Positions 1-64,000 of a DNA stretch of 64,000 nucleotides are shown in pieces; the first letter of the stretch is position 1; each line of letters opens with the position of its first letter. Position numbers and translations under genes: made by a program. The notes beneath the pieces are model-generated. The model did no database searches. It was not told the origin of the DNA and was given only the letters and a program-made list of their open reading frames with translations. This stretch comes from Pseudomonas sp. R84 (GTDB lineage: Bacteria > Pseudomonadota > Gammaproteobacteria > Pseudomonadales > Pseudomonadaceae). The stretch spans positions 6,093,501 through 6,157,500 of the forward strand of contig NZ_CP019426.1 of NCBI RefSeq assembly GCF_009834515.1, read 5' to 3'.

Positions 1-391
1 TTTCAGCCAAGGCGAAACCGACGGCGTTGGCCAGACCCTGACCCAGCGGGCCGGTGGTGGTTTCAACACCCGGGGTGTAACCGAATTCCGGGTGGCCCGG
101 GGTGCGGCTGTGCAGTTGACGGAATTGCTTGAGGTCGTCGATCGACAGGTCATAACCGGTCAGGTGCAACAGCGAGTAGATCAACATCGAGCCGTGGCCG
201 TTGGACAGCACGAAGCGGTCACGGTCGGCGAACGATGGATTGCTCGGGTTGTGCTTGAGGTAGTCGCGCCAAAGCACTTCGGCGATATCTGCCATACCCA
301 TAGGGGCACCGGGATGGCCGCTGTTGGCTTTTTGCACGGCATCCATGCTGAGGGCACGAATGGCGTTGGCACGCTCACGACGGCTAGGCAT
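1..391 (-). CDS. tktA: Transketolase, N-terminal part (gene cut by the window edge)
   Basis: Transketolase moves two-carbon ketol units between sugar phosphates in the non-oxidative pentose phosphate pathway, using thiamine diphosphate in the cytosol. Only the first 130 residues are present. They begin [19 protein letters not shown] and carry the family's N-terminal signatures: SGHPGAPMG near residue 24, the [19 protein letters not shown] stretch near 63, and a [12 protein letters not shown] stretch near 115. The start is the ATG at 391, with a purine-rich GGAGAT stretch just upstream on the minus strand. It is divergent from the ArsR-methyltransferase/metK pair, as at the PAO1 tktA-metK locus. 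Confidence 0.96.
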
Positions 392-585
392 CGCTGATCT
401 CCTGGGTTCTGGTAAGTCGAAACGGAAAAAAGGAGGGCATTTTCCCTCACCGGGGCGCCTCGGGGCAATGACAGATAGTCATCGGGGGGCGTTTTTCCAA
501 TGGATAGCGGCGCTTTCTGTTGGTGAAACCTTTCCGCTACTCGTTTGTAGAGTTAACCGGTTGGAGAGAAGTGCCATTTATCGAG

Positions 586-609
586 CAATATCAAAACTTT
601 TTGATATTG
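586..609. promoter_or_regulatory. 24-bp palindrome, candidate operator of the ArsR-methyltransferase regulator
   Basis: The arms CAATATCAAAA (586-596) and TTTTGATATTG (599-609) are perfect reverse complements of 11 bp around a 2-bp centre. The palindrome lies between tktA and the regulator gene, 41 bp before its ATG. ArsR-family dimers bind palindromes with ATCAAA/TTTGAT-like half-sites, so autoregulation is the natural inference. No second copy was noticed near ahcY, metF or metX. Confidence 0.6.
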
Positions 610-612
610 GCC

Positions 613-641
613 TTGCGATGAATTCCCCCCGTCTCTAGACT
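613..641 (+). promoter_or_regulatory. Possible promoter of the ArsR-methyltransferase/metK pair
   Basis: TTGCGA (613-618) and TAGACT (636-641) are separated by 17 bp. If used, transcription would start within a few bases of the ATG at 650, giving an almost leaderless message. This fits the lack of a visible Shine-Dalgarno before that ATG. The adjacent palindrome at 586-609 would abut the -35 region. Prediction by eye only. Confidence 0.3.
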
Positions 642-649
642 GCGGCCCT

Positions 650-1645
650 ATGAATTTACGCGTGCCTTCCATTCGCCATGACGATTGCGACGAGCTGGCG
701 GCCCTGTGCAAGGCCGGCGGCGATCCGTTGCGGCTGAATGTATTGCGCGCGCTGGCCAACGATTCGTTCGGTGTTCTGGAGTTGGCGCAGATTTTCGGCA
801 TTGGCCAGTCCGGCATGAGTCATCACCTCAAGGTACTGGCACAAGCCGACCTGGTGGCGACCCGCCGTGAAGGCAACGCTATTTTCTATCGCCGCGCCCT
901 GCCCCACAGCGAACTGCTCGGCGGCAAGTTGCACGCGGCATTGTTAGAAGAAGTCGACAATCTGGATCTGCCCGACGATGTGCAAGCGCGCATCGAGCAG
1001 GTTCACGGCCAACGTGCCGCCGCCAGCCAGGACTTTTTCGCCCGGGTGGCGGAGAAATTCCGTGCCCAGCAAGACTTGATCGCAGGCCTGCCGCAGTACC
1101 GTGACAGTGTGCTGGCCCTGCTCGACAAACTGAACTTCAATGGTGCAGCCACGGCCATTGAAGTCGGCCCCGGCGATGGTGCTTTTCTGCCGGAGCTGGC
1201 CCGTCGCTTCGGCACCGTAACCGCGCTGGACAACAGCCCGGCGATGCTCGAACTGGCGCGTCAGGTATGTGAACGTGAACAGCTGGCTAACGTCAGCCTG
1301 CAATTGGCCGATGCATTGAACGGTACAAGCCTTCAGGCCGATTGTGTGGTGTTGAACATGGTGTTGCACCATTTCGCCGCGCCGGCCGATGCGCTCAAGC
1401 ACATGGCCGACCTGCTGCAACCGGGCGGTAGTCTGCTCGTGACAGAGTTATGTAGCCACAACCAGAGTTGGGCCAGGGAGGCCTGCGGTGATCTGTGGTT
1501 GGGGTTTGAACAGGACGATTTGGCCCGTTGGGCCACCGCTGCGGGACTCGTTCCCGGGGAAAGCCTCTATGTAGGCTTACGTAATGGTTTCCAGATCCAG
1601 GTCCGCCACTTTCAGCGACCGGCTGGCGACACTCACCATCGGTAA
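650..1645 (+). CDS. ArsR-family regulator fused to a SAM-dependent methyltransferase domain (SahR-like)
   Basis: A 331-residue protein with two parts. Residues about 20-90 form an ArsR-type winged helix, with the recognition segment around GIGQSGMSHHLKVLAQADLV and the wing REGNAIFYR. Residues about 150-330 form a class I methyltransferase fold with the SAM-binding loop EVGPGDGAFLPEL and a later MVLHHF motif. It sits 18 bp before metK on the same strand, so the two are probably cotranscribed. ArsR proteins with this architecture are linked to control of SAM/SAH metabolism (the SahR type). Sensing SAM or SAH is inferred from domain and position. The methyltransferase part may be a sensor, an enzyme or both. 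Confidence 0.85.
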   Translation: MNLRVPSIRHDDCDELAALCKAGGDPLRLNVLRALANDSFGVLELAQIFGIGQSGMSHHLKVLAQADLVATRREGNAIFYRRALPHSELLGGKLHAALLEEVDNLDLPDDVQARIEQVHGQRAAASQDFFARVAEKFRAQQDLIAGLPQYRDSVLALLDKLNFNGAATAIEVGPGDGAFLPELARRFGTVTALDNSPAMLELARQVCEREQLANVSLQLADALNGTSLQADCVVLNMVLHHFAAPADALKHMADLLQPGGSLLVTELCSHNQSWAREACGDLWLGFEQDDLARWATAAGLVPGESLYVGLRNGFQIQVRHFQRPAGDTHHR

Positions 1646-1663
1646 ATTCAGGAAAACATCGAG

Positions 1664-2854
<1,191 letters not shown>

Positions 2855-2870
2855 GCCTCCCCGGCGGTAC

Positions 2871-2908
2871 AAAAAGCCCCGCACGGCTCACGCCCTGCGG
2901 GGCTTTTT
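2871..2908 (+). terminator. Rho-independent terminator after metK
   Basis: Stem AAAAAGCCCCGC (2871-2882) pairs with GCGGGGCTTTTT (2897-2908) and ends in a T run, 16 bp after the metK stop. Confidence 0.9.
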
Positions 2909-2924
2909 CATGCCTCGAAAAGAG

Positions 2925-3004
2925 CAAAAGATCGCAGCCTTCGGCAGCTCCTACAAGTGAAACGCACGCCTCCTGTAGGAGCTGCCGAAGGCCGCGATCT
3001 TTTG
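2925..3004. repeat. REPIN-type inverted repeat, family C
   Basis: Two facing copies of a motif containing GATCGCAGCCTTCGGCAGCT are separated by about 25 bp. The same motif recurs at 5279, 7103, 15631 (degenerate), 26390 (half) and 53765. It matches the extragenic palindromes abundant in P. fluorescens. Confidence 0.85.
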
Positions 3005-3084
3005 ATCTTCATAACTGAAACACGATGCAAAACACCCAGCCGTTGCTGCTCTGAATCCTGACTAATCTTCAAGCATTCCCCTGA

Positions 3085-4776
<1,692 letters not shown>

Positions 4777-4785
4777 CCACGCAAT

Positions 4786-4799
4786 CCCGGCGCGCCGGG
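4786..4799. repeat. 14-bp perfect GC palindrome after ligB
   Basis: CCCGGCGCGCCGGG lies 10 bp after the ligB stop. It could fold into a short hairpin but has no T run, so it is a weak candidate for a 3' end structure only. Confidence 0.35.
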
Positions 4800-4873
4800 A
4801 ACCCATCGGCCACTGAGGCGCTCCAACAGCGCAGTGCCCGACCGACCCGATTGCCTATGCACATGGAGCTTTT

Positions 4874-5269
4874 ATGAAATTTCTCGCACCGCTCGCCATG
4901 CTGACCCTTTGCGGCGTAATGGCCGCCCCCGTCATGGCCGAAGAAGACGCCCCGGGCCTGACCGGTTGCGCCGCCAAGAAGCAGGGCATCATGAATCAGA
5001 TCGAACAAGCCAAGTCGCGCGGCAACACCGATCAACAGGCCGGCCTGCAAACGGCGCTGGATGAGGTTACAAAAAACTGCACCGACGCGGGTCTGAAGAA
5101 AGAACGCGAAAACAAGGTGCTCGAAGCCAAGCACGAAGTGAGCAAGCGTCAGGCTGATCTCGACAAGGCCATGAAAAAAGGCGATCCGGAGAAGATCAAC
5201 AAACGCAAAGACAAGCTAGCCGAGTCGCGCAAAGAACTGCAGGACGCGCTGGACGAAATCGACAAGTAA
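4874..5269 (+). CDS. DUF1090 family periplasmic protein
   Basis: A 131-residue secreted protein. The signal peptide runs MKFLAPLAMLTLCGVMAAPVMA with cleavage before EED. The mature part is highly charged, with two cysteines (GCAAKK and KNCTDA) that could form a disulfide. A long Lys/Glu-rich helix from about residue 60 ends in a repeated RKDKLAE/RKELQDALDEI pattern, which suggests a coiled coil. This matches the DUF1090 (YqjC-like) family, whose function is unknown. It stands alone between ligB and a REPIN. Confidence 0.85.
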   Translation: MKFLAPLAMLTLCGVMAAPVMAEEDAPGLTGCAAKKQGIMNQIEQAKSRGNTDQQAGLQTALDEVTKNCTDAGLKKERENKVLEAKHEVSKRQADLDKAMKKGDPEKINKRKDKLAESRKELQDALDEIDK

Positions 5270-5278
5270 AAATCAACA

Positions 5279-5342
5279 GATCGCAGCCTGCGGCAGCTCC
5301 TACCCTGATCAATGCAGGAGCTGCCGCAGGCTGCGATCTTTT
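5279..5342. repeat. REPIN-type inverted repeat, family C
   Basis: Facing GATCGCAGCCTGCGGCAGCT motifs lie between the DUF1090 gene and the convergent cytochrome c gene. The hairpin could also serve as a transcription end for either gene. Confidence 0.85.
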
Positions 5343-5347
5343 AAAGA

Positions 5348-5797
5348 TCAATGATCGCGAAACTGTTTATGGCAAGCGCTGCAGGCATCTTCAACTTTCT
5401 GCACCGCAGGCCCGAGATTGCTGGCCTTGTACGGCTGAACCTGACTGGCGATCACCAATTCACCGGTGGCGGCTTCCAGGGTGCGGGCCATTTCCTGAAA
5501 CTGCGCCTGTTTCTGCCAGACATCATCCTTGGCGCTGGTGTGATCTTCTTCACGAACCTGCGGAAAATGCTTCCACGGTTCATGGGACAACGCATCGAGC
5601 TTGACCGCGCCTTCGGCGAACTTCGGTCCGTCGAACGGAATGCGTCCACGCAACATGCCGCCCAGATCTTCGCCGGTCTTAAGCATCTGCTTGAAGATCG
5701 CCTTGCGTTGGCCCAGCGGGGAATTCGGATCGACGCCGCCACAGGCGGAAAGGGTCAGACAGGCCAGCAATACAACAGAAATGCTTTTAAGAGTCAT
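5348..5797 (-). CDS. Cytochrome c'-like (class II) lipoprotein
   Basis: A 149-residue c-type cytochrome. The N-terminus carries a lipoprotein signal (LLACLTLSACGG, Cys19), so the protein is probably membrane-anchored in the periplasm. The single heme site CSACH lies near the C-terminus (about residue 140), where class II cytochromes c' of four-helix-bundle type carry it. Helical segments such as RKAIFKQMLKTGEDLGGML fit that fold. Cytochromes c' bind NO or act as small electron carriers; nothing here says which. It is divergent from mltA. Confidence 0.85.
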   Translation of the reverse strand: MTLKSISVVLLACLTLSACGGVDPNSPLGQRKAIFKQMLKTGEDLGGMLRGRIPFDGPKFAEGAVKLDALSHEPWKHFPQVREEDHTSAKDDVWQKQAQFQEMARTLEAATGELVIASQVQPYKASNLGPAVQKVEDACSACHKQFRDH

Positions 5798-5925
5798 GGT
5801 GGCTTCAGGTCACGGAATTCGGCGGCCAGTATCCTCGCGTCACCGCCAAACACCAATAGCCCTATTAAAAATACGGGTTGCTCGAGCGCATGGAGCACTC
5901 GGCCAACCGGCACAGGAATCACTCC

Positions 5926-7098
5926 ATGAACAGCCGCTTCCAGGCCTGGCGTCAACCGCTCATCGCCACCCTTCCACTGCTGGCGATCCTCGCCGGCTGC
6001 ACCGGTGGCGAAACCGCCAAGCCAAAAACCCACGCGCTGGCCACTTATTCCAGCGCCACCTGGGAAGCCTTGCCGGCGGTATCCGATAGCGATCTGGTCG
6101 CCGGTTTCGGTTCGTGGCGTAGCGCCTGCACCCGACTCAAAGCTGATGCGGTCTGGGGCACAATCTGTGCAGCAGCGGCCAATGTTCCGCAGAGCGCCAC
6201 AGAGATTCGTGCGTTCCTCAAACAGAATCTCGATGTCTACGGCCTGCGCGCTGAAAACGACAACCCCAACGGGTTGATCACCGGCTACTACGAACCGGTC
6301 TACCCCGGCAGCCTCACGCCCACCGACACGGCCAATGTGCCGGTGTATGGTGTGCCCGAAGACATGATCATCGTCTCGCTGGAAAGCATTTACCCAGAGC
6401 TAAAGGGCAAGCGCCTGCGCGGTCGCCTTGAGGGTCGAGTACTCAAACCTTACGACGACGCAGCCACCATCGAATCCAAAGGTGTGAAAGCCCCGGTGGT
6501 TGCCTACCTGACCGACCCGATGAATCTGCAATTTCTACAGATCCAGGGCTCCGGACGCATTCAGACAGAAGACGGCAAACAGCTGCGCATCGCCTACGCC
6601 GACCAGAACGGCCATCCGTACCGCCCAATTGGCCGCTGGCTGGTCGAGCAAGGCGAGCTGAAGAAAGAAGACGTGACCATGAGCGCGATCAGCAACTGGG
6701 CCAAGGCCAATCCGTCGCGCATCCCCGAACTGTTGGGTAGCAACCCGAGCTATGTGTTTTTCACCCGCAACCCGGACAGCAATGAAGGCCCACGCGGTTC
6801 GCTGAACGTGCCGCTGACGGCTGGTTACAGCGCAGCGGTGGATCGCAAAGTGATTCCGTTGGGCAGTCTGTTGTGGCTATCAACCACTAAACCGGATGGC
6901 ACTGCACTGGTGCGCCCGGTGGCAGCGCAGGATACCGGCGGCGCGATTGCCGGTGAGGTTCGTGCAGATCTGTTCTGGGGCACCGGTGATGCGGCCGGGC
7001 AACTGGCCGGGGACATGAAGCAGCAGGGGCAGATCTGGATGCTTTGGCCTAAAGGCGCGGCGTTGCCGCAAGTGCCGCAGGTGGCCGACAAACCTTAA
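5926..7098 (+). CDS. mltA: Membrane-bound lytic murein transglycosylase A
   Basis: MltA cleaves peptidoglycan glycan strands from the inner face of the outer membrane, forming 1,6-anhydro-muramyl ends. The start is the ATG at 5926 with AGGAA just upstream. It gives a lipoprotein signal (LLAILAGCTGG, Cys25) on a 390-residue protein of usual length. The MltA domain shows TGYYEPVYPGS near residue 110 and QIQGSGRI near 205. The C-terminal 3D domain has VAQDTGGAIAGEVRADLFWGTG, with the catalytic aspartate expected in it. It is a single gene between the cytochrome and a REPIN. Confidence 0.95.
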   Translation: MNSRFQAWRQPLIATLPLLAILAGCTGGETAKPKTHALATYSSATWEALPAVSDSDLVAGFGSWRSACTRLKADAVWGTICAAAANVPQSATEIRAFLKQNLDVYGLRAENDNPNGLITGYYEPVYPGSLTPTDTANVPVYGVPEDMIIVSLESIYPELKGKRLRGRLEGRVLKPYDDAATIESKGVKAPVVAYLTDPMNLQFLQIQGSGRIQTEDGKQLRIAYADQNGHPYRPIGRWLVEQGELKKEDVTMSAISNWAKANPSRIPELLGSNPSYVFFTRNPDSNEGPRGSLNVPLTAGYSAAVDRKVIPLGSLLWLSTTKPDGTALVRPVAAQDTGGAIAGEVRADLFWGTGDAAGQLAGDMKQQGQIWMLWPKGAALPQVPQVADKP

Positions 7099-7102
7099 AA
7101 AG

Positions 7103-7180
7103 CAAAAGATCGCAGCCTGCGGCAGCTCCTACAGGAGTACGTATTCCTCTGTAGGAGCTGCCGCAGGCTGCGATCTTTTG
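7103..7180. repeat. REPIN-type inverted repeat, family C
   Basis: Facing copies of the GATCGCAGCCTGCGGCAGCT motif lie between convergent mltA and the MAPEG gene. Confidence 0.85.
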
Positions 7181-7192
7181 ATCTTGCTCTTT

Positions 7193-7576
7193 TTACACCG
7201 ACACAAAGAAGAACGAAGCAATCAACCCCATCCCCACAAACCACACCAGCGAACGCAGGATCGCCCAGTCCGCGAGGTAGCAAATGATGTACAGCAGGCG
7301 AATGGTAATAAACATCACCGCCAGCACATTGACCGTCACCAACTGCGCGGTTCCCACCAAGTGCGCAACGATCACCGCCGCTGCAAACGCCGGCATCACT
7401 TCAAAGCTGTTCAGTTGCGCCGCGTGCGCCCGACGGGCCACACCGTTGAGACTTTCGAGAAAATCACGCGGATCGTGGTTGTCACTCAGCCGGTAGCCAC
7501 CCACGGCTTTCGCCACGCCAGTGCAGACATACGGCAGAAAAATCGCAATCAACACACACCACAGAGCCACCGTCAT
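7193..7576 (-). CDS. MAPEG family membrane protein
   Basis: A 127-residue integral membrane protein with about four hydrophobic segments. The family-typical loop ESLNGVARRAHAAQLNSFEVMPAFAAAV lies between the first and second helix. MAPEG proteins (membrane-associated, eicosanoid and glutathione metabolism) often bind glutathione. The substrate of this bacterial branch is unknown. The start is supported by AAGGA 8 bp before the ATG at 7576. It follows the EamA gene on the same strand by 39 bp and may share its transcript. Confidence 0.85.
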   Translation of the reverse strand: MTVALWCVLIAIFLPYVCTGVAKAVGGYRLSDNHDPRDFLESLNGVARRAHAAQLNSFEVMPAFAAAVIVAHLVGTAQLVTVNVLAVMFITIRLLYIICYLADWAILRSLVWFVGMGLIASFFFVSV

Positions 7577-7615
7577 AACGCCGTCCTTTTTTCGAGTTAT
7601 AGAATTCGCGGGCCG

Positions 7616-8449
7616 TTAGAACTTCATCACCAGCATGCCGATCAGCACCAGCCCACAGGCTAAGAGCCGCGGGCGGCCAAAAGGTTCTTTCAAGTAGCGC
7701 ATGCCGAACAGCACCACCAGAATCACGCTGATCTCACGCAATGCCGCCGCCTCCGCAATCGAGCCCAACTGCATCGCCCACAGCACCAGAGCGTAGCTGG
7801 CCAGTACGCAGAAACCCACCGCCAACCCCAGCTTCCATTGCTCACGCCAGAACAGCATGAACGCCGGACGCTTGGCGACCCACGCCAGCAAGGGAAACGG
7901 CCAGGCGCTGAGCAGCGTGACCCAGACCAGGTAATCCAGTGGATGCGACCAGCGACGCAGTGCCTGGCCGTCGATGTAGGTGTAGCAACCGATGCACAGG
8001 CCGATCAGCGCCACTACCGGCAACATCGACCATGGCAAATGCTTGCCACCGCCGCCCTGCCACAGCAGACAAACCATACCGAACGGGATCAGCATGATGC
8101 CGAAGATTTGCTGCGTGGTGAGCACTTCACCGGCGAAGATCAGCGTCAGCGCCAGCACTATCAGCGGCGACAAACCGCGCATCAGTGGATAGACCAACCC
8201 GAGATCGCCGACCCGATACGCCTGAATCAGCAGATAGCGATACAGCAATTCAAACGCTGCCGACGCCAGAATCCACGGCCAGATTTCCATGGGCGGCAAG
8301 CTCACGAATGGAAACGCGATGGCAACGACCAGCAGCGCCACGGTGTCCATGCACGCCACCACCAGCAGTCGCTCGGCGCTGAACTTGATTAACGTATTCC
8401 ACGTCGCATGCAACAGCGCCGCCATCAGTACCAACCCTGTCGCCAGCAC
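7616..8449 (-). CDS. EamA/DMT-family permease
   Basis: A 277-residue drug/metabolite transporter superfamily protein with about ten transmembrane helices in two EamA halves. The second half ends ...VILVVLFGMRYLKEPFGRPRLLACGLVLIG, the usual end of this fold. The start is the GTG at 8449 behind AAGGAG. Substrate unknown. It is divergent from the MFS gene; the 212-bp gap holds both promoters. Confidence 0.85.
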   Translation of the reverse strand: MLATGLVLMAALLHATWNTLIKFSAERLLVVACMDTVALLVVAIAFPFVSLPPMEIWPWILASAAFELLYRYLLIQAYRVGDLGLVYPLMRGLSPLIVLALTLIFAGEVLTTQQIFGIMLIPFGMVCLLWQGGGGKHLPWSMLPVVALIGLCIGCYTYIDGQALRRWSHPLDYLVWVTLLSAWPFPLLAWVAKRPAFMLFWREQWKLGLAVGFCVLASYALVLWAMQLGSIAEAAALREISVILVVLFGMRYLKEPFGRPRLLACGLVLIGMLVMKF

Positions 8450-8661
8450 GTTCCACTCCTTATTGTTGTTAGCGAGCCAATTAGTCAGATTATTGATTCG
8501 CGATGTGTCAGCAGCTGTTTATACTGCAAGCGACCACGCCGCACTCAGTTGCGCACAGAAAAATACCAATAATTCCCGCCTGCACCGCCCTCCTTCGAGA
8601 TCGGTCGTCGGCCTGCGTATGCCTGATCAAAGCGTCAAGACTACCGACAGAGACCTTGCGC

Positions 8662-9831
8662 ATGCCACTCGCCTTGCTTGCCCTCGCTGTTGCCGCGTTC
8701 GGCATCGGCACCACTGAATTCGTCATCATGGGCCTGCTGCCCGATGTTGCCCGCGATCTTGCCGTGAGCATTCCCCACGCGGGTCTGCTGATCACCGGTT
8801 ACGCGCTGGGCGTGGTGTTCGGCGCGCCGATCCTGGCGATCGGCACCGCAAACATGCCGCGCAAAGCGACGCTGCTGGGCATGACGCTGATGTTTATCCT
8901 CGGCAACGTGCTCTGCGCCCTGGCGCCGAACTATGCGACGCTGATGGCCGCTCGCGTGGTCACTGCACTGTGCCACGGCGCGTTTTTCGGTATCGGCTCG
9001 GTGGTCGCCGCCGGACTGGTCGCGCCGAACAAACGCGCACAGGCGATTGCGATGATGTTCACCGGCCTGACCTTGGCCAACGTCCTAGGCGTGCCGCTGG
9101 GCACAGCGCTCGGGCAATACGCCGGTTGGCGTTCTACCTTCTGGGCGGTCTCGGTGATAGGAGTGATTGCGGCCCTCGCGCAGTGGTTCTGGTTGCCGAA
9201 ACACATCCCGATGGACAAGGCCAACCTCGCCAGCGAATTCAAGGTGCTGGGCAAGGTCAACGTGTTGCTGGCACTGGGCATGAGCGTGTTGGCGTCGACC
9301 AGCCTGTTCAGCGTGTTCACCTACATCGCACCAATCCTGCAGGACATCACCGGCGTCAGCCCGCATGGCGTAACGGTGATGCTGCTGTTGTTCGGTGTTG
9401 GTCTGACCGGTGGCAGTATGCTCGGCGGGCGTCTGGCTGATAGCCGTTTGCTGCCGTCGCTGGTCGGCGTGGCGCTGGCCGTTGTGGTGATTCTGGCGGC
9501 GTTCAGTCAGACCAGCCGTTCGGTGGTGCCGGCGGCGATCACGCTGGTGCTGTGGGGGATTTTTGCTTTTGCGCTGTGTCCGATCTTGCAACTGCTGATC
9601 ATCGATCAGGCGCATGAAGCGCCGAATCTGGGCTCGACGTTGAACCAGAGTGCATTCAACCTTGGCAACGCGGCGGGTGCGTGGATCGGCGGGCTGGTGG
9701 TGGCCAGTGGCGCGGATCTGGCGGACTTGCCGTGGACCGGTGCGCTTGTTGGCGTGTTGACGGTGCTGACGGCGCTTTTGTTTATTTATCTGCAACGTCG
9801 TGAGGCGGCTGCGGTCAATGTGTCCGGCTAA
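8662..9831 (+). CDS. Major facilitator superfamily exporter (AraJ/YdhP-like)
   Basis: A 389-residue MFS protein starting MPLALLALAVAAFGIGTTEFVIMG, the usual opening of the 12-helix DHA1 efflux branch. The ATG at 8662 is chosen because a longer reading frame upstream would add a hydrophilic extension foreign to the family. Segments such as GVPLGTALGQYAGWRSTFWAVSVIG carry the conserved motif before helix 6. Substrate unknown. Likely a small-molecule or sugar efflux pump of the inner membrane. Confidence 0.88.
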   Translation: MPLALLALAVAAFGIGTTEFVIMGLLPDVARDLAVSIPHAGLLITGYALGVVFGAPILAIGTANMPRKATLLGMTLMFILGNVLCALAPNYATLMAARVVTALCHGAFFGIGSVVAAGLVAPNKRAQAIAMMFTGLTLANVLGVPLGTALGQYAGWRSTFWAVSVIGVIAALAQWFWLPKHIPMDKANLASEFKVLGKVNVLLALGMSVLASTSLFSVFTYIAPILQDITGVSPHGVTVMLLLFGVGLTGGSMLGGRLADSRLLPSLVGVALAVVVILAAFSQTSRSVVPAAITLVLWGIFAFALCPILQLLIIDQAHEAPNLGSTLNQSAFNLGNAAGAWIGGLVVASGADLADLPWTGALVGVLTVLTALLFIYLQRREAAAVNVSG

Positions 9832-9851
9832 TCGTGATGTGCCAGACAGAG

Positions 9852-10008
9852 CCCTCACCCTAGCCCTCTCCCAGAGGGAGAGGGGACTGACCGTGTTGAA
9901 TGTTCGAGTTGCATCGACCTGAAATTTCGAGCCGAACTCAGGCCCTGAAAGACTTGAAGATCTGCTCCCTTTCCCCCTCTCCCTAAGGGAGAGGGCTGGG
10001 GTGAGGGG
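9852..10008. repeat. Long inverted repeat element, family D (one internal unit)
   Basis: The ends are CCCTCACCCTAGCCCTCTCC and, facing it, GGGAGAGGGCTGGGGTGAGG. The interior holds a GAACTCAGG/TTCAGGTCGA-like unit. Similar elements lie at 27411, 35045 and 57385. It fills most of the 289-bp gap between the MFS and antiporter genes. Confidence 0.8.
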
Positions 10009-10120
10009 ACTCTTGATCTCATCACACCATCAACTGTGTCCCGATCCTGACTCAACCCATCCAACCCCTGCACCAAAGATTCGGTGCGCTATCTTTCACC
10101 CCTCATCCAAAGGACCCCGG

Positions 10121-11386
10121 ATGCTTGAACTTGTCGCCGCTTTCATCTGCCTCACCACCCTCCTCACCTTCGTCAACTTCCGCTTCATCGGCCTGCCGCC
10201 GACCATCGGCGTGATGGTTACCGCACTGCTGTTCTCGCTGATCCTGCAAGGCCTGAGCGTGCTCGGCTACCCCGGCCTCGAAGAACGTGTGCAGCAGCTG
10301 ATCGGTCAGATCGACTTCGCCGATCTGCTGATGAACTGGATGCTGTCGTTCCTGCTGTTCGCCGGCGCCCTGCACGTCAACCTCAACGATCTGCGCAGCT
10401 ACCGCTGGCCCATCGGCCTGTTGGCGACCTTCGGCGTGTTGATTGCCACTGCGGTGATCGGCAGCCTCGCCTATTACATCTTTGCCCTGTTCGGCTGGCA
10501 CGTGAGCTTCTTGTATTGCCTGCTGTTCGGCGCGCTGATTTCGCCGACCGACCCGATCGCGGTGCTCGGCGTGCTGCGTACCGCCAACGCCTCGAAACCG
10601 CTGAAAACCACCATCGTCGGCGAGTCACTGTTCAACGATGGCACGGCTGTAGTGGTGTTCACCGTACTGCTGGGCATCGCCCAACTCGGCGAAACCCCGA
10701 CCATCAACGCCACCGCGATGCTGTTTGTTCACGAAGCGATTGGCGGTGTGCTGTTCGGCGGGCTGATCGGTTATCTGGTCTATCGAATGATCAAGAGCGT
10801 CGAGCAGCATCAGATCACTGTGATGCTGACCTTGGCGCTGGTCATCGGCGGTTCGGCGATGAGCACCGAGATTCACGTTTCCGCACCGATCGCGATGGTG
10901 GTGGCCGGTCTGATCATCGGCAACCTCGGGCGCAATCTGGCGATGAACGACATGACCCGCCGTTATCTGGACGGTTTTTGGGAGTTACTCGATGACATGC
11001 TTAACGCGCTGCTGTTCGCGCTGATCGGCATGGAGCTGTTGCTGCTGCCGTTCAACTGGCTGCACGTGGCGGCGGCGTGTGTGTTGGCGGTGGCCATTCT
11101 GCTCTCGCGCCTGCTCACGGTGGCCCCGGCGATTCTGCTGCTGCGCCGCTGGCGGACAGTGCCCGCCGGCACCATCCGCATTTTGACCTGGGGCGGTTTA
11201 CGCGGCGGTGTCTCGGTGGCACTGGCGCTGGCCCTGCCGCTGGGCCCGGAGCGCGATCTGCTGCTGAGCATCACTTACATCGTGGTGCTGTCGTCGATCC
11301 TGTTGCAGGGGCTGACCATCGGCAAACTCGTCAAGCACGCGACTCGCAACGAACCCGCGACCACCAGCGAACCTGCTCACCACTGA
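10121..11386 (+). CDS. CPA1-family sodium:proton antiporter
   Basis: A 421-residue, roughly 12-helix cation antiporter of the inner membrane that exchanges Na+ or K+ for H+. The start is the ATG at 10121 with AAAGGA upstream; the open frame extends further 5' but into the family D repeat. Family signatures are ALISPTDPIAVLGVL near residue 140 and VGESLFNDGTAVVVF near 170, which include the ion-binding Asp of the ND motif. RILTWGGLRGGVSVALAL lies near 350. It is convergent with the formate/nitrite-type transporter gene, with the stops adjacent. Confidence 0.92.
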   Translation: MLELVAAFICLTTLLTFVNFRFIGLPPTIGVMVTALLFSLILQGLSVLGYPGLEERVQQLIGQIDFADLLMNWMLSFLLFAGALHVNLNDLRSYRWPIGLLATFGVLIATAVIGSLAYYIFALFGWHVSFLYCLLFGALISPTDPIAVLGVLRTANASKPLKTTIVGESLFNDGTAVVVFTVLLGIAQLGETPTINATAMLFVHEAIGGVLFGGLIGYLVYRMIKSVEQHQITVMLTLALVIGGSAMSTEIHVSAPIAMVVAGLIIGNLGRNLAMNDMTRRYLDGFWELLDDMLNALLFALIGMELLLLPFNWLHVAAACVLAVAILLSRLLTVAPAILLLRRWRTVPAGTIRILTWGGLRGGVSVALALALPLGPERDLLLSITYIVVLSSILLQGLTIGKLVKHATRNEPATTSEPAHH

Positions 11387-12274
11387 TCATTTTTTGATCT
11401 CCTGCGGATCCGGTTTCTCGGCCTGATCCGCAGACTCCTTCGGCGCCCCGCTCTCACTGCGAATCTGCGCATGGCTGATCAGCGCAAAGATAAAGCTGCC
11501 ACCAATGATGTTGCCCGCCAGCGTCGGCCCCGCGAAGACCATCCAGAAATCACTCCACGGCAACTCGCCGGCAAACACCAGATACGACACCTCCGCCGAA
11601 CCCACCACGATGTGGGTGAAATCGCCGAGCGCCATCAAATAGGTGATGAGGATGATGATCCACATCTTCGCGCTCTCCATGGACGGAATCATCCAGACCA
11701 TGGTGGCGATCATCCAGCCAGACACGATGCCTTTGGCGAACATCTGGCTGGCGTGGTTTTCCATGACCTTGCGGCCGATTTCAAGGAAGGCAACGTCGGT
11801 CTTGCTGTCGAAGATCGGCAGTTCGAGCATCACGTACGCGACCAGAATCGTGCCGCACAGGTTGCCGACCAACACCACCGTCCACAGGCGGATCAGCCGG
11901 CCGAAGTTTTGCAGGGTCGGCTTGGTCATGACCGGTAGCACTGCAGTCAGGGTGTTTTCGGTGAAAAGTTGCTGACGGGCAAGGATCACCGCGAGGAAAC
12001 CGGCGCAGTAGCCGAAGCTGGCGATCACTTTGAATTCATCGCCCTCGGGCAGGCGCGAGTTGAGCAGGCCCATACCCATCAGCGACAGGCCCATGGTCAG
12101 CCCGGCCGCCAGCGCCGACCACCAGAGTGCGGCGATGCTGCGCTCCAGTTCCTGATCGCCCTGAGAGCGAATAATTTCATGCAGAACGGCCGCGCGGGGC
12201 GGCTGGTTTTTCTCGACTTCGTGCTGTTCTTTGGCCGAGAGGTCGGGGGTTTTGCCGTCGGTGGGAGTGGTCAT
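11387..12274 (-). CDS. Formate/nitrite transporter family protein (YfdC-like)
   Basis: A 295-residue protein of the pentameric FNT channel family. A charged cytosolic N-tail of about 50 residues precedes six transmembrane helices (AALWWSALAAGLTMGLSLMG onward). The GDFTHIVVGSAEV and GPTLAGNIIGGSFIFALISHAQ segments correspond to the family's pore-lining regions. The C-tail is Glu/Lys-rich. It resembles the uncharacterised YfdC branch more than FocA or NirC, so the transported anion is uncertain. Its stop directly adjoins that of the antiporter gene. Confidence 0.87.
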   Translation of the reverse strand: MTTPTDGKTPDLSAKEQHEVEKNQPPRAAVLHEIIRSQGDQELERSIAALWWSALAAGLTMGLSLMGMGLLNSRLPEGDEFKVIASFGYCAGFLAVILARQQLFTENTLTAVLPVMTKPTLQNFGRLIRLWTVVLVGNLCGTILVAYVMLELPIFDSKTDVAFLEIGRKVMENHASQMFAKGIVSGWMIATMVWMIPSMESAKMWIIILITYLMALGDFTHIVVGSAEVSYLVFAGELPWSDFWMVFAGPTLAGNIIGGSFIFALISHAQIRSESGAPKESADQAEKPDPQEIKK

Positions 12275-12368
12275 GGCGTGGGAACCGTGGGGGTGGTGTT
12301 TACCTACGACCCCGGCGGTTCATGGCTGTTCAGTGGCCAGATGATTCTTCGCTGACTTTGAAACCGTC

Positions 12369-12432
12369 ATCGCGAGCAGGCTCACTCCTACATGGACTGC
12401 GCTGTACCTGTAGGAGTGAGCCTGCTCGCGAT
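12369..12432. repeat. REPIN-type inverted repeat, family B
   Basis: Facing copies of TGTAGGAGTGAGCCTGCTCG sit around a short spacer. Other copies are at 25579, 36035, 44598 and 48307. Confidence 0.85.
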
Positions 12433-12448
12433 GAAGCCGACGCTGATG

Positions 12449-12856
12449 TCACTTGGTAACTAATTCATCTTCCTGAAACTGATCTTTCACATATTTGATT
12501 TCAGTGCGGCCATGCGGTGCCGGCAAGCCGTCTTCACCGAGGTTCACAAACACCATCTTCTCGACGGTCAGAATGCTCTTGCGGGTGATCTTGTTGCGCA
12601 CTTCACAAGTAAGTGTGATCGAGGTGCGGCCGAACTCGGTGGCGGTGATGCCCAGTTCGATGATGTCGCCCTGGCGCGAGGCGCTGACGAAGTTGATTTC
12701 GGAAATGTACTTGGTCACCACGCGCTGATTGCCCAACTGCACGATGGCGTAAATCGCCGCTTCTTCGTCGATCCAGCGCAACAGGCTGCCACCGAACAGG
12801 GTGCCGTTGGGGTTGAGGTCTTCGGGTTTTACCCATTTGCGGGTGTGGAAATTCAT
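12449..12856 (-). CDS. Acyl-CoA thioesterase, hotdog fold (YciA-like)
   Basis: A 135-residue hotdog-fold thioesterase that hydrolyses acyl-CoA in the cytosol. The start is the ATG at 12856 behind AGGAG; a 34-residue extension is possible but lacks such a site. The central helix segment NPNGTLFGGSLLRWIDEEAA contains the conserved Gly-rich turn and acidic residue of the YciA/acyl-CoA hydrolase branch. It is divergent from ahcY. Chain-length preference cannot be read from the sequence. Confidence 0.88.
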   Translation of the reverse strand: MNFHTRKWVKPEDLNPNGTLFGGSLLRWIDEEAAIYAIVQLGNQRVVTKYISEINFVSASRQGDIIELGITATEFGRTSITLTCEVRNKITRKSILTVEKMVFVNLGEDGLPAPHGRTEIKYVKDQFQEDELVTK

Positions 12857-12976
12857 CTTCACTCCTGAGTGTCTTGCCGAACGATGGACGGTATCTTGGC
12901 AGACTGAGCGGTCAGGCTCCATGCGGCTTCGACTATGGTCGTCATTAACGATCTTCATCTGGCCGACAGAAACCCT

Positions 12977-14587
<1,611 letters not shown>

Positions 14588-14608
14588 CAGGCGCTTGCTC
14601 GCTCTCCC

Positions 14609-14698
14609 TGTGGGAGCGAGCCTGCTCGCGAAGGCGTCTCAACATTCGACATCCGTGTTGTCTGACCCGGCGCTTTCGCGAGCAGGCTTGCTCCCACA
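14609..14698. repeat. REPIN-type inverted repeat, family A
   Basis: Facing copies of TGTGGGAGCGAGCCTGCTCG are separated by about 45 bp, between ahcY and metF. The same motif is found at 18772, 24722, 52373, 62104 and 62791. Confidence 0.85.
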
Positions 14699-14743
14699 CG
14701 GGATTGCAGCGCCTCGAAGGTTCTTGTTTCCAAGGGTATGACC

Positions 14744-15589
14744 ATGTCCCAAGACCGTCGCTACAGCTTCGAGTTCTTCCCGACCAAGACCGATGCTGGG
14801 CATGAAAAACTGCTCGCCACTGCCCGTCAGCTGGCCACTTACAACCCTGATTTCTTTTCCTGCACCTATGGCGCTGGTGGTTCGACCCGTGATCGCACCC
14901 TCAACACCGTTCTGCAACTGGAAAGCGAAGTCAAAATCCCGGCCGCACCGCACCTGTCGTGCGTCGGCGACAGCAAGGACGACCTGCGCGGCCTGCTGAA
15001 CGAGTACAAGGCTGCCGGCATCAAGCGCATCGTCGCCCTGCGTGGCGACCTGCCGTCCGGCATGGGCATGACCAGCGGTGAGCTGCGTCACGCCAATGAA
15101 CTGGTGGAATTCATTCGTGAAGAAACCGGTGACCATTTTCACATCGAAGTGGCTGCTTACCCGGAGATGCATCCGCAAGCACGCAACTACGAAGACGATC
15201 TGGCCAACTTCGTGCGCAAGGCTCGCGCTGGCGCCGACAGCGCGATCACCCAGTACTTCTTCAACGCCGACAGCTACTTCTACTTTGTCGAGCGTTTGCA
15301 GGCGCAGGGTGTGGATTTGCCGATCGTGCCGGGGATCATGCCGATCACCAACTACAGCAAACTCGCGCGTTTCTCCGATGCCTGCGGTGCGGAAATCCCG
15401 CGCTGGATCCGCAAGCAACTGGAAGCCTACGGCGATGACACTCAGAGCATTCAGCGCTTTGGTGAACAAGTCGTCAGCGAGATGTGCGAACGCCTGTTGC
15501 AGGGCGGCGCACCGGGGCTGCATTTCTATTCCATGAACCAGGCTGAGCCTAGTCTGGCGATCTGGAATAATCTGAAGTTGCCGCGTTGA
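14744..15589 (+). CDS. metF: 5,10-methylenetetrahydrofolate reductase
   Basis: MetF is a FAD enzyme that reduces methylene-THF to methyl-THF, the methyl donor for methionine synthesis. The 281-residue protein begins MSQDRRYSFEFFPTKTD. The ATG at 14744 is preferred over the one at 14738 because AAGGG lies 7 bp before it. Landmarks include SCTYGAGGSTRDRTL near residue 39 and VALRGDLPSG near 97, with the TIM-barrel continuing to PGIMPITNYSKLARFSDACG. It follows ahcY after a REPIN and may depend on its own promoter. Confidence 0.97.
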   Translation: MSQDRRYSFEFFPTKTDAGHEKLLATARQLATYNPDFFSCTYGAGGSTRDRTLNTVLQLESEVKIPAAPHLSCVGDSKDDLRGLLNEYKAAGIKRIVALRGDLPSGMGMTSGELRHANELVEFIREETGDHFHIEVAAYPEMHPQARNYEDDLANFVRKARAGADSAITQYFFNADSYFYFVERLQAQGVDLPIVPGIMPITNYSKLARFSDACGAEIPRWIRKQLEAYGDDTQSIQRFGEQVVSEMCERLLQGGAPGLHFYSMNQAEPSLAIWNNLKLPR

Positions 15590-15630
15590 AGCAGCGGCAA
15601 GCTTCAAGCTGAAAGTGACAAGCAAGATCA

Positions 15631-15684
15631 AGAGATCGCAGCCTTCGGCAGCTCCTACAAGAGTTGTTGAGGTCGCGATTTTTT
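15631..15684. repeat. Degenerate family C repeat
   Basis: The left arm (GAGATCGCAGCCTTCGGCAG) is intact, but the right arm is reduced to a short GGTCGCGATTTTTT remnant. It looks like a decayed REPIN with a partial deletion. Confidence 0.6.
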
Positions 15685-15759
15685 GCGTTTAAAGGCCCGA
15701 AACAGAGCTTGTGCAGGCACTTTCTGGCTCTTTCGCGTTTCTCGTCGTAATCTCAAGCC

Positions 15760-16572
15760 ATGCCTTTGATCACGCAGTTATTCGCCGTGCTGGTTTTTGC
15801 TTGCCTGAGCTTCGCCGCTCGAGGCGAGAAGCTGCGTATTGTCACCGAGCCATGGGCGCCTTACGTCTACGAAGAGGGCGGCAAGAACCTCGGGCTGGAC
15901 TACGAAACCACGGCTATCGTCTTCAAACGTCTGGGCATTGAAGTCGAATGGCAATTCCTGCCGTGGAAGCGTTGCCTGTCGATGCTTGAGACCGGTCAGG
16001 CCGACGGCGCGCTGGATATCTTTCACAGCGAAGAGCGCGACGCCACCCTGCTCTACCCAAGTGAACCGCTGTCGGACGTCGAGTTCGTGATGTTCTACGC
16101 CAACGACCGGCCGCACCCGTTCAGCAAACTCGAAGAACTCAAAGGCCTGACCATCGGCACTTCGCCCGGCTATCTTTATAGCCCCGACTTCCGCGAATCG
16201 ACTTTATTTACACGCGAACCCGCACCGACCCACGAAGCCAACTTCGGTAAATTGGTGCGCGGTCGAATCGACTTGCTGATCACAGATCGCCGCGTTGGCC
16301 AGCATTTGCTCGATGAGCTGAACATTCGCGATCAGATCACTGAGAACCCCACAGTTATTAGCCGTCAGAGCCAGTTTCTCGCAGTTCGGCGCAATGCCGG
16401 CATGGATTTATTGGTGCAGCGGTTTGGCGCCGAGCTCAAGCGCTTCAAGCGCGAACCGGCCTATGCGGAGCTGAGCGCACGCTACGGCGCCGCCCCCACC
16501 AGCAGCCCTTCAATGAATTCAGCCACCGCCAACAGCAAAACCGTTGAGCAGCAGGAAAGCGGCGCGCAGTGA
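15760..16572 (+). CDS. Periplasmic substrate-binding protein, family 3 type
   Basis: A 270-residue exported binding protein. A signal peptide (about 22 residues, ending near FAARG) is followed by KLRIVTEPWAPYVYEEGGKN, the usual opening of family 3 solute-binding proteins for amino acids. The segment ETGQADGALDIFHSEERDATLLYPSEPL is the domain-swap hinge of that fold. No permease or ATPase genes adjoin it, so it may be an orphan binding protein or sensor. It lies between metF and rhlE2, as at the PAO1 locus. Confidence 0.8.
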   Translation: MPLITQLFAVLVFACLSFAARGEKLRIVTEPWAPYVYEEGGKNLGLDYETTAIVFKRLGIEVEWQFLPWKRCLSMLETGQADGALDIFHSEERDATLLYPSEPLSDVEFVMFYANDRPHPFSKLEELKGLTIGTSPGYLYSPDFRESTLFTREPAPTHEANFGKLVRGRIDLLITDRRVGQHLLDELNIRDQITENPTVISRQSQFLAVRRNAGMDLLVQRFGAELKRFKREPAYAELSARYGAAPTSSPSMNSATANSKTVEQQESGAQ

Positions 16573-16794
16573 TTGCTCTGTTATACTCCGGCGTTCCCGC
16601 CAGGCTCACGCCCGGACGCCCGGAACCGTAACAGGCCTCTCGACCCGCTACAGCGCAGCTTTGCAGCCCGCGCGAGCGCTCCAGACGTGCCTTCGGAACC
16701 GCAGCAGGACCGGACGGGATTGCGTCCTCTTAAACGTGATTCGCGCCAGGCAAGACTCCCATTGGGCCAAGCCCTAACTAAAACAGGATTACTC

Positions 16795-18681
16795 ATGTCC
16801 TTTGCTTCCCTCGGTCTCTCCGAGGCTTTAGTCCGCGCCATCGAAGATGCGGGCTATACCGAGCCTACTCCGGTGCAACAGCGGGCCATTCCCGCCGTGT
16901 TGCAAGGTCGCGACCTGATGGTTGCGGCACAGACAGGTACCGGTAAAACCGGCGGTTTCGCCCTTCCGATCCTGGAGCGGTTGTTCCCCAACGGTCACCC
17001 GGACAAATCCCAGCGTCATGGCCCGCGCCAACCGCGCGTACTGGTCCTGACCCCGACCCGCGAACTCGCGGCCCAGGTACACGAGAGCTTCAAGATCTAC
17101 GCCCGTGACCTGAAATTCGTCAGCGCCTGCATCTTCGGCGGCGTCGGCATGAACCCGCAGGTTCAGGCCATGTCCCGTGGCGTCGATGTACTAGTTGCCT
17201 GCCCGGGTCGCTTGCTCGACCTCTGTGGCCAGGGCAGCGTTGATCTGTCCCACGTGGAAATCCTCGTCCTCGACGAAGCCGACCGCATGCTCGACATGGG
17301 TTTCGTGCACGACGTGAAGAAAGTCCTCGCGCGCCTGCCGTCCAAGCGTCAGAACCTGCTGTTCTCGGCGACCTTCTCCAAAGACATCACCGACCTCGCC
17401 GGCAAGCTGCTGCACAACCCGGAACGCATCGAAGTGACGCCGCCGAACACCACGGTCGAGCGCATCGAACAACGCGTGTTCCGTCTGCCGGCCAGCCACA
17501 AGCGTGCGCTGCTGGCGCACCTGATCACCGCCGGCGCGTGGGAACAGGTGCTGGTGTTCACCCGCACCAAGCACGGCGCCAACCGTCTGGCCGAGTACCT
17601 GGACAAGCACGGCCTGCCGGCTGTGGCGATCCACGGTAACAAGAGCCAGAACGCGCGCACCAAAGCGCTGGCCGACTTCAAGGCCAACCAGGTGCGCATC
17701 CTGGTTGCCACCGACATCGCCGCACGCGGTCTCGACATCGATCAGTTGCCACACGTGGTCAACTTCGAACTGCCGAACGTCGATGAAGACTACGTGCACC
17801 GTATCGGCCGTACTGGCCGTGCCGGTCGTTCGGGCGAGGCGATCTCGCTGGTCGCGCCGGACGAAGAAAAACTGCTGAAAAGCATCGAACGCATGACCAA
17901 ACAGAAAATCGCCGACGGCGACCTGATGGGCTTCGATTCGAGCACCATTGAAGCCGAGAAGCCGGAAGTGCGCGAGCGTCCGGACGTGCGCAACCCGCGC
18001 AATCCACGTGGCCCACGCGGCGACGGGCCGAATGGCGGCGGCGGTGGTGGCGGTCGTAAAGACAAAGGCAAGGACAAGGGCAAAGAGAAGCCGGCCGGTG
18101 AACGTGGCGAGCGCCCTGCCCGTCAGCAGAAACCACGCGAAGGCACCCCAGCCCGCGAACAGCGCCCGAGCCAACCGCCACGTGCGGCGGCTGATCGTGC
18201 ACCGGACGAGTTCCTCGACGACGATGTGGATAACTTCGGTAACCGCGTTGACTACGTGCCCAAGCCTGCCCCGGCTGGCGGTCGCGGCCGTCGTCCAGGC
18301 GCACCGGCTCAAGGTGCTGGCGCAGGTTCGGGCGCACCACGCGGCGGTCAGTCGCAGGGGCGTCAGAACGGTCCGCGCAACAGCAACGGCTCGAGCACCG
18401 GCACCCCGCCAGCCAAACGCAGCGGCGGCCCGCGCAACGGCGCACCGCGTGATGGTCAGTCGGGTCGTCGCGACGACTCCGCCTCGTCCTCGCGCAACCG
18501 TCGTCCGGCCCGTGACGATCAGCCACGCAGCGAGCCAGCCGTGCAGAACCCGCGCAGCAACGGCCCGAAGATCATGCACAAGGAGTCGAAGGCAGACCGC
18601 TTCCCGACGCCTGAGCAGCTCGATCAACTGCCAAGCCGCCCGCGTGGCGAAAAACCAGCGCTGCTGACCCGCAATCGCTGA
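16795..18681 (+). CDS. rhlE: DEAD-box RNA helicase, RhlE2 type, with a long disordered tail
   Basis: A 628-residue ATP-dependent RNA helicase. Core motifs are Q (TPVQQRA), I (AQTGTGKT, 45-52), Ia (PTRELA), II (DEAD, 160-163), III (SAT, 191-193) and VI ([11 protein letters not shown]). From about residue 385 the chain becomes a low-complexity tail rich in Arg, Gly, Pro, Lys and Asn, including a run of seven glycines. The length and tail match RhlE2 of P. aeruginosa, an RNA-decay-associated helicase. The start [10 protein letters not shown] at 16795 is clear from homology. Its message would have a leader of up to about 220 nt after the upstream gene. Confidence 0.93.
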
Positions 18682-18696
18682 TTTGACGCTGCAATG

Positions 18697-18732
18697 AAAA
18701 ATGCCCCGACTCGCAAGAGCCGGGGCATTTTT
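18697..18732 (+). terminator. Rho-independent terminator after rhlE
   Basis: AAAAATGCCCCG (18697-18708) pairs with CGGGGCATTTTT (18721-18732), 16 bp after the stop. Confidence 0.9.
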
Positions 18733-18771
18733 TATCGCGCCAAAGATACCCCTGAATCACCGCATATCCCC

Positions 18772-18859
18772 TGTGGGAGCGAGCCTGCTCGCGAAAGCGG
18801 TCATTCAGCCAACATCATTGCTGACTGACCCGCCGCCTTCGCGAGCAGGCTCGCTCCCT
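18772..18859. repeat. REPIN-type inverted repeat, family A, followed by a TG repeat
   Basis: Facing family A motifs. A 15-nt alternating TG tract (18867-18881) follows directly. Confidence 0.85.
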
Positions 18860-18891
18860 CAAGGGATGTGTGTGTGTGTGTCGCAGGCAAT

Positions 18892-18929
18892 AAAAAACGC
18901 CCCCGGCCTTTCGACCGGGGGCGTTTTTC
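18892..18929 (-). terminator. Terminator of yceI
   Basis: AAAAAACGCCCCCGG pairs with CCGGGGGCGTTTTT around a CCTTTCGA loop. It lies just after the minus-strand yceI stop and has T runs in both directions, so it may be bidirectional. Confidence 0.88.
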
Positions 18930-18944
18930 TGTGGCGGGGGAAAG

Positions 18945-19520
18945 TTATTTAACTTTCACGCCTTCCAGCGAGATGTCCAGATCCGCAGTTTGCGAGGTAG
19001 GACCTGGGCCCTTGATCCCGAAATCGTTCAGGTTGAGGGTGGTCTTGGCGTTGAAGCCAGCACGCTCGCCGCCCCATGGATCCTTGCCTTCGCCGTTGAA
19101 CGTAGCCTTGAAGGTCACCGGCTTGGTCACGCCGTGCAGGGTCAGGTCGCCGGTCACGTCAGCCGTCTTTTCACCGGTCGATTTAACGGCGGTGGAGACG
19201 AACTTGGCATCAGCAAACTTGCCCACGTCCAGGAAGTCTTTGCTGGCGATGTGCTTGTCACGTTCAGCGTGGTTCGACCACAGGCTGGCGGTTTTAACAT
19301 CAACCGAGATCTTGCTGGCTTCAGGCTTGGCCGAATCCCACGAGAAAGTACCGTCGAAATCTTTGAAAGTACCGTGGATGAAGCTGTAACCCAGGTGGCT
19401 GATTTTCCAGTCAACGAAGGCGTGCTGACCTTCCTTGTCGATTTTGTAGTCCGCTGCCATGGCCTGGGCCGAGAGCAGTGCAGAACCGATTGCCAGAGCG
19501 GCCAGAGTCTTTTTCAACAT
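18945..19520 (-). CDS. YceI-family periplasmic protein
   Basis: A 191-residue secreted protein. The signal peptide runs [22 protein letters not shown], cleaved before ADYKID. The mature YceI domain is a lipocalin-like barrel that binds polyisoprenoids. Typical segments are [20 protein letters not shown], the [18 protein letters not shown] strand and [15 protein letters not shown]. It lies 31 bp downstream of the cytochrome b561 gene on the same strand, a common pairing that suggests a shared role in membrane electron transfer, possibly with quinone-like lipids (inference). Confidence 0.92.
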
Positions 19521-19551
19521 GCTTTCTTTTCCTTTGAGTCGAGGTTGAATT

Positions 19552-20103
19552 TCAGGCTTTGCGACCGAGCATTCGCGTCAGGGTCGCATCACGATCAATA
19601 AAGTGGTGCTTCAATGCTGCCAACGCATGGAGACCGGAAAAAATTACCAGCGCCCACGCCAGCCAGAGATGAATCACCCCAGCGGTATCTGCCTGATCCG
19701 GTAGCCCGGAAACCAGTGCAGGAACTTCAAACAGGCCAAACACCGGGATCCCGACACCGTCTGCGGTGGAAATCAGGTAACCGGCAAGCATTACAGCGAA
19801 CAGCGCCAGATACAGGAACCCGTGGCCGAACTTGGCGCCGATACGGGTCATGCGGCTGTAGCTTTGCAGCGTCGGCGGCGGTGGGCTGATAAAACGCCAC
19901 AACACCCGCAACACCATCACACCCAACAGCACCAGGCCGATGCTCTTGTGCAGATCCGGCGCGTCTTTGCGCCAGCTGCTGTAGTAATCCAGCCCGACCA
20001 TCCACAGGCCCAGCGCAAACAGCCCGAAGACCACCAGCGCCACGCCCCAGTGCATGAAGATGCTGACCCAACCATAGCGCGAAGAAGAGTTACGTAGCTG
20101 CAT
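19552..20103 (-). CDS. Cytochrome b561
   Basis: A 183-residue, four-helix diheme b-type cytochrome of the inner membrane. The ATG at 20103 has AGGA 8 bp upstream; a 10-residue extension is possible. Histidines in HWGVAL (helix 1), [12 protein letters not shown] (helix 2), [19 protein letters not shown] (helix 3) and [24 protein letters not shown] (helix 4) fit heme ligation. B561 proteins pass electrons between quinol and periplasmic acceptors. It is cotranscribed with yceI. Confidence 0.92.
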
Positions 20104-20424
20104 TGCCCAAATCCTGTGAGAACTGCGAACCAAGACTAGCGAGATATCTATCGAATTAAAGCGGAAAATTTCGCTTTGAAATATCGAGAAATACGATCAA
20201 GAGTCTGGAAGTGGCGTGTTAAGGAAAGATTAAAGGCGATTTTGTCGCGCAATACGCAGCTCAGGGCGGCCGATTCTCGCTGCTCGCTCACCGCTCCCCG
20301 GAGAAGACGCCGCTCAGGAAAATGCCGCAGACCGATAGTTTCCACTCAATAACTATGTATCGCTAATTGCTCCCCTGCACCTGATCAAATGAAAACTCAA
20401 TCATTCATTGAATAGGTGAACAAC
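20104..20424. other. AT-richer intergenic gap before the lectin gene
   Basis: About 320 bp with visibly lower GC than the flanks. It should contain the cytochrome b561 promoter and the lectin gene promoter on opposite strands. No convincing gene, RNA or repeat was seen, apart from the AGGTG ribosome-binding site of the lectin gene. Confidence 0.5.
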
Positions 20425-20922
20425 ATGGCGCTTCGTTACACCGCCTTTCAAGCAAGTGGCACTTCCGAGCTACCACCAAACCAGACAATGTCTCCGGGCC
20501 AATACTTGCAGTCCGAAAACGGTCGATACCGTTTGTTATTGCAGAGCGATGGCAACCTGGTGATGAAAGAAGGTGAAGCCGTAGTCTGGATCGCCGATAA
20601 CAAGCAGCCTTACAGTGCAACTTTGCATCCAAAGAAGATGCGTGAGCCACTGCAATTTGTTGTCAGTAATAACGGTTTCCTCTTCGACCCTTCCCGACGG
20701 CGGCTATGGATTGCGGAAAGCACTCATAGCCTCGAAAAGTCCCTGTGGTACAACACGTACATGTCCATCCAGGACGACGGTAATCTGGTCATCTACGACC
20801 AGCGTAACGGCAACCTGCGTTGGGCTCGCTTCGGTTTTGTCCCCGGGCGGATTCGAAAACCCAAGCAACGCTGGCTCAGAAAGTTACCGAGCGGCACCGA
20901 GTTTTTCAAATGGGAGTTTTAA
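20425..20922 (+). CDS. Single-domain bulb-type (MMBL) lectin
   Basis: A 165-residue protein with a bulb-type mannose-binding lectin fold. Three repeats are visible: QSDGNLVMK (40-48, the final Tyr replaced by Lys), a degenerate VVSNNGFLFD (79-88) and a canonical QDDGNLVIY (116-124) matching QxDxNxVxY. The N-terminus has no signal peptide. The C-terminal 30 residues are basic (RIRKPKQRWLRK). LlpA bacteriocins of pseudomonads are tandem MMBL proteins of about 275 residues, so this is a shorter relative, not a typical LlpA. Function unknown; possible roles are killing of relatives, sugar binding or self-recognition. The start is the ATG at 20425 behind AGGTG. GC is lower than in neighbouring genes. 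Confidence 0.8.
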   Translation: MALRYTAFQASGTSELPPNQTMSPGQYLQSENGRYRLLLQSDGNLVMKEGEAVVWIADNKQPYSATLHPKKMREPLQFVVSNNGFLFDPSRRRLWIAESTHSLEKSLWYNTYMSIQDDGNLVIYDQRNGNLRWARFGFVPGRIRKPKQRWLRKLPSGTEFFKWEF

Positions 20923-20944
20923 CAGGCCCGAGTTTTTTGATTGA

Positions 20945-21103
20945 TCAGTTCGTGAAAACCGGCGGCGGCTGCAAGCAGTCCGCGCTATATGGATCTATCT
21001 TGCATTGATGGGCAAGTTCAGCGCTATATCCACCAGGAAAGAAATGCCCATTAGCACAGCCGGAAAGTGTCATTAACAGAAGTATTGCCGTAAGTCTTTT
21101 CAT
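20945..21103 (-). CDS. Small lipoprotein, 52 residues, convergent with the lectin gene
   Basis: This short frame was read by hand on the minus strand. It begins MKRLTAILLLMTLSGCANGH: a charged start, a hydrophobic core and a lipobox LSGC with Cys16. The mature part is only 36 residues, has two further cysteines (HQCKIDPYSADCLQ) and ends PPPVFTN. GGAGG lies 6 bp before the ATG at 21103. The signal, lipobox and ribosome site together make a real gene likely. Its stop is 22 bp from that of the lectin gene, on the opposite strand. In size it resembles bacteriocin-release and entericidin-like lipoproteins, but no family could be assigned. Confidence 0.65.
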   Translation of the reverse strand: MKRLTAILLLMTLSGCANGHFFPGGYSAELAHQCKIDPYSADCLQPPPVFTN

Positions 21104-21246
21104 CGAGCGCCTCCAATTTTTTCAAGCATAAATTTGGAGATCAGGCAGCCGCTATCATTTCGTTCTGATTATTTTGTGGGAACTGTCCTGCGCAGCGGTA
21201 AGCCCTGAGACTGCTTAGAGAAGGACTTAAGTGCATGCTTCATGGC

Positions 21247-21280
21247 AAAAAAAACGCGGCCCTCATGGCCGCGTTTTATT
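21247..21280 (-). terminator. Terminator of the amine oxidase gene
   Basis: AAAACGCGGCC (21251-21261) and GGCCGCGTTTT (21267-21277) form an 11-bp stem. A long T run follows on the minus strand, just past the stop at 21292. Confidence 0.88.
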
Positions 21281-21291
21281 GGAACAAAGGC

Positions 21292-23061
21292 TTATTGCGC
21301 CTTGGTCTCGGTCGTTGCAGCAGGCTTGGCAGCTGGCTTCTTCGCCGGCTCAGCCTTCTTCGCTGCCGGTTTCGCTGCAGACTTTTTCGCCTCGGTTTTA
21401 GCCGCAGGCTTCTTCACCGCTGGCTTGGCCGCTGCTTTCTTCGCCGGTTCAGCTTTAACCGGCGCAGCAGGCTTCGGTGCTTCCACCGGAGCTGGCGCAG
21501 GTGCCGGGGTCGGCGCAGGTGCTGGAGCAACCGGCGCTGGAGTCGGCTCTGGAGCCTTCACTGGCTCAGGCTTCTTCTCTTCATCCGAACCGCCGAACAG
21601 GTTGCTGAAGAAGTTGCCCTTCTTCGCCGCCACGGCACCCGCCGCGCCTGCCGCTGCTGCAGCCGGAACCACTTTCGCCGGTTCAAACGATTTGCCCGCC
21701 GCCAAATCTTCAACCTGACTGGCTGCACGCTGACCGGTGCGCAGTGCGCCCTCCAGCGTGCCCGGGTACAAGGTGTCGGTGTGTTCGCCGGCGAACGTCA
21801 CGCGTTGCAGCGGACGTTCCCACAGGCGCCAGAACTTGCTGATCTGGCCCGGGCCGTAAGCCAGGTAAGCGCCGCCCATCGACGGGTCGGTGCTGTAGCG
21901 ACGGATTTCATAACCGGTGAACGAGCCACGGGCCTGTGGATAAAACGCGTGCAGACGAATCAGCACCTGATCGACCATCTGCTTGTCGCCGAACGCCTGC
22001 ATCACGCGGGCATTGTCGCCGGACAGGTTGATCACCACGTTGGCGCCGCCCTTCAGCGCAGGTTCAATCCAGAGCATGCCAAGACCGGTGTTGCTATAAA
22101 TCTCGCCGGACATGCGCGCCTTGCTTTCCCACACCGGCGTCTTGAACTTCAGCATGATCTGGTCGCGCCAGCCGTAGTTGGTGCCCTTGATCGCCGCCAG
22201 ATGCTGAGCATCCAGCGCTGGGGTCAGGGCAATCTTGTTCAGCGCACGCAATGGCACAGCCAGCACAACGTAGTCAGCCTGATAGCCAACGCTGCCGACC
22301 TTGACGGTCACGCCATCCTTGTCCTGAACGATCGCGGAAACTGGCGAGTTGGTCTTGATGGTTTTGATCTGTTTGACGAACGCCTGCGCCAGCACCTGGC
22401 TGCCGCCGACTAGACGCGAAGCACGCAGGTCACGGTCGGAGATGCCGCGATAGACGCGGTTCTGCTGGGCGAAATACAGCAGCGACAGACGCGAAGGTTC
22501 GTCGTAGTGGGTGCGGATGTCCTGGTTGATCAACTGGCGCGCAGTGGCCGGCAGATTCTGCTTGTCGAGCCAGCTCGATACGGTGATCTGGTCCAGTGCG
22601 TGCAGGGTGCTGGTCGCCGCCGGGTTCTGCGGATCGTCGATCGAACGTGCCAGATCGTCGAGGGTTTTCTGGTAGCGCTTCAGGGCATCGGCGGTGGCCG
22701 GTTGCTTGGTCGCCAGATCAGCGGCGGAGAAATACTCGCCGTCGATCAGGTAGCCCGGGGTACGCACGAACTCAGGTGCCGGCGTGGTGCCGAGCTTGAA
22801 CGTCGAGACGTACTTGTTCAGCACCGGCTGGGTCTTGTCGTTGCCGATCCACTCGCTGGTGGCCATGCCCGAACGACCGCCCAGGCTCGGCTTGGCTTCC
22901 AGCAGCGTGACCTGCCAGCCCTTGTTTTGCAGTTCATAAGCGGCAGTCAGGCCCGACAGGCCACCGCCGATCACGATTGCAGTTTTATCCTTGGCCAGCG
23001 CTGTAACGCTGAATAGCCCCAACATCACTAGCGCACAGGCGCGCAGCCAACCGACAGACAT
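21292..23061 (-). CDS. Flavin-containing amine oxidase with a Lys/Ala/Pro-rich histone-like tail
   Basis: A 589-residue protein. A signal-like N-terminus (RACALVMLGLFSVTALAKD) precedes the FAD dinucleotide motif IGGGLSGLTAAYEL (about 32-45) and LLEAKPSLGGR. The amine-oxidase domain ends with VTFAGEHTDTLYPGTLEGALRTG near residue 440. The last roughly 100 residues are low complexity: first Ala/Pro/Val repeats, then repeats of KPAAK/KKPAAK type like those of AlgP or PhaF. The PAO1 homologue lies next to bioA as here. Oxidation of an amine in the periplasm is inferred; the substrate is unknown. The basic tail could bind DNA, polymer or cell wall. Confidence 0.85.
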   Translation of the reverse strand: MSVGWLRACALVMLGLFSVTALAKDKTAIVIGGGLSGLTAAYELQNKGWQVTLLEAKPSLGGRSGMATSEWIGNDKTQPVLNKYVSTFKLGTTPAPEFVRTPGYLIDGEYFSAADLATKQPATADALKRYQKTLDDLARSIDDPQNPAATSTLHALDQITVSSWLDKQNLPATARQLINQDIRTHYDEPSRLSLLYFAQQNRVYRGISDRDLRASRLVGGSQVLAQAFVKQIKTIKTNSPVSAIVQDKDGVTVKVGSVGYQADYVVLAVPLRALNKIALTPALDAQHLAAIKGTNYGWRDQIMLKFKTPVWESKARMSGEIYSNTGLGMLWIEPALKGGANVVINLSGDNARVMQAFGDKQMVDQVLIRLHAFYPQARGSFTGYEIRRYSTDPSMGGAYLAYGPGQISKFWRLWERPLQRVTFAGEHTDTLYPGTLEGALRTGQRAASQVEDLAAGKSFEPAKVVPAAAAAGAAGAVAAKKGNFFSNLFGGSDEEKKPEPVKAPEPTPAPVAPAPAPTPAPAPAPVEAPKPAAPVKAEPAKKAAAKPAVKKPAAKTEAKKSAAKPAAKKAEPAKKPAAKPAATTETKAQ

Positions 23062-23284
23062 TCAGCGAACTCCGGAAATACACGTAGGAAAAAGCACTTT
23101 TGCGGGTCAGACGCCCCAAAGAACCGCGAAGAATACGTTAGCCATCAAAACGCCGCCAGCGACGTCTATCGGCTCATACAAAGTAGCTCAATCGACACAA
23201 TGGGTTGTCCCCGCGCGACGCATTGCATAGGCTTGCGCGATTGTTTGCCCGCGCCTGACGCGAGCCGCCTCGAGGAGACTGTAA

Positions 23285-24691
23285 ATGGGCCTGAATAACC
23301 AGTGGATGCAACGCGACCTCGCGGTGTTGTGGCATCCCTGCACCCAGATGAAAGACCACGAACAGCTGCCGCTGATCCCGATCAAGCGCGGCGAAGGCGT
23401 CTGGCTCGAAGACTTCGAAGGAAAGCGCTACCTCGACGCCGTCAGCTCGTGGTGGGTCAACGTGTTCGGCCACGCCAACCCGCGCATCAACCAGCGCATC
23501 AAGGATCAGGTCGATCAGTTGGAACACGTGATTCTGGCCGGCTTTAGCCATCAGCCGGTGATCGAGCTGTCCGAGCGTTTGGTGAAGATGACGCCGCAAG
23601 GCCTGAACCGGGTGTTCTACGCCGATAACGGTTCGTCCTGCATCGAAGTCGCGCTGAAAATGAGCTTTCACTATTGGCTCAATCGCGGCCAGCCAAACAA
23701 GAAACGCTTTGTCACCCTGACCAACAGCTACCACGGCGAAACCATGGCGGCGATGGCGGTCGGTGACGTGCCGCTGTTCACCGAGACCTACAAAGCGCTG
23801 CTGATGGACACCATCAAGGTGCCGAGCCCGGATTGCTACGGACGCCCGCAAGGCATGAGCTGGGAAGAGCATTCGCGCAGCATGTTCGCCGCCATGGAAC
23901 AGACTTTGGCTGAGAATCATGACAGCGTCGCGGCAGTGATCGTCGAGCCGCTGATTCAGGGCGCTGGCGGCATGCGCATGTATCACCCGGTTTATCTGAA
24001 GCTGCTGCGCGAGGCATGCGACCGTTATGGCGTGCATTTGATCCTCGACGAAATCGCCGTTGGCTTTGGTCGCACCGGGACGATGTTTGCTTGTGAACAG
24101 GCTGGCATTCGCCCGGACTTCCTCTGCCTGTCGAAAGCCCTGACCGGCGGCTATCTGCCGCTGGCCGCGTGCCTGACCACCGACGAGGTCTACAGCGCTT
24201 TCTACGACGACTATCCAACCCTGCGCGCCTTTCTGCATTCGCACAGCTACACCGGCAATCCGCTGGCGTGCGCGGCGGCACTGGCGACGCTGGATATCTT
24301 CGAGCAGGACAACGTCATCGAGAACAACAAGGCCCTGGCCCAGCGCATGGCCTCGGCGACGGCACACCTGGTCGATCACCCGAACGTCTCCGAAGTGCGC
24401 CAGACCGGCATGGTCCTGGCCATCGAAATGGTCAAGGATAAAGCCACGAAAGAGGCCTACCCTTGGCAGGAGCGTCGTGGTTTGAAGGTGTTCCAGCATG
24501 CGCTGGAGCGTGGCGCGTTGCTGCGCCCGCTCGGTAGCGTGGTGTATTTCCTGCCGCCGTACGTGATCACCCCGGAGCAAATCGACTTCCTCGCTGAAGT
24601 GGCTAGCGAAGGCATCGACATTGCCACCCGTGACAGCGTCAGTGTGGCCGTGCCAAAAGATTTCCACCCGGGGTTCCGCGATCCGGGCTGA
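23285..24691 (+). CDS. bioA: Adenosylmethionine-8-amino-7-oxononanoate aminotransferase
   Basis: BioA is a PLP enzyme of biotin synthesis. It transfers the amino group of SAM to 8-amino-7-oxononanoate, forming diaminopelargonate. The 468-residue length is usual. The PLP lysine is Lys284 in LSKALTGGYLPL, with LILDEIAVGFGRTG before it and the substrate-site motif SSWWVNVFGHANP near residue 54. The other bio genes are not in this window. It is divergent from the amine oxidase and followed by a REPIN and rsmE. Confidence 0.97.
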   Translation: MGLNNQWMQRDLAVLWHPCTQMKDHEQLPLIPIKRGEGVWLEDFEGKRYLDAVSSWWVNVFGHANPRINQRIKDQVDQLEHVILAGFSHQPVIELSERLVKMTPQGLNRVFYADNGSSCIEVALKMSFHYWLNRGQPNKKRFVTLTNSYHGETMAAMAVGDVPLFTETYKALLMDTIKVPSPDCYGRPQGMSWEEHSRSMFAAMEQTLAENHDSVAAVIVEPLIQGAGGMRMYHPVYLKLLREACDRYGVHLILDEIAVGFGRTGTMFACEQAGIRPDFLCLSKALTGGYLPLAACLTTDEVYSAFYDDYPTLRAFLHSHSYTGNPLACAAALATLDIFEQDNVIENNKALAQRMASATAHLVDHPNVSEVRQTGMVLAIEMVKDKATKEAYPWQERRGLKVFQHALERGALLRPLGSVVYFLPPYVITPEQIDFLAEVASEGIDIATRDSVSVAVPKDFHPGFRDPG

Positions 24692-24721
24692 TTCAAAATT
24701 TTTGGCGCCTGAGCTACCGCT

Positions 24722-24786
24722 TTCGCGAGCAGGCTCGCTCCCACAGGGGAATGCATTTCAAATGTGGGAGCGAGCCTGCTCGCGAA
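24722..24786. repeat. REPIN-type inverted repeat, family A
   Basis: Facing family A motifs with a spacer of about 18 bp lie between bioA and rsmE. Confidence 0.85.
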
Positions 24787-24834
24787 TGAAGTCGACACCG
24801 ATCCAACTGATTCACATCTTTCCAGAGACCCGAA

Positions 24835-25554
24835 ATGAGACTGTCCCGCTTCTTTATCGACGCCCCCCTGAGCACCGGCGAACACGAATTGCCGGAGGCC
24901 CAGGCGCATTACATCAGCCGCGTGCTGCGCATGGCCGAGGGCGATGCGGTGCAATTGTTCGACGGTTCTGGCCATGAGTTTCGCGGCGCCCTGCTGGAAG
25001 TCGGCAAGAAGCGCGTGACCGTGCAGATCGACGAGCAATTCGCCGGTCAGGTCGAATCGCCGCTGCACATCCACCTCGGCCAGGGCTTGTCCCGAGGCGA
25101 GCGCATGGATTGGGCAATTCAGAAAGCCACCGAACTGGGCGTAAATGAAATTACGCCGATCTTCAGTGACCGCTGCGAAGTCCGCCTCAAGGACGAACGC
25201 GCCGACAAACGCCTGCTGCACTGGCGCCAAGTGGCGATCAGTGCGTGTGAGCAATGTGGTCGTTCGCGAGTGCCGGTGATTCATCCGCCGGTGTTGCTGG
25301 CGGACTGGATCAAGCAGACCGAAGCGGAGTTGAAACTGGTGCTGCACCCGGTGGCCGAGCCGTTGGTGAGTCATGCCAAACCGGCGACGCTAGCGTTCCT
25401 GATCGGGCCTGAGGGCGGTTTGACGGATGCCGAAGTCGAGCAGGCCAAAGGCAACGGTTTCCACGCCGCCCGCCTCGGCCCGCGGGTGTTGCGCACCGAG
25501 ACGGCGCCAGTGGTTGCACTGGCAGTGGCCCAACAACTCTGGGGTGATTTCTAA
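24835..25554 (+). CDS. rsmE: 16S rRNA m3U1498 methyltransferase
   Basis: RsmE methylates N3 of uridine 1498 in helix 44 of 16S rRNA, near the decoding centre. The 239-residue protein opens MRLSRFFIDAPL. An N-terminal PUA-like part contains LPEAQAHYISRVLRM, and a C-terminal SPOUT knot contains FLIGPEGGLTDAEVEQA and LGPRVLRTETAPVVALA, which form the SAM-binding trefoil. The start has AGAGAC upstream. It is monocistronic between two REPINs. Confidence 0.96.
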   Translation: MRLSRFFIDAPLSTGEHELPEAQAHYISRVLRMAEGDAVQLFDGSGHEFRGALLEVGKKRVTVQIDEQFAGQVESPLHIHLGQGLSRGERMDWAIQKATELGVNEITPIFSDRCEVRLKDERADKRLLHWRQVAISACEQCGRSRVPVIHPPVLLADWIKQTEAELKLVLHPVAEPLVSHAKPATLAFLIGPEGGLTDAEVEQAKGNGFHAARLGPRVLRTETAPVVALAVAQQLWGDF

Positions 25555-25578
25555 ATCCACAATTGGAATACGTTCCCC

Positions 25579-25668
25579 TGTAGGAGTGAGCCTGCTCGCG
25601 ATAGCGGTCTATCAGTCAAAAACACTGTTGACTGGCCGGACGCAATCGCGAGCAGGCTCACTCCTACA
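25579..25668. repeat. REPIN-type inverted repeat, family B
   Basis: Facing family B motifs lie between convergent rsmE and the hemolysin-III gene. Confidence 0.85.
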
Positions 25669-25685
25669 GGGGGATGGTGGCGTCT

Positions 25686-26303
25686 CTAGAGGACATAAAA
25701 CAGAATCGCGACAAAGTGCAGCAAACTCCCCGCGATCACGAACAAATGCCAGATCCCGTGCGCATGCCGCAACCGGTGATCCAAAGCAAAAAAGATAATC
25801 CCCACCGTGTACAAAACCCCGCCCGACGCCAGCCAGGCAAAACCTGTCGTGCCCAGCGCCGCAATCAACGGCTTCACCGCCACCAATACAATCCAGCCCA
25901 TCACCGCATAAATCACGATCGACAGAATCCGCGCTTCCGAACGCGGTTTGATCTCTTGCAGGATGCCGATCAACGCCAGCCCCCAGACAATCCCGAACAA
26001 CGTCCAGCCCCACGGCCCGCGCAGGGTCACCAGGCAGAACGGCGTGTAACTGCCGGCAATCAACAGGTAGATCGAAAAGTGATCAACCTTCTTCATGATC
26101 GCTTTCTTGCGCCCGCGCACGCTGTGGTACACGGTCGAGGCGCTGTAGAGCACCAGCAAGGTAAACGCGTAAATCGCCACACTGACAATCTTCCACGGGC
26201 TGCCATCGAGGCTGGCAATCACCAGCATCCAGACGCCGCCGATAAACGCTGCCACTGCCCCGACCAGATGGGTCCAGGCGTTGAGTTTTTCTCCGTGATA
26301 CAT
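25686..26303 (-). CDS. Hemolysin III family membrane protein (YqfA/TrhA-like)
   Basis: A 205-residue, seven-helix membrane protein of the PAQR/hemolysin III family. Conserved features are NAWTHLVGAVAA at the start, SASTVYHSV near residue 55, DHFSIYLLIAGSYTPF near 88 and HAHGIWHLFVIAGSLLHF at the end. Together these provide the Asp/His set of a putative metal-dependent amidase-like site. The E. coli relative is linked to membrane energy metabolism and long-chain fatty acids; true haemolysis is not implied. Confidence 0.9.
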   Translation of the reverse strand: MYHGEKLNAWTHLVGAVAAFIGGVWMLVIASLDGSPWKIVSVAIYAFTLLVLYSASTVYHSVRGRKKAIMKKVDHFSIYLLIAGSYTPFCLVTLRGPWGWTLFGIVWGLALIGILQEIKPRSEARILSIVIYAVMGWIVLVAVKPLIAALGTTGFAWLASGGVLYTVGIIFFALDHRLRHAHGIWHLFVIAGSLLHFVAILFYVL

Positions 26304-26389
26304 GTATTGCTCACCTCACATTCGTTACCGCAGCGCGCAAGGCTCGGGCCTTGAGCGTAAAAGCGCAATGTTTCTGTTGAACACGATCC

Positions 26390-26428
26390 CCTGGAGGAGC
26401 TGCCGAAGGCTGCGATCTCTTGATCTTC
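26390..26428. repeat. Half copy of the family C repeat
   Basis: A single arm (GGAGCTGCCGAAGGCTGCGA then TCTCTTGATC) without its facing partner. It lies just upstream of mdcR. Confidence 0.65.
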
Positions 26429-26465
26429 CGTGCACAATCGGCCGATACCAAAAAGAGTCCGCGCC

Positions 26466-27386
26466 GTGCTGATCGACGAAGAATTGACCCTGAAAAAACT
26501 CGAGGTGTTCCTCGCTTTCATGCGCACCGGCAACCTCGCCCGCGCCGCTGCCGAGTTGCAGACCAGCAACGTCAGCGTGCACCGCGCCATTCATTCGCTG
26601 GAAAGTGCCCTGCGCTGCCCACTGTTCAAACATGAAGGCCGCAACCTGACGCCGCTGGAAAGTGCTTACGTGCTGGAAGAACGCGCGCAGAAGCTGATCA
26701 ATGACGTGGTCGAAAGCGTGCGCCTGACCCGCGAAGCCGCCGGGTTCTCGGCTGAACGCTTCAAACTCGGCTCGCTGTACTCACTGACCGTGAAAACCGT
26801 GCCGCAACTGATCATGGGCCTGAAGATCCGCCGCAGCGAACTCAACATCGACCTGATCCTCGGCTCGAACATCGATCTGCTGTACAAGCTGAAAAACATG
26901 GAAGTCGACGCGATTCTGGTGTCGCTGGATGACAGCATCAACGACCCGGATTGCGAGCAGATTGCGCTGTTTTCCGACGACATCTTCCTCGCCACACCGG
27001 CAGATTCAAAGTTCGCCCAGCGCAGTGAAGTGGATCTGGCTGAGGTGCGCGATGAAACGTTCATCACCCTGACCCAGGGCTTTGCTACGCATCAGGACGG
27101 TAACCGGGTGTTCAAGCAGGCGGGGTTCGAGCCGAAGGTGGCGATGCAGGTGAATGACATCTTCACGCTGCTGAGCATGGTCAGCTCGGGGGTGGGTTAT
27201 GCGTTGCTGCCGGGGAGGATTGCTGCGGTCTATGAGAACCGGGTGAAGCTGATTCCGTTGCAGGAGAAGTACCGGTTGCAGCAGCACATTGGTGTGGTGT
27301 TTTTGAAGGCCAAGGAAAGGGATCCGAATTTGCTGGCGTTGCTGGCGGAGTGTCGGATGTATGCCAATCGGCAGGCTGGGGTTTAG
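26466..27386 (+). CDS. mdcR: LysR-type regulator of malonate utilisation
   Basis: A 306-residue LysR-type regulator. The HTH lies in KKLEVFLAFMRTGNLARAAAELQTSNVSVHRAI, and the co-inducer-binding domain covers the rest. The GTG at 26466 is chosen because it gives the family's usual N-terminus; another GTG at 26430 would add 12 residues read from the half-REP. It is convergent with the mdc operon, facing madM across a family D repeat. The MdcR assignment rests on this neighbourhood. It probably activates mdcA onward in response to malonate. Confidence 0.82.
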   Translation: MLIDEELTLKKLEVFLAFMRTGNLARAAAELQTSNVSVHRAIHSLESALRCPLFKHEGRNLTPLESAYVLEERAQKLINDVVESVRLTREAAGFSAERFKLGSLYSLTVKTVPQLIMGLKIRRSELNIDLILGSNIDLLYKLKNMEVDAILVSLDDSINDPDCEQIALFSDDIFLATPADSKFAQRSEVDLAEVRDETFITLTQGFATHQDGNRVFKQAGFEPKVAMQVNDIFTLLSMVSSGVGYALLPGRIAAVYENRVKLIPLQEKYRLQQHIGVVFLKAKERDPNLLALLAECRMYANRQAGV

Positions 27387-27410
27387 ATCAAGATCAAGAT
27401 CAACAGCTAC

Positions 27411-27678
27411 CCCCTCACCCCAGCCCTCTCCCCCAAGGGGGCGAGGGGGAAAGGGAGCAGATCGGGGGCTTTTCAAAACCTGAGTTCGACTCAGGAATTT
27501 CAGGTCGGCGTACCTCCAACATCCACCTCGGTCAGTCCCCTCTCCCTCAAGGGGTAGAGGGAGCAGATCTCCATGGGTCTCAAAGCCTGAGTTCGACTCA
27601 GGACTTTCAGGTCGATGTATAACGCCAAAACACCTCGGTCAGTCCCCTCTCCCCCCGGGAGAGGGCTAGGGTGAGGGG
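27411..27678. repeat. Long inverted repeat element, family D (two internal units)
   Basis: The ends are CCCTCACCCCAGCCCTCTCC and, facing it, GGGAGAGGGCTAGGGTGAGG. Inside, a unit with CCTGAGTTCGACTCAGG, TTCAGGTCG and CTCGGTCAGTCCCCTCTCCC occurs twice in tandem. It fills the 301-bp gap between convergent mdcR and madM; no gene is seen in it. Confidence 0.85.
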
Positions 27679-27688
27679 CTTTTGATTT

Positions 27689-28453
27689 TCAGCCCACAAT
27701 CCCGCGAACAATGAAGAACAACAACGATGGCCCCAGCAAGCAGCCAAGTCCGGTATGAAACGTAGCCGTCAACGCCCCATAAGGCACCAACCGCCGATCC
27801 GTCGCCGCCAGCCCCGCCGTCACCCCACTCACCGTCCCGGCCAATCCACCAAACACCATCGCCGAACGCGGGTTATCCAGGCCCATCCAGCGCGCCGCGA
27901 CCGGCGTGCCGACCATCACCAGAATCGCCTTGATCAACCCGGTGGCAATCGACAGCGCCATCACATCCGAGGTCGCACCAATCGCCGCGCCGGTCACTGG
28001 CCCAACGATGTAAGTCACCGCCCCGGCGCCAATGGTGGTCATGCTCACCGCATCACGATAACCAAACGCCCAGGCCATGCACGCGCCGACAATGAACGGC
28101 AGAATCGTGCCCAGCAGCAGCGCAACTACACCAATCATTCCGGCCTTCTTCGCCTCGGTCGCCTGCACTTCAAACGCCGTGGCCACAATCGCAAAGTCAC
28201 GCAGCATCGCCCCGCCCATCAGGCCGATGCCGGAGAATAACGTCAGGTCCGCCAGGCCCTTCTGCCCGCCGGTCATGGTGCCGCCGACCCAGGCCAGTAC
28301 CAGACCAATAACGATGGCAATCGCCGAGCCGTGAATACGCCCGAACGTCAGGCGCTTAGAGAGCACCACCGACACCCACATGATCACGCCGACAAAGGCG
28401 AATGCAGTAACCAGCCCGTTGTGTTCCAGACCTTTCTCGATGAGATCCCACAT
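27689..28453 (-). CDS. madM: Malonate transporter subunit MadM
   Basis: A 254-residue integral membrane protein and the larger subunit of the two-part malonate:sodium symporter. It has about eight hydrophobic helices, with GSAIAIVIGLVLAWVGGTMTGGQKGL and TTIGAGAVTYIVGPVTGAAIGA as conserved-looking loops. It starts 1 bp after the madL stop, so the two are translated together. As the last gene of the mdc operon it supplies the substrate. Confidence 0.94.
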   Translation of the reverse strand: MWDLIEKGLEHNGLVTAFAFVGVIMWVSVVLSKRLTFGRIHGSAIAIVIGLVLAWVGGTMTGGQKGLADLTLFSGIGLMGGAMLRDFAIVATAFEVQATEAKKAGMIGVVALLLGTILPFIVGACMAWAFGYRDAVSMTTIGAGAVTYIVGPVTGAAIGATSDVMALSIATGLIKAILVMVGTPVAARWMGLDNPRSAMVFGGLAGTVSGVTAGLAATDRRLVPYGALTATFHTGLGCLLGPSLLFFIVRGIVG

Positions 28454-28454
28454 A

Positions 28455-28871
28455 TCAGCGACCTCCTACTGGCGTGCCGACCGGGGAGATTTCCGCCGGC
28501 TCGTCAGGCAATGGCTCGCCTTTATGCGTGCGGCTGATCAAGGCAATCGTGCAGCCACAGACCACCACCGAACCAATCGCCGCCAACACCGCCACCGGCC
28601 CACCGTGCAGCGCAGTGACAACGTTTTGTTGCGCAGCCATCGCCACCACCACAGGAATGTACATCGCGCCCCAGAAGCCGACGCCCATCTCGCATTCCTT
28701 GGTCATCCCACCGCGTTTCTGCATCCACAACCGCGCGCAGATCAACAGGATCATGGCGATGCCGACCCCGCCGACATTGGATTTGACGCCCAACAACACG
28801 CCGAGCATGTCACCCATGATCACCCCTGCCAGCGTACAGATCGCGAGCAGCGCCACACCGTAAATAATCAT
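28455..28871 (-). CDS. madL: Malonate transporter subunit MadL
   Basis: A 138-residue small subunit of the malonate symporter with four hydrophobic helices, starting MIIYGVALLAICTLAGVIMG. The ATG at 28871 is preferred because GAGGA lies 8 bp upstream; the frame is open for five more codons. It follows mdcH by 65 bp and precedes madM directly. Confidence 0.94.
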   Translation of the reverse strand: MIIYGVALLAICTLAGVIMGDMLGVLLGVKSNVGGVGIAMILLICARLWMQKRGGMTKECEMGVGFWGAMYIPVVVAMAAQQNVVTALHGGPVAVLAAIGSVVVCGCTIALISRTHKGEPLPDEPAEISPVGTPVGGR

Positions 28872-28936
28872 TGTTGTAGTCCTCAAAGTGCATCGTCGAA
28901 TGTTGTTTTTGTTGTTCGAAGCTTGAGTCGGCGGTT

Positions 28937-29857
28937 TTAGAGTTGGCGGCCACCCTCCTCTCGTAACAGCGCCTGCAAGGTGTCGAGGCGCGCACTGTCA
29001 AAGGCAGTCACGGTGCCCTGCTCGAACACCCGGCGCGCCAGCCCGGTCAGCACCGCACCGGGCGGCATTTCGATCTGTAAACGCACGCCGCGCTCGTAGG
29101 CGCTTTGCACGGTGCCGCGCCAATCCACCACGCGGCACATGTTGAAAGCGAGGTCGTCGCGCAGCGCTTCGACGTTGATCACCGGACGCGCGCGGCTGCC
29201 GCTCAGGTAAGCGATTTTCGGAGTCCTCAATTCAACTTTGGCGAAGGCCTCGGCGAGGGTTTGTGCAGGTGCCTCCAGCAGCGGACAGTGCGACGGCACG
29301 CTCACCGCCAGACGTTTCGCCAGACCAGCGCCACGACTGCGCGCCAGTTCGGCTACGGTTTGCATCGCCTCATCACTGCCGGCAATCACCACTTGGTTGT
29401 CGGCGTTGATGTTGGCCAGATACACCGGCGTATCCTCGCTGTGCACCTGCGCCAGCAGCGTTTCGACTGTAGATAACTGCAGGCCGATAATCGCGGTCAT
29501 GCCGTAGCCTTGTGGATAAGCCTGCTGCATCAACTCACCGCGCAGGCTGACCAGATGCAACGTATCGCTGAAGCTCAAAGCGCCGGCAACCACTGCTGCC
29601 GGGTAAGCGCCGATGGACAGGCCGGCGACGTAGTCCGCCGTCAGTCCGTCCTGCAACAACTGCCGCGAAGCAGCGACTCCGGCGATCAGCAGGCAGAGCT
29701 GAACCGCCCTTGTCGTGCGCAATGCTTCGCTGGAATCGAGCAGCAAAACATCCTCACCAAGCACATCGCTGGCCTCGACCAAGGTCTCGCGGGGCAAACG
29801 CTGAAGCATTCCCGCCTGCTGCGCGCCCTGGCCGGGGAACACCAGCAAACTGCTCAC
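28937..29857 (-). CDS. mdcH: Malonate decarboxylase, malonyltransferase subunit
   Basis: MdcH loads malonyl groups from malonyl-CoA onto the decarboxylase carrier protein, priming it. This 306-residue acyltransferase shows LVFPGQGAQQAGML at the N-terminus and the serine nucleophile in AGLSIGAYPAAVVAG, with VPSHCPLL supplying the active-site His region. The start is the GTG at 29857. It overlaps the mdcG stop in a GTGA arrangement, so the two are translationally coupled. Confidence 0.94.
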   Translation of the reverse strand: MSSLLVFPGQGAQQAGMLQRLPRETLVEASDVLGEDVLLLDSSEALRTTRAVQLCLLIAGVAASRQLLQDGLTADYVAGLSIGAYPAAVVAGALSFSDTLHLVSLRGELMQQAYPQGYGMTAIIGLQLSTVETLLAQVHSEDTPVYLANINADNQVVIAGSDEAMQTVAELARSRGAGLAKRLAVSVPSHCPLLEAPAQTLAEAFAKVELRTPKIAYLSGSRARPVINVEALRDDLAFNMCRVVDWRGTVQSAYERGVRLQIEMPPGAVLTGLARRVFEQGTVTAFDSARLDTLQALLREEGGRQL

Positions 29858-30471
29858 GCTGCCTGCTCCTGCGGATTCCACGGATCGATCACCAGGCAAG
29901 CCTGATGGGCATTTTTCAGCAGCACGCGTGCCGAACCGCTGGCCCATTCACGCAAAGCCACAGCACCAAACGGCGTCTGCAATTGCAGGTCGACCCGGCA
30001 CACAGCTTGATCGAAAAGCTCCACGAGTTTGCATGCCTGATTACGAGTGATCAGTTGCGGTGTACGCAGAATCAAATCGAGGTCACTGGCCGTGTGCATT
30101 GCGGTAAAACCACTGGCCAATTCAAACCCGACACTGCCGCTGACACCCCAGACCCAACCGCAATCGTCGAGCCTCGGCCGCAGTTGTTTGAGTGCCTGAA
30201 TCACTGGCAAATCGCGCTCGCTGTCGACATGACAAAGCGCTTCCGGACTGACGCGACAGGCAATCGAATCGACCGCCATAAACGCCGCCAGCCGCTGTTC
30301 GCGCGACACACCGCGAACGCCGACCGCGACAAAACCTTCAGCGCTCAACGCCCGCCGCACCACCACCGGTTGCCCGGTGGCCAATGACGCGACTGCCCAC
30401 AGCGGCGCATCCGCCGGCAACTGCGCCGGGGTCATACCCCAGAGCAGATCGTGGGCCAGAGGCGTGTTCAC
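29854..30471 (-). CDS. mdcG: Phosphoribosyl-dephospho-CoA transferase (holo-carrier synthase)
   Basis: MdcG attaches the triphosphoribosyl-dephospho-CoA prosthetic group made by MdcB to the carrier protein MdcC. The 205-residue protein has a nucleotidyltransferase signature, GSVGFELASGFTAMHTASDLDLIL, with the two metal-binding aspartates (DLD). Two adjacent GTG codons could start it; the one at 30471 overlaps the mdcE stop as GTGA and is preferred. Both neighbours overlap, a tight operon. Confidence 0.93.
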   Translation of the reverse strand: MNTPLAHDLLWGMTPAQLPADAPLWAVASLATGQPVVVRRALSAEGFVAVGVRGVSREQRLAAFMAVDSIACRVSPEALCHVDSERDLPVIQALKQLRPRLDDCGWVWGVSGSVGFELASGFTAMHTASDLDLILRTPQLITRNQACKLVELFDQAVCRVDLQLQTPFGAVALREWASGSARVLLKNAHQACLVIDPWNPQEQAA

Positions 30472-31253
30472 CACTGCGCCCTCAGCAGTTCGCGTACACG
30501 GCTGGAAGCAGCACGATTCTTCGCGCCGAGACGATTGCTCAAGTCAGTGCTGGAAATATCGCCGATGGCTTGCTTGAGGCATTCCTTCACCCGTGCCAGA
30601 TCCTCCGCCGTCGGCTGTTCAATCTGCTCAACCGACAGGGTTTCCCAAAGCAATCCGAGGCTCGCGTAACTGTCAATGTCATAAGCCATCGGCGGCACAC
30701 TGGCGGCCAGCGCTTCCAGCTCTTCAACACTGCGCAACGTCACCCGCGCCGCCGACGCCTTGCCCATCGCATGCACCATCACGCCGGGATCGCGCAGCGC
30801 GATCAAACGATTGGCCTGATAACCGTGCGCCAGAAACGCCCCGGACATCGCCTTACCGACCAGCAACGCAATCACCGGATGCCCAGCCAGACGCGCGCGG
30901 GCATAACTGTCCGCCGCACCGGCCAGTGCCTGATGAATACCGAGGGCTTCTTCACGCCGACCATAAGCCTGGCTCGGCACATCGACGATGGCGATGATCG
31001 GGCGTTTCTGCGCTTTATCACGATCAGCAGTGATCGCGTCATCCACAGCCTTGGCCAGACCCCAGCCTTCAAGCAAGCCGACCTCGCCGTTGCGAGCGCG
31101 AGGAAAACGATTGTCCGGGTCAGCCACCACAGCGATGAAACGCCCCAGCTCACCGTCAGCAACCTTCAACGAGGCCGGCAGCCCTTCGACCGCGACAGCG
31201 CCCGCGCTCAAGGCGTTGAACCAGTTCAAACCGCGCAATGAATAACCGCTCAT
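30468..31253 (-). CDS. mdcE: Malonate decarboxylase gamma subunit
   Basis: The 261-residue MdcE is the second carboxyltransferase-type subunit of the malonyl-S-carrier decarboxylase (crotonase fold). Segments such as IIAIVDVPSQAYGRREEALGIHQ and ALLVGKAMSGAFLAHGYQANRLIAL shape the oxyanion pocket typical of the family. It pairs with MdcD. The start ATG at 31253 overlaps the mdcD stop by 4 bp (ATGA). Confidence 0.93.
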   Translation of the reverse strand: MSGYSLRGLNWFNALSAGAVAVEGLPASLKVADGELGRFIAVVADPDNRFPRARNGEVGLLEGWGLAKAVDDAITADRDKAQKRPIIAIVDVPSQAYGRREEALGIHQALAGAADSYARARLAGHPVIALLVGKAMSGAFLAHGYQANRLIALRDPGVMVHAMGKASAARVTLRSVEELEALAASVPPMAYDIDSYASLGLLWETLSVEQIEQPTAEDLARVKECLKQAIGDISSTDLSNRLGAKNRAASSRVRELLRAQW

Positions 31254-32101
31254 GAGCGCTCTCCTTGATACAGATCGCGAACCACCGACGGTTCGATTTG
31301 CGGGTCAGTGTTCAGACTGCCAAGGCGTTGCAGGAACCACTCAGCGCGTTGGCTGCGTGGCTGCGCCGGCAAACCTTGTTGGAGCAATTCGCCGACCTGC
31401 TGACGAATCTTCGCCACGTCATCGGCGACATAACGATCGACCAGACCACTGGCGAAACGCTGTTCGCCACCGGTCAGGCTCCAGATGAACGGACGGTCGC
31501 GCGAGTCGTATTCTTCGATCCCGGCTTCCTGCTCAATCACTTGCGGACCGTTCAAACCGAGTCGTGCTTCCTGAGTCACCAGCAAATAGCTGCACAGCGC
31601 CGCCGCAATCGACATGCCGCCAAAGCAACCAACGCTACCCGCTACCACGCCAACCACCGGTTGGTACTGCTGCAAATCGACAATCGCCGCATGAATATCA
31701 GCAATCGCCGCCAACCCAAGATTGGCCTCCTGCAAGCGCACGCCGCCGGTTTCCAGCAGCAACACCGCGCGCGTCGGAATGCCTTTACGGTTGTCTTCAG
31801 CCGCCAGCTCCAGCGCTCCGGCAATCTTCGCCCCGCCGACTTCGCCAAGGCTGCCGCCCTGAAATGCACCTTCAATCGCGGCAATGACCACCGGCAAACC
31901 ATCGAGGCTGCCCTTTGCGATTACCACGCCGTCATCGGCCTGCGGCACCACGCCCTGACGTTCCAGCCACGGCGACATCACCCGTTGAAACGGATCGAGC
32001 AATTCGCGAAAGCTGCCGGCATCGAGCAAGGCTTTCGCCCGTTGCCGCGCGCCGAGTTCGACGAAGCTGTGTTTGTTGAGCAACGCTGCGCTGTCAGTCA
32101 T
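31250..32101 (-). CDS. mdcD: Malonate decarboxylase beta subunit
   Basis: MdcD catalyses decarboxylation of the malonyl carrier thioester to acetyl carrier, with MdcE. The 283-residue protein starts MTDSAALLNKHSFVELGARQ. The carboxyltransferase region includes GGSLGEVGGAKIAGALELA, LLETGGVRLQEANLGLAAIA and VVAGSVGCFGGMSIAAALCSY. The start overlaps the mdcC stop by 8 bp. Confidence 0.94.
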   Translation of the reverse strand: MTDSAALLNKHSFVELGARQRAKALLDAGSFRELLDPFQRVMSPWLERQGVVPQADDGVVIAKGSLDGLPVVIAAIEGAFQGGSLGEVGGAKIAGALELAAEDNRKGIPTRAVLLLETGGVRLQEANLGLAAIADIHAAIVDLQQYQPVVGVVAGSVGCFGGMSIAAALCSYLLVTQEARLGLNGPQVIEQEAGIEEYDSRDRPFIWSLTGGEQRFASGLVDRYVADDVAKIRQQVGELLQQGLPAQPRSQRAEWFLQRLGSLNTDPQIEPSVVRDLYQGERS

Positions 32102-32393
32102 GGCCGATCTCCTCGAAACCTTGTTCCAGACGCAAGCGCACCACCCCCGGCGTCGCGCCGAAATCGTGGATATCGATGGCCATCGCCGGCGGCGTGGTGC
32201 CGTCGAACATCCGTGCAAACAGGTGCTGCCAGCGCAGCTGCGCGCCGTTGACCGAGGTCTGCACATTGATCGTCAGCTTGCCGGCCAGACCCGGTTCGAT
32301 CAGCACTTCTAGATCACCCGAGCCGACACAACCGACCAGCGCGCGACCGCGTGGCGGCTGCCCGGCGGGGAATTCAAACGATAGGGTTTCCAT
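32094..32393 (-). CDS. mdcC: Malonate decarboxylase acyl carrier protein (delta subunit)
   Basis: MdcC is the 99-residue carrier that shuttles acetyl and malonyl groups. Ser25 in GCVGSGDLEVL is at the position used in the Klebsiella protein to bind the triphosphoribosyl-dephospho-CoA arm (known family fact). The start is the ATG at 32393, sharing an ATGA with the mdcB stop. It differs from fatty-acid ACPs in fold and cofactor. Confidence 0.95.
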   Translation of the reverse strand: METLSFEFPAGQPPRGRALVGCVGSGDLEVLIEPGLAGKLTINVQTSVNGAQLRWQHLFARMFDGTTPPAMAIDIHDFGATPGVVRLRLEQGFEEIGHD

Positions 32394-33265
32394 CAAAACG
32401 CTCCCTGAGAGTTGCCGTCGCGCTCGATACGGTCGAGCAGCAGCGTGGCGGCGAGCAAGTCGGCGGCGCCACCGGGCGAGGCATTCAATGCGATGAGTTG
32501 TTGATCCAGTTCGTGCAAGCGACGGCGTCCGCTGAGGCTGGCGCTGCCACCGGCGTTGAGCACCGCTTGCGCGCCGGACTGCATGGCGTGCAGACCCTCT
32601 TCGCCGGCGCGGTAAAGCACGCAGGTGTCGGCGAGGTTGGTCATGATTGCGAGCAAGGCGTCGAGCCGGGCGTTCTGTTCGCCGTGGCTCTTGGCGCGGC
32701 TGCGTTTGAGTTGTGGCAGGCCGCGTTGCAGCACCGAAGGGAAGCCGAGTTGCGCTTCTTCGCGAGCGCCACGGGCGCCGTAACGCAGGGCGACTTGGGC
32801 GCCGTGGCTCAACGGTTTGGGTGCGTGGCGGTCATCTAGTAAGGCTAGGCGCGCGGCGCGCAGAGATACCGCGTTGGCGCTGGAAGATTGCGGTTCCAGT
32901 GCAGCGGCCGTCACCAACAGACCCAAGGCCCAGATCGCCCCGCGATGGGTGTTCACACCGTTGGTGGTCGCGAGCATCGATTGCTCACCTTCACGACCAA
33001 TCCGGCCAATCGCTTCGCGCAACGTTGAATCGACTTCGCCGATTGCAACCGCCGCTTCCGCCATTTCCTTGAACGCCGGCCACAACGACAGCGCCGAAGC
33101 GTGCATCAGGCCCAGGTGCAAATCGGTGTGCGCGCCATTGCCGCGACGGTCGACCAGCGCCGGTTTCGGCGACAGATCCGCTTCGTCGATCAGCGCGTCC
33201 ACCGCCAGATCAGCCAATCGATCAGCCAGGGACAGCGGTTTCGCTTGCAGGTTAAGTGCGTGCAT
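32393..33265 (-). CDS. mdcB: Triphosphoribosyl-dephospho-CoA synthase
   Basis: MdcB makes 2'-(5''-triphosphoribosyl)-3'-dephospho-CoA, the precursor of the MdcC prosthetic group, from ATP and dephospho-CoA. The 290-residue protein (CitG/MdcB family) has [20 protein letters not shown] near residue 38 and the typical [19 protein letters not shown] near 112. The ATG at 33265 has AGGAG upstream and shares its A with the mdcA stop (TAATG). Confidence 0.95.
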
Positions 33266-34935
33266 TACCAGCTCCTGAATTTCGCGGGCGGGTTGTACAG
33301 GCCGCCGGACCACTCGACCAGATCGGCCACGCTCTTCGCTGCGAGCAGTTCGCGAGTGGCGTCGGTGCGGCGGATGCCGAGATCTTCGGGCAAAGCGATC
33401 AGGCCTTCGCGGCGCATGCGTTCGGTGTCTTTCGGGTTGTGGCGCAGGCCGATGGCGGTGACGCCGGCAACCGCGGCGATCATCGCCTGACGTTCTTCCA
33501 GCGAGCGCGCCTTGTACAGGTAGGCGATGCCTTCTTCGGTGAGCAGGTGGGTGACGTCGTCGCCGTAGATCATGATCGGCGCCAGCGGCATGCCGCTTTT
33601 CTTCGCCACTTCGACCGCGTCGAGGGTTTCGACGAAGGTCGGTTTGCCGCCCTCCTGGAAGGTCTCGACCATTTGCACCACGAGTTTCTTGCCGCGTTCG
33701 AGCATCGGTTGCTGCGAATCGTCATGACGCATATCGAGCCACGCCGGGGTGCCGTGACGGCGACCGCGCGGGTCATGGCCCATGTTCGGCGCACCACCGA
33801 AACCGGCGAGACGGCCACGGGTGACGGTCGAGGAATGGCCATCGCCATCGACCTGCAACGTCGCGCCGATAAACAGATCCACCGCGTACTGCCCGGCGAG
33901 TTGGCAGAACATCCGGTTGGAACGCAGCGAGCCGTCGCGGCCGGTGAAGAACACGTCGGGGCGCGCGGCGATGTAGTTTTCCATGCCCAGCTCAGTGCCG
34001 AAGCAATGCACGCTTTCGACCCAACCGCTCTCGATTGCCGGGATCAATGTCGGGTGCGGATTCAGCGTCCAGTTGCGGCAGATTTTGCCTTTGAGGCCGA
34101 GGGATTCGCCGTAGGTCGGCAGGATCAATTCGATGGCGGCGGTGTTGAAACCGATGCCGTGGTTGAGCGACTGCACGTTGTGTTTTTCGTAGATCCCGCG
34201 AATCGCCATCATCGCCATCAACACGTGCACAGGCTTGATGTGCCGTGGGTCGCGGGTGAACAGCGGTTCGATGTAGAACGGCTTGTCGGCGACCACGACG
34301 AAATCGACCCACGACGCTGGAATATCAACGCGAGGCAGTTCGCTGACGTCGTCGACCAATTGGTTGACCTGGACGATGACGATGCCGTCGCTGAACGCCG
34401 CCGGTTCGATCAGTGCCGGGGTGTCTTCGGTGCTCGGGCCGGTGTAGATGTTGCCGGCGCGGTCGGCCATGAACCCGGCCGAGAGCACGACGTTGGGGAT
34501 CAGGTCCACCACCAGTCGGGCGTAGAGTTCGATGTAGGTGTGAATCGCGCCGACTTCCAGCAGGCCGTCTTCCAGCAACTGGCTGATGCGCAGGCTCTGG
34601 GTGCCGGCGAAGGAGAAATCGAGCTTGCGGGCGATGCCGCGTTCGAACAGGTCGAGGTGCTCGGAGCGGCCGACGCTGGGCATGATCATGTGCAGGTCGT
34701 GGAGCTTTTCCGGGTCGGCTTTGGCCAGCGAACGGGAGAGGAAATCCGCTTGCTTCTGGTTGTTGCCCTCCAGTACCACACGGTCGCCGGGATGAATCAG
34801 CGCTTCGAGCGCGGCGACGATCTTGTCGGTGGGCAACACCACACCGTCGGCCAGCCCACGCACCTTGTCGAGGCGGCGCTGCTTCTCATCGCGCCGCCGC
34901 GTCCAGCGCGAGTCGGGGGAAATTGTTGTTGTCAT
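33265..34935 (-). CDS. mdcA: Malonate decarboxylase alpha subunit (acetyl-carrier:malonate transferase)
   Basis: MdcA swaps malonate for acetate on the carrier protein, the first step of each catalytic cycle. The 556-residue protein opens [20 protein letters not shown]. Recognisable parts are [26 protein letters not shown] near 35 and [27 protein letters not shown] near 250. [19 protein letters not shown] lies near 375. The ATG at 34935 has GGAG 5 bp before it; a GTG two codons earlier is less likely. It is the first gene of the mdcABCDEGH-madLM operon. A palindrome at 35013-35035 may control it. Confidence 0.95.
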
Positions 34936-35012
34936 GCTCACTCCACGGGGTTCGCTGTCGTGGAGCTAAGGTAGGCGTGTGGGGTGGGGGCATCAATCAA
35001 GCGCGGTGGTGA

Positions 35013-35035
35013 ATCATTACGCTCAGGGTAATGAT
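35013..35035. promoter_or_regulatory. Palindrome upstream of mdcA, candidate MdcR binding site
   Basis: ATCATTAC (35013-35020) and GTAATGAT (35028-35035) are perfect 8-bp inverted arms with a 7-bp spacer, centred about 89 bp upstream of the mdcA ATG. LysR regulators bind such T-N11-A-type palindromes at about this distance. The repeat lies in the only gap before the operon. Assignment to MdcR is inferred. Confidence 0.5.
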
Positions 35036-35044
35036 CAAGAACCG

Positions 35045-35245
35045 CCCTCACCCTAGCCCTCTCCCGGAGGGAGAGGGGACCGATTGGGGGATATTCGGGA
35101 ATTGCGCCGACCTGGGAATGTTGTACTGAATCCAGAATTTACCAGGTTCACCAGATCCATAATCGACTCGGTTTTTCAGGTCGATGTATGACGCCAGACA
35201 CCTCGGTCGGCCCCCTCTCCCTCCGGGAGAGGGCTGGGGTGAGGG
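35045..35245. repeat. Long inverted repeat element, family D (one internal unit)
   Basis: Same ends as the elements at 9852 and 27411. The interior has a diverged CCAGAATTTACCAGG segment and a TTTTTCAGGTCGATGTATGA segment. It separates mdcA from the DUF6124 gene. Confidence 0.8.
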
Positions 35246-35257
35246 TCAGCTTTTTCG

Positions 35258-35623
35258 CTACTCCGTCGGCACCAACCTATCCAACAAACGATTGACGGCC
35301 ATCTCCGCCACCATCACCACCTGAGCAATACCCTGCACAGTCTTGCGGTGCGTACCCTCCACCATTGCCGCATGGTTGTTGAGCATCACCGTAGCCGAAC
35401 CGAGGGTTTCGCTGGCGTCGGCCAGCAGGGACTCGGTGTCGGCATTGGGGTTGGCCATGTACAGCGTGTTGGGGGTGTAGGGCGTGGCCATCAGATCGGC
35501 GTTGGTCGGGCCGAGATAATGGTCGAGGGCGCGTTCGGCGGCTTCGTGGAATTTCTTGGAGTCGGGGGATTCGTAGGGGGATGCCGGGTCGGTGACCGGC
35601 GGGTTAGGCGTTACTTTGAACAT
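35258..35623 (-). CDS. DUF6124 family protein
   Basis: A 121-residue cytosolic protein opening MFKVTPNPPVTDPASPYES, a hallmark of the Pseudomonas DUF6124 (formerly DUF3077) family. The Pro-rich N-terminus is followed by a helical region from about residue 25. AASEAL-like helices (DTESLLADASETLGSATVMLNNHAAMVEG) end in QVVMVAEMAVNRLLDRL. No function is known. GAGGA lies before the ATG at 35623. Its leader contains the unusual hairpin set at 35651-35838, and no other gene lies between it and the chpC end. Confidence 0.88.
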   Translation of the reverse strand: MFKVTPNPPVTDPASPYESPDSKKFHEAAERALDHYLGPTNADLMATPYTPNTLYMANPNADTESLLADASETLGSATVMLNNHAAMVEGTHRKTVQGIAQVVMVAEMAVNRLLDRLVPTE

Positions 35624-35650
35624 TTACCAGATCCTCATTCGGGCTAGCCA

Positions 35651-35838
35651 CCGCTTCTCTACTAAAAGAAGTGGAGGCAGCTGTGCGCAGGTTAGTAGAC
35701 CGGGGATCTGGGAAACCGGCGCGCCGAAGCGCCCTGCGCACAACCACCATAAAGTGCAGGTATGGAGTACCTGACTGTCTGATGAGCTATACGCCCCAAA
35801 TATGACGGGCTACTAAACCCGATCACTGGAAATCAGTG
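35651..35838 (-). promoter_or_regulatory. Structured leader of the DUF6124 gene: two hairpins with identical loops plus a complementary segment
   Basis: Plus-strand coordinates. Hairpin B: CCGCTTCT (35651-35658) and AGAAGTGG (35667-35674), loop CTACTAAA. Hairpin A: CGGG (35806-35809) and CCCG (35818-35821), the same loop CTACTAAA. Between them TTAGTAG (35692-35698) complements both loops. A 10-bp stem TGTGCGCAGG (35682-35691) with CCTGCGCACA (35733-35742) encloses that segment. Further hairpins are CAGGTA/TACCTG (35757-35773) and TCACTG/CAGTGA (35823-35839). Read on the minus strand, the set lies directly before the DUF6124 ribosome-binding site. No known riboswitch class was recognised. Confidence 0.5.
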
Positions 35839-35839
35839 A

Positions 35840-36034
35840 CGGAATCAAGTTACGCAGCATGCCGAAGGCGCACAAGCCGGCGGATTCTGGTGCATGCGTA
35901 GGCAGCGGCGCAAGGATTTGTAGGCCATGGAGCCGTAACACCGGGTGTCTTTAAACAGATGTGCCTGGATGCGTTTATTGCGCTGCGGGGATTGAGGATT
36001 TGTCTGTCGGATTTTGGTGGATGCCGCAGGCGCT
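35840..36034. other. Gene-free stretch upstream of the structured leader
   Basis: About 195 bp with two overlapping open frames on the minus strand but no start codon with a ribosome-binding site. From memory, very similar peptides (around AHLFKDTRCYGSMAYKSL) are annotated as tiny hypothetical proteins in other Pseudomonas genomes. That would point to a conserved non-coding element more than a gene. Not verified. Confidence 0.4.
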
Positions 36035-36099
36035 ATCGCGAGCAGGCTCACTCCTACAGGGGAATGCATTCCAACTGTAGGAGTGAGCCTGCTCGCGAT
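36035..36099. repeat. REPIN-type inverted repeat, family B
   Basis: Facing family B motifs lie downstream of the chpC stop and could help end the Pil-Chp transcript. Confidence 0.85.
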
Positions 36100-36129
36100 G
36101 AGGCCAGTCAGGCCAATGCAAACTCCGGA

Positions 36130-36600
36130 TCAGAAGACCAGCCCCGCCTCCACCAACAACTTCTCCAGCCCAAGCAAGTCAGGCACCTTCGCCACCTGTT
36201 CACCCACTTGCACCGCCGCCTGCTCCAGCGCACACAACGGCACATCGACATAACTCAACTGGCTATCAAGCTTGTACGAACGCGGAATCCCCTGCACCAG
36301 GAGCGCAATGAACTTCAGCTCCGGCAACCCGCCGAGGGCATTGAGGATGACAATCCGCGCGCGCTCGCCAATGACGATTTTCTGCCCGCACGCCGATTCA
36401 AAACTGAGCAACGGAATCTGCCGCTCACGCCACGTAACCTTGCCGAGATACCACGGCGGCGTGTCCAGATCGAAGGCGCTGGCCTGATAGTCGATCAGCT
36501 CGGCCACGGCGACGTTAGGCAGAATCAAATTGCGATCCGCCAACGGCAGCAACAGCCCGGTGAGCTGGCTGCTGCGCTGATTATGCCGGCGCTCATGCAT
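36130..36600 (-). CDS. chpC: CheW-like protein of the Pil-Chp system
   Basis: A 156-residue CheW-domain adaptor beginning MHERRHNQRSSQLTGLLLPL. The core (VAELIDYQASAFDLDTPPWYLGKVTWRERQIPLLSFE) is typical of CheW. ChpC links additional receptors or signals to the ChpA kinase controlling type IV pili. The ATG at 36600 overlaps the chpA stop by 8 bp and has GGAG upstream. It is last in the operon; chpD and chpE of PAO1 are not present after it. Confidence 0.85.
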   Translation of the reverse strand: MHERRHNQRSSQLTGLLLPLADRNLILPNVAVAELIDYQASAFDLDTPPWYLGKVTWRERQIPLLSFESACGQKIVIGERARIVILNALGGLPELKFIALLVQGIPRSYKLDSQLSYVDVPLCALEQAAVQVGEQVAKVPDLLGLEKLLVEAGLVF

Positions 36601-39600
36601 GTTTCTTGCTCCACTGGGCAATGCTTTCAAGCAATACCGACTCTTGATACGGTTTGCCGAGGTAGTCGTTGACGCCGATGGCCATCGCTCGGTCGCGGTG
36701 TTTCTGCCCGGTGCGTGAGGTGATCATGATGATTGGCAGGTGTTGCAGACGTTCGTCGTTGCGCACCTGGGTGGCGACTTCGAAGCCGTCCATGCGCGGC
36801 ATTTCGATGTCGAGCAGCATCAGGTCGGGCATGTGCTCTTCGAGCAGCAGCATGGCGTCGACCCCGTCCTTGGCGGTCAGCACGTTCATGCCGTGGCGTT
36901 CGAGCAAACGGCTGGTGACCTTGCGCACGGTGACCGAGTCGTCGACCACCATCACCAGCAGCGGTTTGTGCGGTTCGCTGTCGACCTCCGGCAGCGTCGG
37001 CGGCTGCACAATCCGCGCCTGCATGGCGCGGATCGGCGCGAGCAAATCGAGAATCAGCACCACCCGGCCATCGCCAAGAATCGTCGCCCCGGACACGCCC
37101 TGCACCGCCGCAAATTGGGCGCCGAGGCTCTTGACCACGATCTCGCGGGTGCCGGCCATGGTATCCACCAGCACCGCGATGCGCCGGTCGTTGTAGTGCA
37201 CCAGCAGCACCGGCAATGGCAGATTCTGGCCGAGCAGTTTCGGCCGTGGCGCGGTTTTCAGTAGTTCGCCGAGGTAGCACAGTTCATAGGTCTGGCCGCC
37301 GTACTGGTAGCGCGGCGGATCAACCCGGAAGTGAGCTTCCAGATCATTCGGCAACACGCGAACAATACCTTCGATGGTGTTCAGCGGAATCGCGTATTGA
37401 TCCTCGCCACACTGCACCATCAGCGCACGGTTGACCGACACGGTGAACGGCAGCCGAATGCGGAAATGCACGCCCTGCCCCGGCACCGAATCGATGCTCA
37501 TGCTGCCGCCCAGTTGCCGCACCTCTTCATGCACCACGTCCATGCCGACGCCACGCCCGGAAATCTGCGTGATCTTTTCCGCTGTGGAAAACCCCGGCTG
37601 AAGGATGAACTGCAACACGTCGCGGTCGCTGATCTCGGCTTCCGGCGCGAGCATGCCGCGCTTGATTGCCTTCTTGCGCACCGCTTCCAATGGCACCCCG
37701 GCGCCGTCATCGCGAATGTCGAAAACGATGTCGCCGCCCTCGCGGGACAGGTCGAGGCTGATCTGCCCTTGCGCCGGCTTACCCGCTGCCAGCCGCACCT
37801 CGGCGGACTCCAGACCATGATCGACGGCGTTGCGCAGCATGTGCTCCAGCGGTGCCGCCATACGCTCCAGCACGTTGCGATCCATCTCGCCTTCAGCGTT
37901 GCCGACGACAAACGCGACGTCTTTGTTCAGCTCTTCGGCGACCTGGCGGACGATGCGTTTCAGGCGCGGCAACATGCGCTCGAACGGCACCATGCGCGTA
38001 CGCATCAGGCCCTCCTGCAATTCGGTGTTGATGCGGCCCTGTTGCTGCAACAGGTTCTCGGCGTCGTGATTGCGCCGATCGAGGGTTTCCTTGAGGTCGA
38101 GCAAGTCGGAGGCGGATTCGAACAGCGCCCGTGACAGTTGCTGCAACTGCGAATGGCGATCCATTTCCAGCGGATCGAATTCCTCGTAGCCGAGGTGTTC
38201 GGCGTCGACTTGCTGGCGGCTGAGAATTCGCCCCTGGGTTTCGGTGTCGAGCCGGCGTAACTGATCGCGCATCCGTTCGATGGTGGTTTCCATCTCGTTC
38301 AGAGCGATCTGTGCGTCGTTGACCTGCTGTTCGATACGGCCACGGAAGATCGAGGTTTCCCCGGCCAGATTGACCAGCTCATCGAGCAGTTCGGCGGAGA
38401 CCTTGACCATGTCCGCGCCCGCTTCGGCAGTCGGTGGCGCGGGCTCGGTCTTGGCTGGCAACGGTAACGCTGGCGGCGTTTCAACGGTCACCGGATGGCT
38501 GAAATTCTGAATCGCATTGATCAACCGATCGGCCGGCGGACACGGTTGCCCGGCGCGCACGCCATCGAGCATTTGCGCCAGACGATCATGCCCGCGTTGC
38601 ACCAGTGCAAACAGCTCTGCAGACGGCTGCAAAACGCCGCTGGAAAGACTTTCATAAAGGTATTCCAACTCATGCGCGAGGTCGCCGATCGGGCCGATCT
38701 CGACCATCCGCGCGCCGCCCTTGAGGGTGTGCAGATCGCGCAGCAGGGTTTCCACTTCCTGACGATTACCCGGCTCGGCCTGCCAGCGCAGCAGCGCGGC
38801 GCCGGAGTTTTCGATGATGTCGAAACCTTCTTCGAGGAAGATCTCCAGCAGCTCCGGGTCGTGGCCAGCGCTGTCATGATCGGCCGCTGGCTGGGGCGTT
38901 TCGCTGACGGCCTGGCCTTGACGCACCTGACGCAGGGTTTCGATCAAATCCTGCGCCGGGGTCAGTGGCTGATGTTGTTGCAGTTGTTCAAGCAGCAGCG
39001 CCAAACGCTCATGACTCTTGAGCAGCAGACGCCTCAAGGTTTCGCTGTAGTTGAATCGACGATCGACCAGACCTTCGTAAAGGCTTTCCAGCTCCTGGGC
39101 CAGATCGCCAATGGCCTCGACTTCGGCCATCCGCGCGCCGCCCTTGAGGGTGTGCAAATCGCGCTGCAACGAGGACAGCGGCGCGGCATTGTCCGGGTCG
39201 CTCAACCAGCGCTGCAAGGCCTGGCCTGAGCTGTCGAGAATGTCGACCGCCTCTTCGAGGAAGATCTCGACAATCTCGTCATCGGGTTCAAGCGCCGTTG
39301 CCTTTTGCTGCAACTCAGCGGTGGCGCTGCCCAGTTCACGGATGCTCAGGGTGCGGCTGCCATCGCTGCGAATCAGGCCCATCGACGAAGGATCGAGGCT
39401 CTCATCAAGCAGATCATGCAGCGCCCGAATACGTTCGGGCTGCGGCGTGACTTCCTGGCCGGCAGCCAGTTCGTCGAGCATGTTGATCAGCGCTTCGTGA
39501 GCGTTTTGCGCTTCCTGGAAAAACCGTTCACTGACCGCCAGGCTGCTTTCTTCGACCGCGCCATACAGGTCGAGCAAGGCTTCACACAGCACGTCGACCG

Positions 39601-42502
39601 GCAGCAGATCGGCCATGTGCGCGCCTTCGCCGAGGGTGGTCAGTTCATCCAGCAAGGCGCTGAGTTCCTGACGCTCGCCGGGGTGTTGCTGCCAGCGTTG
39701 TAGCAGGCTCTCAGCATCCAGCAGGATATCCATGCCTTTAGCGAGGAAGTTATTGATCAGTTGCGGATCGCGCTTGATCCGCAGGCCGGTATTGGGCGCA
39801 TCGAGGATCGACGCCAGACGCTCGGCGAGCAGGGTTTCCGAGCGTTTGATCAGCGACTGCGCACCGACAATCGGTGCCAGCGGATCATGCTTGAGCTGAC
39901 GCAGGCCGACGCGGAACAGGCCCTCGGCCTCGAGGAGCAATTCCACTTCGTCGAGGTCCAGCGGCAACTGGTGCGCCTTGAACTCGCGGGCCAGTTGATC
40001 GAGCGGTGCAGCGAGTTCGGCAATCGGCAATACGCCAGCCATCGAGGCGCTGCCCTTGAGCGTATGCAAGGCGCGCTGCAACTCGTCGCTGGCTTGCAAC
40101 GGCACGTGTTCGGCGGCCTGATCAAGAAAACGATTGAGACTGGCTAGGTGGGTCTCGGCTTCTTTGCGGAAGATTTCCAGCAACAGCGGATCGAGCGCCG
40201 CGACATCGTCGACGTCTTCGGCAGCCAGCGGTTCATCACCCTTGGCCAAGGCGTGAGCACGGGCAGCGAGTTGGTCGACATCGCTGCGCTGCCGTTGGCT
40301 GTTAGTGGCGAATTCGCTGATCAACTCGGGCAGCAACAGCACGGTGTCGGTAAGCAGTTGCTGCACCACCGAGCCGGGTTCGACGCTTTGTTCGAGCACG
40401 CGGTTGAGCAGGTTTTCCACTGCCCACGCCAGCTCACCGAGGATCAGCGCGCGGACCATGCGCCCGCTGCCCTTGAGGGTGTGGAAGGCGCGGCGCAGTT
40501 CAGTCAGCGCGTCACGATCCTGCGGATTGGCGGTCCAGCGCGGCAGGTATTCGTGGAGGACTTCGAGGACCTCGTCGGTCTCCTCAAGGAACACCTCGCG
40601 CAGCTCATCGTCGACCGGTTCTTCATCGGCCGGCGGCGGCATCAGGTTGCCGGGTGTAATCAGTGCAGGCGGATTGACCGCTGACACCGGGCTGGCCAGA
40701 ACATCGGCCAGCGACTGCACGATTTCCGGGTCATCAAGCGCCTGCATGTCCTGCATCACCAGCGCTTCGCTGGGGCTGAGCACGTCGTCGAGTACCGGCA
40801 CATGCTGTGCGCCGGGCTGCTCATCGGGAAAAAAGCCCAGACTAGCGAGGGATTTCTGCGCCACATCCAGCAGTTGTTCGCCCGCTGCCTGTGGGTCATC
40901 GCTCAAGCGTTCGAGGTAGTACTCAAGGCTGCTGATGACATCCGCCAGACGATCGAGTTGTTCCCAACCCGGCTCATGCGGATCGAGCAGCAAATGTTCG
41001 CGGATAAACCCGGTGCACGCCTCGACCAGACTCGCCGCCCGGCTCAGCGGAATCATCGCCAGTGCCCCACGCACCTGAGTCAGCAACGCCGGCAACGGTT
41101 GCAGGTGCTGGCGATCCCAATCGGCGTCGATGTAGTCGACGATCATGTCCTTGGCCTGTTGCAGGCAGATGCGTGCTTCCTTGATGACGATCTGATGGAT
41201 CTGCGTCAGGTCGGTGGTCGGCAGGCGCGAATCTTCCGGGCTTTCCGGCTCGACGGTGCCGACCATTCCGGCCAGCGTTGCTTCGACATAAAGCAGCGCA
41301 CCGGCAACGTCCATCAGGATCGCGTCATTCGGTTCGCGCTGGCCTTGGGCAAGGCTGAGCACCACGGCCAATTGATCGATGATCACTTTGCGCGGCTGGC
41401 CAAAACCGAGCACGGCGAGGGTGTCGGCAATCTGTCGCAGCGGTGCGAGCAGGCTTTCCAGATCCGAGGTGTGCTGGCGGTCGCTGCGCACGAACAGATC
41501 GAGGCGCTCCTTGACCCGCACCAGTTCTTCACACAAGGCAGCCAGCACCGAGCGCATCGCATCGCGGTCGGGGCCGGCCAGGCGCGCGCGTTCTTCGTCG
41601 ACCATCGCGCTGTCGGGCAACGCGTCGTCCAGCGAGTAGCGATCTTTCATGGTCAGCATCTGCCCGGTGGGATGTTCGGCTTTGGCAATATAGAACAACA
41701 GGCTTTTCAGCAGCTCCGCAGGCGCCGGCTGATTGAGCCCGGTCATGCCCTGCTCGAGCAGGCGTTTGAGTTCTTTGTCGGCGTCCTTGAACAGGCTGCG
41801 CAGCGCCGGGCTGTTGGCGATCACGCCTTCGCGCATGCCTTCGACCAGCGCCGAGGCGACTTGCCACAGCGGGCTCAGCGGCGAATCACCGCTCAGCGCT
41901 TCGAGGCGGGTGAAGACTTTGGCCAGATAACCGAGGTGGGTCTGGTCATCCTGCTCGCGCAGCAAACCGACCAAAGCCATTTGCAGCATCTGGCGCAGTT
42001 TGCGCAGCACATTCCGCAGTTCCGCCGGTTCCAGCAGTGCCAACGTCTCTACGCTGAGCGGCGGTAATTCGGGTAATTGCGGGCTGAACAGGCTGGTTTC
42101 CGAGAGCAGGCTTTCGCCCCGGGCGCTGCGCAGATCGTTGATCAACGGCAACACCACCAGCGGCAAATCTCGGCGGGCGCTCTGCACACGGTCGAGGTAG
42201 ATCGGCAATTGCCCAAGGGCTTGCAGCAACAGATGCAGCGCTTCGTCGCGATAGCTGACGCGTTCGTGCTGCAGGGCTTCGACCAGATGTTCCATTTCTT
42301 CGGCGAGCAAGGCTGCGCCGTAGAACTCGACCATCTGCAGGCTGCCATGGACCTGATGGATGTAATCCAGGCACTCGTCCAGCCCGGGAAAAACCTGCGG
42401 ATCATCGAGCACGGCTTCAATCGCCTGATGCGCCTGCTTCAGCGTTTCGGCAATTTCGCCTTTGACCCATTCGAGGGCCACATAGTCGTGCCGATCACCC
42501 AT
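36593..42502 (-). CDS. chpA: Hybrid chemosensory histidine kinase ChpA
   Basis: ChpA is the CheA-type kinase of the type IV pilus chemosensory pathway. The ATG at 42502 (GGAG 5 bp before) gives 1969 residues; a GTG overlapping the pilJ stop is the alternative. An N-terminal Hpt-like segment has HQVHG at 49-53. Four canonical Hpt domains carry HTLKG with His674, His813, His1117 and His1258. The CheA core follows: dimerisation region after residue 1365, N box (LRNAVDHGLE, about 1556), G1 (DIRDDGAGV, about 1595) and G2 (GRGVGMD, about 1649). A CheW-like domain spans about 1685-1840, and a C-terminal receiver has Asp1898. The PAO1 protein is about 500 residues longer, with more Hpt-type domains. 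Confidence 0.95.
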   Translation of the reverse strand: MGDRHDYVALEWVKGEIAETLKQAHQAIEAVLDDPQVFPGLDECLDYIHQVHGSLQMVEFYGAALLAEEMEHLVEALQHERVSYRDEALHLLLQALGQLPIYLDRVQSARRDLPLVVLPLINDLRSARGESLLSETSLFSPQLPELPPLSVETLALLEPAELRNVLRKLRQMLQMALVGLLREQDDQTHLGYLAKVFTRLEALSGDSPLSPLWQVASALVEGMREGVIANSPALRSLFKDADKELKRLLEQGMTGLNQPAPAELLKSLLFYIAKAEHPTGQMLTMKDRYSLDDALPDSAMVDEERARLAGPDRDAMRSVLAALCEELVRVKERLDLFVRSDRQHTSDLESLLAPLRQIADTLAVLGFGQPRKVIIDQLAVVLSLAQGQREPNDAILMDVAGALLYVEATLAGMVGTVEPESPEDSRLPTTDLTQIHQIVIKEARICLQQAKDMIVDYIDADWDRQHLQPLPALLTQVRGALAMIPLSRAASLVEACTGFIREHLLLDPHEPGWEQLDRLADVISSLEYYLERLSDDPQAAGEQLLDVAQKSLASLGFFPDEQPGAQHVPVLDDVLSPSEALVMQDMQALDDPEIVQSLADVLASPVSAVNPPALITPGNLMPPPADEEPVDDELREVFLEETDEVLEVLHEYLPRWTANPQDRDALTELRRAFHTLKGSGRMVRALILGELAWAVENLLNRVLEQSVEPGSVVQQLLTDTVLLLPELISEFATNSQRQRSDVDQLAARAHALAKGDEPLAAEDVDDVAALDPLLLEIFRKEAETHLASLNRFLDQAAEHVPLQASDELQRALHTLKGSASMAGVLPIAELAAPLDQLAREFKAHQLPLDLDEVELLLEAEGLFRVGLRQLKHDPLAPIVGAQSLIKRSETLLAERLASILDAPNTGLRIKRDPQLINNFLAKGMDILLDAESLLQRWQQHPGERQELSALLDELTTLGEGAHMADLLPVDVLCEALLDLYGAVEESSLAVSERFFQEAQNAHEALINMLDELAAGQEVTPQPERIRALHDLLDESLDPSSMGLIRSDGSRTLSIRELGSATAELQQKATALEPDDEIVEIFLEEAVDILDSSGQALQRWLSDPDNAAPLSSLQRDLHTLKGGARMAEVEAIGDLAQELESLYEGLVDRRFNYSETLRRLLLKSHERLALLLEQLQQHQPLTPAQDLIETLRQVRQGQAVSETPQPAADHDSAGHDPELLEIFLEEGFDIIENSGAALLRWQAEPGNRQEVETLLRDLHTLKGGARMVEIGPIGDLAHELEYLYESLSSGVLQPSAELFALVQRGHDRLAQMLDGVRAGQPCPPADRLINAIQNFSHPVTVETPPALPLPAKTEPAPPTAEAGADMVKVSAELLDELVNLAGETSIFRGRIEQQVNDAQIALNEMETTIERMRDQLRRLDTETQGRILSRQQVDAEHLGYEEFDPLEMDRHSQLQQLSRALFESASDLLDLKETLDRRNHDAENLLQQQGRINTELQEGLMRTRMVPFERMLPRLKRIVRQVAEELNKDVAFVVGNAEGEMDRNVLERMAAPLEHMLRNAVDHGLESAEVRLAAGKPAQGQISLDLSREGGDIVFDIRDDGAGVPLEAVRKKAIKRGMLAPEAEISDRDVLQFILQPGFSTAEKITQISGRGVGMDVVHEEVRQLGGSMSIDSVPGQGVHFRIRLPFTVSVNRALMVQCGEDQYAIPLNTIEGIVRVLPNDLEAHFRVDPPRYQYGGQTYELCYLGELLKTAPRPKLLGQNLPLPVLLVHYNDRRIAVLVDTMAGTREIVVKSLGAQFAAVQGVSGATILGDGRVVLILDLLAPIRAMQARIVQPPTLPEVDSEPHKPLLVMVVDDSVTVRKVTSRLLERHGMNVLTAKDGVDAMLLLEEHMPDLMLLDIEMPRMDGFEVATQVRNDERLQHLPIIMITSRTGQKHRDRAMAIGVNDYLGKPYQESVLLESIAQWSKKHA

Positions 42503-42513
42503 AACCACTCCAC

Positions 42514-44562
42514 TCACGCTTTATCTGTCGCCGCCGGCAAGGTGAAGCCGGACACCGAACGCCGTAGCTGACTGGCCATTTTCGTCAGGTTGCCGATGCT
42601 CTCGGCGGTGGCCGTGGAGCCGGACGAGGTCTGCGAGGTGATCTGCTGGATCACGTTCATCGTCAGCGAGATCTGCCCCGCCGAAGTCGTCTGCTGCTGC
42701 GCTGCGTTGGAGATGCTTTGAATCAGCGCCGCAAGGGTCTTCGATACGCCTTCGATTTCTTCCAGGGCCACACCGGCATCCTGCGCCAGTCGCGCGCCGC
42801 GCACCACTTCAGTGGTGGTTTGCTCCATGGAAATCACGGCTTCATTGGTGTCGGTCTGAATCGCCCGCACCAGGGTTTCGATCTGCCGGGTAGCAGCGGA
42901 CGAACGTTCGGCGAGGCGCTGCACTTCGTCAGCGACCACAGCAAAACCGCGCCCGGCGTCACCGGCCATCGACGCCTGAATCGCCGCGTTAAGGGCGAGG
43001 ATGTTGGTCTGGTCGGCAATGTCGTCGATCAGGCTGACGATGTCGCCGATTTCCTGCGACGACTCGCCGAGACGCTTGATGCGTTTGGCGGTGTCCTGAA
43101 TCTGTTCGCGAATATTGTCCATGCCGTGGATGGTGTTGTGCACCACCTCGTTGCCCTTGTTGGCGATCTCCACGGAACGCTCCGCCACCGCTGAAGACTC
43201 GGCGGCGTTGGCCGAGACCTGATCGATGGATTCGGCCATGTCACTGATCGCCGTCGACGCTTCGGAAATCTGTTGAGCCTGATGCTCCGAGGCTTGGGCC
43301 AGGTGCATGGCGGTGGCCTGGGTTTCCTGCACCGCTGCGGCGACCTGACCGGCAGTGAGGTTGATCGTCGCGACGAGATCGCGCAGTTGGTCGACGGAAT
43401 AGTTGATCGAGTCGGCGATAGTGCCGGTGAAGTCTTCGGTCACCGAAGCGGTCACGGTAAGATCGCCGTCGGCGAGGTCTTCGATCTCGTCGAGCAGACG
43501 CATGATCGCGTTCTGGTTGCGCTCGTTCTTCTCGGCGGTTTCACGCAACTGGCGATTGGTCTCGCGGACCATGACCAGACCGATGAGGATGATCGAGGCC
43601 AGCGCCAGCAAGCCAAGAACGTAGCCGCCGATGGTGTCGGTATTGCGTCCGCCGGCAAGATTTTCGAAACCGGTGGCGAGGTGCGAGGCCTCGTCGAGCA
43701 GGGTTTGCGAGAGGCTGAAGATGTTGCTCGCCGATTCACGGACTTTGAACAGCTCCGGCGAGGTTTCGAGGATTTCATCCACCGAGCCGGAAACGAACTG
43801 GAATAGCTCGGAAATCTCGCTCAAACGCGCACGGGCGTCACGGTCTTCGACCTGGCTGATTTTCAGCGTCGGATTGCCTTGCAGCATGCCGTTGAGCACT
43901 TGGCCGAAACGGGTGGCATCACGGCCGAAGGCATCGGCGGCTTGCTGGGAGTTTTCGTCGCCGGCGAGCACGGTGTTGACCGCGCCGAGGATACGTTCGG
44001 CCAGCAGCGATTGGCGCTGGGCCATCGCCACTTGCGCCGCCGGAGCACCGCGCTGGAGGAGGATTTCGACGACTTTTTCGTATTCGATCTGCAACTGCGG
44101 CACGGTTTCGGCCAAAGTCGCGGCGACCTGATGCAGCGACAGCACAGTCTGCTCGCTGGAAAGAATCGCGTCGGTGTTTTTCAGCAGGCGCTCCCAGTCG
44201 AGCTGCACCGCGCGCATTTCCGGGCGCACGGTGGCCGGGGCGGGAGGCAGGCCGGTGGCCGGGTCGCCCTTCTTCAGGTAACCCCAGCGCTGGGCGAAAT
44301 CGTTGCGCGCATCGCTGAGCAGCTTGAACGCGGCCGCCTTGCCAGCGGCGGCTTCGGTCGCGTTCTTGGCGATGCGTTGCGAGAGCACGCGCAATTCACC
44401 GGCGTGGCCGATGTACTGTTTGTCGTAGTTCGCCTGGGTGTTTAGGTAAGCGAAGTTGGCGAACAGCAGCATGATGAACACGATCAGTGCGATGAACAGC
44501 ACGATGATCTGCGAGCGACTACGCGATCCTTCCGCCGGCTTGCCTGTTTTTGCTTTTGTCAT
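42514..44562 (-). CDS. pilJ: Methyl-accepting chemoreceptor PilJ
   Basis: PilJ is the inner-membrane receptor of the Pil-Chp pathway. Of its 682 residues, a transmembrane helix ([21 protein letters not shown]) sits near 20-40, and a large periplasmic region of about 270 residues follows. The second helix is near 310-330 ([19 protein letters not shown]), then a HAMP-like segment and the signalling hairpin with [31 protein letters not shown]. PilJ hairpins differ from classical chemoreceptors, as here (QASMAGDAG instead of EAARAGE). A REPIN lies in the 144-bp gap to pilI; pilK, which follows pilJ in PAO1, is absent. Confidence 0.95.
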
Positions 44563-44597
44563 CGGTCCTCGCCTGTTTGAAGCTCACCGGTAGAACC

Positions 44598-44686
44598 TGT
44601 AGGAGTGAGCCTACTCGCGATTGAACGATAACGCGGTGTACTTGATACACCGCGGTGCCTGAATCGCGAGCAGGCTCACTCCTACA
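44598..44686. repeat. REPIN-type inverted repeat, family B, inside the Pil-Chp operon
   Basis: Facing family B motifs lie between pilI and pilJ. The spacer itself holds a perfect palindrome, CGCGGTGTA (44632-44640) and TACACCGCG (44646-44654). Confidence 0.85.
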
Positions 44687-44706
44687 AGGGATCTTTGTTG
44701 TAACGG

Positions 44707-45246
44707 CTATATCGCAATGCTCATGAACACCGGGGATTTCGCCAACGCGAACAAGCTGAACACCCGCCAGTTCTGCTCGCGGCGGAAATAGCCTTTGACG
44801 AACTCGGCCTTCGAGCCCTGGCGCTTGCTGATCGAGATCGGTTCGAAACTGTCCTGCTCGAAATGCTGCAGACCAATAACCTCATCGACCATCAACCCGG
44901 CAAACACATCGCCATGCTCTACCACCAAGACCCGCCGCTGTTTACGCAACGGCGACAGTTCATGCCCGAAGAAGCCGCACAGATCCATGATCGGCAGCAG
45001 CCGCCCGCGCAGGTTAGCCACACCCTTGACCCACGGCTTGACGCCGGGCAACTGAGTGAAACGCGGCTCGTGCAGCACTTCGCTGACTTCGCCCATCGGC
45101 GCCACATACCAATGCTCGCCAAGGCGAAAGCCGATGCCGCTCCAGCGATCCTGGCGCGCCGGTTGCGACGGCAGGTCCGCCGCCAGCAAGCGGCAACGCT
45201 GGTCGATTTGCCAGAGCAGTTCGAACGCGGTCAGCGATTCGCTCAT
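44707..45246 (-). CDS. pilI: CheW-like adaptor PilI
   Basis: A 179-residue CheW-domain adaptor that couples PilJ to ChpA. The domain runs from about residue 38 (GIGFRLGEHWYVAPMGEVSEVLHEP) through VKGVANLRGRLLPIMDLCGFFG, the conserved Arg-containing turn, to GLMVDEVIGLQHF. It starts 10 bp after the pilH stop. The operon order pilG-pilH-pilI-pilJ is the same as in PAO1. Confidence 0.95.
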   Translation of the reverse strand: MSESLTAFELLWQIDQRCRLLAADLPSQPARQDRWSGIGFRLGEHWYVAPMGEVSEVLHEPRFTQLPGVKPWVKGVANLRGRLLPIMDLCGFFGHELSPLRKQRRVLVVEHGDVFAGLMVDEVIGLQHFEQDSFEPISISKRQGSKAEFVKGYFRREQNWRVFSLFALAKSPVFMSIAI

Positions 45247-45256
45247 GGTCGCGCGA

Positions 45257-45622
45257 TCAGCCTTCGAGCACGTTGTTCAGGGTCTTGATCAGGGTGTCTT
45301 CGTCGACCGGTTTGGTCAGGTAGTCCTTGGCGCCCTGGCGGGTGCCCCAGACCTTGTCGGTTTCCTGATCCTTGGTGGTGATGATGATCACCGGGATGTG
45401 TCCGGTTTCCGGATCTTTGGTCAGTTGACGAGTCGCCTGAAAACCATTGAGGCCGGGCATGACGATGTCCATCAATACCGCGTCGGGTTTTTCCTGACGG
45501 GCCAGGGCCACGCCGTCGGCGCCGTTTTCGGCTTTGAGCACTTCATGGCCGTGCTTTTCGAGCATGCCGGTGAGTTTGTACATTTCAGTCGGCGAATCAT
45601 CGACGATCAGGATACGTGCCAT
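45257..45622 (-). CDS. pilH: Response regulator PilH
   Basis: A 121-residue single-domain CheY-like receiver that acts as one of two output proteins of Pil-Chp and is usually linked to pilus retraction or signal sink. Key residues are DDS near position 9, the phosphorylation Asp in VLMDIVMPG (about 52) and the KP pair near 103 (YLTKPVDE). The ATG at 45622 gives the usual start MARILIVDD; a 4-residue extension is possible but unlikely. Confidence 0.96.
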   Translation of the reverse strand: MARILIVDDSPTEMYKLTGMLEKHGHEVLKAENGADGVALARQEKPDAVLMDIVMPGLNGFQATRQLTKDPETGHIPVIIITTKDQETDKVWGTRQGAKDYLTKPVDEDTLIKTLNNVLEG

Positions 45623-45682
45623 GGTTTTCCCCATTTTTCTTGTCGACCCCCGGCCCGCTGGCCGAGCGTCACTGTACGTGTC

Positions 45683-46087
45683 TTACTGCGGCAAAACGGC
45701 GGCGAAGCCCGGAACATGGGCCTGGATCGCGTTGAGCAGTTCTTCCTTGCTGAAAGGCTTGGTCAAAAATTGATCAGAACCGACAATCCGCCCCTTGGCC
45801 TTGTCGAACAGCCCGTCACGCGATGACAGCATGATCACCGGCGTCGCCTTGAACGCACTGTTGTTCTTGATTAAAGCGCAGGTCTGATAACCATCCAGAC
45901 GCGGCATCATGATGTCGACAAAAATGATCCCGGGATGGTTGTCGGCGATCTTCGCCAACGCGTCGAAACCGTCGATCGCCGTGATCACTTCGCAGCCGAC
46001 ATTCTTCAATAAGGTTTCGGCGGTGCGACGAATCGTTTTCGAGTCGTCGATGACCATGACCTTCAAGGCGCTGGACTGCTGTTCCAT
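45683..46087 (-). CDS. pilG: Response regulator PilG
   Basis: A 134-residue CheY-like receiver, the activating output of Pil-Chp that promotes pilus extension and raises cAMP in P. aeruginosa. Residues IDDSKTIRRTAETLL (about 13), the phospho-Asp in IIFVDIMMPRLDG (about 57) and FLTKPFSKEEL (about 107) define the receiver. It is the first gene of the operon, with a 60-bp gap to pilH and a divergent promoter region shared with gshB. Confidence 0.96.
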   Translation of the reverse strand: MEQQSSALKVMVIDDSKTIRRTAETLLKNVGCEVITAIDGFDALAKIADNHPGIIFVDIMMPRLDGYQTCALIKNNSAFKATPVIMLSSRDGLFDKAKGRIVGSDQFLTKPFSKEELLNAIQAHVPGFAAVLPQ

Positions 46088-46312
46088 AAGAGGGCTCTAC
46101 CGTCGCCTTTGCGAATCAAATTGTCCGTTTTGCGATGAGTAATGGCTGGAAACCCTTGATGTTCAAGGGCCAGCACTGCTTGGCAGCCTTTTTAGCACAG
46201 TCTCCAGATGCAATCTATCGACGGGTTTTCCCTTGACCGAAAACCCGCCCGGCGCCACTCTGGCGGCACTTTTTCAATACCGATCCGGTAGCCAATTTTC
46301 GAGGAAAACCCA

Positions 46313-47284
46313 ATGAGCGTTCGCGTCGGGATTGTCATGGACCCTATCGCCAGCATCTCCTATAAAAAGGATAGCTCGCTGGCCATGCTGCTGGCCGCGC
46401 AGAAGCGTGGCTGGGAACTGTTCTATATGGAACAGCGTGACCTGTATCAGGGTGAAGGTCAGGCCCGGGCGCGCATGAAGCCGCTGAAAGTCTTCGCCAA
46501 CCCGGAAAAATGGTTCGAACTGGACGCCGAGCAGGACAACCTGCTGAGCGATCTGGACGTGATCCTGATGCGCAAGGATCCGCCGTTCGACATGGAGTTC
46601 GTTTACTCCACTTACCTGCTCGAACAGGCCGAAACCGCTGGCGTGCTGGTGGTGAACAAGCCGCAGAGCCTGCGCGACTGCAATGAAAAGCTGTTCGCCA
46701 CGCTGTTCCCGCAGTGCACGCCGCCAACCATCGTCAGCCGCCGCGCCGACGTGCTGCGTGAATTCGCCGCCAAGCACGGCGACGTGATCCTCAAGCCGCT
46801 GGACGGCATGGGCGGTACTTCGATCTTCCGCCACCGCGCAGGCGACCCGAACCTGTCGGTGATTCTGGAAACCCTGACCGCCCTCGGTGGCCAGCAGATC
46901 ATGGGCCAGGCCTACCTGCCAGCGATCAAGGACGGTGACAAACGCATTCTGATGATCGACGGCGAGCCGGTGGATTACTGCCTGGCGCGGATTCCGGCGC
47001 AGGGCGAAACCCGTGGCAACCTGGCGGCCGGTGGCCGTGGCGAAGCGCGTCCGCTGACCGACAAGGATCGCTGGATTGCTGCACAGGTCGGTCCGACCCT
47101 GCGTGAGAAAGGTCTGCTGTTCGTTGGTCTCGATGTCATCGGTGAAAGCCTGACCGAAATCAACGTCACCAGCCCGACTTGCATCCGTGAGATCGACAAC
47201 GCCTTCGGCACCGACATTGGCGGCCTGCTGATGGACGCGATCGAGAAGAAGCTGCAAGCCTCGAGCCGCAAGCAGCAAGCTTGA
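46313..47284 (+). CDS. gshB: Glutathione synthetase
   Basis: GshB joins gamma-glutamylcysteine and glycine with ATP to give glutathione. The 323-residue ATP-grasp protein has the N-terminal RVGIVMDPIASISYKKDSS, the ATP-binding KPLDGMGGTSIFR near 156, and LMIDGEPVDYCLARIPAQGETRGNLAAGG near 223. The metal-binding end NVTSPTCIREID lies near 283. GAGGA precedes the ATG. A strong hairpin follows in the 106-bp gap to tonB. Confidence 0.97.
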   Translation: MSVRVGIVMDPIASISYKKDSSLAMLLAAQKRGWELFYMEQRDLYQGEGQARARMKPLKVFANPEKWFELDAEQDNLLSDLDVILMRKDPPFDMEFVYSTYLLEQAETAGVLVVNKPQSLRDCNEKLFATLFPQCTPPTIVSRRADVLREFAAKHGDVILKPLDGMGGTSIFRHRAGDPNLSVILETLTALGGQQIMGQAYLPAIKDGDKRILMIDGEPVDYCLARIPAQGETRGNLAAGGRGEARPLTDKDRWIAAQVGPTLREKGLLFVGLDVIGESLTEINVTSPTCIREIDNAFGTDIGGLLMDAIEKKLQASSRKQQA

Positions 47285-47330
47285 AGCCAGTGGTGTGCAG
47301 CTTGTCGCTTGAAGCTAGTCGCTTGCAGCT

Positions 47331-47385
47331 AAAAACCAACATTGCGTTATCATGCCGAGCCCGTAAAAACGCGATGTTGGTTTTT
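47331..47385 (+). terminator. 16-bp stem between gshB and tonB
   Basis: AAAAACCAACATTGCG (47331-47346) pairs with CGCGATGTTGGTTTTT (47370-47385), with one G-U pair, around a 23-nt loop. The flanking A and T runs suit a bidirectional terminator after gshB. It ends 5 bp before the tonB ATG. Confidence 0.65.
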
Positions 47386-47390
47386 CTGTT

Positions 47391-48290
47391 ATGACCCTCC
47401 CGTCCGATCTGCCCGCAGAACTCGCCCACCGTGGCGTGCGCCCAGCCGATCGCCTCGGATTTACCCTATTCCTCGCGGCGCTGATCCATTTGGCGCTGCT
47501 GCTCGGCGTCGGCTTCACGATGGTCGAGCCCAAGCAAATCAGCAAAACCCTGGAAATCACCCTCGCTACCTTCAAGAGCGAAAAGAAGCCGCAGAAGGCT
47601 GACTTTCTCGCACAGGAGAATCAGGAAGGCAGCGGCACGCTGGACAAGAAGGCGATCCCGAAGACCACTGAGGTCGCGCCGTTCCAGGACAATCAGGTCA
47701 AAAAAGTCACCCCGCCCCCGGCCGCCAAGCCGGAAGTGCAGGAGGCCGCGCCCAAGGCTGCGGTGACCACCGTCGCGCCGAAGCCGAAAAAGGCACCGAC
47801 CAAGAAAGAAGAAACCAAGACCGAGGTTAAACCGACGGTCGACGCACCGGAATTCGACAGCTCGCAGCTGTCCAGCGACATCGCCAGCCTCGAAGCGGAA
47901 CTGGCCAAGGAACAACAGCTGTACGCCAAGCGCCCGCGCATTCACCGCTTGAGTGCGGCATCGACCATGCGCGACAAGGGTGCCTGGTACAAGGACGACT
48001 GGCGCAAGAAGGTCGAACGCATCGGCAACCTCAATTACCCCGAAGAAGCACGGCGCAAGCAGATCTACGGCAATTTGCGCCTGATGGTTTCGATCAACCG
48101 CGACGGCTCGCTGTATGAAGTGCTGGTGCTGGAGTCTTCCGGCCAGCCGCTGCTGGATCAGGCGGCGCAGCGCATTGTTCGACTGGCGGCACCGTTTGCC
48201 CCGTTTACCGGGGACTTGTCGGATATCGACCGTCTGGAAATCATTCGTACCTGGAAATTCGCCCGGGGCGACAAGCTCTCGAGCAACTGA
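47391..48290 (+). CDS. tonB: Energy transducer TonB (TonB3-like)
   Basis: A 299-residue TonB-family protein that transmits proton-motive force to an outer-membrane partner. The single transmembrane helix is FTLFLAALIHLALLLGVGFTMV (about 24-45). A Lys/Pro/Ala-rich periplasmic spacer (about 85-150) follows. The C-terminal TonB domain has NLNYPEEARRKQIYGNLRLMVSINRDGSLYEV and ends in APFAPF. The PAO1 homologue between gshB and algH is TonB3, reported to affect twitching motility. This fits the adjoining pil genes. No Shine-Dalgarno is visible before the ATG. Confidence 0.9.
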   Translation: MTLPSDLPAELAHRGVRPADRLGFTLFLAALIHLALLLGVGFTMVEPKQISKTLEITLATFKSEKKPQKADFLAQENQEGSGTLDKKAIPKTTEVAPFQDNQVKKVTPPPAAKPEVQEAAPKAAVTTVAPKPKKAPTKKEETKTEVKPTVDAPEFDSSQLSSDIASLEAELAKEQQLYAKRPRIHRLSAASTMRDKGAWYKDDWRKKVERIGNLNYPEEARRKQIYGNLRLMVSINRDGSLYEVLVLESSGQPLLDQAAQRIVRLAAPFAPFTGDLSDIDRLEIIRTWKFARGDKLSSN

Positions 48291-48306
48291 CACAGCACAG
48301 CCCCCC

Positions 48307-48395
48307 TGTAGGAGTGAGCCTGCTCGCGATAGCGGTATGTCAGAACCTGAACATTTGACTGACACACCGCTATCGCGAGCAGGCTCACTCCTACA
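48307..48395. repeat. REPIN-type inverted repeat, family B
   Basis: Facing family B motifs with a spacer containing AGCGGTATGTCAG and its near complement. Located between tonB and algH. Confidence 0.85.
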
Positions 48396-48461
48396 GTTGA
48401 TCGGTGTGTTGCATACATCTCCAGCTTGTCAGTTTGCCCCCCGAACGCCACACTAGCGCAC

Positions 48462-49034
48462 ATGAAAAACGTCAGCCCCAGCTACCTCAAGCATCAATTC
48501 CTGATCGCCATGCCACACATGGCCGACCCGAACTTTGCCCACACCTTGACCTACATCGTCGAGCACACGGCCAATGGCGCTATGGGGATTGTGGTCAACC
48601 GGCCGCAAGAGCTGAATCTGGCCGACATTCTTGAGCAACTGCGCCCGGACATCGACCCGCCAGCACTCTGCCAGCACGTACCGATCTTTATCGGCGGCCC
48701 GGTGCAGACCGATCGCGGTTTCGTCCTTCACCCGGCGGGCAAGACCTTCCAGGCCACCGCGCAGCTGGACGGCGATCTGGCCCTCTCGACCTCGCAGGAC
48801 GTGCTGTTCGCCATCGCTGACGGCGTCGGCCCGGCAAAAAGCCTGATTGCCCTCGGTTACGCCGGTTGGGAAGCCGGGCAGCTGGAAGCAGAACTTGCCG
48901 ACAACGCCTGGCTGAACTGCCCGTACGACGCCGACATCCTGTTCAACACCAGCAGCGAACTGCGCCTCGAAGCGGCAGCCAGGCACTTGGGGATCAACCT
49001 CAGCCTGCTGACCAGCCAGGCAGGTCACGCCTGA
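48462..49034 (+). CDS. algH: YqgE/AlgH family protein
   Basis: A 190-residue cytosolic protein of the UPF0301 (YqgE/AlgH) family, starting MKNVSPSYLKHQFLIAMPHM. Conserved parts are GIVVNRPQELNLADIL near 47, FIGGPVQTDRGFVLH near 83 and LGYAGWEAGQLEAEL near 132. In P. aeruginosa AlgH affects alginate gene expression through an unknown mechanism. Its stop overlaps the ruvX start (TGATG), and this coupling is widely conserved. Confidence 0.93.
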   Translation: MKNVSPSYLKHQFLIAMPHMADPNFAHTLTYIVEHTANGAMGIVVNRPQELNLADILEQLRPDIDPPALCQHVPIFIGGPVQTDRGFVLHPAGKTFQATAQLDGDLALSTSQDVLFAIADGVGPAKSLIALGYAGWEAGQLEAELADNAWLNCPYDADILFNTSSELRLEAAARHLGINLSLLTSQAGHA

Positions 49035-49471
49035 TGGCGCTGCGTCTGATTCTCGGCTTCGACTACGGCACCAAACAGATCGGCGTCGCAGTCGGCCAGG
49101 TGATTACCGGCCAGGCCCGCGAGCTGTGCACCCTGAAAGCGCAAAACGGCATTCCCGACTGGAATCAGGTTGAAGCGCTGTTCAAGGAATGGAAACCCGA
49201 CGCCGTGGTCGTCGGCCTGCCGCTGAACATGGACGGCACACCCAGCGAAATGTGCCTGCGCGCGGAGAAATTCGCCCGCCGCCTCAATGGCCGCTTCAAC
49301 GTGCCTTTCTATACCCACGACGAGCGCCTGACCACCTTCGAGGCCAAAGGCGAGCGGCTGGTTCGCGGCGGCCAAAAAGGCAGTTACCGCGACAACCCGG
49401 TGGACGCCATCGCCGCCGCTCTGCTGTTGCAGGGCTGGCTCGATGAAAACACCGCATTGTTTGAATCCTGA
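49034..49471 (+). CDS. ruvX: RuvX (YqgF) RNase H-like nuclease
   Basis: A 145-residue RNase H-fold protein with predicted Holliday-junction resolvase activity and a known role in pre-16S rRNA 5' maturation in E. coli. The metal-binding residues fall in [26 protein letters not shown] and DERLTTFEA, with [13 protein letters not shown] near the end. The ATG at 49034 overlaps the algH stop. A UUCG-loop terminator follows. Confidence 0.93.
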
Positions 49472-49472
49472 C

Positions 49473-49495
49473 AAGCGCTTCGGCGCTTTTCTTTT
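49473..49495 (+). terminator. Terminator with a TTCG tetraloop after ruvX
   Basis: AAGCGC (49473-49478), loop TTCG, GCGCTT (49483-49488), then TTCTTTT. It lies between ruvX and pyrR, so pyrR probably has its own promoter or depends on read-through. Confidence 0.75.
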
Positions 49496-49550
49496 GAGTG
49501 AAAAACCGAGTCGCGTCCAAGGACTGACTCGCCCCCAACAAGGAGCAACC

Positions 49551-50057
49551 ATGAGCCTGCCAAATCCCGCCGATCTGATCAGCCAGATGGCGACCCGCCT
49601 CAAGGCGCACCTTGCCCAGCGTGACATCACTGAACCGCGTTACATCGGCATCCGCACTGGCGGCATCTGGGTCGCGCAGGCCTTGCTCAAGGAATTGGGC
49701 AGCGACGCGCCACTGGGCACGCTGGATGTTTCCTTCTACCGCGACGACTTCAGCCAGAACGGCCTGCACCCGCAAGTGCGCCCGTCCGCCCTGCCCTTCG
49801 AGATCGAAGGCCAGCATCTGGTGCTGATCGACGACGTATTGATGAGCGGCCGTACCATCCGCGCCGCCATGAACGAATTGTTCGACTACGGCCGCCCGGC
49901 CAGCGTGACCCTGGTCTGCCTGCTGCACCTGGATGCCGGCGAGCTGCCGATCCGCCCCAACGTGGTCGGCGCGACCTTGTCGCTGGCGGCTCACGAACGG
50001 GTAAAGCTGTCCGGCCCCGAGCCGTTGACGCTCGAACTGCAAGACATGTCCCTTTAA
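49551..50057 (+). CDS. pyrR: PyrR bifunctional pyrimidine regulator/uracil phosphoribosyltransferase
   Basis: A 168-residue type I phosphoribosyltransferase fold protein. The PRPP loop is [18 protein letters not shown] (about residues 88-105), and [16 protein letters not shown] supplies the PPi loop. PyrR converts uracil to UMP and regulates pyr genes; in Pseudomonas the mechanism differs from Bacillus attenuation. The ATG at 49551 has AAGGAG upstream. It is followed by pyrB after 27 bp. Confidence 0.94.
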
Positions 50058-50084
50058 TCCGCCCTATTGAGAGTCCCCTTCGCG

Positions 50085-51089
50085 ATGACGCCTCTAGATA
50101 CCAAGCGCCCGCTGCAGCTCAATGATCAGGGCCAGCTGCGCCACTTCCTCTCGCTCGACGGCCTGCGCCGCGAGTTGCTGACGGAAATCCTCGACACTGC
50201 CGACTCGTTTCTCGAAGTCGGAGCCCGGGCGGTGAAGAAAGTCCCGTTGCTGCGCGGCAAGACCGTGTGCAACGTGTTCTTCGAAAACTCCACGCGCACC
50301 CGCACCACCTTTGAACTGGCGGCCCAGCGGCTGTCGGCGGACGTGATCACCCTGAATGTGTCGACCTCGTCGGCGAGCAAGGGCGAAACGCTGCTCGACA
50401 CCTTGCGCAACCTCGAAGCCATGGCCGCCGACATGTTCGTCGTACGCCACGGTGATTCCGGCGCCGCGCACTTCATCGCCGAACATGTCTGCCCGCAAGT
50501 GGCGATCATCAACGGCGGCGACGGCCGTCACGCCCACCCGACGCAGGGCATGCTCGACATGCTCACCATCCGTCGGCACAAGGGCGGTTTCGAAAACCTC
50601 TCGGTGGCCATCGTTGGCGACATCCTGCACTCGCGGGTTGCGCGCTCTAACATGCTCGCGCTGAAAACCCTCGGTTGCCCGGACATCCGCGTGATCGCGC
50701 CGAAAACCCTGCTGCCGATCGGCATCGAGCAATACGGCGTGAAGGTTTACACCGACATGACCGAAGGCCTGAAGGACGTCGACGTGGTGATCATGCTGCG
50801 CCTGCAGCGTGAACGCATGACCGGCGGCCTGCTGCCGAGCGAAGGCGAGTTCTACCGCCTGTTCGGCCTGACCACCGCGCGTCTGGCCGGGGCCAAACCG
50901 GATTGCATCGTCATGCACCCGGGGCCGATCAACCGCGGGGTGGAGATTGAGTCGGCAGTGGCCGACGGTCCGCACTCGGTAATTCTCAACCAGGTCACTT
51001 ACGGCATCGCGATTCGTATGGCTGTGCTGTCCATGGCCATGAGCGGGCAAACCGCGCAGCGTCAATTCGAGCAGGAGAACGCCCAGTGA
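50085..51089 (+). CDS. pyrB: Aspartate carbamoyltransferase catalytic subunit
   Basis: PyrB condenses carbamoyl phosphate and aspartate, the first committed step of pyrimidine synthesis. The 334-residue protein has the carbamoyl-phosphate motif [15 protein letters not shown] (about 66-80), [16 protein letters not shown] near 145 and LRLQRERM near 240. The ATG at 50085 gives the known start [18 protein letters not shown]; six upstream codons are open. Its stop overlaps the pyrC' start by 4 bp, as in pseudomonads where PyrB and PyrC' form one complex. Confidence 0.97.
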
Positions 51090-52357
51090 AGCTCAGCATT
51101 CTCGGCGCACGCGTCATCGATCCAAGCAGCGGCCTGGATCAAATCACCGACATTCACGTTGAAGCCTGCAAGATCGTCGCCCTCGGCGCGGCCCCAGCGG
51201 GCTTCACGGCAGTAGAAACCATCGATGCCCAAGGCCTTATCGCCGCTCCAGGCCTCGTCGATCTGAACGTGGCCCTACGCGAGCCGGGTTACAGCCGCAA
51301 AGGCTCGATCATCAGCGAAACCCGCGCTGCTGCCGCCGGTGGTGTGACCAGCCTGTGCTGCCCGCCGAAAACCAAACCGGTGCTCGACACCTCCGCTGTG
51401 GCTGAGCTGATCCTTGATCGCGCTCGTGAGGCCGGCAACACCAAAGTCTTCCCGATTGGCGCGCTGAGCAAAGGTCTGGATGGCGAGCAACTGGCTGAGC
51501 TGGTTGCGCTGCGCGACGCCGGTTGTGTGGCGTTCGGCAACGGTCTCGAGAGCTTCCGCAACACCCGCACCCTGTGCCGGGCGCTGGAATACGCAGCAAC
51601 CTTCGACCTGACGGTGATTTTCAACTCGCAGGATCATGATTTGGCTGAAGGCGGCTTGGCCCACGAAGGCGCCGTCGCCAGTTTCCTCGGCTTGCCAGGT
51701 ATTCCGGAAACCGCTGAAACCGTGGCCCTTGCCCGCGACCTGTTGCTGGTCGAGCAGACCGGCGTGCGTGCGCATTTCAGCCAGTTGACCAGTGCTCGCG
51801 GTGTTGCCCTGATTGCTCAGGCGCAGGCGCGTGGTTTGAAAGTGACGGCGGATGTCGCGCTGTATCAGCTGATTCTGACTGACGAAGCGCTGATCGACTT
51901 CAGCAGCCTGTACCACGTGCAACCGCCGCTGCGTACGCGTGCTGACCGTGATGGTCTGCGTGAAGCGCTGAAGTCCGGTGTAGTGTCGGCGATTTCCAGC
52001 CATCACCAACCGCACGAACGCGATGCCAAACTGGCGCCGTTCGGCGCGACAGAGCCGGGCATCAGCAGTGTTGAACTGCTGCTGCCGCTGGCGATGACGC
52101 TGGTGGAGGATGGTTTGCTCGATCTGCCGACCTTGCTGGCGCGTTTGAGTGCAGGCCCGGCTGAAGCGCTGCGTCTGCCGGCCGGCAAACTGGCGGTGGG
52201 TGGGGCGGCGGATATCGTGCTGTTCGATCCGCAGGCTTCGACGGTGGCTGGTGAGAACTGGTTGTCGAAGGGTGAGAACTGCCCGTTCATTGGGCACACT
52301 TTGCCGGGTGTGGTTCGCTATACGCTGGTGGATGGGCGGATCAGCCACCAGGCTTGA
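51086..52357 (+). CDS. pyrC': Inactive dihydroorotase homologue PyrC', structural partner of PyrB
   Basis: A 423-residue dihydroorotase-fold protein. The metal-binding DxHxH motif of active enzymes is changed: residues 59-64 read DLNVAL, with Asn61 and Ala63 where histidines are expected. It is therefore probably catalytically dead, as is known for the pseudo-DHOase that Pseudomonas ATCase needs for assembly. The fold is otherwise intact ([43 protein letters not shown]). It is translationally coupled to pyrB (ATGA-type overlap). A functional pyrC must lie elsewhere. Confidence 0.94.
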
Positions 52358-52372
52358 TACCGCGTCGCCCCT

Positions 52373-52446
52373 TTCGCGAGCAGGCTCGCTCCCACATTGG
52401 ATCTGTGAACGACACAAATCCCCTGTGGGAGCGAGCCTGCTCGCGA
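52373..52446. repeat. REPIN-type inverted repeat, family A
   Basis: Facing family A motifs lie between convergent pyrC' and the TM2 gene. Confidence 0.85.
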
Positions 52447-52450
52447 TGAT

Positions 52451-52882
52451 TTACTGGAAGGCGCCCCTGCCCTCGGCGTTGCGTACAGAAACCTGATCAT
52501 TCAGCGTCCAGAAGTCATACAACACCCCCAGAAAGAACAACCCGCCCGTCAGCAGATAGATCAGGCCACTGATCCACTTGCCCTGATACATCCGGTGCAC
52601 ACCCAATGCTCCGAGGAACGTCAGCAGAATCCACGCCACGTTGTACTCGATCGGCCCGGCGGTAAAACGCAGATCCGCTTCGCGATCCATTGCCGGGATC
52701 AGAAACACGTCGATCAGCCAGCCAATGCCGAGCAAACCGAAGGTGAAGAACCAGATCGTCCCGGTCACCGGCTTGCCGTAATAGAAGCGGTGGGCGCCAG
52801 TAAATCCGAAAATCCACAGCAGATAACCGATGATTTTGCTGTGTGTATCTTGCTGCTGAACAACTTGTTGATAGGGGTTCAT
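52451..52882 (-). CDS. TM2-domain membrane protein
   Basis: A 143-residue protein with two TM2-like repeats. The first is IIGYLLWIFGFTGAHRFYYGKPVTGTIWFFTFGLLGIGWLIDVFLIP (about 17-63). The second, WILLTFLGALGVHRMYQGKWISGLIYLLTGGLFFLGVLYD, covers about 83-123. Each has a helix, a G-x-H-R-x-Y-x-G-K turn and a second helix. The function of TM2 proteins is unknown. The gene stands alone. About 250 bp upstream, before the NlpC/P60 gene, hold nothing recognised other than promoter-like sequence. Confidence 0.9.
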   Translation of the reverse strand: MNPYQQVVQQQDTHSKIIGYLLWIFGFTGAHRFYYGKPVTGTIWFFTFGLLGIGWLIDVFLIPAMDREADLRFTAGPIEYNVAWILLTFLGALGVHRMYQGKWISGLIYLLTGGLFFLGVLYDFWTLNDQVSVRNAEGRGAFQ

Positions 52883-53130
52883 GAAGACCTCGATTCACAC
52901 GATAGATAAATATTCTTGAATTCTTTGTGACTTTTTTACAGGTAGCCGACGTACGGCAAGTGTTACCGTTGCTACCGTCAAAGCCTTATAGCACCTGACT
53001 TCTGTCCGACAATTGCGTCCATTTGCCGCTTATTTGGTTCCGTTGGCTGCCAACTGAATCGACCAACGGACTCAGAATGAAAAAAAACTCTGTTATAAAG
53101 TTGCGCGCTATCACTGAAGAGCCACGCCTA

Positions 53131-53748
53131 ATGCGACCATTTTTCAAGACATGGCTAACCATCTGCCTATTAATGCCACTGGCCGCCCACGCCACCAATC
53201 GTGAGCAACGTCTTCCTAACGTTAACGGCTTTACCCCTAAATCCCATGCTTCGGCTCCCTCGAGCAAAAGCAGCAAAAGCAAAACCACCACGCTGAGCAG
53301 CAAGAGCCACAGCAAGCTGGTGCCACCGATGGCGAGCAAGGAAAGCAGCAATGTGCTGAGCCGTGCGGTAAACGTCCTCGGTACACCTTATCGTTGGGGC
53401 GGCAGCAGCCCAAGTAAAGGTTTCGATTGCAGCGGTCTGGTGAAATACGCGTTCAACGACGCTACGTTCGACCTGCCACGCACCTCGAATGCCATGGCCA
53501 GCGGTCACGGCGAGAAAGTCGAGCGCAAGGATCTGAAGCCGGGAGACCTGATTTTCTTCAACATTAAGAGCCGTCGGGTCAACCACGTTGCCATCTACCT
53601 GGGCAACGACCGCTTCATCCACGCGCCTCGTCGTGGCAAAGCGGTGAGCATCGATACGCTGAACAAGCCGTACTGGCAGCAGCATTACGTGGTTGCCAAG
53701 CGTGTGTTGCCGAAAGAACAAAGCCAGATGCGCGTGGTTCAGCGCTAA
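53131..53748 (+). CDS. NlpC/P60 family cell-wall hydrolase
   Basis: A 205-residue secreted C40 peptidase. The signal peptide (MRPFFKTWLTICLLMPLAAHA) supports the ATG at 53131, with a GAAGAG upstream; another ATG at 53077 would place a charged tail before the signal. A Ser/Lys-rich linker (about 35-75) precedes the catalytic domain: Cys in GFDCSGLVKYAF, His in VNHVAIYLGNDRFIHAP. Such enzymes cut peptide stems in peptidoglycan. It is convergent with pilT across a REPIN. Confidence 0.92.
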   Translation: MRPFFKTWLTICLLMPLAAHATNREQRLPNVNGFTPKSHASAPSSKSSKSKTTTLSSKSHSKLVPPMASKESSNVLSRAVNVLGTPYRWGGSSPSKGFDCSGLVKYAFNDATFDLPRTSNAMASGHGEKVERKDLKPGDLIFFNIKSRRVNHVAIYLGNDRFIHAPRRGKAVSIDTLNKPYWQQHYVVAKRVLPKEQSQMRVVQR

Positions 53749-53764
53749 GTCTTCGAAGCAAGAT

Positions 53765-53844
53765 CAAAAGATCGCAGCCTTCGGCAGCTCCTACATCGGG
53801 ATCAGCGTTTCCCTGTAGGAGCTGCCGAAGGCTGCGATCTTTTG
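53765..53844. repeat. REPIN-type inverted repeat, family C
   Basis: Facing family C motifs lie between the NlpC/P60 gene and the pilT 3' end. Confidence 0.85.
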
Positions 53845-53853
53845 CTTCTGACC

Positions 53854-54888
53854 TCAGAAATTATCCGGCGTACGCGCCTTCTCCCGCGCATGCTCGCGGC
53901 TGATCAAGCCCTTGGCCACCAGATCTTTCAGGCACATGTCCAGTGTCTGCATCCCCAACGACCCACCCGTTTGAATCGCCGAATACATCTGCGCGACCTT
54001 GTCCTCGCGGATCAGGTTACGGATCGCCGACGTTCCCAGCATGATCTCGTGCGCCGCCACCCGCCCGCCGCCGATCTTCTTGATCAGCGTCTGCGAGACC
54101 ACCGCCAGCAACGACTCCGACAGCATCGAGCGCACCATCGACTTCTCGTCACCCGGGAATACGTCGACCACACGGTCGATGGTTTTCGCCGCTGACGTGG
54201 TGTGCAGCGTGCCGAACACCAGATGCCCGGTTTCGGCGGCGGTCAGCGCCAGGCGAATGGTTTCCAGATCGCGCATCTCGCCGACCAGTATCACGTCCGG
54301 GTCCTCGCGCAGCGCCGAGCGCAGTGCGGTGGCGAAACTGCGGGTATCGCGGTGAACTTCACGCTGATTGATCAGGCATTTACGCGATTCGTGAACGAAT
54401 TCGATCGGGTCTTCAATGGTCAGGATGTGATGATGGCGATGGGTGTTGAGGTAATCGATCATCGCCGCCAGTGTGGTCGATTTTCCCGAACCGGTCGGCC
54501 CGGTGACCAGCACCAGCCCGCGCGGGGCATCGGTGATCTTTCGGAAGACGTCGCCCATGGCGAGGTCTTCCATGCTCAGCACTTTCGACGGAATCGTACG
54601 GAATACAGCGCCGGCGCCACGGTTCTGGTTGAAGGCATTGACCCGAAAGCGCGCGACACCGGGGACTTCGAAGGAAAAGTCGGTTTCCAGGTGTTTCTCG
54701 AAGTCGACCCGCTGGGTGTCGTTCATGATGTCGTAGATCAATTCGTGCACTTGCTTGTGATCCAGCGCCGGCAGATTGATCCGCCGCACATCGCCATCGA
54801 CACGGATCATCGGCGGCAGACCGGCCGACAGGTGCAGGTCGGAAGCGCCTTGTTTGGCGCTGAAGGCCAGCAGTTCAGTGATATCCAT
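53854..54888 (-). CDS. pilT: Type IV pilus retraction ATPase
   Basis: PilT is the hexameric ATPase that depolymerises type IV pili and powers twitching. The 344-residue protein has the N-terminal domain start MDITELLAFSAKQGASDLHL, Walker A GPTGSGKS (130-137), the Asp box region LTIEDPIEFVHESRK, Walker B ILVGEMRDLETIRLA and the His box FGTLHTTSA. The ATG at 54888 has GGAG upstream. The pilU gene that follows pilT in PAO1 is not here. Confidence 0.97.
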   Translation of the reverse strand: MDITELLAFSAKQGASDLHLSAGLPPMIRVDGDVRRINLPALDHKQVHELIYDIMNDTQRVDFEKHLETDFSFEVPGVARFRVNAFNQNRGAGAVFRTIPSKVLSMEDLAMGDVFRKITDAPRGLVLVTGPTGSGKSTTLAAMIDYLNTHRHHHILTIEDPIEFVHESRKCLINQREVHRDTRSFATALRSALREDPDVILVGEMRDLETIRLALTAAETGHLVFGTLHTTSAAKTIDRVVDVFPGDEKSMVRSMLSESLLAVVSQTLIKKIGGGRVAAHEIMLGTSAIRNLIREDKVAQMYSAIQTGGSLGMQTLDMCLKDLVAKGLISREHAREKARTPDNF

Positions 54889-54944
54889 AGCGCTCCTCAA
54901 TTCCAGTAGAATGCCGCGAACCTTCAGACCGCCGGCGCCTCTTG

Positions 54945-55631
54945 ATGTCCACGATAGCAGACAACATTTTCCACGTTGGTTCGCGCATCCAGACCGCGAC
55001 CCAGGCCGCACACCGTCCTGAAAACAGCGTCCAGTTGCTCGCCGTGAGCAAGACCAAACCCGCCCAGGCCCTGCGCGAGGCATATGCCGCCGGCCTGCGT
55101 GACTTTGGCGAGAACTACCTGCAGGAAGCCTTGGGTAAACAGCTCGAACTGGCCGACCTGCCCTTGATCTGGCACTTCATCGGCCCCATTCAATCGAACA
55201 AGACTCGCGCGATTGCCGAGCATTTCGACTGGGTGCACTCCGTGGATCGCCTGAAAATCGCTCAACGTCTGTCCGAACAGCGCCCGGCCGAGCTGCCGTC
55301 GCTGAACATCTGCATTCAGGTCAATGTCAGCGGCGAAGCCAGTAAATCCGGCTGCACTCCGGCTGACCTGCCGGCATTGGCCGCCGCGATCAGCGCACTG
55401 CCGCGCCTGAAACTGCGCGGACTGATGGCGATTCCCGAGCCAACCGACGACCGCGCCGAGCAAGACGCGGCCTTCGCCGCCGTGCAGAAATTGCAGGCGA
55501 GCCTTGATCTGCCGCTCGACACACTTTCCATGGGCATGAGCCACGACCTTGAGTCGGCCATCGCCCAAGGCGCCACTTGGGTTCGTATCGGTACGGCCCT
55601 GTTTGGCGCCCGCGACTATTCCCAATCTTGA
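54945..55631 (+). CDS. yggS: PLP-homeostasis protein YggS (PLPBP)
   Basis: A 228-residue PLP-binding TIM-barrel protein of the YggS/PROSC family, which buffers pyridoxal phosphate in the cytosol. The PLP lysine is in QLLAVSKTKPAQAL (about residue 35), with GENYLQEAL, WHFIGPIQSNKTR and SMGMSHDLESAI as family signatures and VRIGTALFG at the end. It is divergent from pilT with a short 56-bp gap, and heads a yggS-proC-yggT-yggU run. Confidence 0.95.
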   Translation: MSTIADNIFHVGSRIQTATQAAHRPENSVQLLAVSKTKPAQALREAYAAGLRDFGENYLQEALGKQLELADLPLIWHFIGPIQSNKTRAIAEHFDWVHSVDRLKIAQRLSEQRPAELPSLNICIQVNVSGEASKSGCTPADLPALAAAISALPRLKLRGLMAIPEPTDDRAEQDAAFAAVQKLQASLDLPLDTLSMGMSHDLESAIAQGATWVRIGTALFGARDYSQS

Positions 55632-55654
55632 ACGTTTCCAGATAAGGACCACAC

Positions 55655-56473
55655 ATGAGCAACACACGTATTGCGTTTATCGGTGCGGGCAACATGGCGG
55701 CCAGTTTGATCGGCGGCCTGCGCGCCAAAGGTCTGGAAGCTGCACACATCCGTGCTAGCGATCCAGGCGAAGAAACCCGCGCCAAGGTCAGCGCTGAGCA
55801 CGGCATCGAAACGTTTGCCGACAACGCTCAAGCCATCGATGGCGTCGACGTGATCGTGCTGGCGGTCAAGCCGCAAGCCATGAAGGCTGTGTGCGAGGCG
55901 ATTCGCCCGAGCCTGAAACCCAATCAACTGGTGGTGTCGATTGCCGCTGGCATCACTTGCGCGAGCATGACTGCGTGGCTTGGCGAGCAGCCGATCGTGC
56001 GCTGCATGCCAAACACCCCGGCGCTGCTGCGCCAAGGCGTCAGCGGTTTGTACGCGACCAGTGAAGTGACCGCCGAGCAACGTCAGCATGCTGAAGAGCT
56101 GCTGTCCGCCGTCGGTATCGCCCTGTGGCTGAAAGAAGAACAACAACTGGACGCCGTGACCGCTGTGTCCGGTTCCGGCCCGGCGTACTTCTTCCTGCTG
56201 ATCGAAGCCATGACCGCTGCTGGCGTCAAACTCGGTCTGCCGAAGGACATCGCTGAACAGCTAACCCTGCAGACCGCGCTGGGCGCCGCGCACATGGCTG
56301 TGTCCAGCGATGTTGACGCCGCCGAACTGCGCCGCCGTGTGACCTCGCCAAACGGCACCACGGAAGCTGCAATCAAATCATTCCAGGCCAATGGCTTCGA
56401 AGCCTTGGTCGAAACCGCACTCGGCGCCGCCGCGCACCGCTCGGCCGAAATGGCCGAACAACTGGGCAAATAA
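55655..56473 (+). CDS. proC: Pyrroline-5-carboxylate reductase
   Basis: ProC reduces pyrroline-5-carboxylate to proline with NAD(P)H. The 272-residue protein has the Rossmann motif IGAGNMAASLIGGL at the N-terminus, AVKPQAMKAV near 68, and the dimer-forming C-terminal helices with AVSGSGPAYFFLLIEAMTAAGVKLGL. AAGGA lies before the ATG. It is cotranscribed with yggS (23-bp gap) and yggT. Confidence 0.97.
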   Translation: MSNTRIAFIGAGNMAASLIGGLRAKGLEAAHIRASDPGEETRAKVSAEHGIETFADNAQAIDGVDVIVLAVKPQAMKAVCEAIRPSLKPNQLVVSIAAGITCASMTAWLGEQPIVRCMPNTPALLRQGVSGLYATSEVTAEQRQHAEELLSAVGIALWLKEEQQLDAVTAVSGSGPAYFFLLIEAMTAAGVKLGLPKDIAEQLTLQTALGAAHMAVSSDVDAAELRRRVTSPNGTTEAAIKSFQANGFEALVETALGAAAHRSAEMAEQLGK

Positions 56474-56483
56474 GGAGCCTTAC

Positions 56484-57074
56484 ATGATTGGATTGAACAC
56501 CGCAGCGGTTTACGTGCTGCAAACCCTCGGCAGTCTGTACCTGCTGATCGTGCTGCTGCGCTTCGTGCTGCAACTGGTACGGGCGAATTTCTACAATCCG
56601 CTGTGCCAGTTCATCGTCAAAGCCACCCAGCCACTGCTCAAGCCACTGCGTCGGATCATTCCGAGCCTGTTCGGCCTCGACATGTCGTCGCTGGTTTTGG
56701 CGATTCTGGTGCAACTGGCACTGATGGCGCTGACCCTGCTGCTGACTTACGGCACCACCGGTAACCCGCTGCAACTGGTGATCTGGTCGCTGATCGGCGT
56801 GACCGCGCTGTTCCTGAAGATCTTCTTCTTCGCCCTGATCATCAGCGTGATTCTGTCGTGGGTTGCACCGGGCAGCCACAATCCGGGCGCTGAGCTGGTC
56901 AACCAGATCTGCGAGCCGGCGCTGGCGCCGTTCCGCCGATTTCTGCCGAATCTCGGCGGCCTGGACCTGTCGCCGATCTTCGCCTTCCTCGCGTTGAAGC
57001 TGATCGACATGCTGGTGATCAACAATCTGGCGGCAATGACGATGATGCCGGAAATCCTCCGTCTGCTGATGTGA
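56484..57074 (+). CDS. yggT: YggT family membrane protein
   Basis: A 196-residue inner-membrane protein with two YggT repeats. Each has a helix, an N-P-(L/A)-x-Q-like turn (ANFYNPLCQFIVKATQPLLKPLRRIIP and GSHNPGAELVNQICEPALAPFRRFLP) and a second helix. The function is not established; links to osmotic or potassium homeostasis have been proposed. The ATG at 56484 has AAGGAG upstream. Its stop overlaps the yggU start. Confidence 0.93.
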   Translation: MIGLNTAAVYVLQTLGSLYLLIVLLRFVLQLVRANFYNPLCQFIVKATQPLLKPLRRIIPSLFGLDMSSLVLAILVQLALMALTLLLTYGTTGNPLQLVIWSLIGVTALFLKIFFFALIISVILSWVAPGSHNPGAELVNQICEPALAPFRRFLPNLGGLDLSPIFAFLALKLIDMLVINNLAAMTMMPEILRLLM

Positions 57075-57367
57075 GCTGGTTTCGATGGGACGGTGACGAC
57101 TTGATCCTCGAGTGTCACCTGCAACCGGCAGCCCGCAGCGATGACTTCGCCGGGCTGCACGGTGATCGTTTGAAAATTCGCCTGACCGCGCCGCCGGTCG
57201 AGGGCAAGGCCAATGCTTGTCTGATGGGCTTTCTGGCCAAGGCGTTTGGGGTTTCCAAGAGCCAGGTCAGTTTGCTCAGCGGTGAGTTGAATCGGCAGAA
57301 GCGGGTGAGGATTTGCTCGCCGAAGAAGTTGCCGGATTTGCCGGGGTTGGTTGGGCGCTTGTCTTGA
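57071..57367 (+). CDS. yggU: DUF167 family protein YggU
   Basis: A 98-residue DUF167 protein. It shows the typical LECHLQPAARSDDFAG, APPVEGKANACLMGFLAKAFGVSKSQVSLLSGEL and KRVRICSP order. The function is unknown. The GTG at 57071 overlaps the yggT stop (GTGA), which implies coupling. Confidence 0.92.
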   Translation: MSWFRWDGDDLILECHLQPAARSDDFAGLHGDRLKIRLTAPPVEGKANACLMGFLAKAFGVSKSQVSLLSGELNRQKRVRICSPKKLPDLPGLVGRLS

Positions 57368-57384
57368 GTTTTGCGGCGCCTGCG

Positions 57385-57635
57385 CCCCTCACCCCAGCCC
57401 TCTCCCCCTGGAGAGGGAGCTGATCCATGGTGTTTTCGAAACCTGAGTTCAACTCGTTATCCCTCGTCGGCGTATCTCGAACATCCACCCCAGTCAGTCC
57501 CCTCTTCCTCCGGGAGAGGGAGCCGATTTGGGTGGTTTGCAAAACCTGAGTTCAACTCGATAGATCAGGTCGGCGTAGCTCAAAAGAACATCTCGGTCGG
57601 TCCCCTCTACCTCTGGGAGAGGGCTAGGGTGAGGG
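57385..57635. repeat. Long inverted repeat element, family D (two internal units)
   Basis: The CCCCTCACCCCAGCCCTCTC end and the facing GGGAGAGGGCTAGGGTGAGG end enclose two copies of the AACCTGAGTTCAACTCG unit. It fills most of the 330-bp gap between yggU and metX; the metX promoter must lie in the last 60 bp. Confidence 0.85.
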
Positions 57636-57697
57636 CCGCTTGCCGCTAACCCCCCCGGTCTTTAGACTTACGCCTCATTTCAACGAGAGCAGGGTCG

Positions 57698-58837
57698 ATG
57701 CCAACTGCCTTTCCCCCCGATTCTGTTGGTCTGGTGACGCCGCAAACCGCGCATTTCAGCGAACCGCTGGCGCTGGCCTGTGGCCGCTCGCTGGCCGCCT
57801 ATGACCTGATCTACGAAACCTACGGCACGCTGAACGCGCAAGCGAGCAACGCCGTGCTGATTTGCCACGCCTTGTCCGGCCATCATCACGCTGCCGGTTA
57901 TCACAGCGTCGACGACCGCAAACCCGGTTGGTGGGACAGCTGCATCGGCCCGGGCAAACCGATCGACACCAACAAGTTCTTCGTGGTCAGCCTGAACAAC
58001 CTCGGCGGCTGCAATGGCTCTACCGGCCCGAGCAGCATCAACCCGGAAACCGGTAAACCGTTCGGCGCCGACTTCCCGGTGCTCACCGTGGAAGACTGGG
58101 TGCACAGCCAGGCGCGTCTCGCCGACCTGCTCGGCATCGGCCAGTGGGCGGCGGTGATTGGCGGCAGCCTCGGCGGCATGCAGGCGCTGCAATGGACGAT
58201 CACCTATCCAGATCGCGTGCGTCACTGCCTGGCCATCGCCTCGGCACCGAAGCTGTCGGCGCAGAACATTGCCTTCAACGAAGTCGCGCGTCAGGCGATC
58301 CTGACCGACCCGGAATTCCACGGCGGTTCGTTCCAGGAAGCCGGCGTAATCCCCAAGCGCGGCCTGATGCTGGCGCGGATGGTCGGGCACATTACTTACC
58401 TGTCCGACGATTCGATGGGCGAGAAATTCGGCCGTGGCCTGAAGAGCGAAAAGCTCAACTACGACTTCCACAGCGTCGAATTCCAGGTCGAAAGCTACCT
58501 GCGCTATCAGGGCGAAGAATTCTCCGGACGCTTCGACGCCAACACCTATCTGTTGATGACCAAGGCGCTGGATTACTTCGATCCGGCAGCGAACTTCGAC
58601 GATAACCTGGCGAAAACCTTTGAGAACGCCACGGCCAGGTTCTGCGTAATGTCGTTCACCACCGACTGGCGCTTCTCCCCGGCCCGCTCGCGCGAGCTGG
58701 TGGATGCCTTGATGGCGGCGCGCAAAGACGTCAGCTATCTGGAAATCGACGCACCGCAGGGCCACGACGCCTTCCTGATTCCGATCCCGCGCTACTTGCA
58801 GGCGTTCGGCAATTACATGAACCGCATCACGCTGTGA
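57698..58837 (+). CDS. metX: Homoserine O-acyltransferase (MetX, succinyl type likely)
   Basis: MetX activates homoserine for methionine synthesis. The 379-residue alpha/beta-hydrolase has the nucleophile Ser157 in [12 protein letters not shown] and the expected Asp and His near the end ([16 protein letters not shown]). Pseudomonas MetX uses succinyl-CoA despite its acetyltransferase-like sequence (family knowledge, not visible here). It is followed 7 bp later by metW, its usual partner. Confidence 0.94.
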
Positions 58838-58844
58838 GAAAGCC

Positions 58845-59465
58845 ATGAGAGCTGATCTGGAAATCATCCAGGAATGGATCCCCGCCGGCAGCCGCGTCCT
58901 CGACCTCGGTTGCGGTGACGGCGAGTTGCTGACCTGGCTGCGCGACAACAAGAATGTCACCGGTTATGGCCTGGAGAACGACGCCGACAACATCGCCGCG
59001 TGCGTGGCCAAAGGCGTCAACGTCATTGAGCAGGATCTGGACAAGGGGCTGGGCAATTTTGCCAGCAACAGTTTCGACATCGTCGTGATGACTCAGGCCC
59101 TGCAAGCGGTGCACTACCCGGACAAGATCCTCGACGAAATGCTCCGCGTCGGTCGCCAGTGCATCATCACCTTCCCGAATTTCGGTCATTGGCGCTGCCG
59201 CTGGTACCTGGCGAGCAAGGGCCGCATGCCGGTCTCCGAGTTCCTGCCGTACACCTGGTACAACACGCCGAACATCCACTTCTGCACCTTCGAAGACTTT
59301 GAAGAACTTTGCCGCGAACGTGATGCGAAGGTCATTGATCGGCTTGCCGTGGATCAACAGCACCGTCACGGGTGGGCCAGTAAGCTATGGCCTAATCTGT
59401 TAGGTGAGATCGGTATCTACCGCGTCAGCAGCCCGCAGCTTGCAGACCACAAAGTCGCGGTCTGA
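58845..59465 (+). CDS. metW: MetW methyltransferase-like partner of MetX
   Basis: A 206-residue class I SAM-binding protein with LDLGCGDGELLTWL (about 20-33), GYGLENDADNI and VVMTQALQAVHYP. In pseudomonads metW is needed with metX for methionine synthesis and stimulates MetX. A methyl transfer has not been shown for it. GAGAAAG lies upstream of the ATG. Confidence 0.94.
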   Translation: MRADLEIIQEWIPAGSRVLDLGCGDGELLTWLRDNKNVTGYGLENDADNIAACVAKGVNVIEQDLDKGLGNFASNSFDIVVMTQALQAVHYPDKILDEMLRVGRQCIITFPNFGHWRCRWYLASKGRMPVSEFLPYTWYNTPNIHFCTFEDFEELCRERDAKVIDRLAVDQQHRHGWASKLWPNLLGEIGIYRVSSPQLADHKVAV

Positions 59466-59491
59466 ATCCCGGCATTTCGAGGAGCACGATC

Positions 59492-59926
59492 ATGAGTCGT
59501 TTAGCGTTGTTGTTATTGACTGCCTGCCTGAGCGCCAGTGCTCTGGCGGCGGACGTCATCAAAGGTGAACGCAAGGAAACCTTTGGCGACGTCACGGTGC
59601 ACTACAACACCTTCAACTCGACGTTCCTGCAACCGGACATCGCCAAGGCCGCGGAGCTGATCCGCAGCAAGAACCAGGGCGTGATCAATGTCTCGGTGAT
59701 CAAGGACGGCAAACCGCTGATCGCCAACGTCACCGGCACGGTCAAAGACCTGACCAGCCAGAGCGTGCCGCTGAATTTCCGCCAGATCACCGAACAAGGC
59801 GCGATCTACTACATCGCCCAGTATCCGGTTGAGCAGCAGGAAACCCGCACCTTTGAGATCAAGGTGCAGAACGGCGACACGATCAACACCATCAATTTCA
59901 ACCAAGAACTCTTTCCCGGCGAATGA
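59492..59926 (+). CDS. DUF4426 periplasmic protein
   Basis: A 144-residue secreted protein with signal [19 protein letters not shown], cleaved before ADVIKG. The rest is beta-rich: [44 protein letters not shown], and [14 protein letters not shown] near the end. It matches DUF4426, function unknown. It lies between metW and rdgB as in PAO1, and its stop overlaps the rdgB start. Confidence 0.9.
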
Positions 59927-60519
59927 TGAACATCAAGCAGCTCGTACTGGCCAGCCATAACGCCGGCAAACTCAAAGAACTTCAGGCCATGCTCGGCGAA
60001 TCGGTGCAACTGCGCTCGATTGGCGAGTGGAGCAAGGTCGAGCCGGAAGAAACCGGTCTGTCGTTCGTCGAGAACGCTATTCTCAAGGCACGTAACGCCG
60101 CACGCATTTCCGGGCTGCCGGCGCTGGCCGACGATTCCGGGCTGGCAGTGGATTTCCTCGGCGGCGCGCCAGGCATCTATTCGGCGCGCTATGCCGACGG
60201 CAAGGGCGATGCAGCGAACAACGCCAAACTGCTCGACGCCTTGAAGGACGTGCCGGAAGCTGAACGCGGTGCGCAGTTCGTGTGCGTGCTGGCGCTGGTG
60301 CGTCATGCGGATGATCCTTTGCCGATCCTCTGCGAAGGCTTGTGGCACGGGCGCATCCTCACCGCCGCCAGCGGCGAGCACGGTTTCGGTTATGACCCGC
60401 TGTTCTGGGTGCCGGAACGTGACGTCTCCAGCGCCGAATTGAGCCCGGCGGACAAGAACCAGATCAGCCACCGCGCCCGTGCAATGGATCTGCTGCGCCA
60501 GCGTCTGGGCTTGAAATGA
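59923..60519 (+). CDS. rdgB: XTP/dITP pyrophosphatase
   Basis: RdgB hydrolyses non-canonical purine triphosphates (dITP, XTP) to keep them out of DNA and RNA. The 198-residue HAM1-type protein has [12 protein letters not shown] (about 8-19), [30 protein letters not shown], and [18 protein letters not shown] [13 protein letters not shown]. It may start at the ATG at 59923 or the next codon, ATG at 59926; both overlap or abut the DUF4426 stop. It also overlaps hemW by 4 bp at its end. Confidence 0.96.
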
Positions 60520-61721
60520 CCCGTGACTCTTCCGCGTCGTCGCTGATTGTCGGCGGCGCCGCCTCTTCGCCTCGGGCACCGTTGCCAACGCTGCCGCCCT
60601 TGGCGCTGTACATCCACATCCCGTGGTGTGTGCGCAAATGCCCGTATTGCGACTTCAACTCGCACACCGCCAGCCCGGTGTTACCGGAGCAGGAATACGT
60701 CGACGCCTTGCTGGCCGATCTCGATCAGGATCTGTACGCGGTTTACGGCCGTGAGTTGACGTCGATTTTCTTCGGTGGCGGTACGCCGAGCCTGTTCAGT
60801 GCCGAGGCGCTTGGGCGTTTACTCGAAGGCGTCGAGCAGCGCATTCCGTTTGCTGAAGACATTGAAATCACTCTGGAAGCCAACCCGGGCACCTTCGAAC
60901 AAGAGAAGTTCGTCGCGTATCGCAAACTGGGGATCAATCGTCTGTCGATTGGCATCCAGAGCTTCCAGCAGGAAAAGCTCAAGGCGCTGGGGCGGATTCA
61001 CAACGGTGACGAAGCAGTGCGCGCGGCTGGGATGGCGCGGCAGGCCGGGTTCGATAACTTCAACCTCGACTTGATGCACGGCTTGCCCGATCAGTCGCTG
61101 GACGATGCCTTGAGCGATCTGCGCCAGGCCATCGCATTGAATCCGACGCACATCTCCTGGTATCAGCTGACGCTGGAGCCGAATACGGTGTTCTGGAACC
61201 AGCCACCGGTGCTGCCGGAAGATGACACGCTGTGGGACATTCAAGAGGCCGGGCAGGCGCTGCTGGCCGAGCACGGTTACGCACAATACGAAGTCTCGGC
61301 TTATGCCCAGGCCGGGCGCACGGCGCGGCATAACCTCAATTACTGGAGTTTTGGCGACTTCATCGGTATTGGCGCGGGTGCGCATGGCAAGTTGAGCCAT
61401 CCGGACGGGCGCATTGTGCGTACGTGGAAGACGCGGCTGCCGAAGGACTATCTCAATCCGGCGAAAAGCTTTCAGGCTGGTGAAAAAGCGCTGACCAACG
61501 ACGAGATGCCGTTCGAGTTTCTGATGAACGCTTTGCGCCTGACCGCAGGCGTCGAATCGCGACTGTATCCTGAGCGCACCGGGCTATCGCTGGAAAGCCT
61601 CGCTGAGGGCCGGGCCGCGGCAGAACAAAGCGGTCTGTTGCAGGTCGAACCGTCACGTCTGGCGGCCACCGAGCGCGGACAGCTGTTTCTCAACGACTTG
61701 CTGCAACAATTTCTGACCTGA
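60516..61721 (+). CDS. hemW: Radical SAM heme chaperone HemW
   Basis: HemW is a radical SAM protein related to coproporphyrinogen dehydrogenase HemN, but it acts as a heme chaperone. The 401-residue protein carries the 4Fe-4S motif CVRKCPYC (Cys38, Cys42, Cys45) and the FFGGGTPSL motif near residue 87. Also visible are [13 protein letters not shown] and the C-terminal domain with GAGAHGKLS. The extra cysteine of HemN just after the third Fe-S cysteine is replaced by Phe47 in this reading, consistent with HemW. The start overlaps the rdgB stop. Confidence 0.95.
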
Positions 61722-61756
61722 GCCCAACCCTCAACTTCTGTCCCAAGGGAAACCGC

Positions 61757-62080
61757 ATGGATTTGATACTCGACCTGCTCGCCACCGTCTCCCGCTGGAG
61801 CCGCAGCAACCTATCGGAAATCGCTCTGGCCTTGGTGGGCTGCCTGCTGGTGCTGTTCGGCGCCGACTTCAAAGGCTGGGTCGAGCAACGTCTGGGCAGC
61901 ATCGCCGGCGCCCTGCGCATACCGCTGATGTCGCTGCTGTGCGTGATCGGCAGCGGCGCGGCGCTGATCTACGCCACGCCATGGGTGATCAAGGGTTTGA
62001 GCCAGTTCAACAACTACAGCCTCGCGCCGGTGTTGTTGGTGGTGCTGGTGCTGATCGGCGTAGTCGCCGACCGCCGCTGA
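61757..62080 (+). CDS. DUF3392 family membrane protein
   Basis: A 107-residue protein with three hydrophobic segments (EIALALVGCLLVLFGADF, IPLMSLLCVIGSGAALIYAT, LAPVLLVVLVLIGVVADRR). It matches DUF3392, function unknown. It lies 35 bp after hemW and is probably cotranscribed. AAGGGAA lies before the ATG. Confidence 0.88.
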   Translation: MDLILDLLATVSRWSRSNLSEIALALVGCLLVLFGADFKGWVEQRLGSIAGALRIPLMSLLCVIGSGAALIYATPWVIKGLSQFNNYSLAPVLLVVLVLIGVVADRR

Positions 62081-62103
62081 CTCCGCAAATACCCCAAAAC
62101 AAC

Positions 62104-62193
62104 TGTGGGAGCGAGCCTGCTCGCGAAGGCGTCATTTCAGCCAACATCACTGCTGAATGACCGATCGCTTTCGCGAGCAGGCTCGCTCCCACA
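62104..62193. repeat. REPIN-type inverted repeat, family A
   Basis: Facing family A motifs lie immediately before kptA; part of the long open frame of kptA reads through it, but that is not the true start. Confidence 0.85.
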
Positions 62194-62218
62194 GTTGATC
62201 GCAATGACAGGGAAGCTC

Positions 62219-62767
62219 ATGAGTAAAAAACTGCTGGATGAGACGAGCAAATTTCTTAGTTACGTACTGCGCCACGAGCCTCAGGCGATTGGCCTGACGC
62301 TGGACTCTGAAGGCTGGACGAATATCGAAACGCTGATCAGCGGCGCGGCGCGCGACGGTCGCACTCTCGATCGCGCACTGATCGAAACCGTCGTGGCGAG
62401 CAGTGACAAGAAGCGCTTTTCGATTTCCGCAGACGGCCAGCAGATTCGCGCCGTACAAGGCCACTCGACCCAGAGCGTGGATCTGCAGCTTGAGGAAAAG
62501 CAGCCGCCAGAGACGCTATATCACGGTACGGCGACGCGCTTCATGGACTCTATCAGCCAGCAAGGCTTGATCCCGGGATCGCGTCATCACGTGCATCTAT
62601 CGGAAGAATCCGCCACTGCCTCAGCCGTAGGGCAACGCTACGGAACCGTGGCAATCCTGAAAATCGCCGCGCAGCAAATGCAGGAGCAAGGCTTCAAGTT
62701 TTATCAGGCCGAAAATGGCGTCTGGCTGACAGAGCAAGTGCCAGTGCGCTTCATCTCCACCCTGTAA
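62219..62767 (+). CDS. kptA: RNA 2'-phosphotransferase (KptA/Tpt1 family)
   Basis: A 182-residue protein of the Tpt1/KptA family, which moves a 2'-phosphate from RNA to NAD+. Landmarks are FLSYVLRHEP (Arg18, His19), LDSEGWTNIETLI, the HGTATRF turn near residue 100, GSRHHVHLS and GVWLTEQVPVRFI. The ATG at 62219 is preferred (AGGGAAG 5-8 bp before). Bacteria lack the eukaryotic tRNA splicing that makes the usual substrate, so the natural role is unclear. REPINs flank the gene on both sides. Confidence 0.92.
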   Translation: MSKKLLDETSKFLSYVLRHEPQAIGLTLDSEGWTNIETLISGAARDGRTLDRALIETVVASSDKKRFSISADGQQIRAVQGHSTQSVDLQLEEKQPPETLYHGTATRFMDSISQQGLIPGSRHHVHLSEESATASAVGQRYGTVAILKIAAQQMQEQGFKFYQAENGVWLTEQVPVRFISTL

Positions 62768-62790
62768 CTTCTGACGAACCCGAAAACAAC

Positions 62791-62880
62791 TGTGGGAGCG
62801 AGCCTGCTCGCGAATACGGTGTGTCAGTCAACATCAGTGTTGAATGAACATCCGCTTTCGCGAGCAGGCTCGCTCCCACA
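62791..62880. repeat. REPIN-type inverted repeat, family A
   Basis: Facing family A motifs lie between convergent kptA and trmB. Confidence 0.85.
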
Positions 62881-62900
62881 GGTTTTGTTGCGTGATGCTC

Positions 62901-63626
62901 TTAAGCGAGTTTTTCGAACTTCAGATCCCACACGCCATGGCCCAGTCGTTCGCCGCGGCGTTCGAACTTGGTGATCGGGCGTTCGGTCGGGCGTGGTACG
63001 CACTTGCCGTCTTCGGCGAGGTTGCGGTAGCCCGGGGCGACGTTCATCACTTCCAGCATGTATTCGGCGTACGGTTCCCAGTCGGTGGCCATGTGCAGAA
63101 TGCCGCCAACCTTCAACTTGCTGCGCACCAGTTCAGCGAACGACGCCTGAACGATGCGACGCTTGTGGTGACGGCTCTTGTGCCACGGATCCGGGAAAAA
63201 CAGCATCAGGCGATCGAGGCTGTTGTCGGCGATGCAGCGGTTGAGCACCTCGATCGCGTCGCAATCGTAGATCCGCAGGTTGGTCAGGCCCTGTGTCAGC
63301 ACACCATTGAGCAGAGCGCCGACACCCGGACGGTGCACTTCAACGCCGATGAAATCCTGCTCCGGCGCCGCCGCGGCCATTTCCAGCAACGAATGGCCCA
63401 TGCCGAAACCGATCTCCAGCGAGCGCGGTGCCGAACGGCCGAACACTTGATCGTAATCCACCGGCGCGTCGGCCAGCGGCAGCACGTACAGCGGCGCGCC
63501 CTGGTCCAGACCGCGTTGCTGGCCTTCGGTCATGCGCCCGGCGCGCATCACGAAACTCTTGATGCGGCGGTGTTGGCGCTCGTCGCCTTCTTCCGTCTGG
63601 ATAGGCGTGTCGTTCGATTCAGTCAT
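62901..63626 (-). CDS. trmB: tRNA (guanine-N7)-methyltransferase
   Basis: TrmB makes m7G46 in tRNA. The 241-residue protein has a basic/acidic N-tail ([20 protein letters not shown]) and the SAM-binding [15 protein letters not shown]. Other landmarks are the [13 protein letters not shown] segment and the catalytic [21 protein letters not shown]. The C-terminal [14 protein letters not shown] is also typical. The ATG at 63626 is the first of the conserved start. It is followed on the minus strand by nothing but a REPIN and preceded by thiG, with 9 bp between. Confidence 0.96.
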
Positions 63627-63635
63627 CAATGGCTC

Positions 63636-64000
63636 TTACTTGATCAGACCATCCAGCGGCGAAGAGGCGCTGGCATAGAGTTTTTTCGGCATACGGCCAG
63701 CGAGATAGGCCAGACGGCCTGCAACGATGGCGTGTTTCATGGCTTCAGCCATCATGACTGGCTGTTGGGCGTGGGCGATGGCCGAGTTCATCAGCACCGC
63801 ATCGCAACCCAGTTCCATGGCGATGGTTGCGTCGGACGCAGTGCCGACACCGGCATCGACCAACACAGGAATTTTCGCTTCTTCGAGGATGATCTGCAGG
63901 TTGTACGGGTTGCAGATCCCCAGACCGGAACCGATCAGACCGGCCAGCGGCATCACCGCAATGCAGCCGATTTCCGCCAGTTGCCGGGCGATGATCGGGT
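63636..64000 (-). CDS. thiG: Thiazole synthase ThiG, C-terminal part (gene cut by the window edge)
   Basis: ThiG forms the thiazole ring of thiamine from DXP, dehydroglycine and ThiS thiocarboxylate. About 120 C-terminal residues are present. They read [20 protein letters not shown] at the edge, then [51 protein letters not shown] and AVKHA-like [19 protein letters not shown], all classic ThiG. The frame is open to the window edge, so the true start is outside. Gene order thiG-trmB matches PAO1. Confidence 0.95.

Follow-up and report, generated by a model that had tools for sequence, protein, structure and literature searches.

C4 is a known phage immunity RNA. In phages P1 and P7 the C4 RNA (RF01695) belongs to the immI operon c4-icd-ant, and the P1 record gives the order promoter, a1, b1, C4 (48343-48419, annotated as a separate 77-nt RNA), a2 (4 nt after C4), b2, and icd, which starts 50 nt after C4. 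RNase P processing of C4 to ~77 nt is known through PMC5320573, and PMC2864571 describes C4 and c4-a1b1 as motifs that occur in Proteobacteria and in phages. Processed C4-like RNAs have also been reported in A. baumannii, whose Group 1 C4-like sRNAs comprise many C4-derived RNAs per genome with a variable recognition loop and, in the accessible part of that account, with targets proposed rather than identified (PMC5320573). Another RNA, isrK (RF01394), also governs a downstream phage antirepressor gene (PMC4825925); it activates translation in trans, whereas C4 is expected to repress.

Here, we describe a leader in Pseudomonas sp. R84, within a window of 64,000 nt (the whole stretch of DNA analyzed, to which all unlabeled positions refer). 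On sequence comparison, it is highly probable that this leader is a C4-type antisense RNA module, one of 36 in the chromosome with their own codes, that its code changes together with its target, and that it represses the DUF6124 gene behind it. It shares with P1 and P7 the C4 fold, two recognition arms, targets before and after C4, a b2 site over the ribosome site, and a first gene about 50 nt after C4. It differs in that the Pseudomonas modules are chromosomal, occur in many copies, and would control DUF6124, DUF3077, and unnamed small proteins; the gene downstream in the window encodes DUF6124, not icd plus an antirepressor, and a Bro-N gene follows at 2 of 36 loci. Compared to A. baumannii, the following gene in Pseudomonas carries the matching sites, so that the likely target of such multiplied C4-like RNAs, the small gene that follows, now becomes visible. 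No prior description of a Pseudomonas C4 array was found in the accessible literature, with an earlier mention possible in the Weinberg 2010 supplement.

A C4-type leader upstream of a DUF6124 gene

A whole-window Rfam scan gave two matches above cut-off: a C4 antisense RNA on the minus strand (35754-35670; 72.6 bits versus a gathering score of 45; E 3.1e-12) and, elsewhere, an SAH riboswitch at 13055-13154 on the plus strand (67.4 bits; cut-off, 37). The target model c4-a1b1 (RF03163) matches at 35853-35802 with E 8e-7 on 301 bases and 32.9 bits, below its gathering score of 46.7; genome-wide, 16 of 32 RF03163 matches exceed that score. The fold of the 251-nt leader lies 4.2 sd below its own shuffles, none of 200 shuffles is as stable, and a similar geometry repeats at other C4 loci in the R84 genome. 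Together with the C4 E-value and the a1b1 match below gathering, this confirms that the leader is structured more than expected by chance. An earlier, sequence-only reading knew of no described class with this layout, which was mistaken: the layout is the C4/a1b1/a2b2 arrangement of phage P1. A riboswitch or a wholly new RNA class was rejected once the C4 model matched, and identity with isrK was rejected because its weak match over hairpin A and the spacer before C4 reaches 20.1 bits, far below the cut-off of 50.

All elements of the module lie on the minus strand. A likely sigma-70-type promoter (35847..35875) consists of TTGTGC (35875-35870), 17 nt, and TAACTT (35852-35847), a TTG...-N17-TAnnnT pattern conserved over 36 loci, and its -35 hexamer is overlapped by a class I promoter box, CAGAATCCGCCGGCTTGTGCG (35869..35889). 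A 5' stem-loop corresponding to the first half of c4-a1b1 (35822..35840) stands at the predicted transcript start. It is followed by hairpin A (35806..35821), read directly and located by script, with a 4-bp stem and an 8-nt loop (CTACTAAA on the plus strand, TTTAGTAG on the minus strand). This hairpin falls within the RF03163 match below cut-off, and its loop, UUUAGUAG, is complementary to the C4 linker, as expected of target a1. A possible b1, AUUUGGGG (35794..35801), pairs with the C4 apical loop when G-U is allowed and is the best match of the upstream stretch, with a weaker signal than b2. C4 itself (35670..35754) would be processed, by analogy with P1, to approximately 35748-35673. Its long stem includes the perfect 10-bp stem 35682-35691/35733-35742 of the earlier reading, and the TTAGTAG noted there on the plus strand (35692-35698) is the C4 linker, the recognition segment of the a arm (CUACUAAC, 35691..35698).

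Behind C4, hairpin B (35651..35674) exposes the same loop, UUUAGUAG, again complementary to the linker and assigned to target a2, and lies 28-51 nt upstream of the DUF6124 ATG (35623), as had been proposed. Its 8-bp stem holds for the plus strand, with one G-U; on the minus strand, which is the gene strand, there are 7 pairs and an A.C mismatch. The linker/hairpin arm of the pairing scheme was also read correctly, but the decisive pairing, between the apical loop of C4 and the Shine-Dalgarno region, was missed. The apical-loop recognition segment of the b arm, CCAGAUCC (35711-35704), is perfectly complementary over 8 Watson-Crick nt to b2, GGAUCUGG (35634-35627), which lies over the ribosome site of the DUF6124 gene (35258..35623; 121 aa; PF19619, 62.9 bits versus a cut-off of 27), 46 nt separating C4 from the ATG. 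C4 is therefore complementary to both a2 and b2, with b2 at the ribosome site, and a1 is complementary to the linker as well. The proposed mutually exclusive pairings gain support from both arms pairing with a cis target. The choice offered between a cis-regulatory RNA and an independent structured RNA appears to be both at once, with C4 stems that covary and arms that pair in cis.

From P1 and from these pairings, we infer transcription, processing, trans action, repression, and a role for a1/b1. A single promoter would produce a transcript carrying a1/b1, C4, a2/b2, and DUF6124, from whose leader C4 would be cut out. C4 would then pair by two short arms, the linker with a2 and the apical loop with b2 over the ribosome site, and DUF6124 would stay untranslated while enough C4 is present. 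The 5' a1/b1 copy could take up C4 and in this way set a threshold or buffer C4. Two long inverted repeats, 35045-35078 with 35211-35246 in the stretch after DUF6124 and 36037-36059 with 36075-36099 upstream of the cassette, flank the cassette; we take both to be REP-like.

C4 copies in the R84 genome and across the genus

The R84 genome that holds the window (G000) contains 36 C4 matches, 35 of them above cut-off, and 33 DUF6124 genes, of which 29 stand directly after a C4 by position. The remaining seven C4s precede Bro-N proteins (2), DUF3077 proteins (2), and small proteins without a Pfam match (3). Bro-N is a domain found in phage antirepressors. Three DUF6124 loci without a C4 (L067-L069) and L174 lie outside the analysis. 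Conservation of the stems at other loci, on which the earlier reading had staked its proposal, is borne out: over the 36 C4s of R84, 95.5% of 970 cells are paired and both partners vary in 17 of 27 pairs, values that none of 500 shuffles matched on any of five measures, so that the three-helix C4 fold has covariation support. The GG at the 5' end of C4 is invariant.

Of six genomes surveyed completely, five contain 36-47 C4s each and the sixth contains 10. Within a genus sample of 149 genomes, C4 is present in 138 and DUF6124 in 118 (per-genome C4 counts of 27 in this sample mean at least 27). DUF6124 occurs in 1 of 115 genomes of an order sample, that of R84 alone, but this sample says little about close kin, since apart from R84 it includes just one genome from the genus and two from the family, none of which has DUF6124. 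At 20 of 20 named Pseudomonas DUF6124 loci, picked from the most similar of 80, C4 lies 44-46 nt upstream of the gene. All 80 contigs of that set carry Pseudomonas names, as do the named entries among 120 listed of 710 related proteins. In G009, C4s form clusters at L133, L131, and L132 with a spacing of ~100 nt or 300-500 nt, and several of the copies lack a2 pairing or have no gene behind them; these are probably decayed cassettes.

Private pairing codes

Every apical loop was scored against every ribosome-site region by gapless Watson-Crick complementarity, with 5,000 permutations per genome. Cis scores exceed trans scores in all six genomes: 18.0 versus 10.1 in R84 (n = 36), 18.5 versus 10.6 in G010 (n = 35 of 36, the weakest, partial C4 match being left out), 16.7 versus 10.6 in G009 (n = 38), 16.8 versus 11.4 in G003 (n = 10), 17.4 versus 10.2 in G062 (n = 47), and 17.0 versus 9.9 in G097 (n = 43), and in each case none of the 5,000 permutations reached the observed value. 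The cis target is unbeaten for 26/36 loops in R84, 26/35 in G010, 21/38 in G009, 6/10 in G003, 33/47 in G062, and 29/43 in G097. Pairing of the linker with a2 is cis-specific too (0/5,000 permutations in each of the six genomes), and matches in R84 are at least 6 nt long between linker and a2 at 34 of 36 loci and at least 7 nt, with G-U allowed, between loop and b2 at 31 of 36. The upstream pairings, loop with b1 and linker with a1, are weaker, chiefly in G009 and G003, where 3 to 10 of 5,000 permutations reach the observed sum; a2 pairing is absent at 12 of 38 G009 loci.

Apical loops are all distinct in R84 (36/36), G009, G062 (47/47), and G097 (43/43), and nearly so in G010 (33/35) and G003 (9/10). 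Linkers fall into shared classes, one of which, TCTACCAAC, occurs at 9 of 36 R84 loci; because linkers are common to several loci, the a arm alone cannot be private. A comparison of full duplex energies is less sharp, with the cis target the best for 10/36 loops in R84. We think that this poorer discrimination is due to cross-pairing of the C4 stem arms, and the unpaired loop alone was therefore compared. Apparently, and unexpectedly, each C4 in the chromosome carries a separate pairing code directed at the small gene that belongs to it. With 36 antisense/target pairs that have diversified naturally, side by side, on a common fold, this genome is well suited to testing how short RNA codes are kept distinct.

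Apparent leader replacement at syntenic loci

In the window, the cassette lies between genes that we take to be mdcA and chpC from their proteins. Both flanks are present in 10 (including the window) of the best 30 cassette loci, a set chosen by cassette match in which empty sites could not appear. Alignment shows one code at this site in R84 and G055, a second in six genomes (G019, G036, G111, G097, G098, and G034), a third in G033, and the first two in tandem in G062. From the first code to the second, the linker changes along with both a1 and a2 (CUACUAA with UUUAGUAG versus CUGCUAA with UUUAGCAG). At this site in G036 (L074), the aligned start codon is ATT, not ATG.

More widely, 21 locus pairs between R84 and G062 or G097 share both flanks, with identical loops in 10 and changed loops in 11. 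Over the 11 changed pairs, one of which may not be a true orthologue (coding identity 0.51), identity is 0.88 in the coding sequence and 0.85 in C4 outside the loops, versus 0.55 in the loop and 0.59 in b2. The cis score is 18.5 versus 11.1 for crossed combinations, and in 8 of 11 both cis pairings are stronger than the crossed one. When the unique downstream flank alone is required, 13 of 36 pairs have identical loops and cross-pairing is lost in 16 of the other 23, in a set that includes two pairs with coding identities of 0.51 and 0.57. Small loop changes keep the pairing in several pairs (L009, L011, L013, and L064).

Segment identities were taken from 11 pairs, one of them an unchanged control, hand-chosen from the flank-matched set (the L022 pair was added by its upstream flank). 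Promoters are 87-100% and coding sequences 86-100% identical. In the 10 changed pairs, leader identity falls to 57-79% in a1b1 plus spacer, 77-91% in C4, and 47-80% from a2 to b2. In the segment directly before the promoter, 5 of these 10 pairs are 93-98% identical and the remaining 5 are 46-69% identical, so that the leader alone differs in half of them, while elsewhere the exchange, if it is one, may reach further up. A divergent leader between a conserved promoter and a conserved coding sequence looks like block replacement, and block differences of this kind at loci that are conserved suggest that the code itself is under selection; the code would change along with the target, in many cases as a single leader block.

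No donor leader for exchange within a genome was seen in R84, G062, G097, or G009, where no leader is >0.9 similar to another; of the five genomes tallied, such similarity was found only in G010 (2/35), and in-genome gene conversion was rejected as the leader source. At six R84 loci (L002, L012, L018, L027, L028, and L061), the upstream flank is a repeated stretch that matches, for ~200-900 nt, the upstream flanks of several further C4 loci in G062 and G097.

Promoter boxes

Over the 36 R84 loci, a -35/-10 pair with 17-nt spacing lies at a constant distance upstream of the first hairpin, at least three loci (L011, L018, and L019) being anchored on the wrong hairpin. A generic promoter scan reported none. 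Two boxes overlap the -35 element, class I at 18/36 and class II at 8/36 R84 loci (26/36 with either), and boxes are borne by 22/35 C4 loci in G010, 34/47 in G062, 32/43 in G097, 0/38 in G009, and 0/10 in G003. The class I 21-mer has 18 sites in the R84 genome at up to 2 mismatches, every one at a C4 locus. The class II 19-mer has 9 sites at up to 3 mismatches, 8 of them at C4 loci, and its reversed control has 3 matches. The class I box is also found in 43 viral-contig stretches. The boxes point to shared regulators in this lineage. The single class II site away from C4 is G000:C1:1004995-1005013, with 3 mismatches.

Links to phages and mobile elements

Relatives of DUF6124 are encoded in 56 viral-contig loci. 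C4 lies upstream in 20 of 20 viral loci examined, 45-54 nt before the gene in 16 and 530-550 nt in 4 (L306, L309, L311, and L312). The 22 viral C4s, with 18 distinct loops and some near-identical contigs among them, also pair in cis (18.3 versus 10.0 in trans; 0/5,000). A neighbor scan at six loci of five contigs assigned 12 of 18 proteins to families of phage tail, head, or connector proteins, with every locus represented. Since viral C4-DUF6124 modules stand beside phage structural genes, the module also travels as cargo of phage or tailocin-like clusters, the window copy sitting between ordinary chromosomal genes. Plasmid cargo was rejected, with DUF6124 in 0 of 72,556 plasmid records, and so was a gene of phages only, with DUF6124 in 1 of 50,697 phage records despite the 56 viral-contig loci. 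Viral loci with modules near tail or head genes include L330, L331, L335, L343, L346, and L322; at L335, the module lies between a tail fibre and a tail sheath gene.

Alternative explanations and meaning of the array

These data are best read as an immunity module of the phage type, present in many copies with private antisense codes, that would restrain small proteins; toward this, our sequence comparisons establish C4 identity and covariation, a geometry like that of P1, pairing specific to the cis target, leaders that differ as blocks from one sister genome to another, and shared promoter boxes. The pairings might instead act within one molecule only, C4 folding back on a2/b2 as an attenuator and never being released as an sRNA. 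All pairing evidence is in cis, and the cis test would give the same result either way. This is nonetheless quite unlikely, since the invariant GG and the geometry match P1, with its separately annotated 77-nt RNA, since processed C4-like RNAs are reported for A. baumannii in the accessible part of PMC5320573, and since, if there is no pairing in trans, it is difficult to account for a separate copy of a1/b1. We give very little credence to a cross-talking network in which a single C4 would regulate numerous DUF6124 paralogues by way of shared linkers. The shared linker classes fit it, as does the better-scoring target at another locus for 10/36 R84 loops, but apical loops are distinct, on average match far better in cis, and in orthologues with changed loops mostly lose cross-pairing.

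Slow neutral compensation alone, with no selection for private codes, could also make loops and targets diverge. It would account for the identical loops kept at 10 of 21 syntenic pairs and for the small changes that keep pairing, and sequence upstream of the promoter is itself divergent in 5 of the 10 chosen pairs, so that a conserved promoter may only reflect general conservation among copies. We consider it unlikely, given the divergent leaders between conserved promoters and coding sequences and the high pre-promoter identity in the other 5 pairs. A further step beyond private codes, which we put forward only tentatively, is that the 36-47 modules of five of six genomes, most with private codes that switch by whole-leader exchange, form an immunity-like system whose array is a self/non-self repertoire for mobile DNA. 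If so, each locus would change its "immunity type" while the protein stays, as heteroimmune phages do, and a newly arriving module whose code has no match would be expressed until it had accumulated C4 of its own. The simplest reason for private codes is avoidance of cross-silencing between copies; the boldest is recognition of incoming modules.

Proteins encoded downstream of C4

The literature search found no publication naming DUF6124 and next to none for DUF3077; both families gain a first regulatory context here. DUF6124 is predicted to form a helical hairpin with a disordered N terminus (mean pLDDT, 76.9; pTM, 0.47; blocks of 84-95 over two long helices), and a fold search with this model gave no match at E <= 0.001 (best, 0.78). 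The pooled dN/dS of the downstream genes is 0.09 over 21 pairs hand-listed from the flank-matched set. In the six genomes, an ORF of at least 60 aa starts 38-66 nt after C4 at 181 of 209 loci, and 28 of 209 have no such ORF at the expected distance. An adjacent proline pair within residues 5-13 is found in 151 of these 181 ORFs, whereas among the long ORFs in the window it is found in 2 of 40. It takes forms such as TPNPP and VPDPP near the start of proteins of otherwise unlike sequence, and may represent a pause signal in translation or a motif of the protein.
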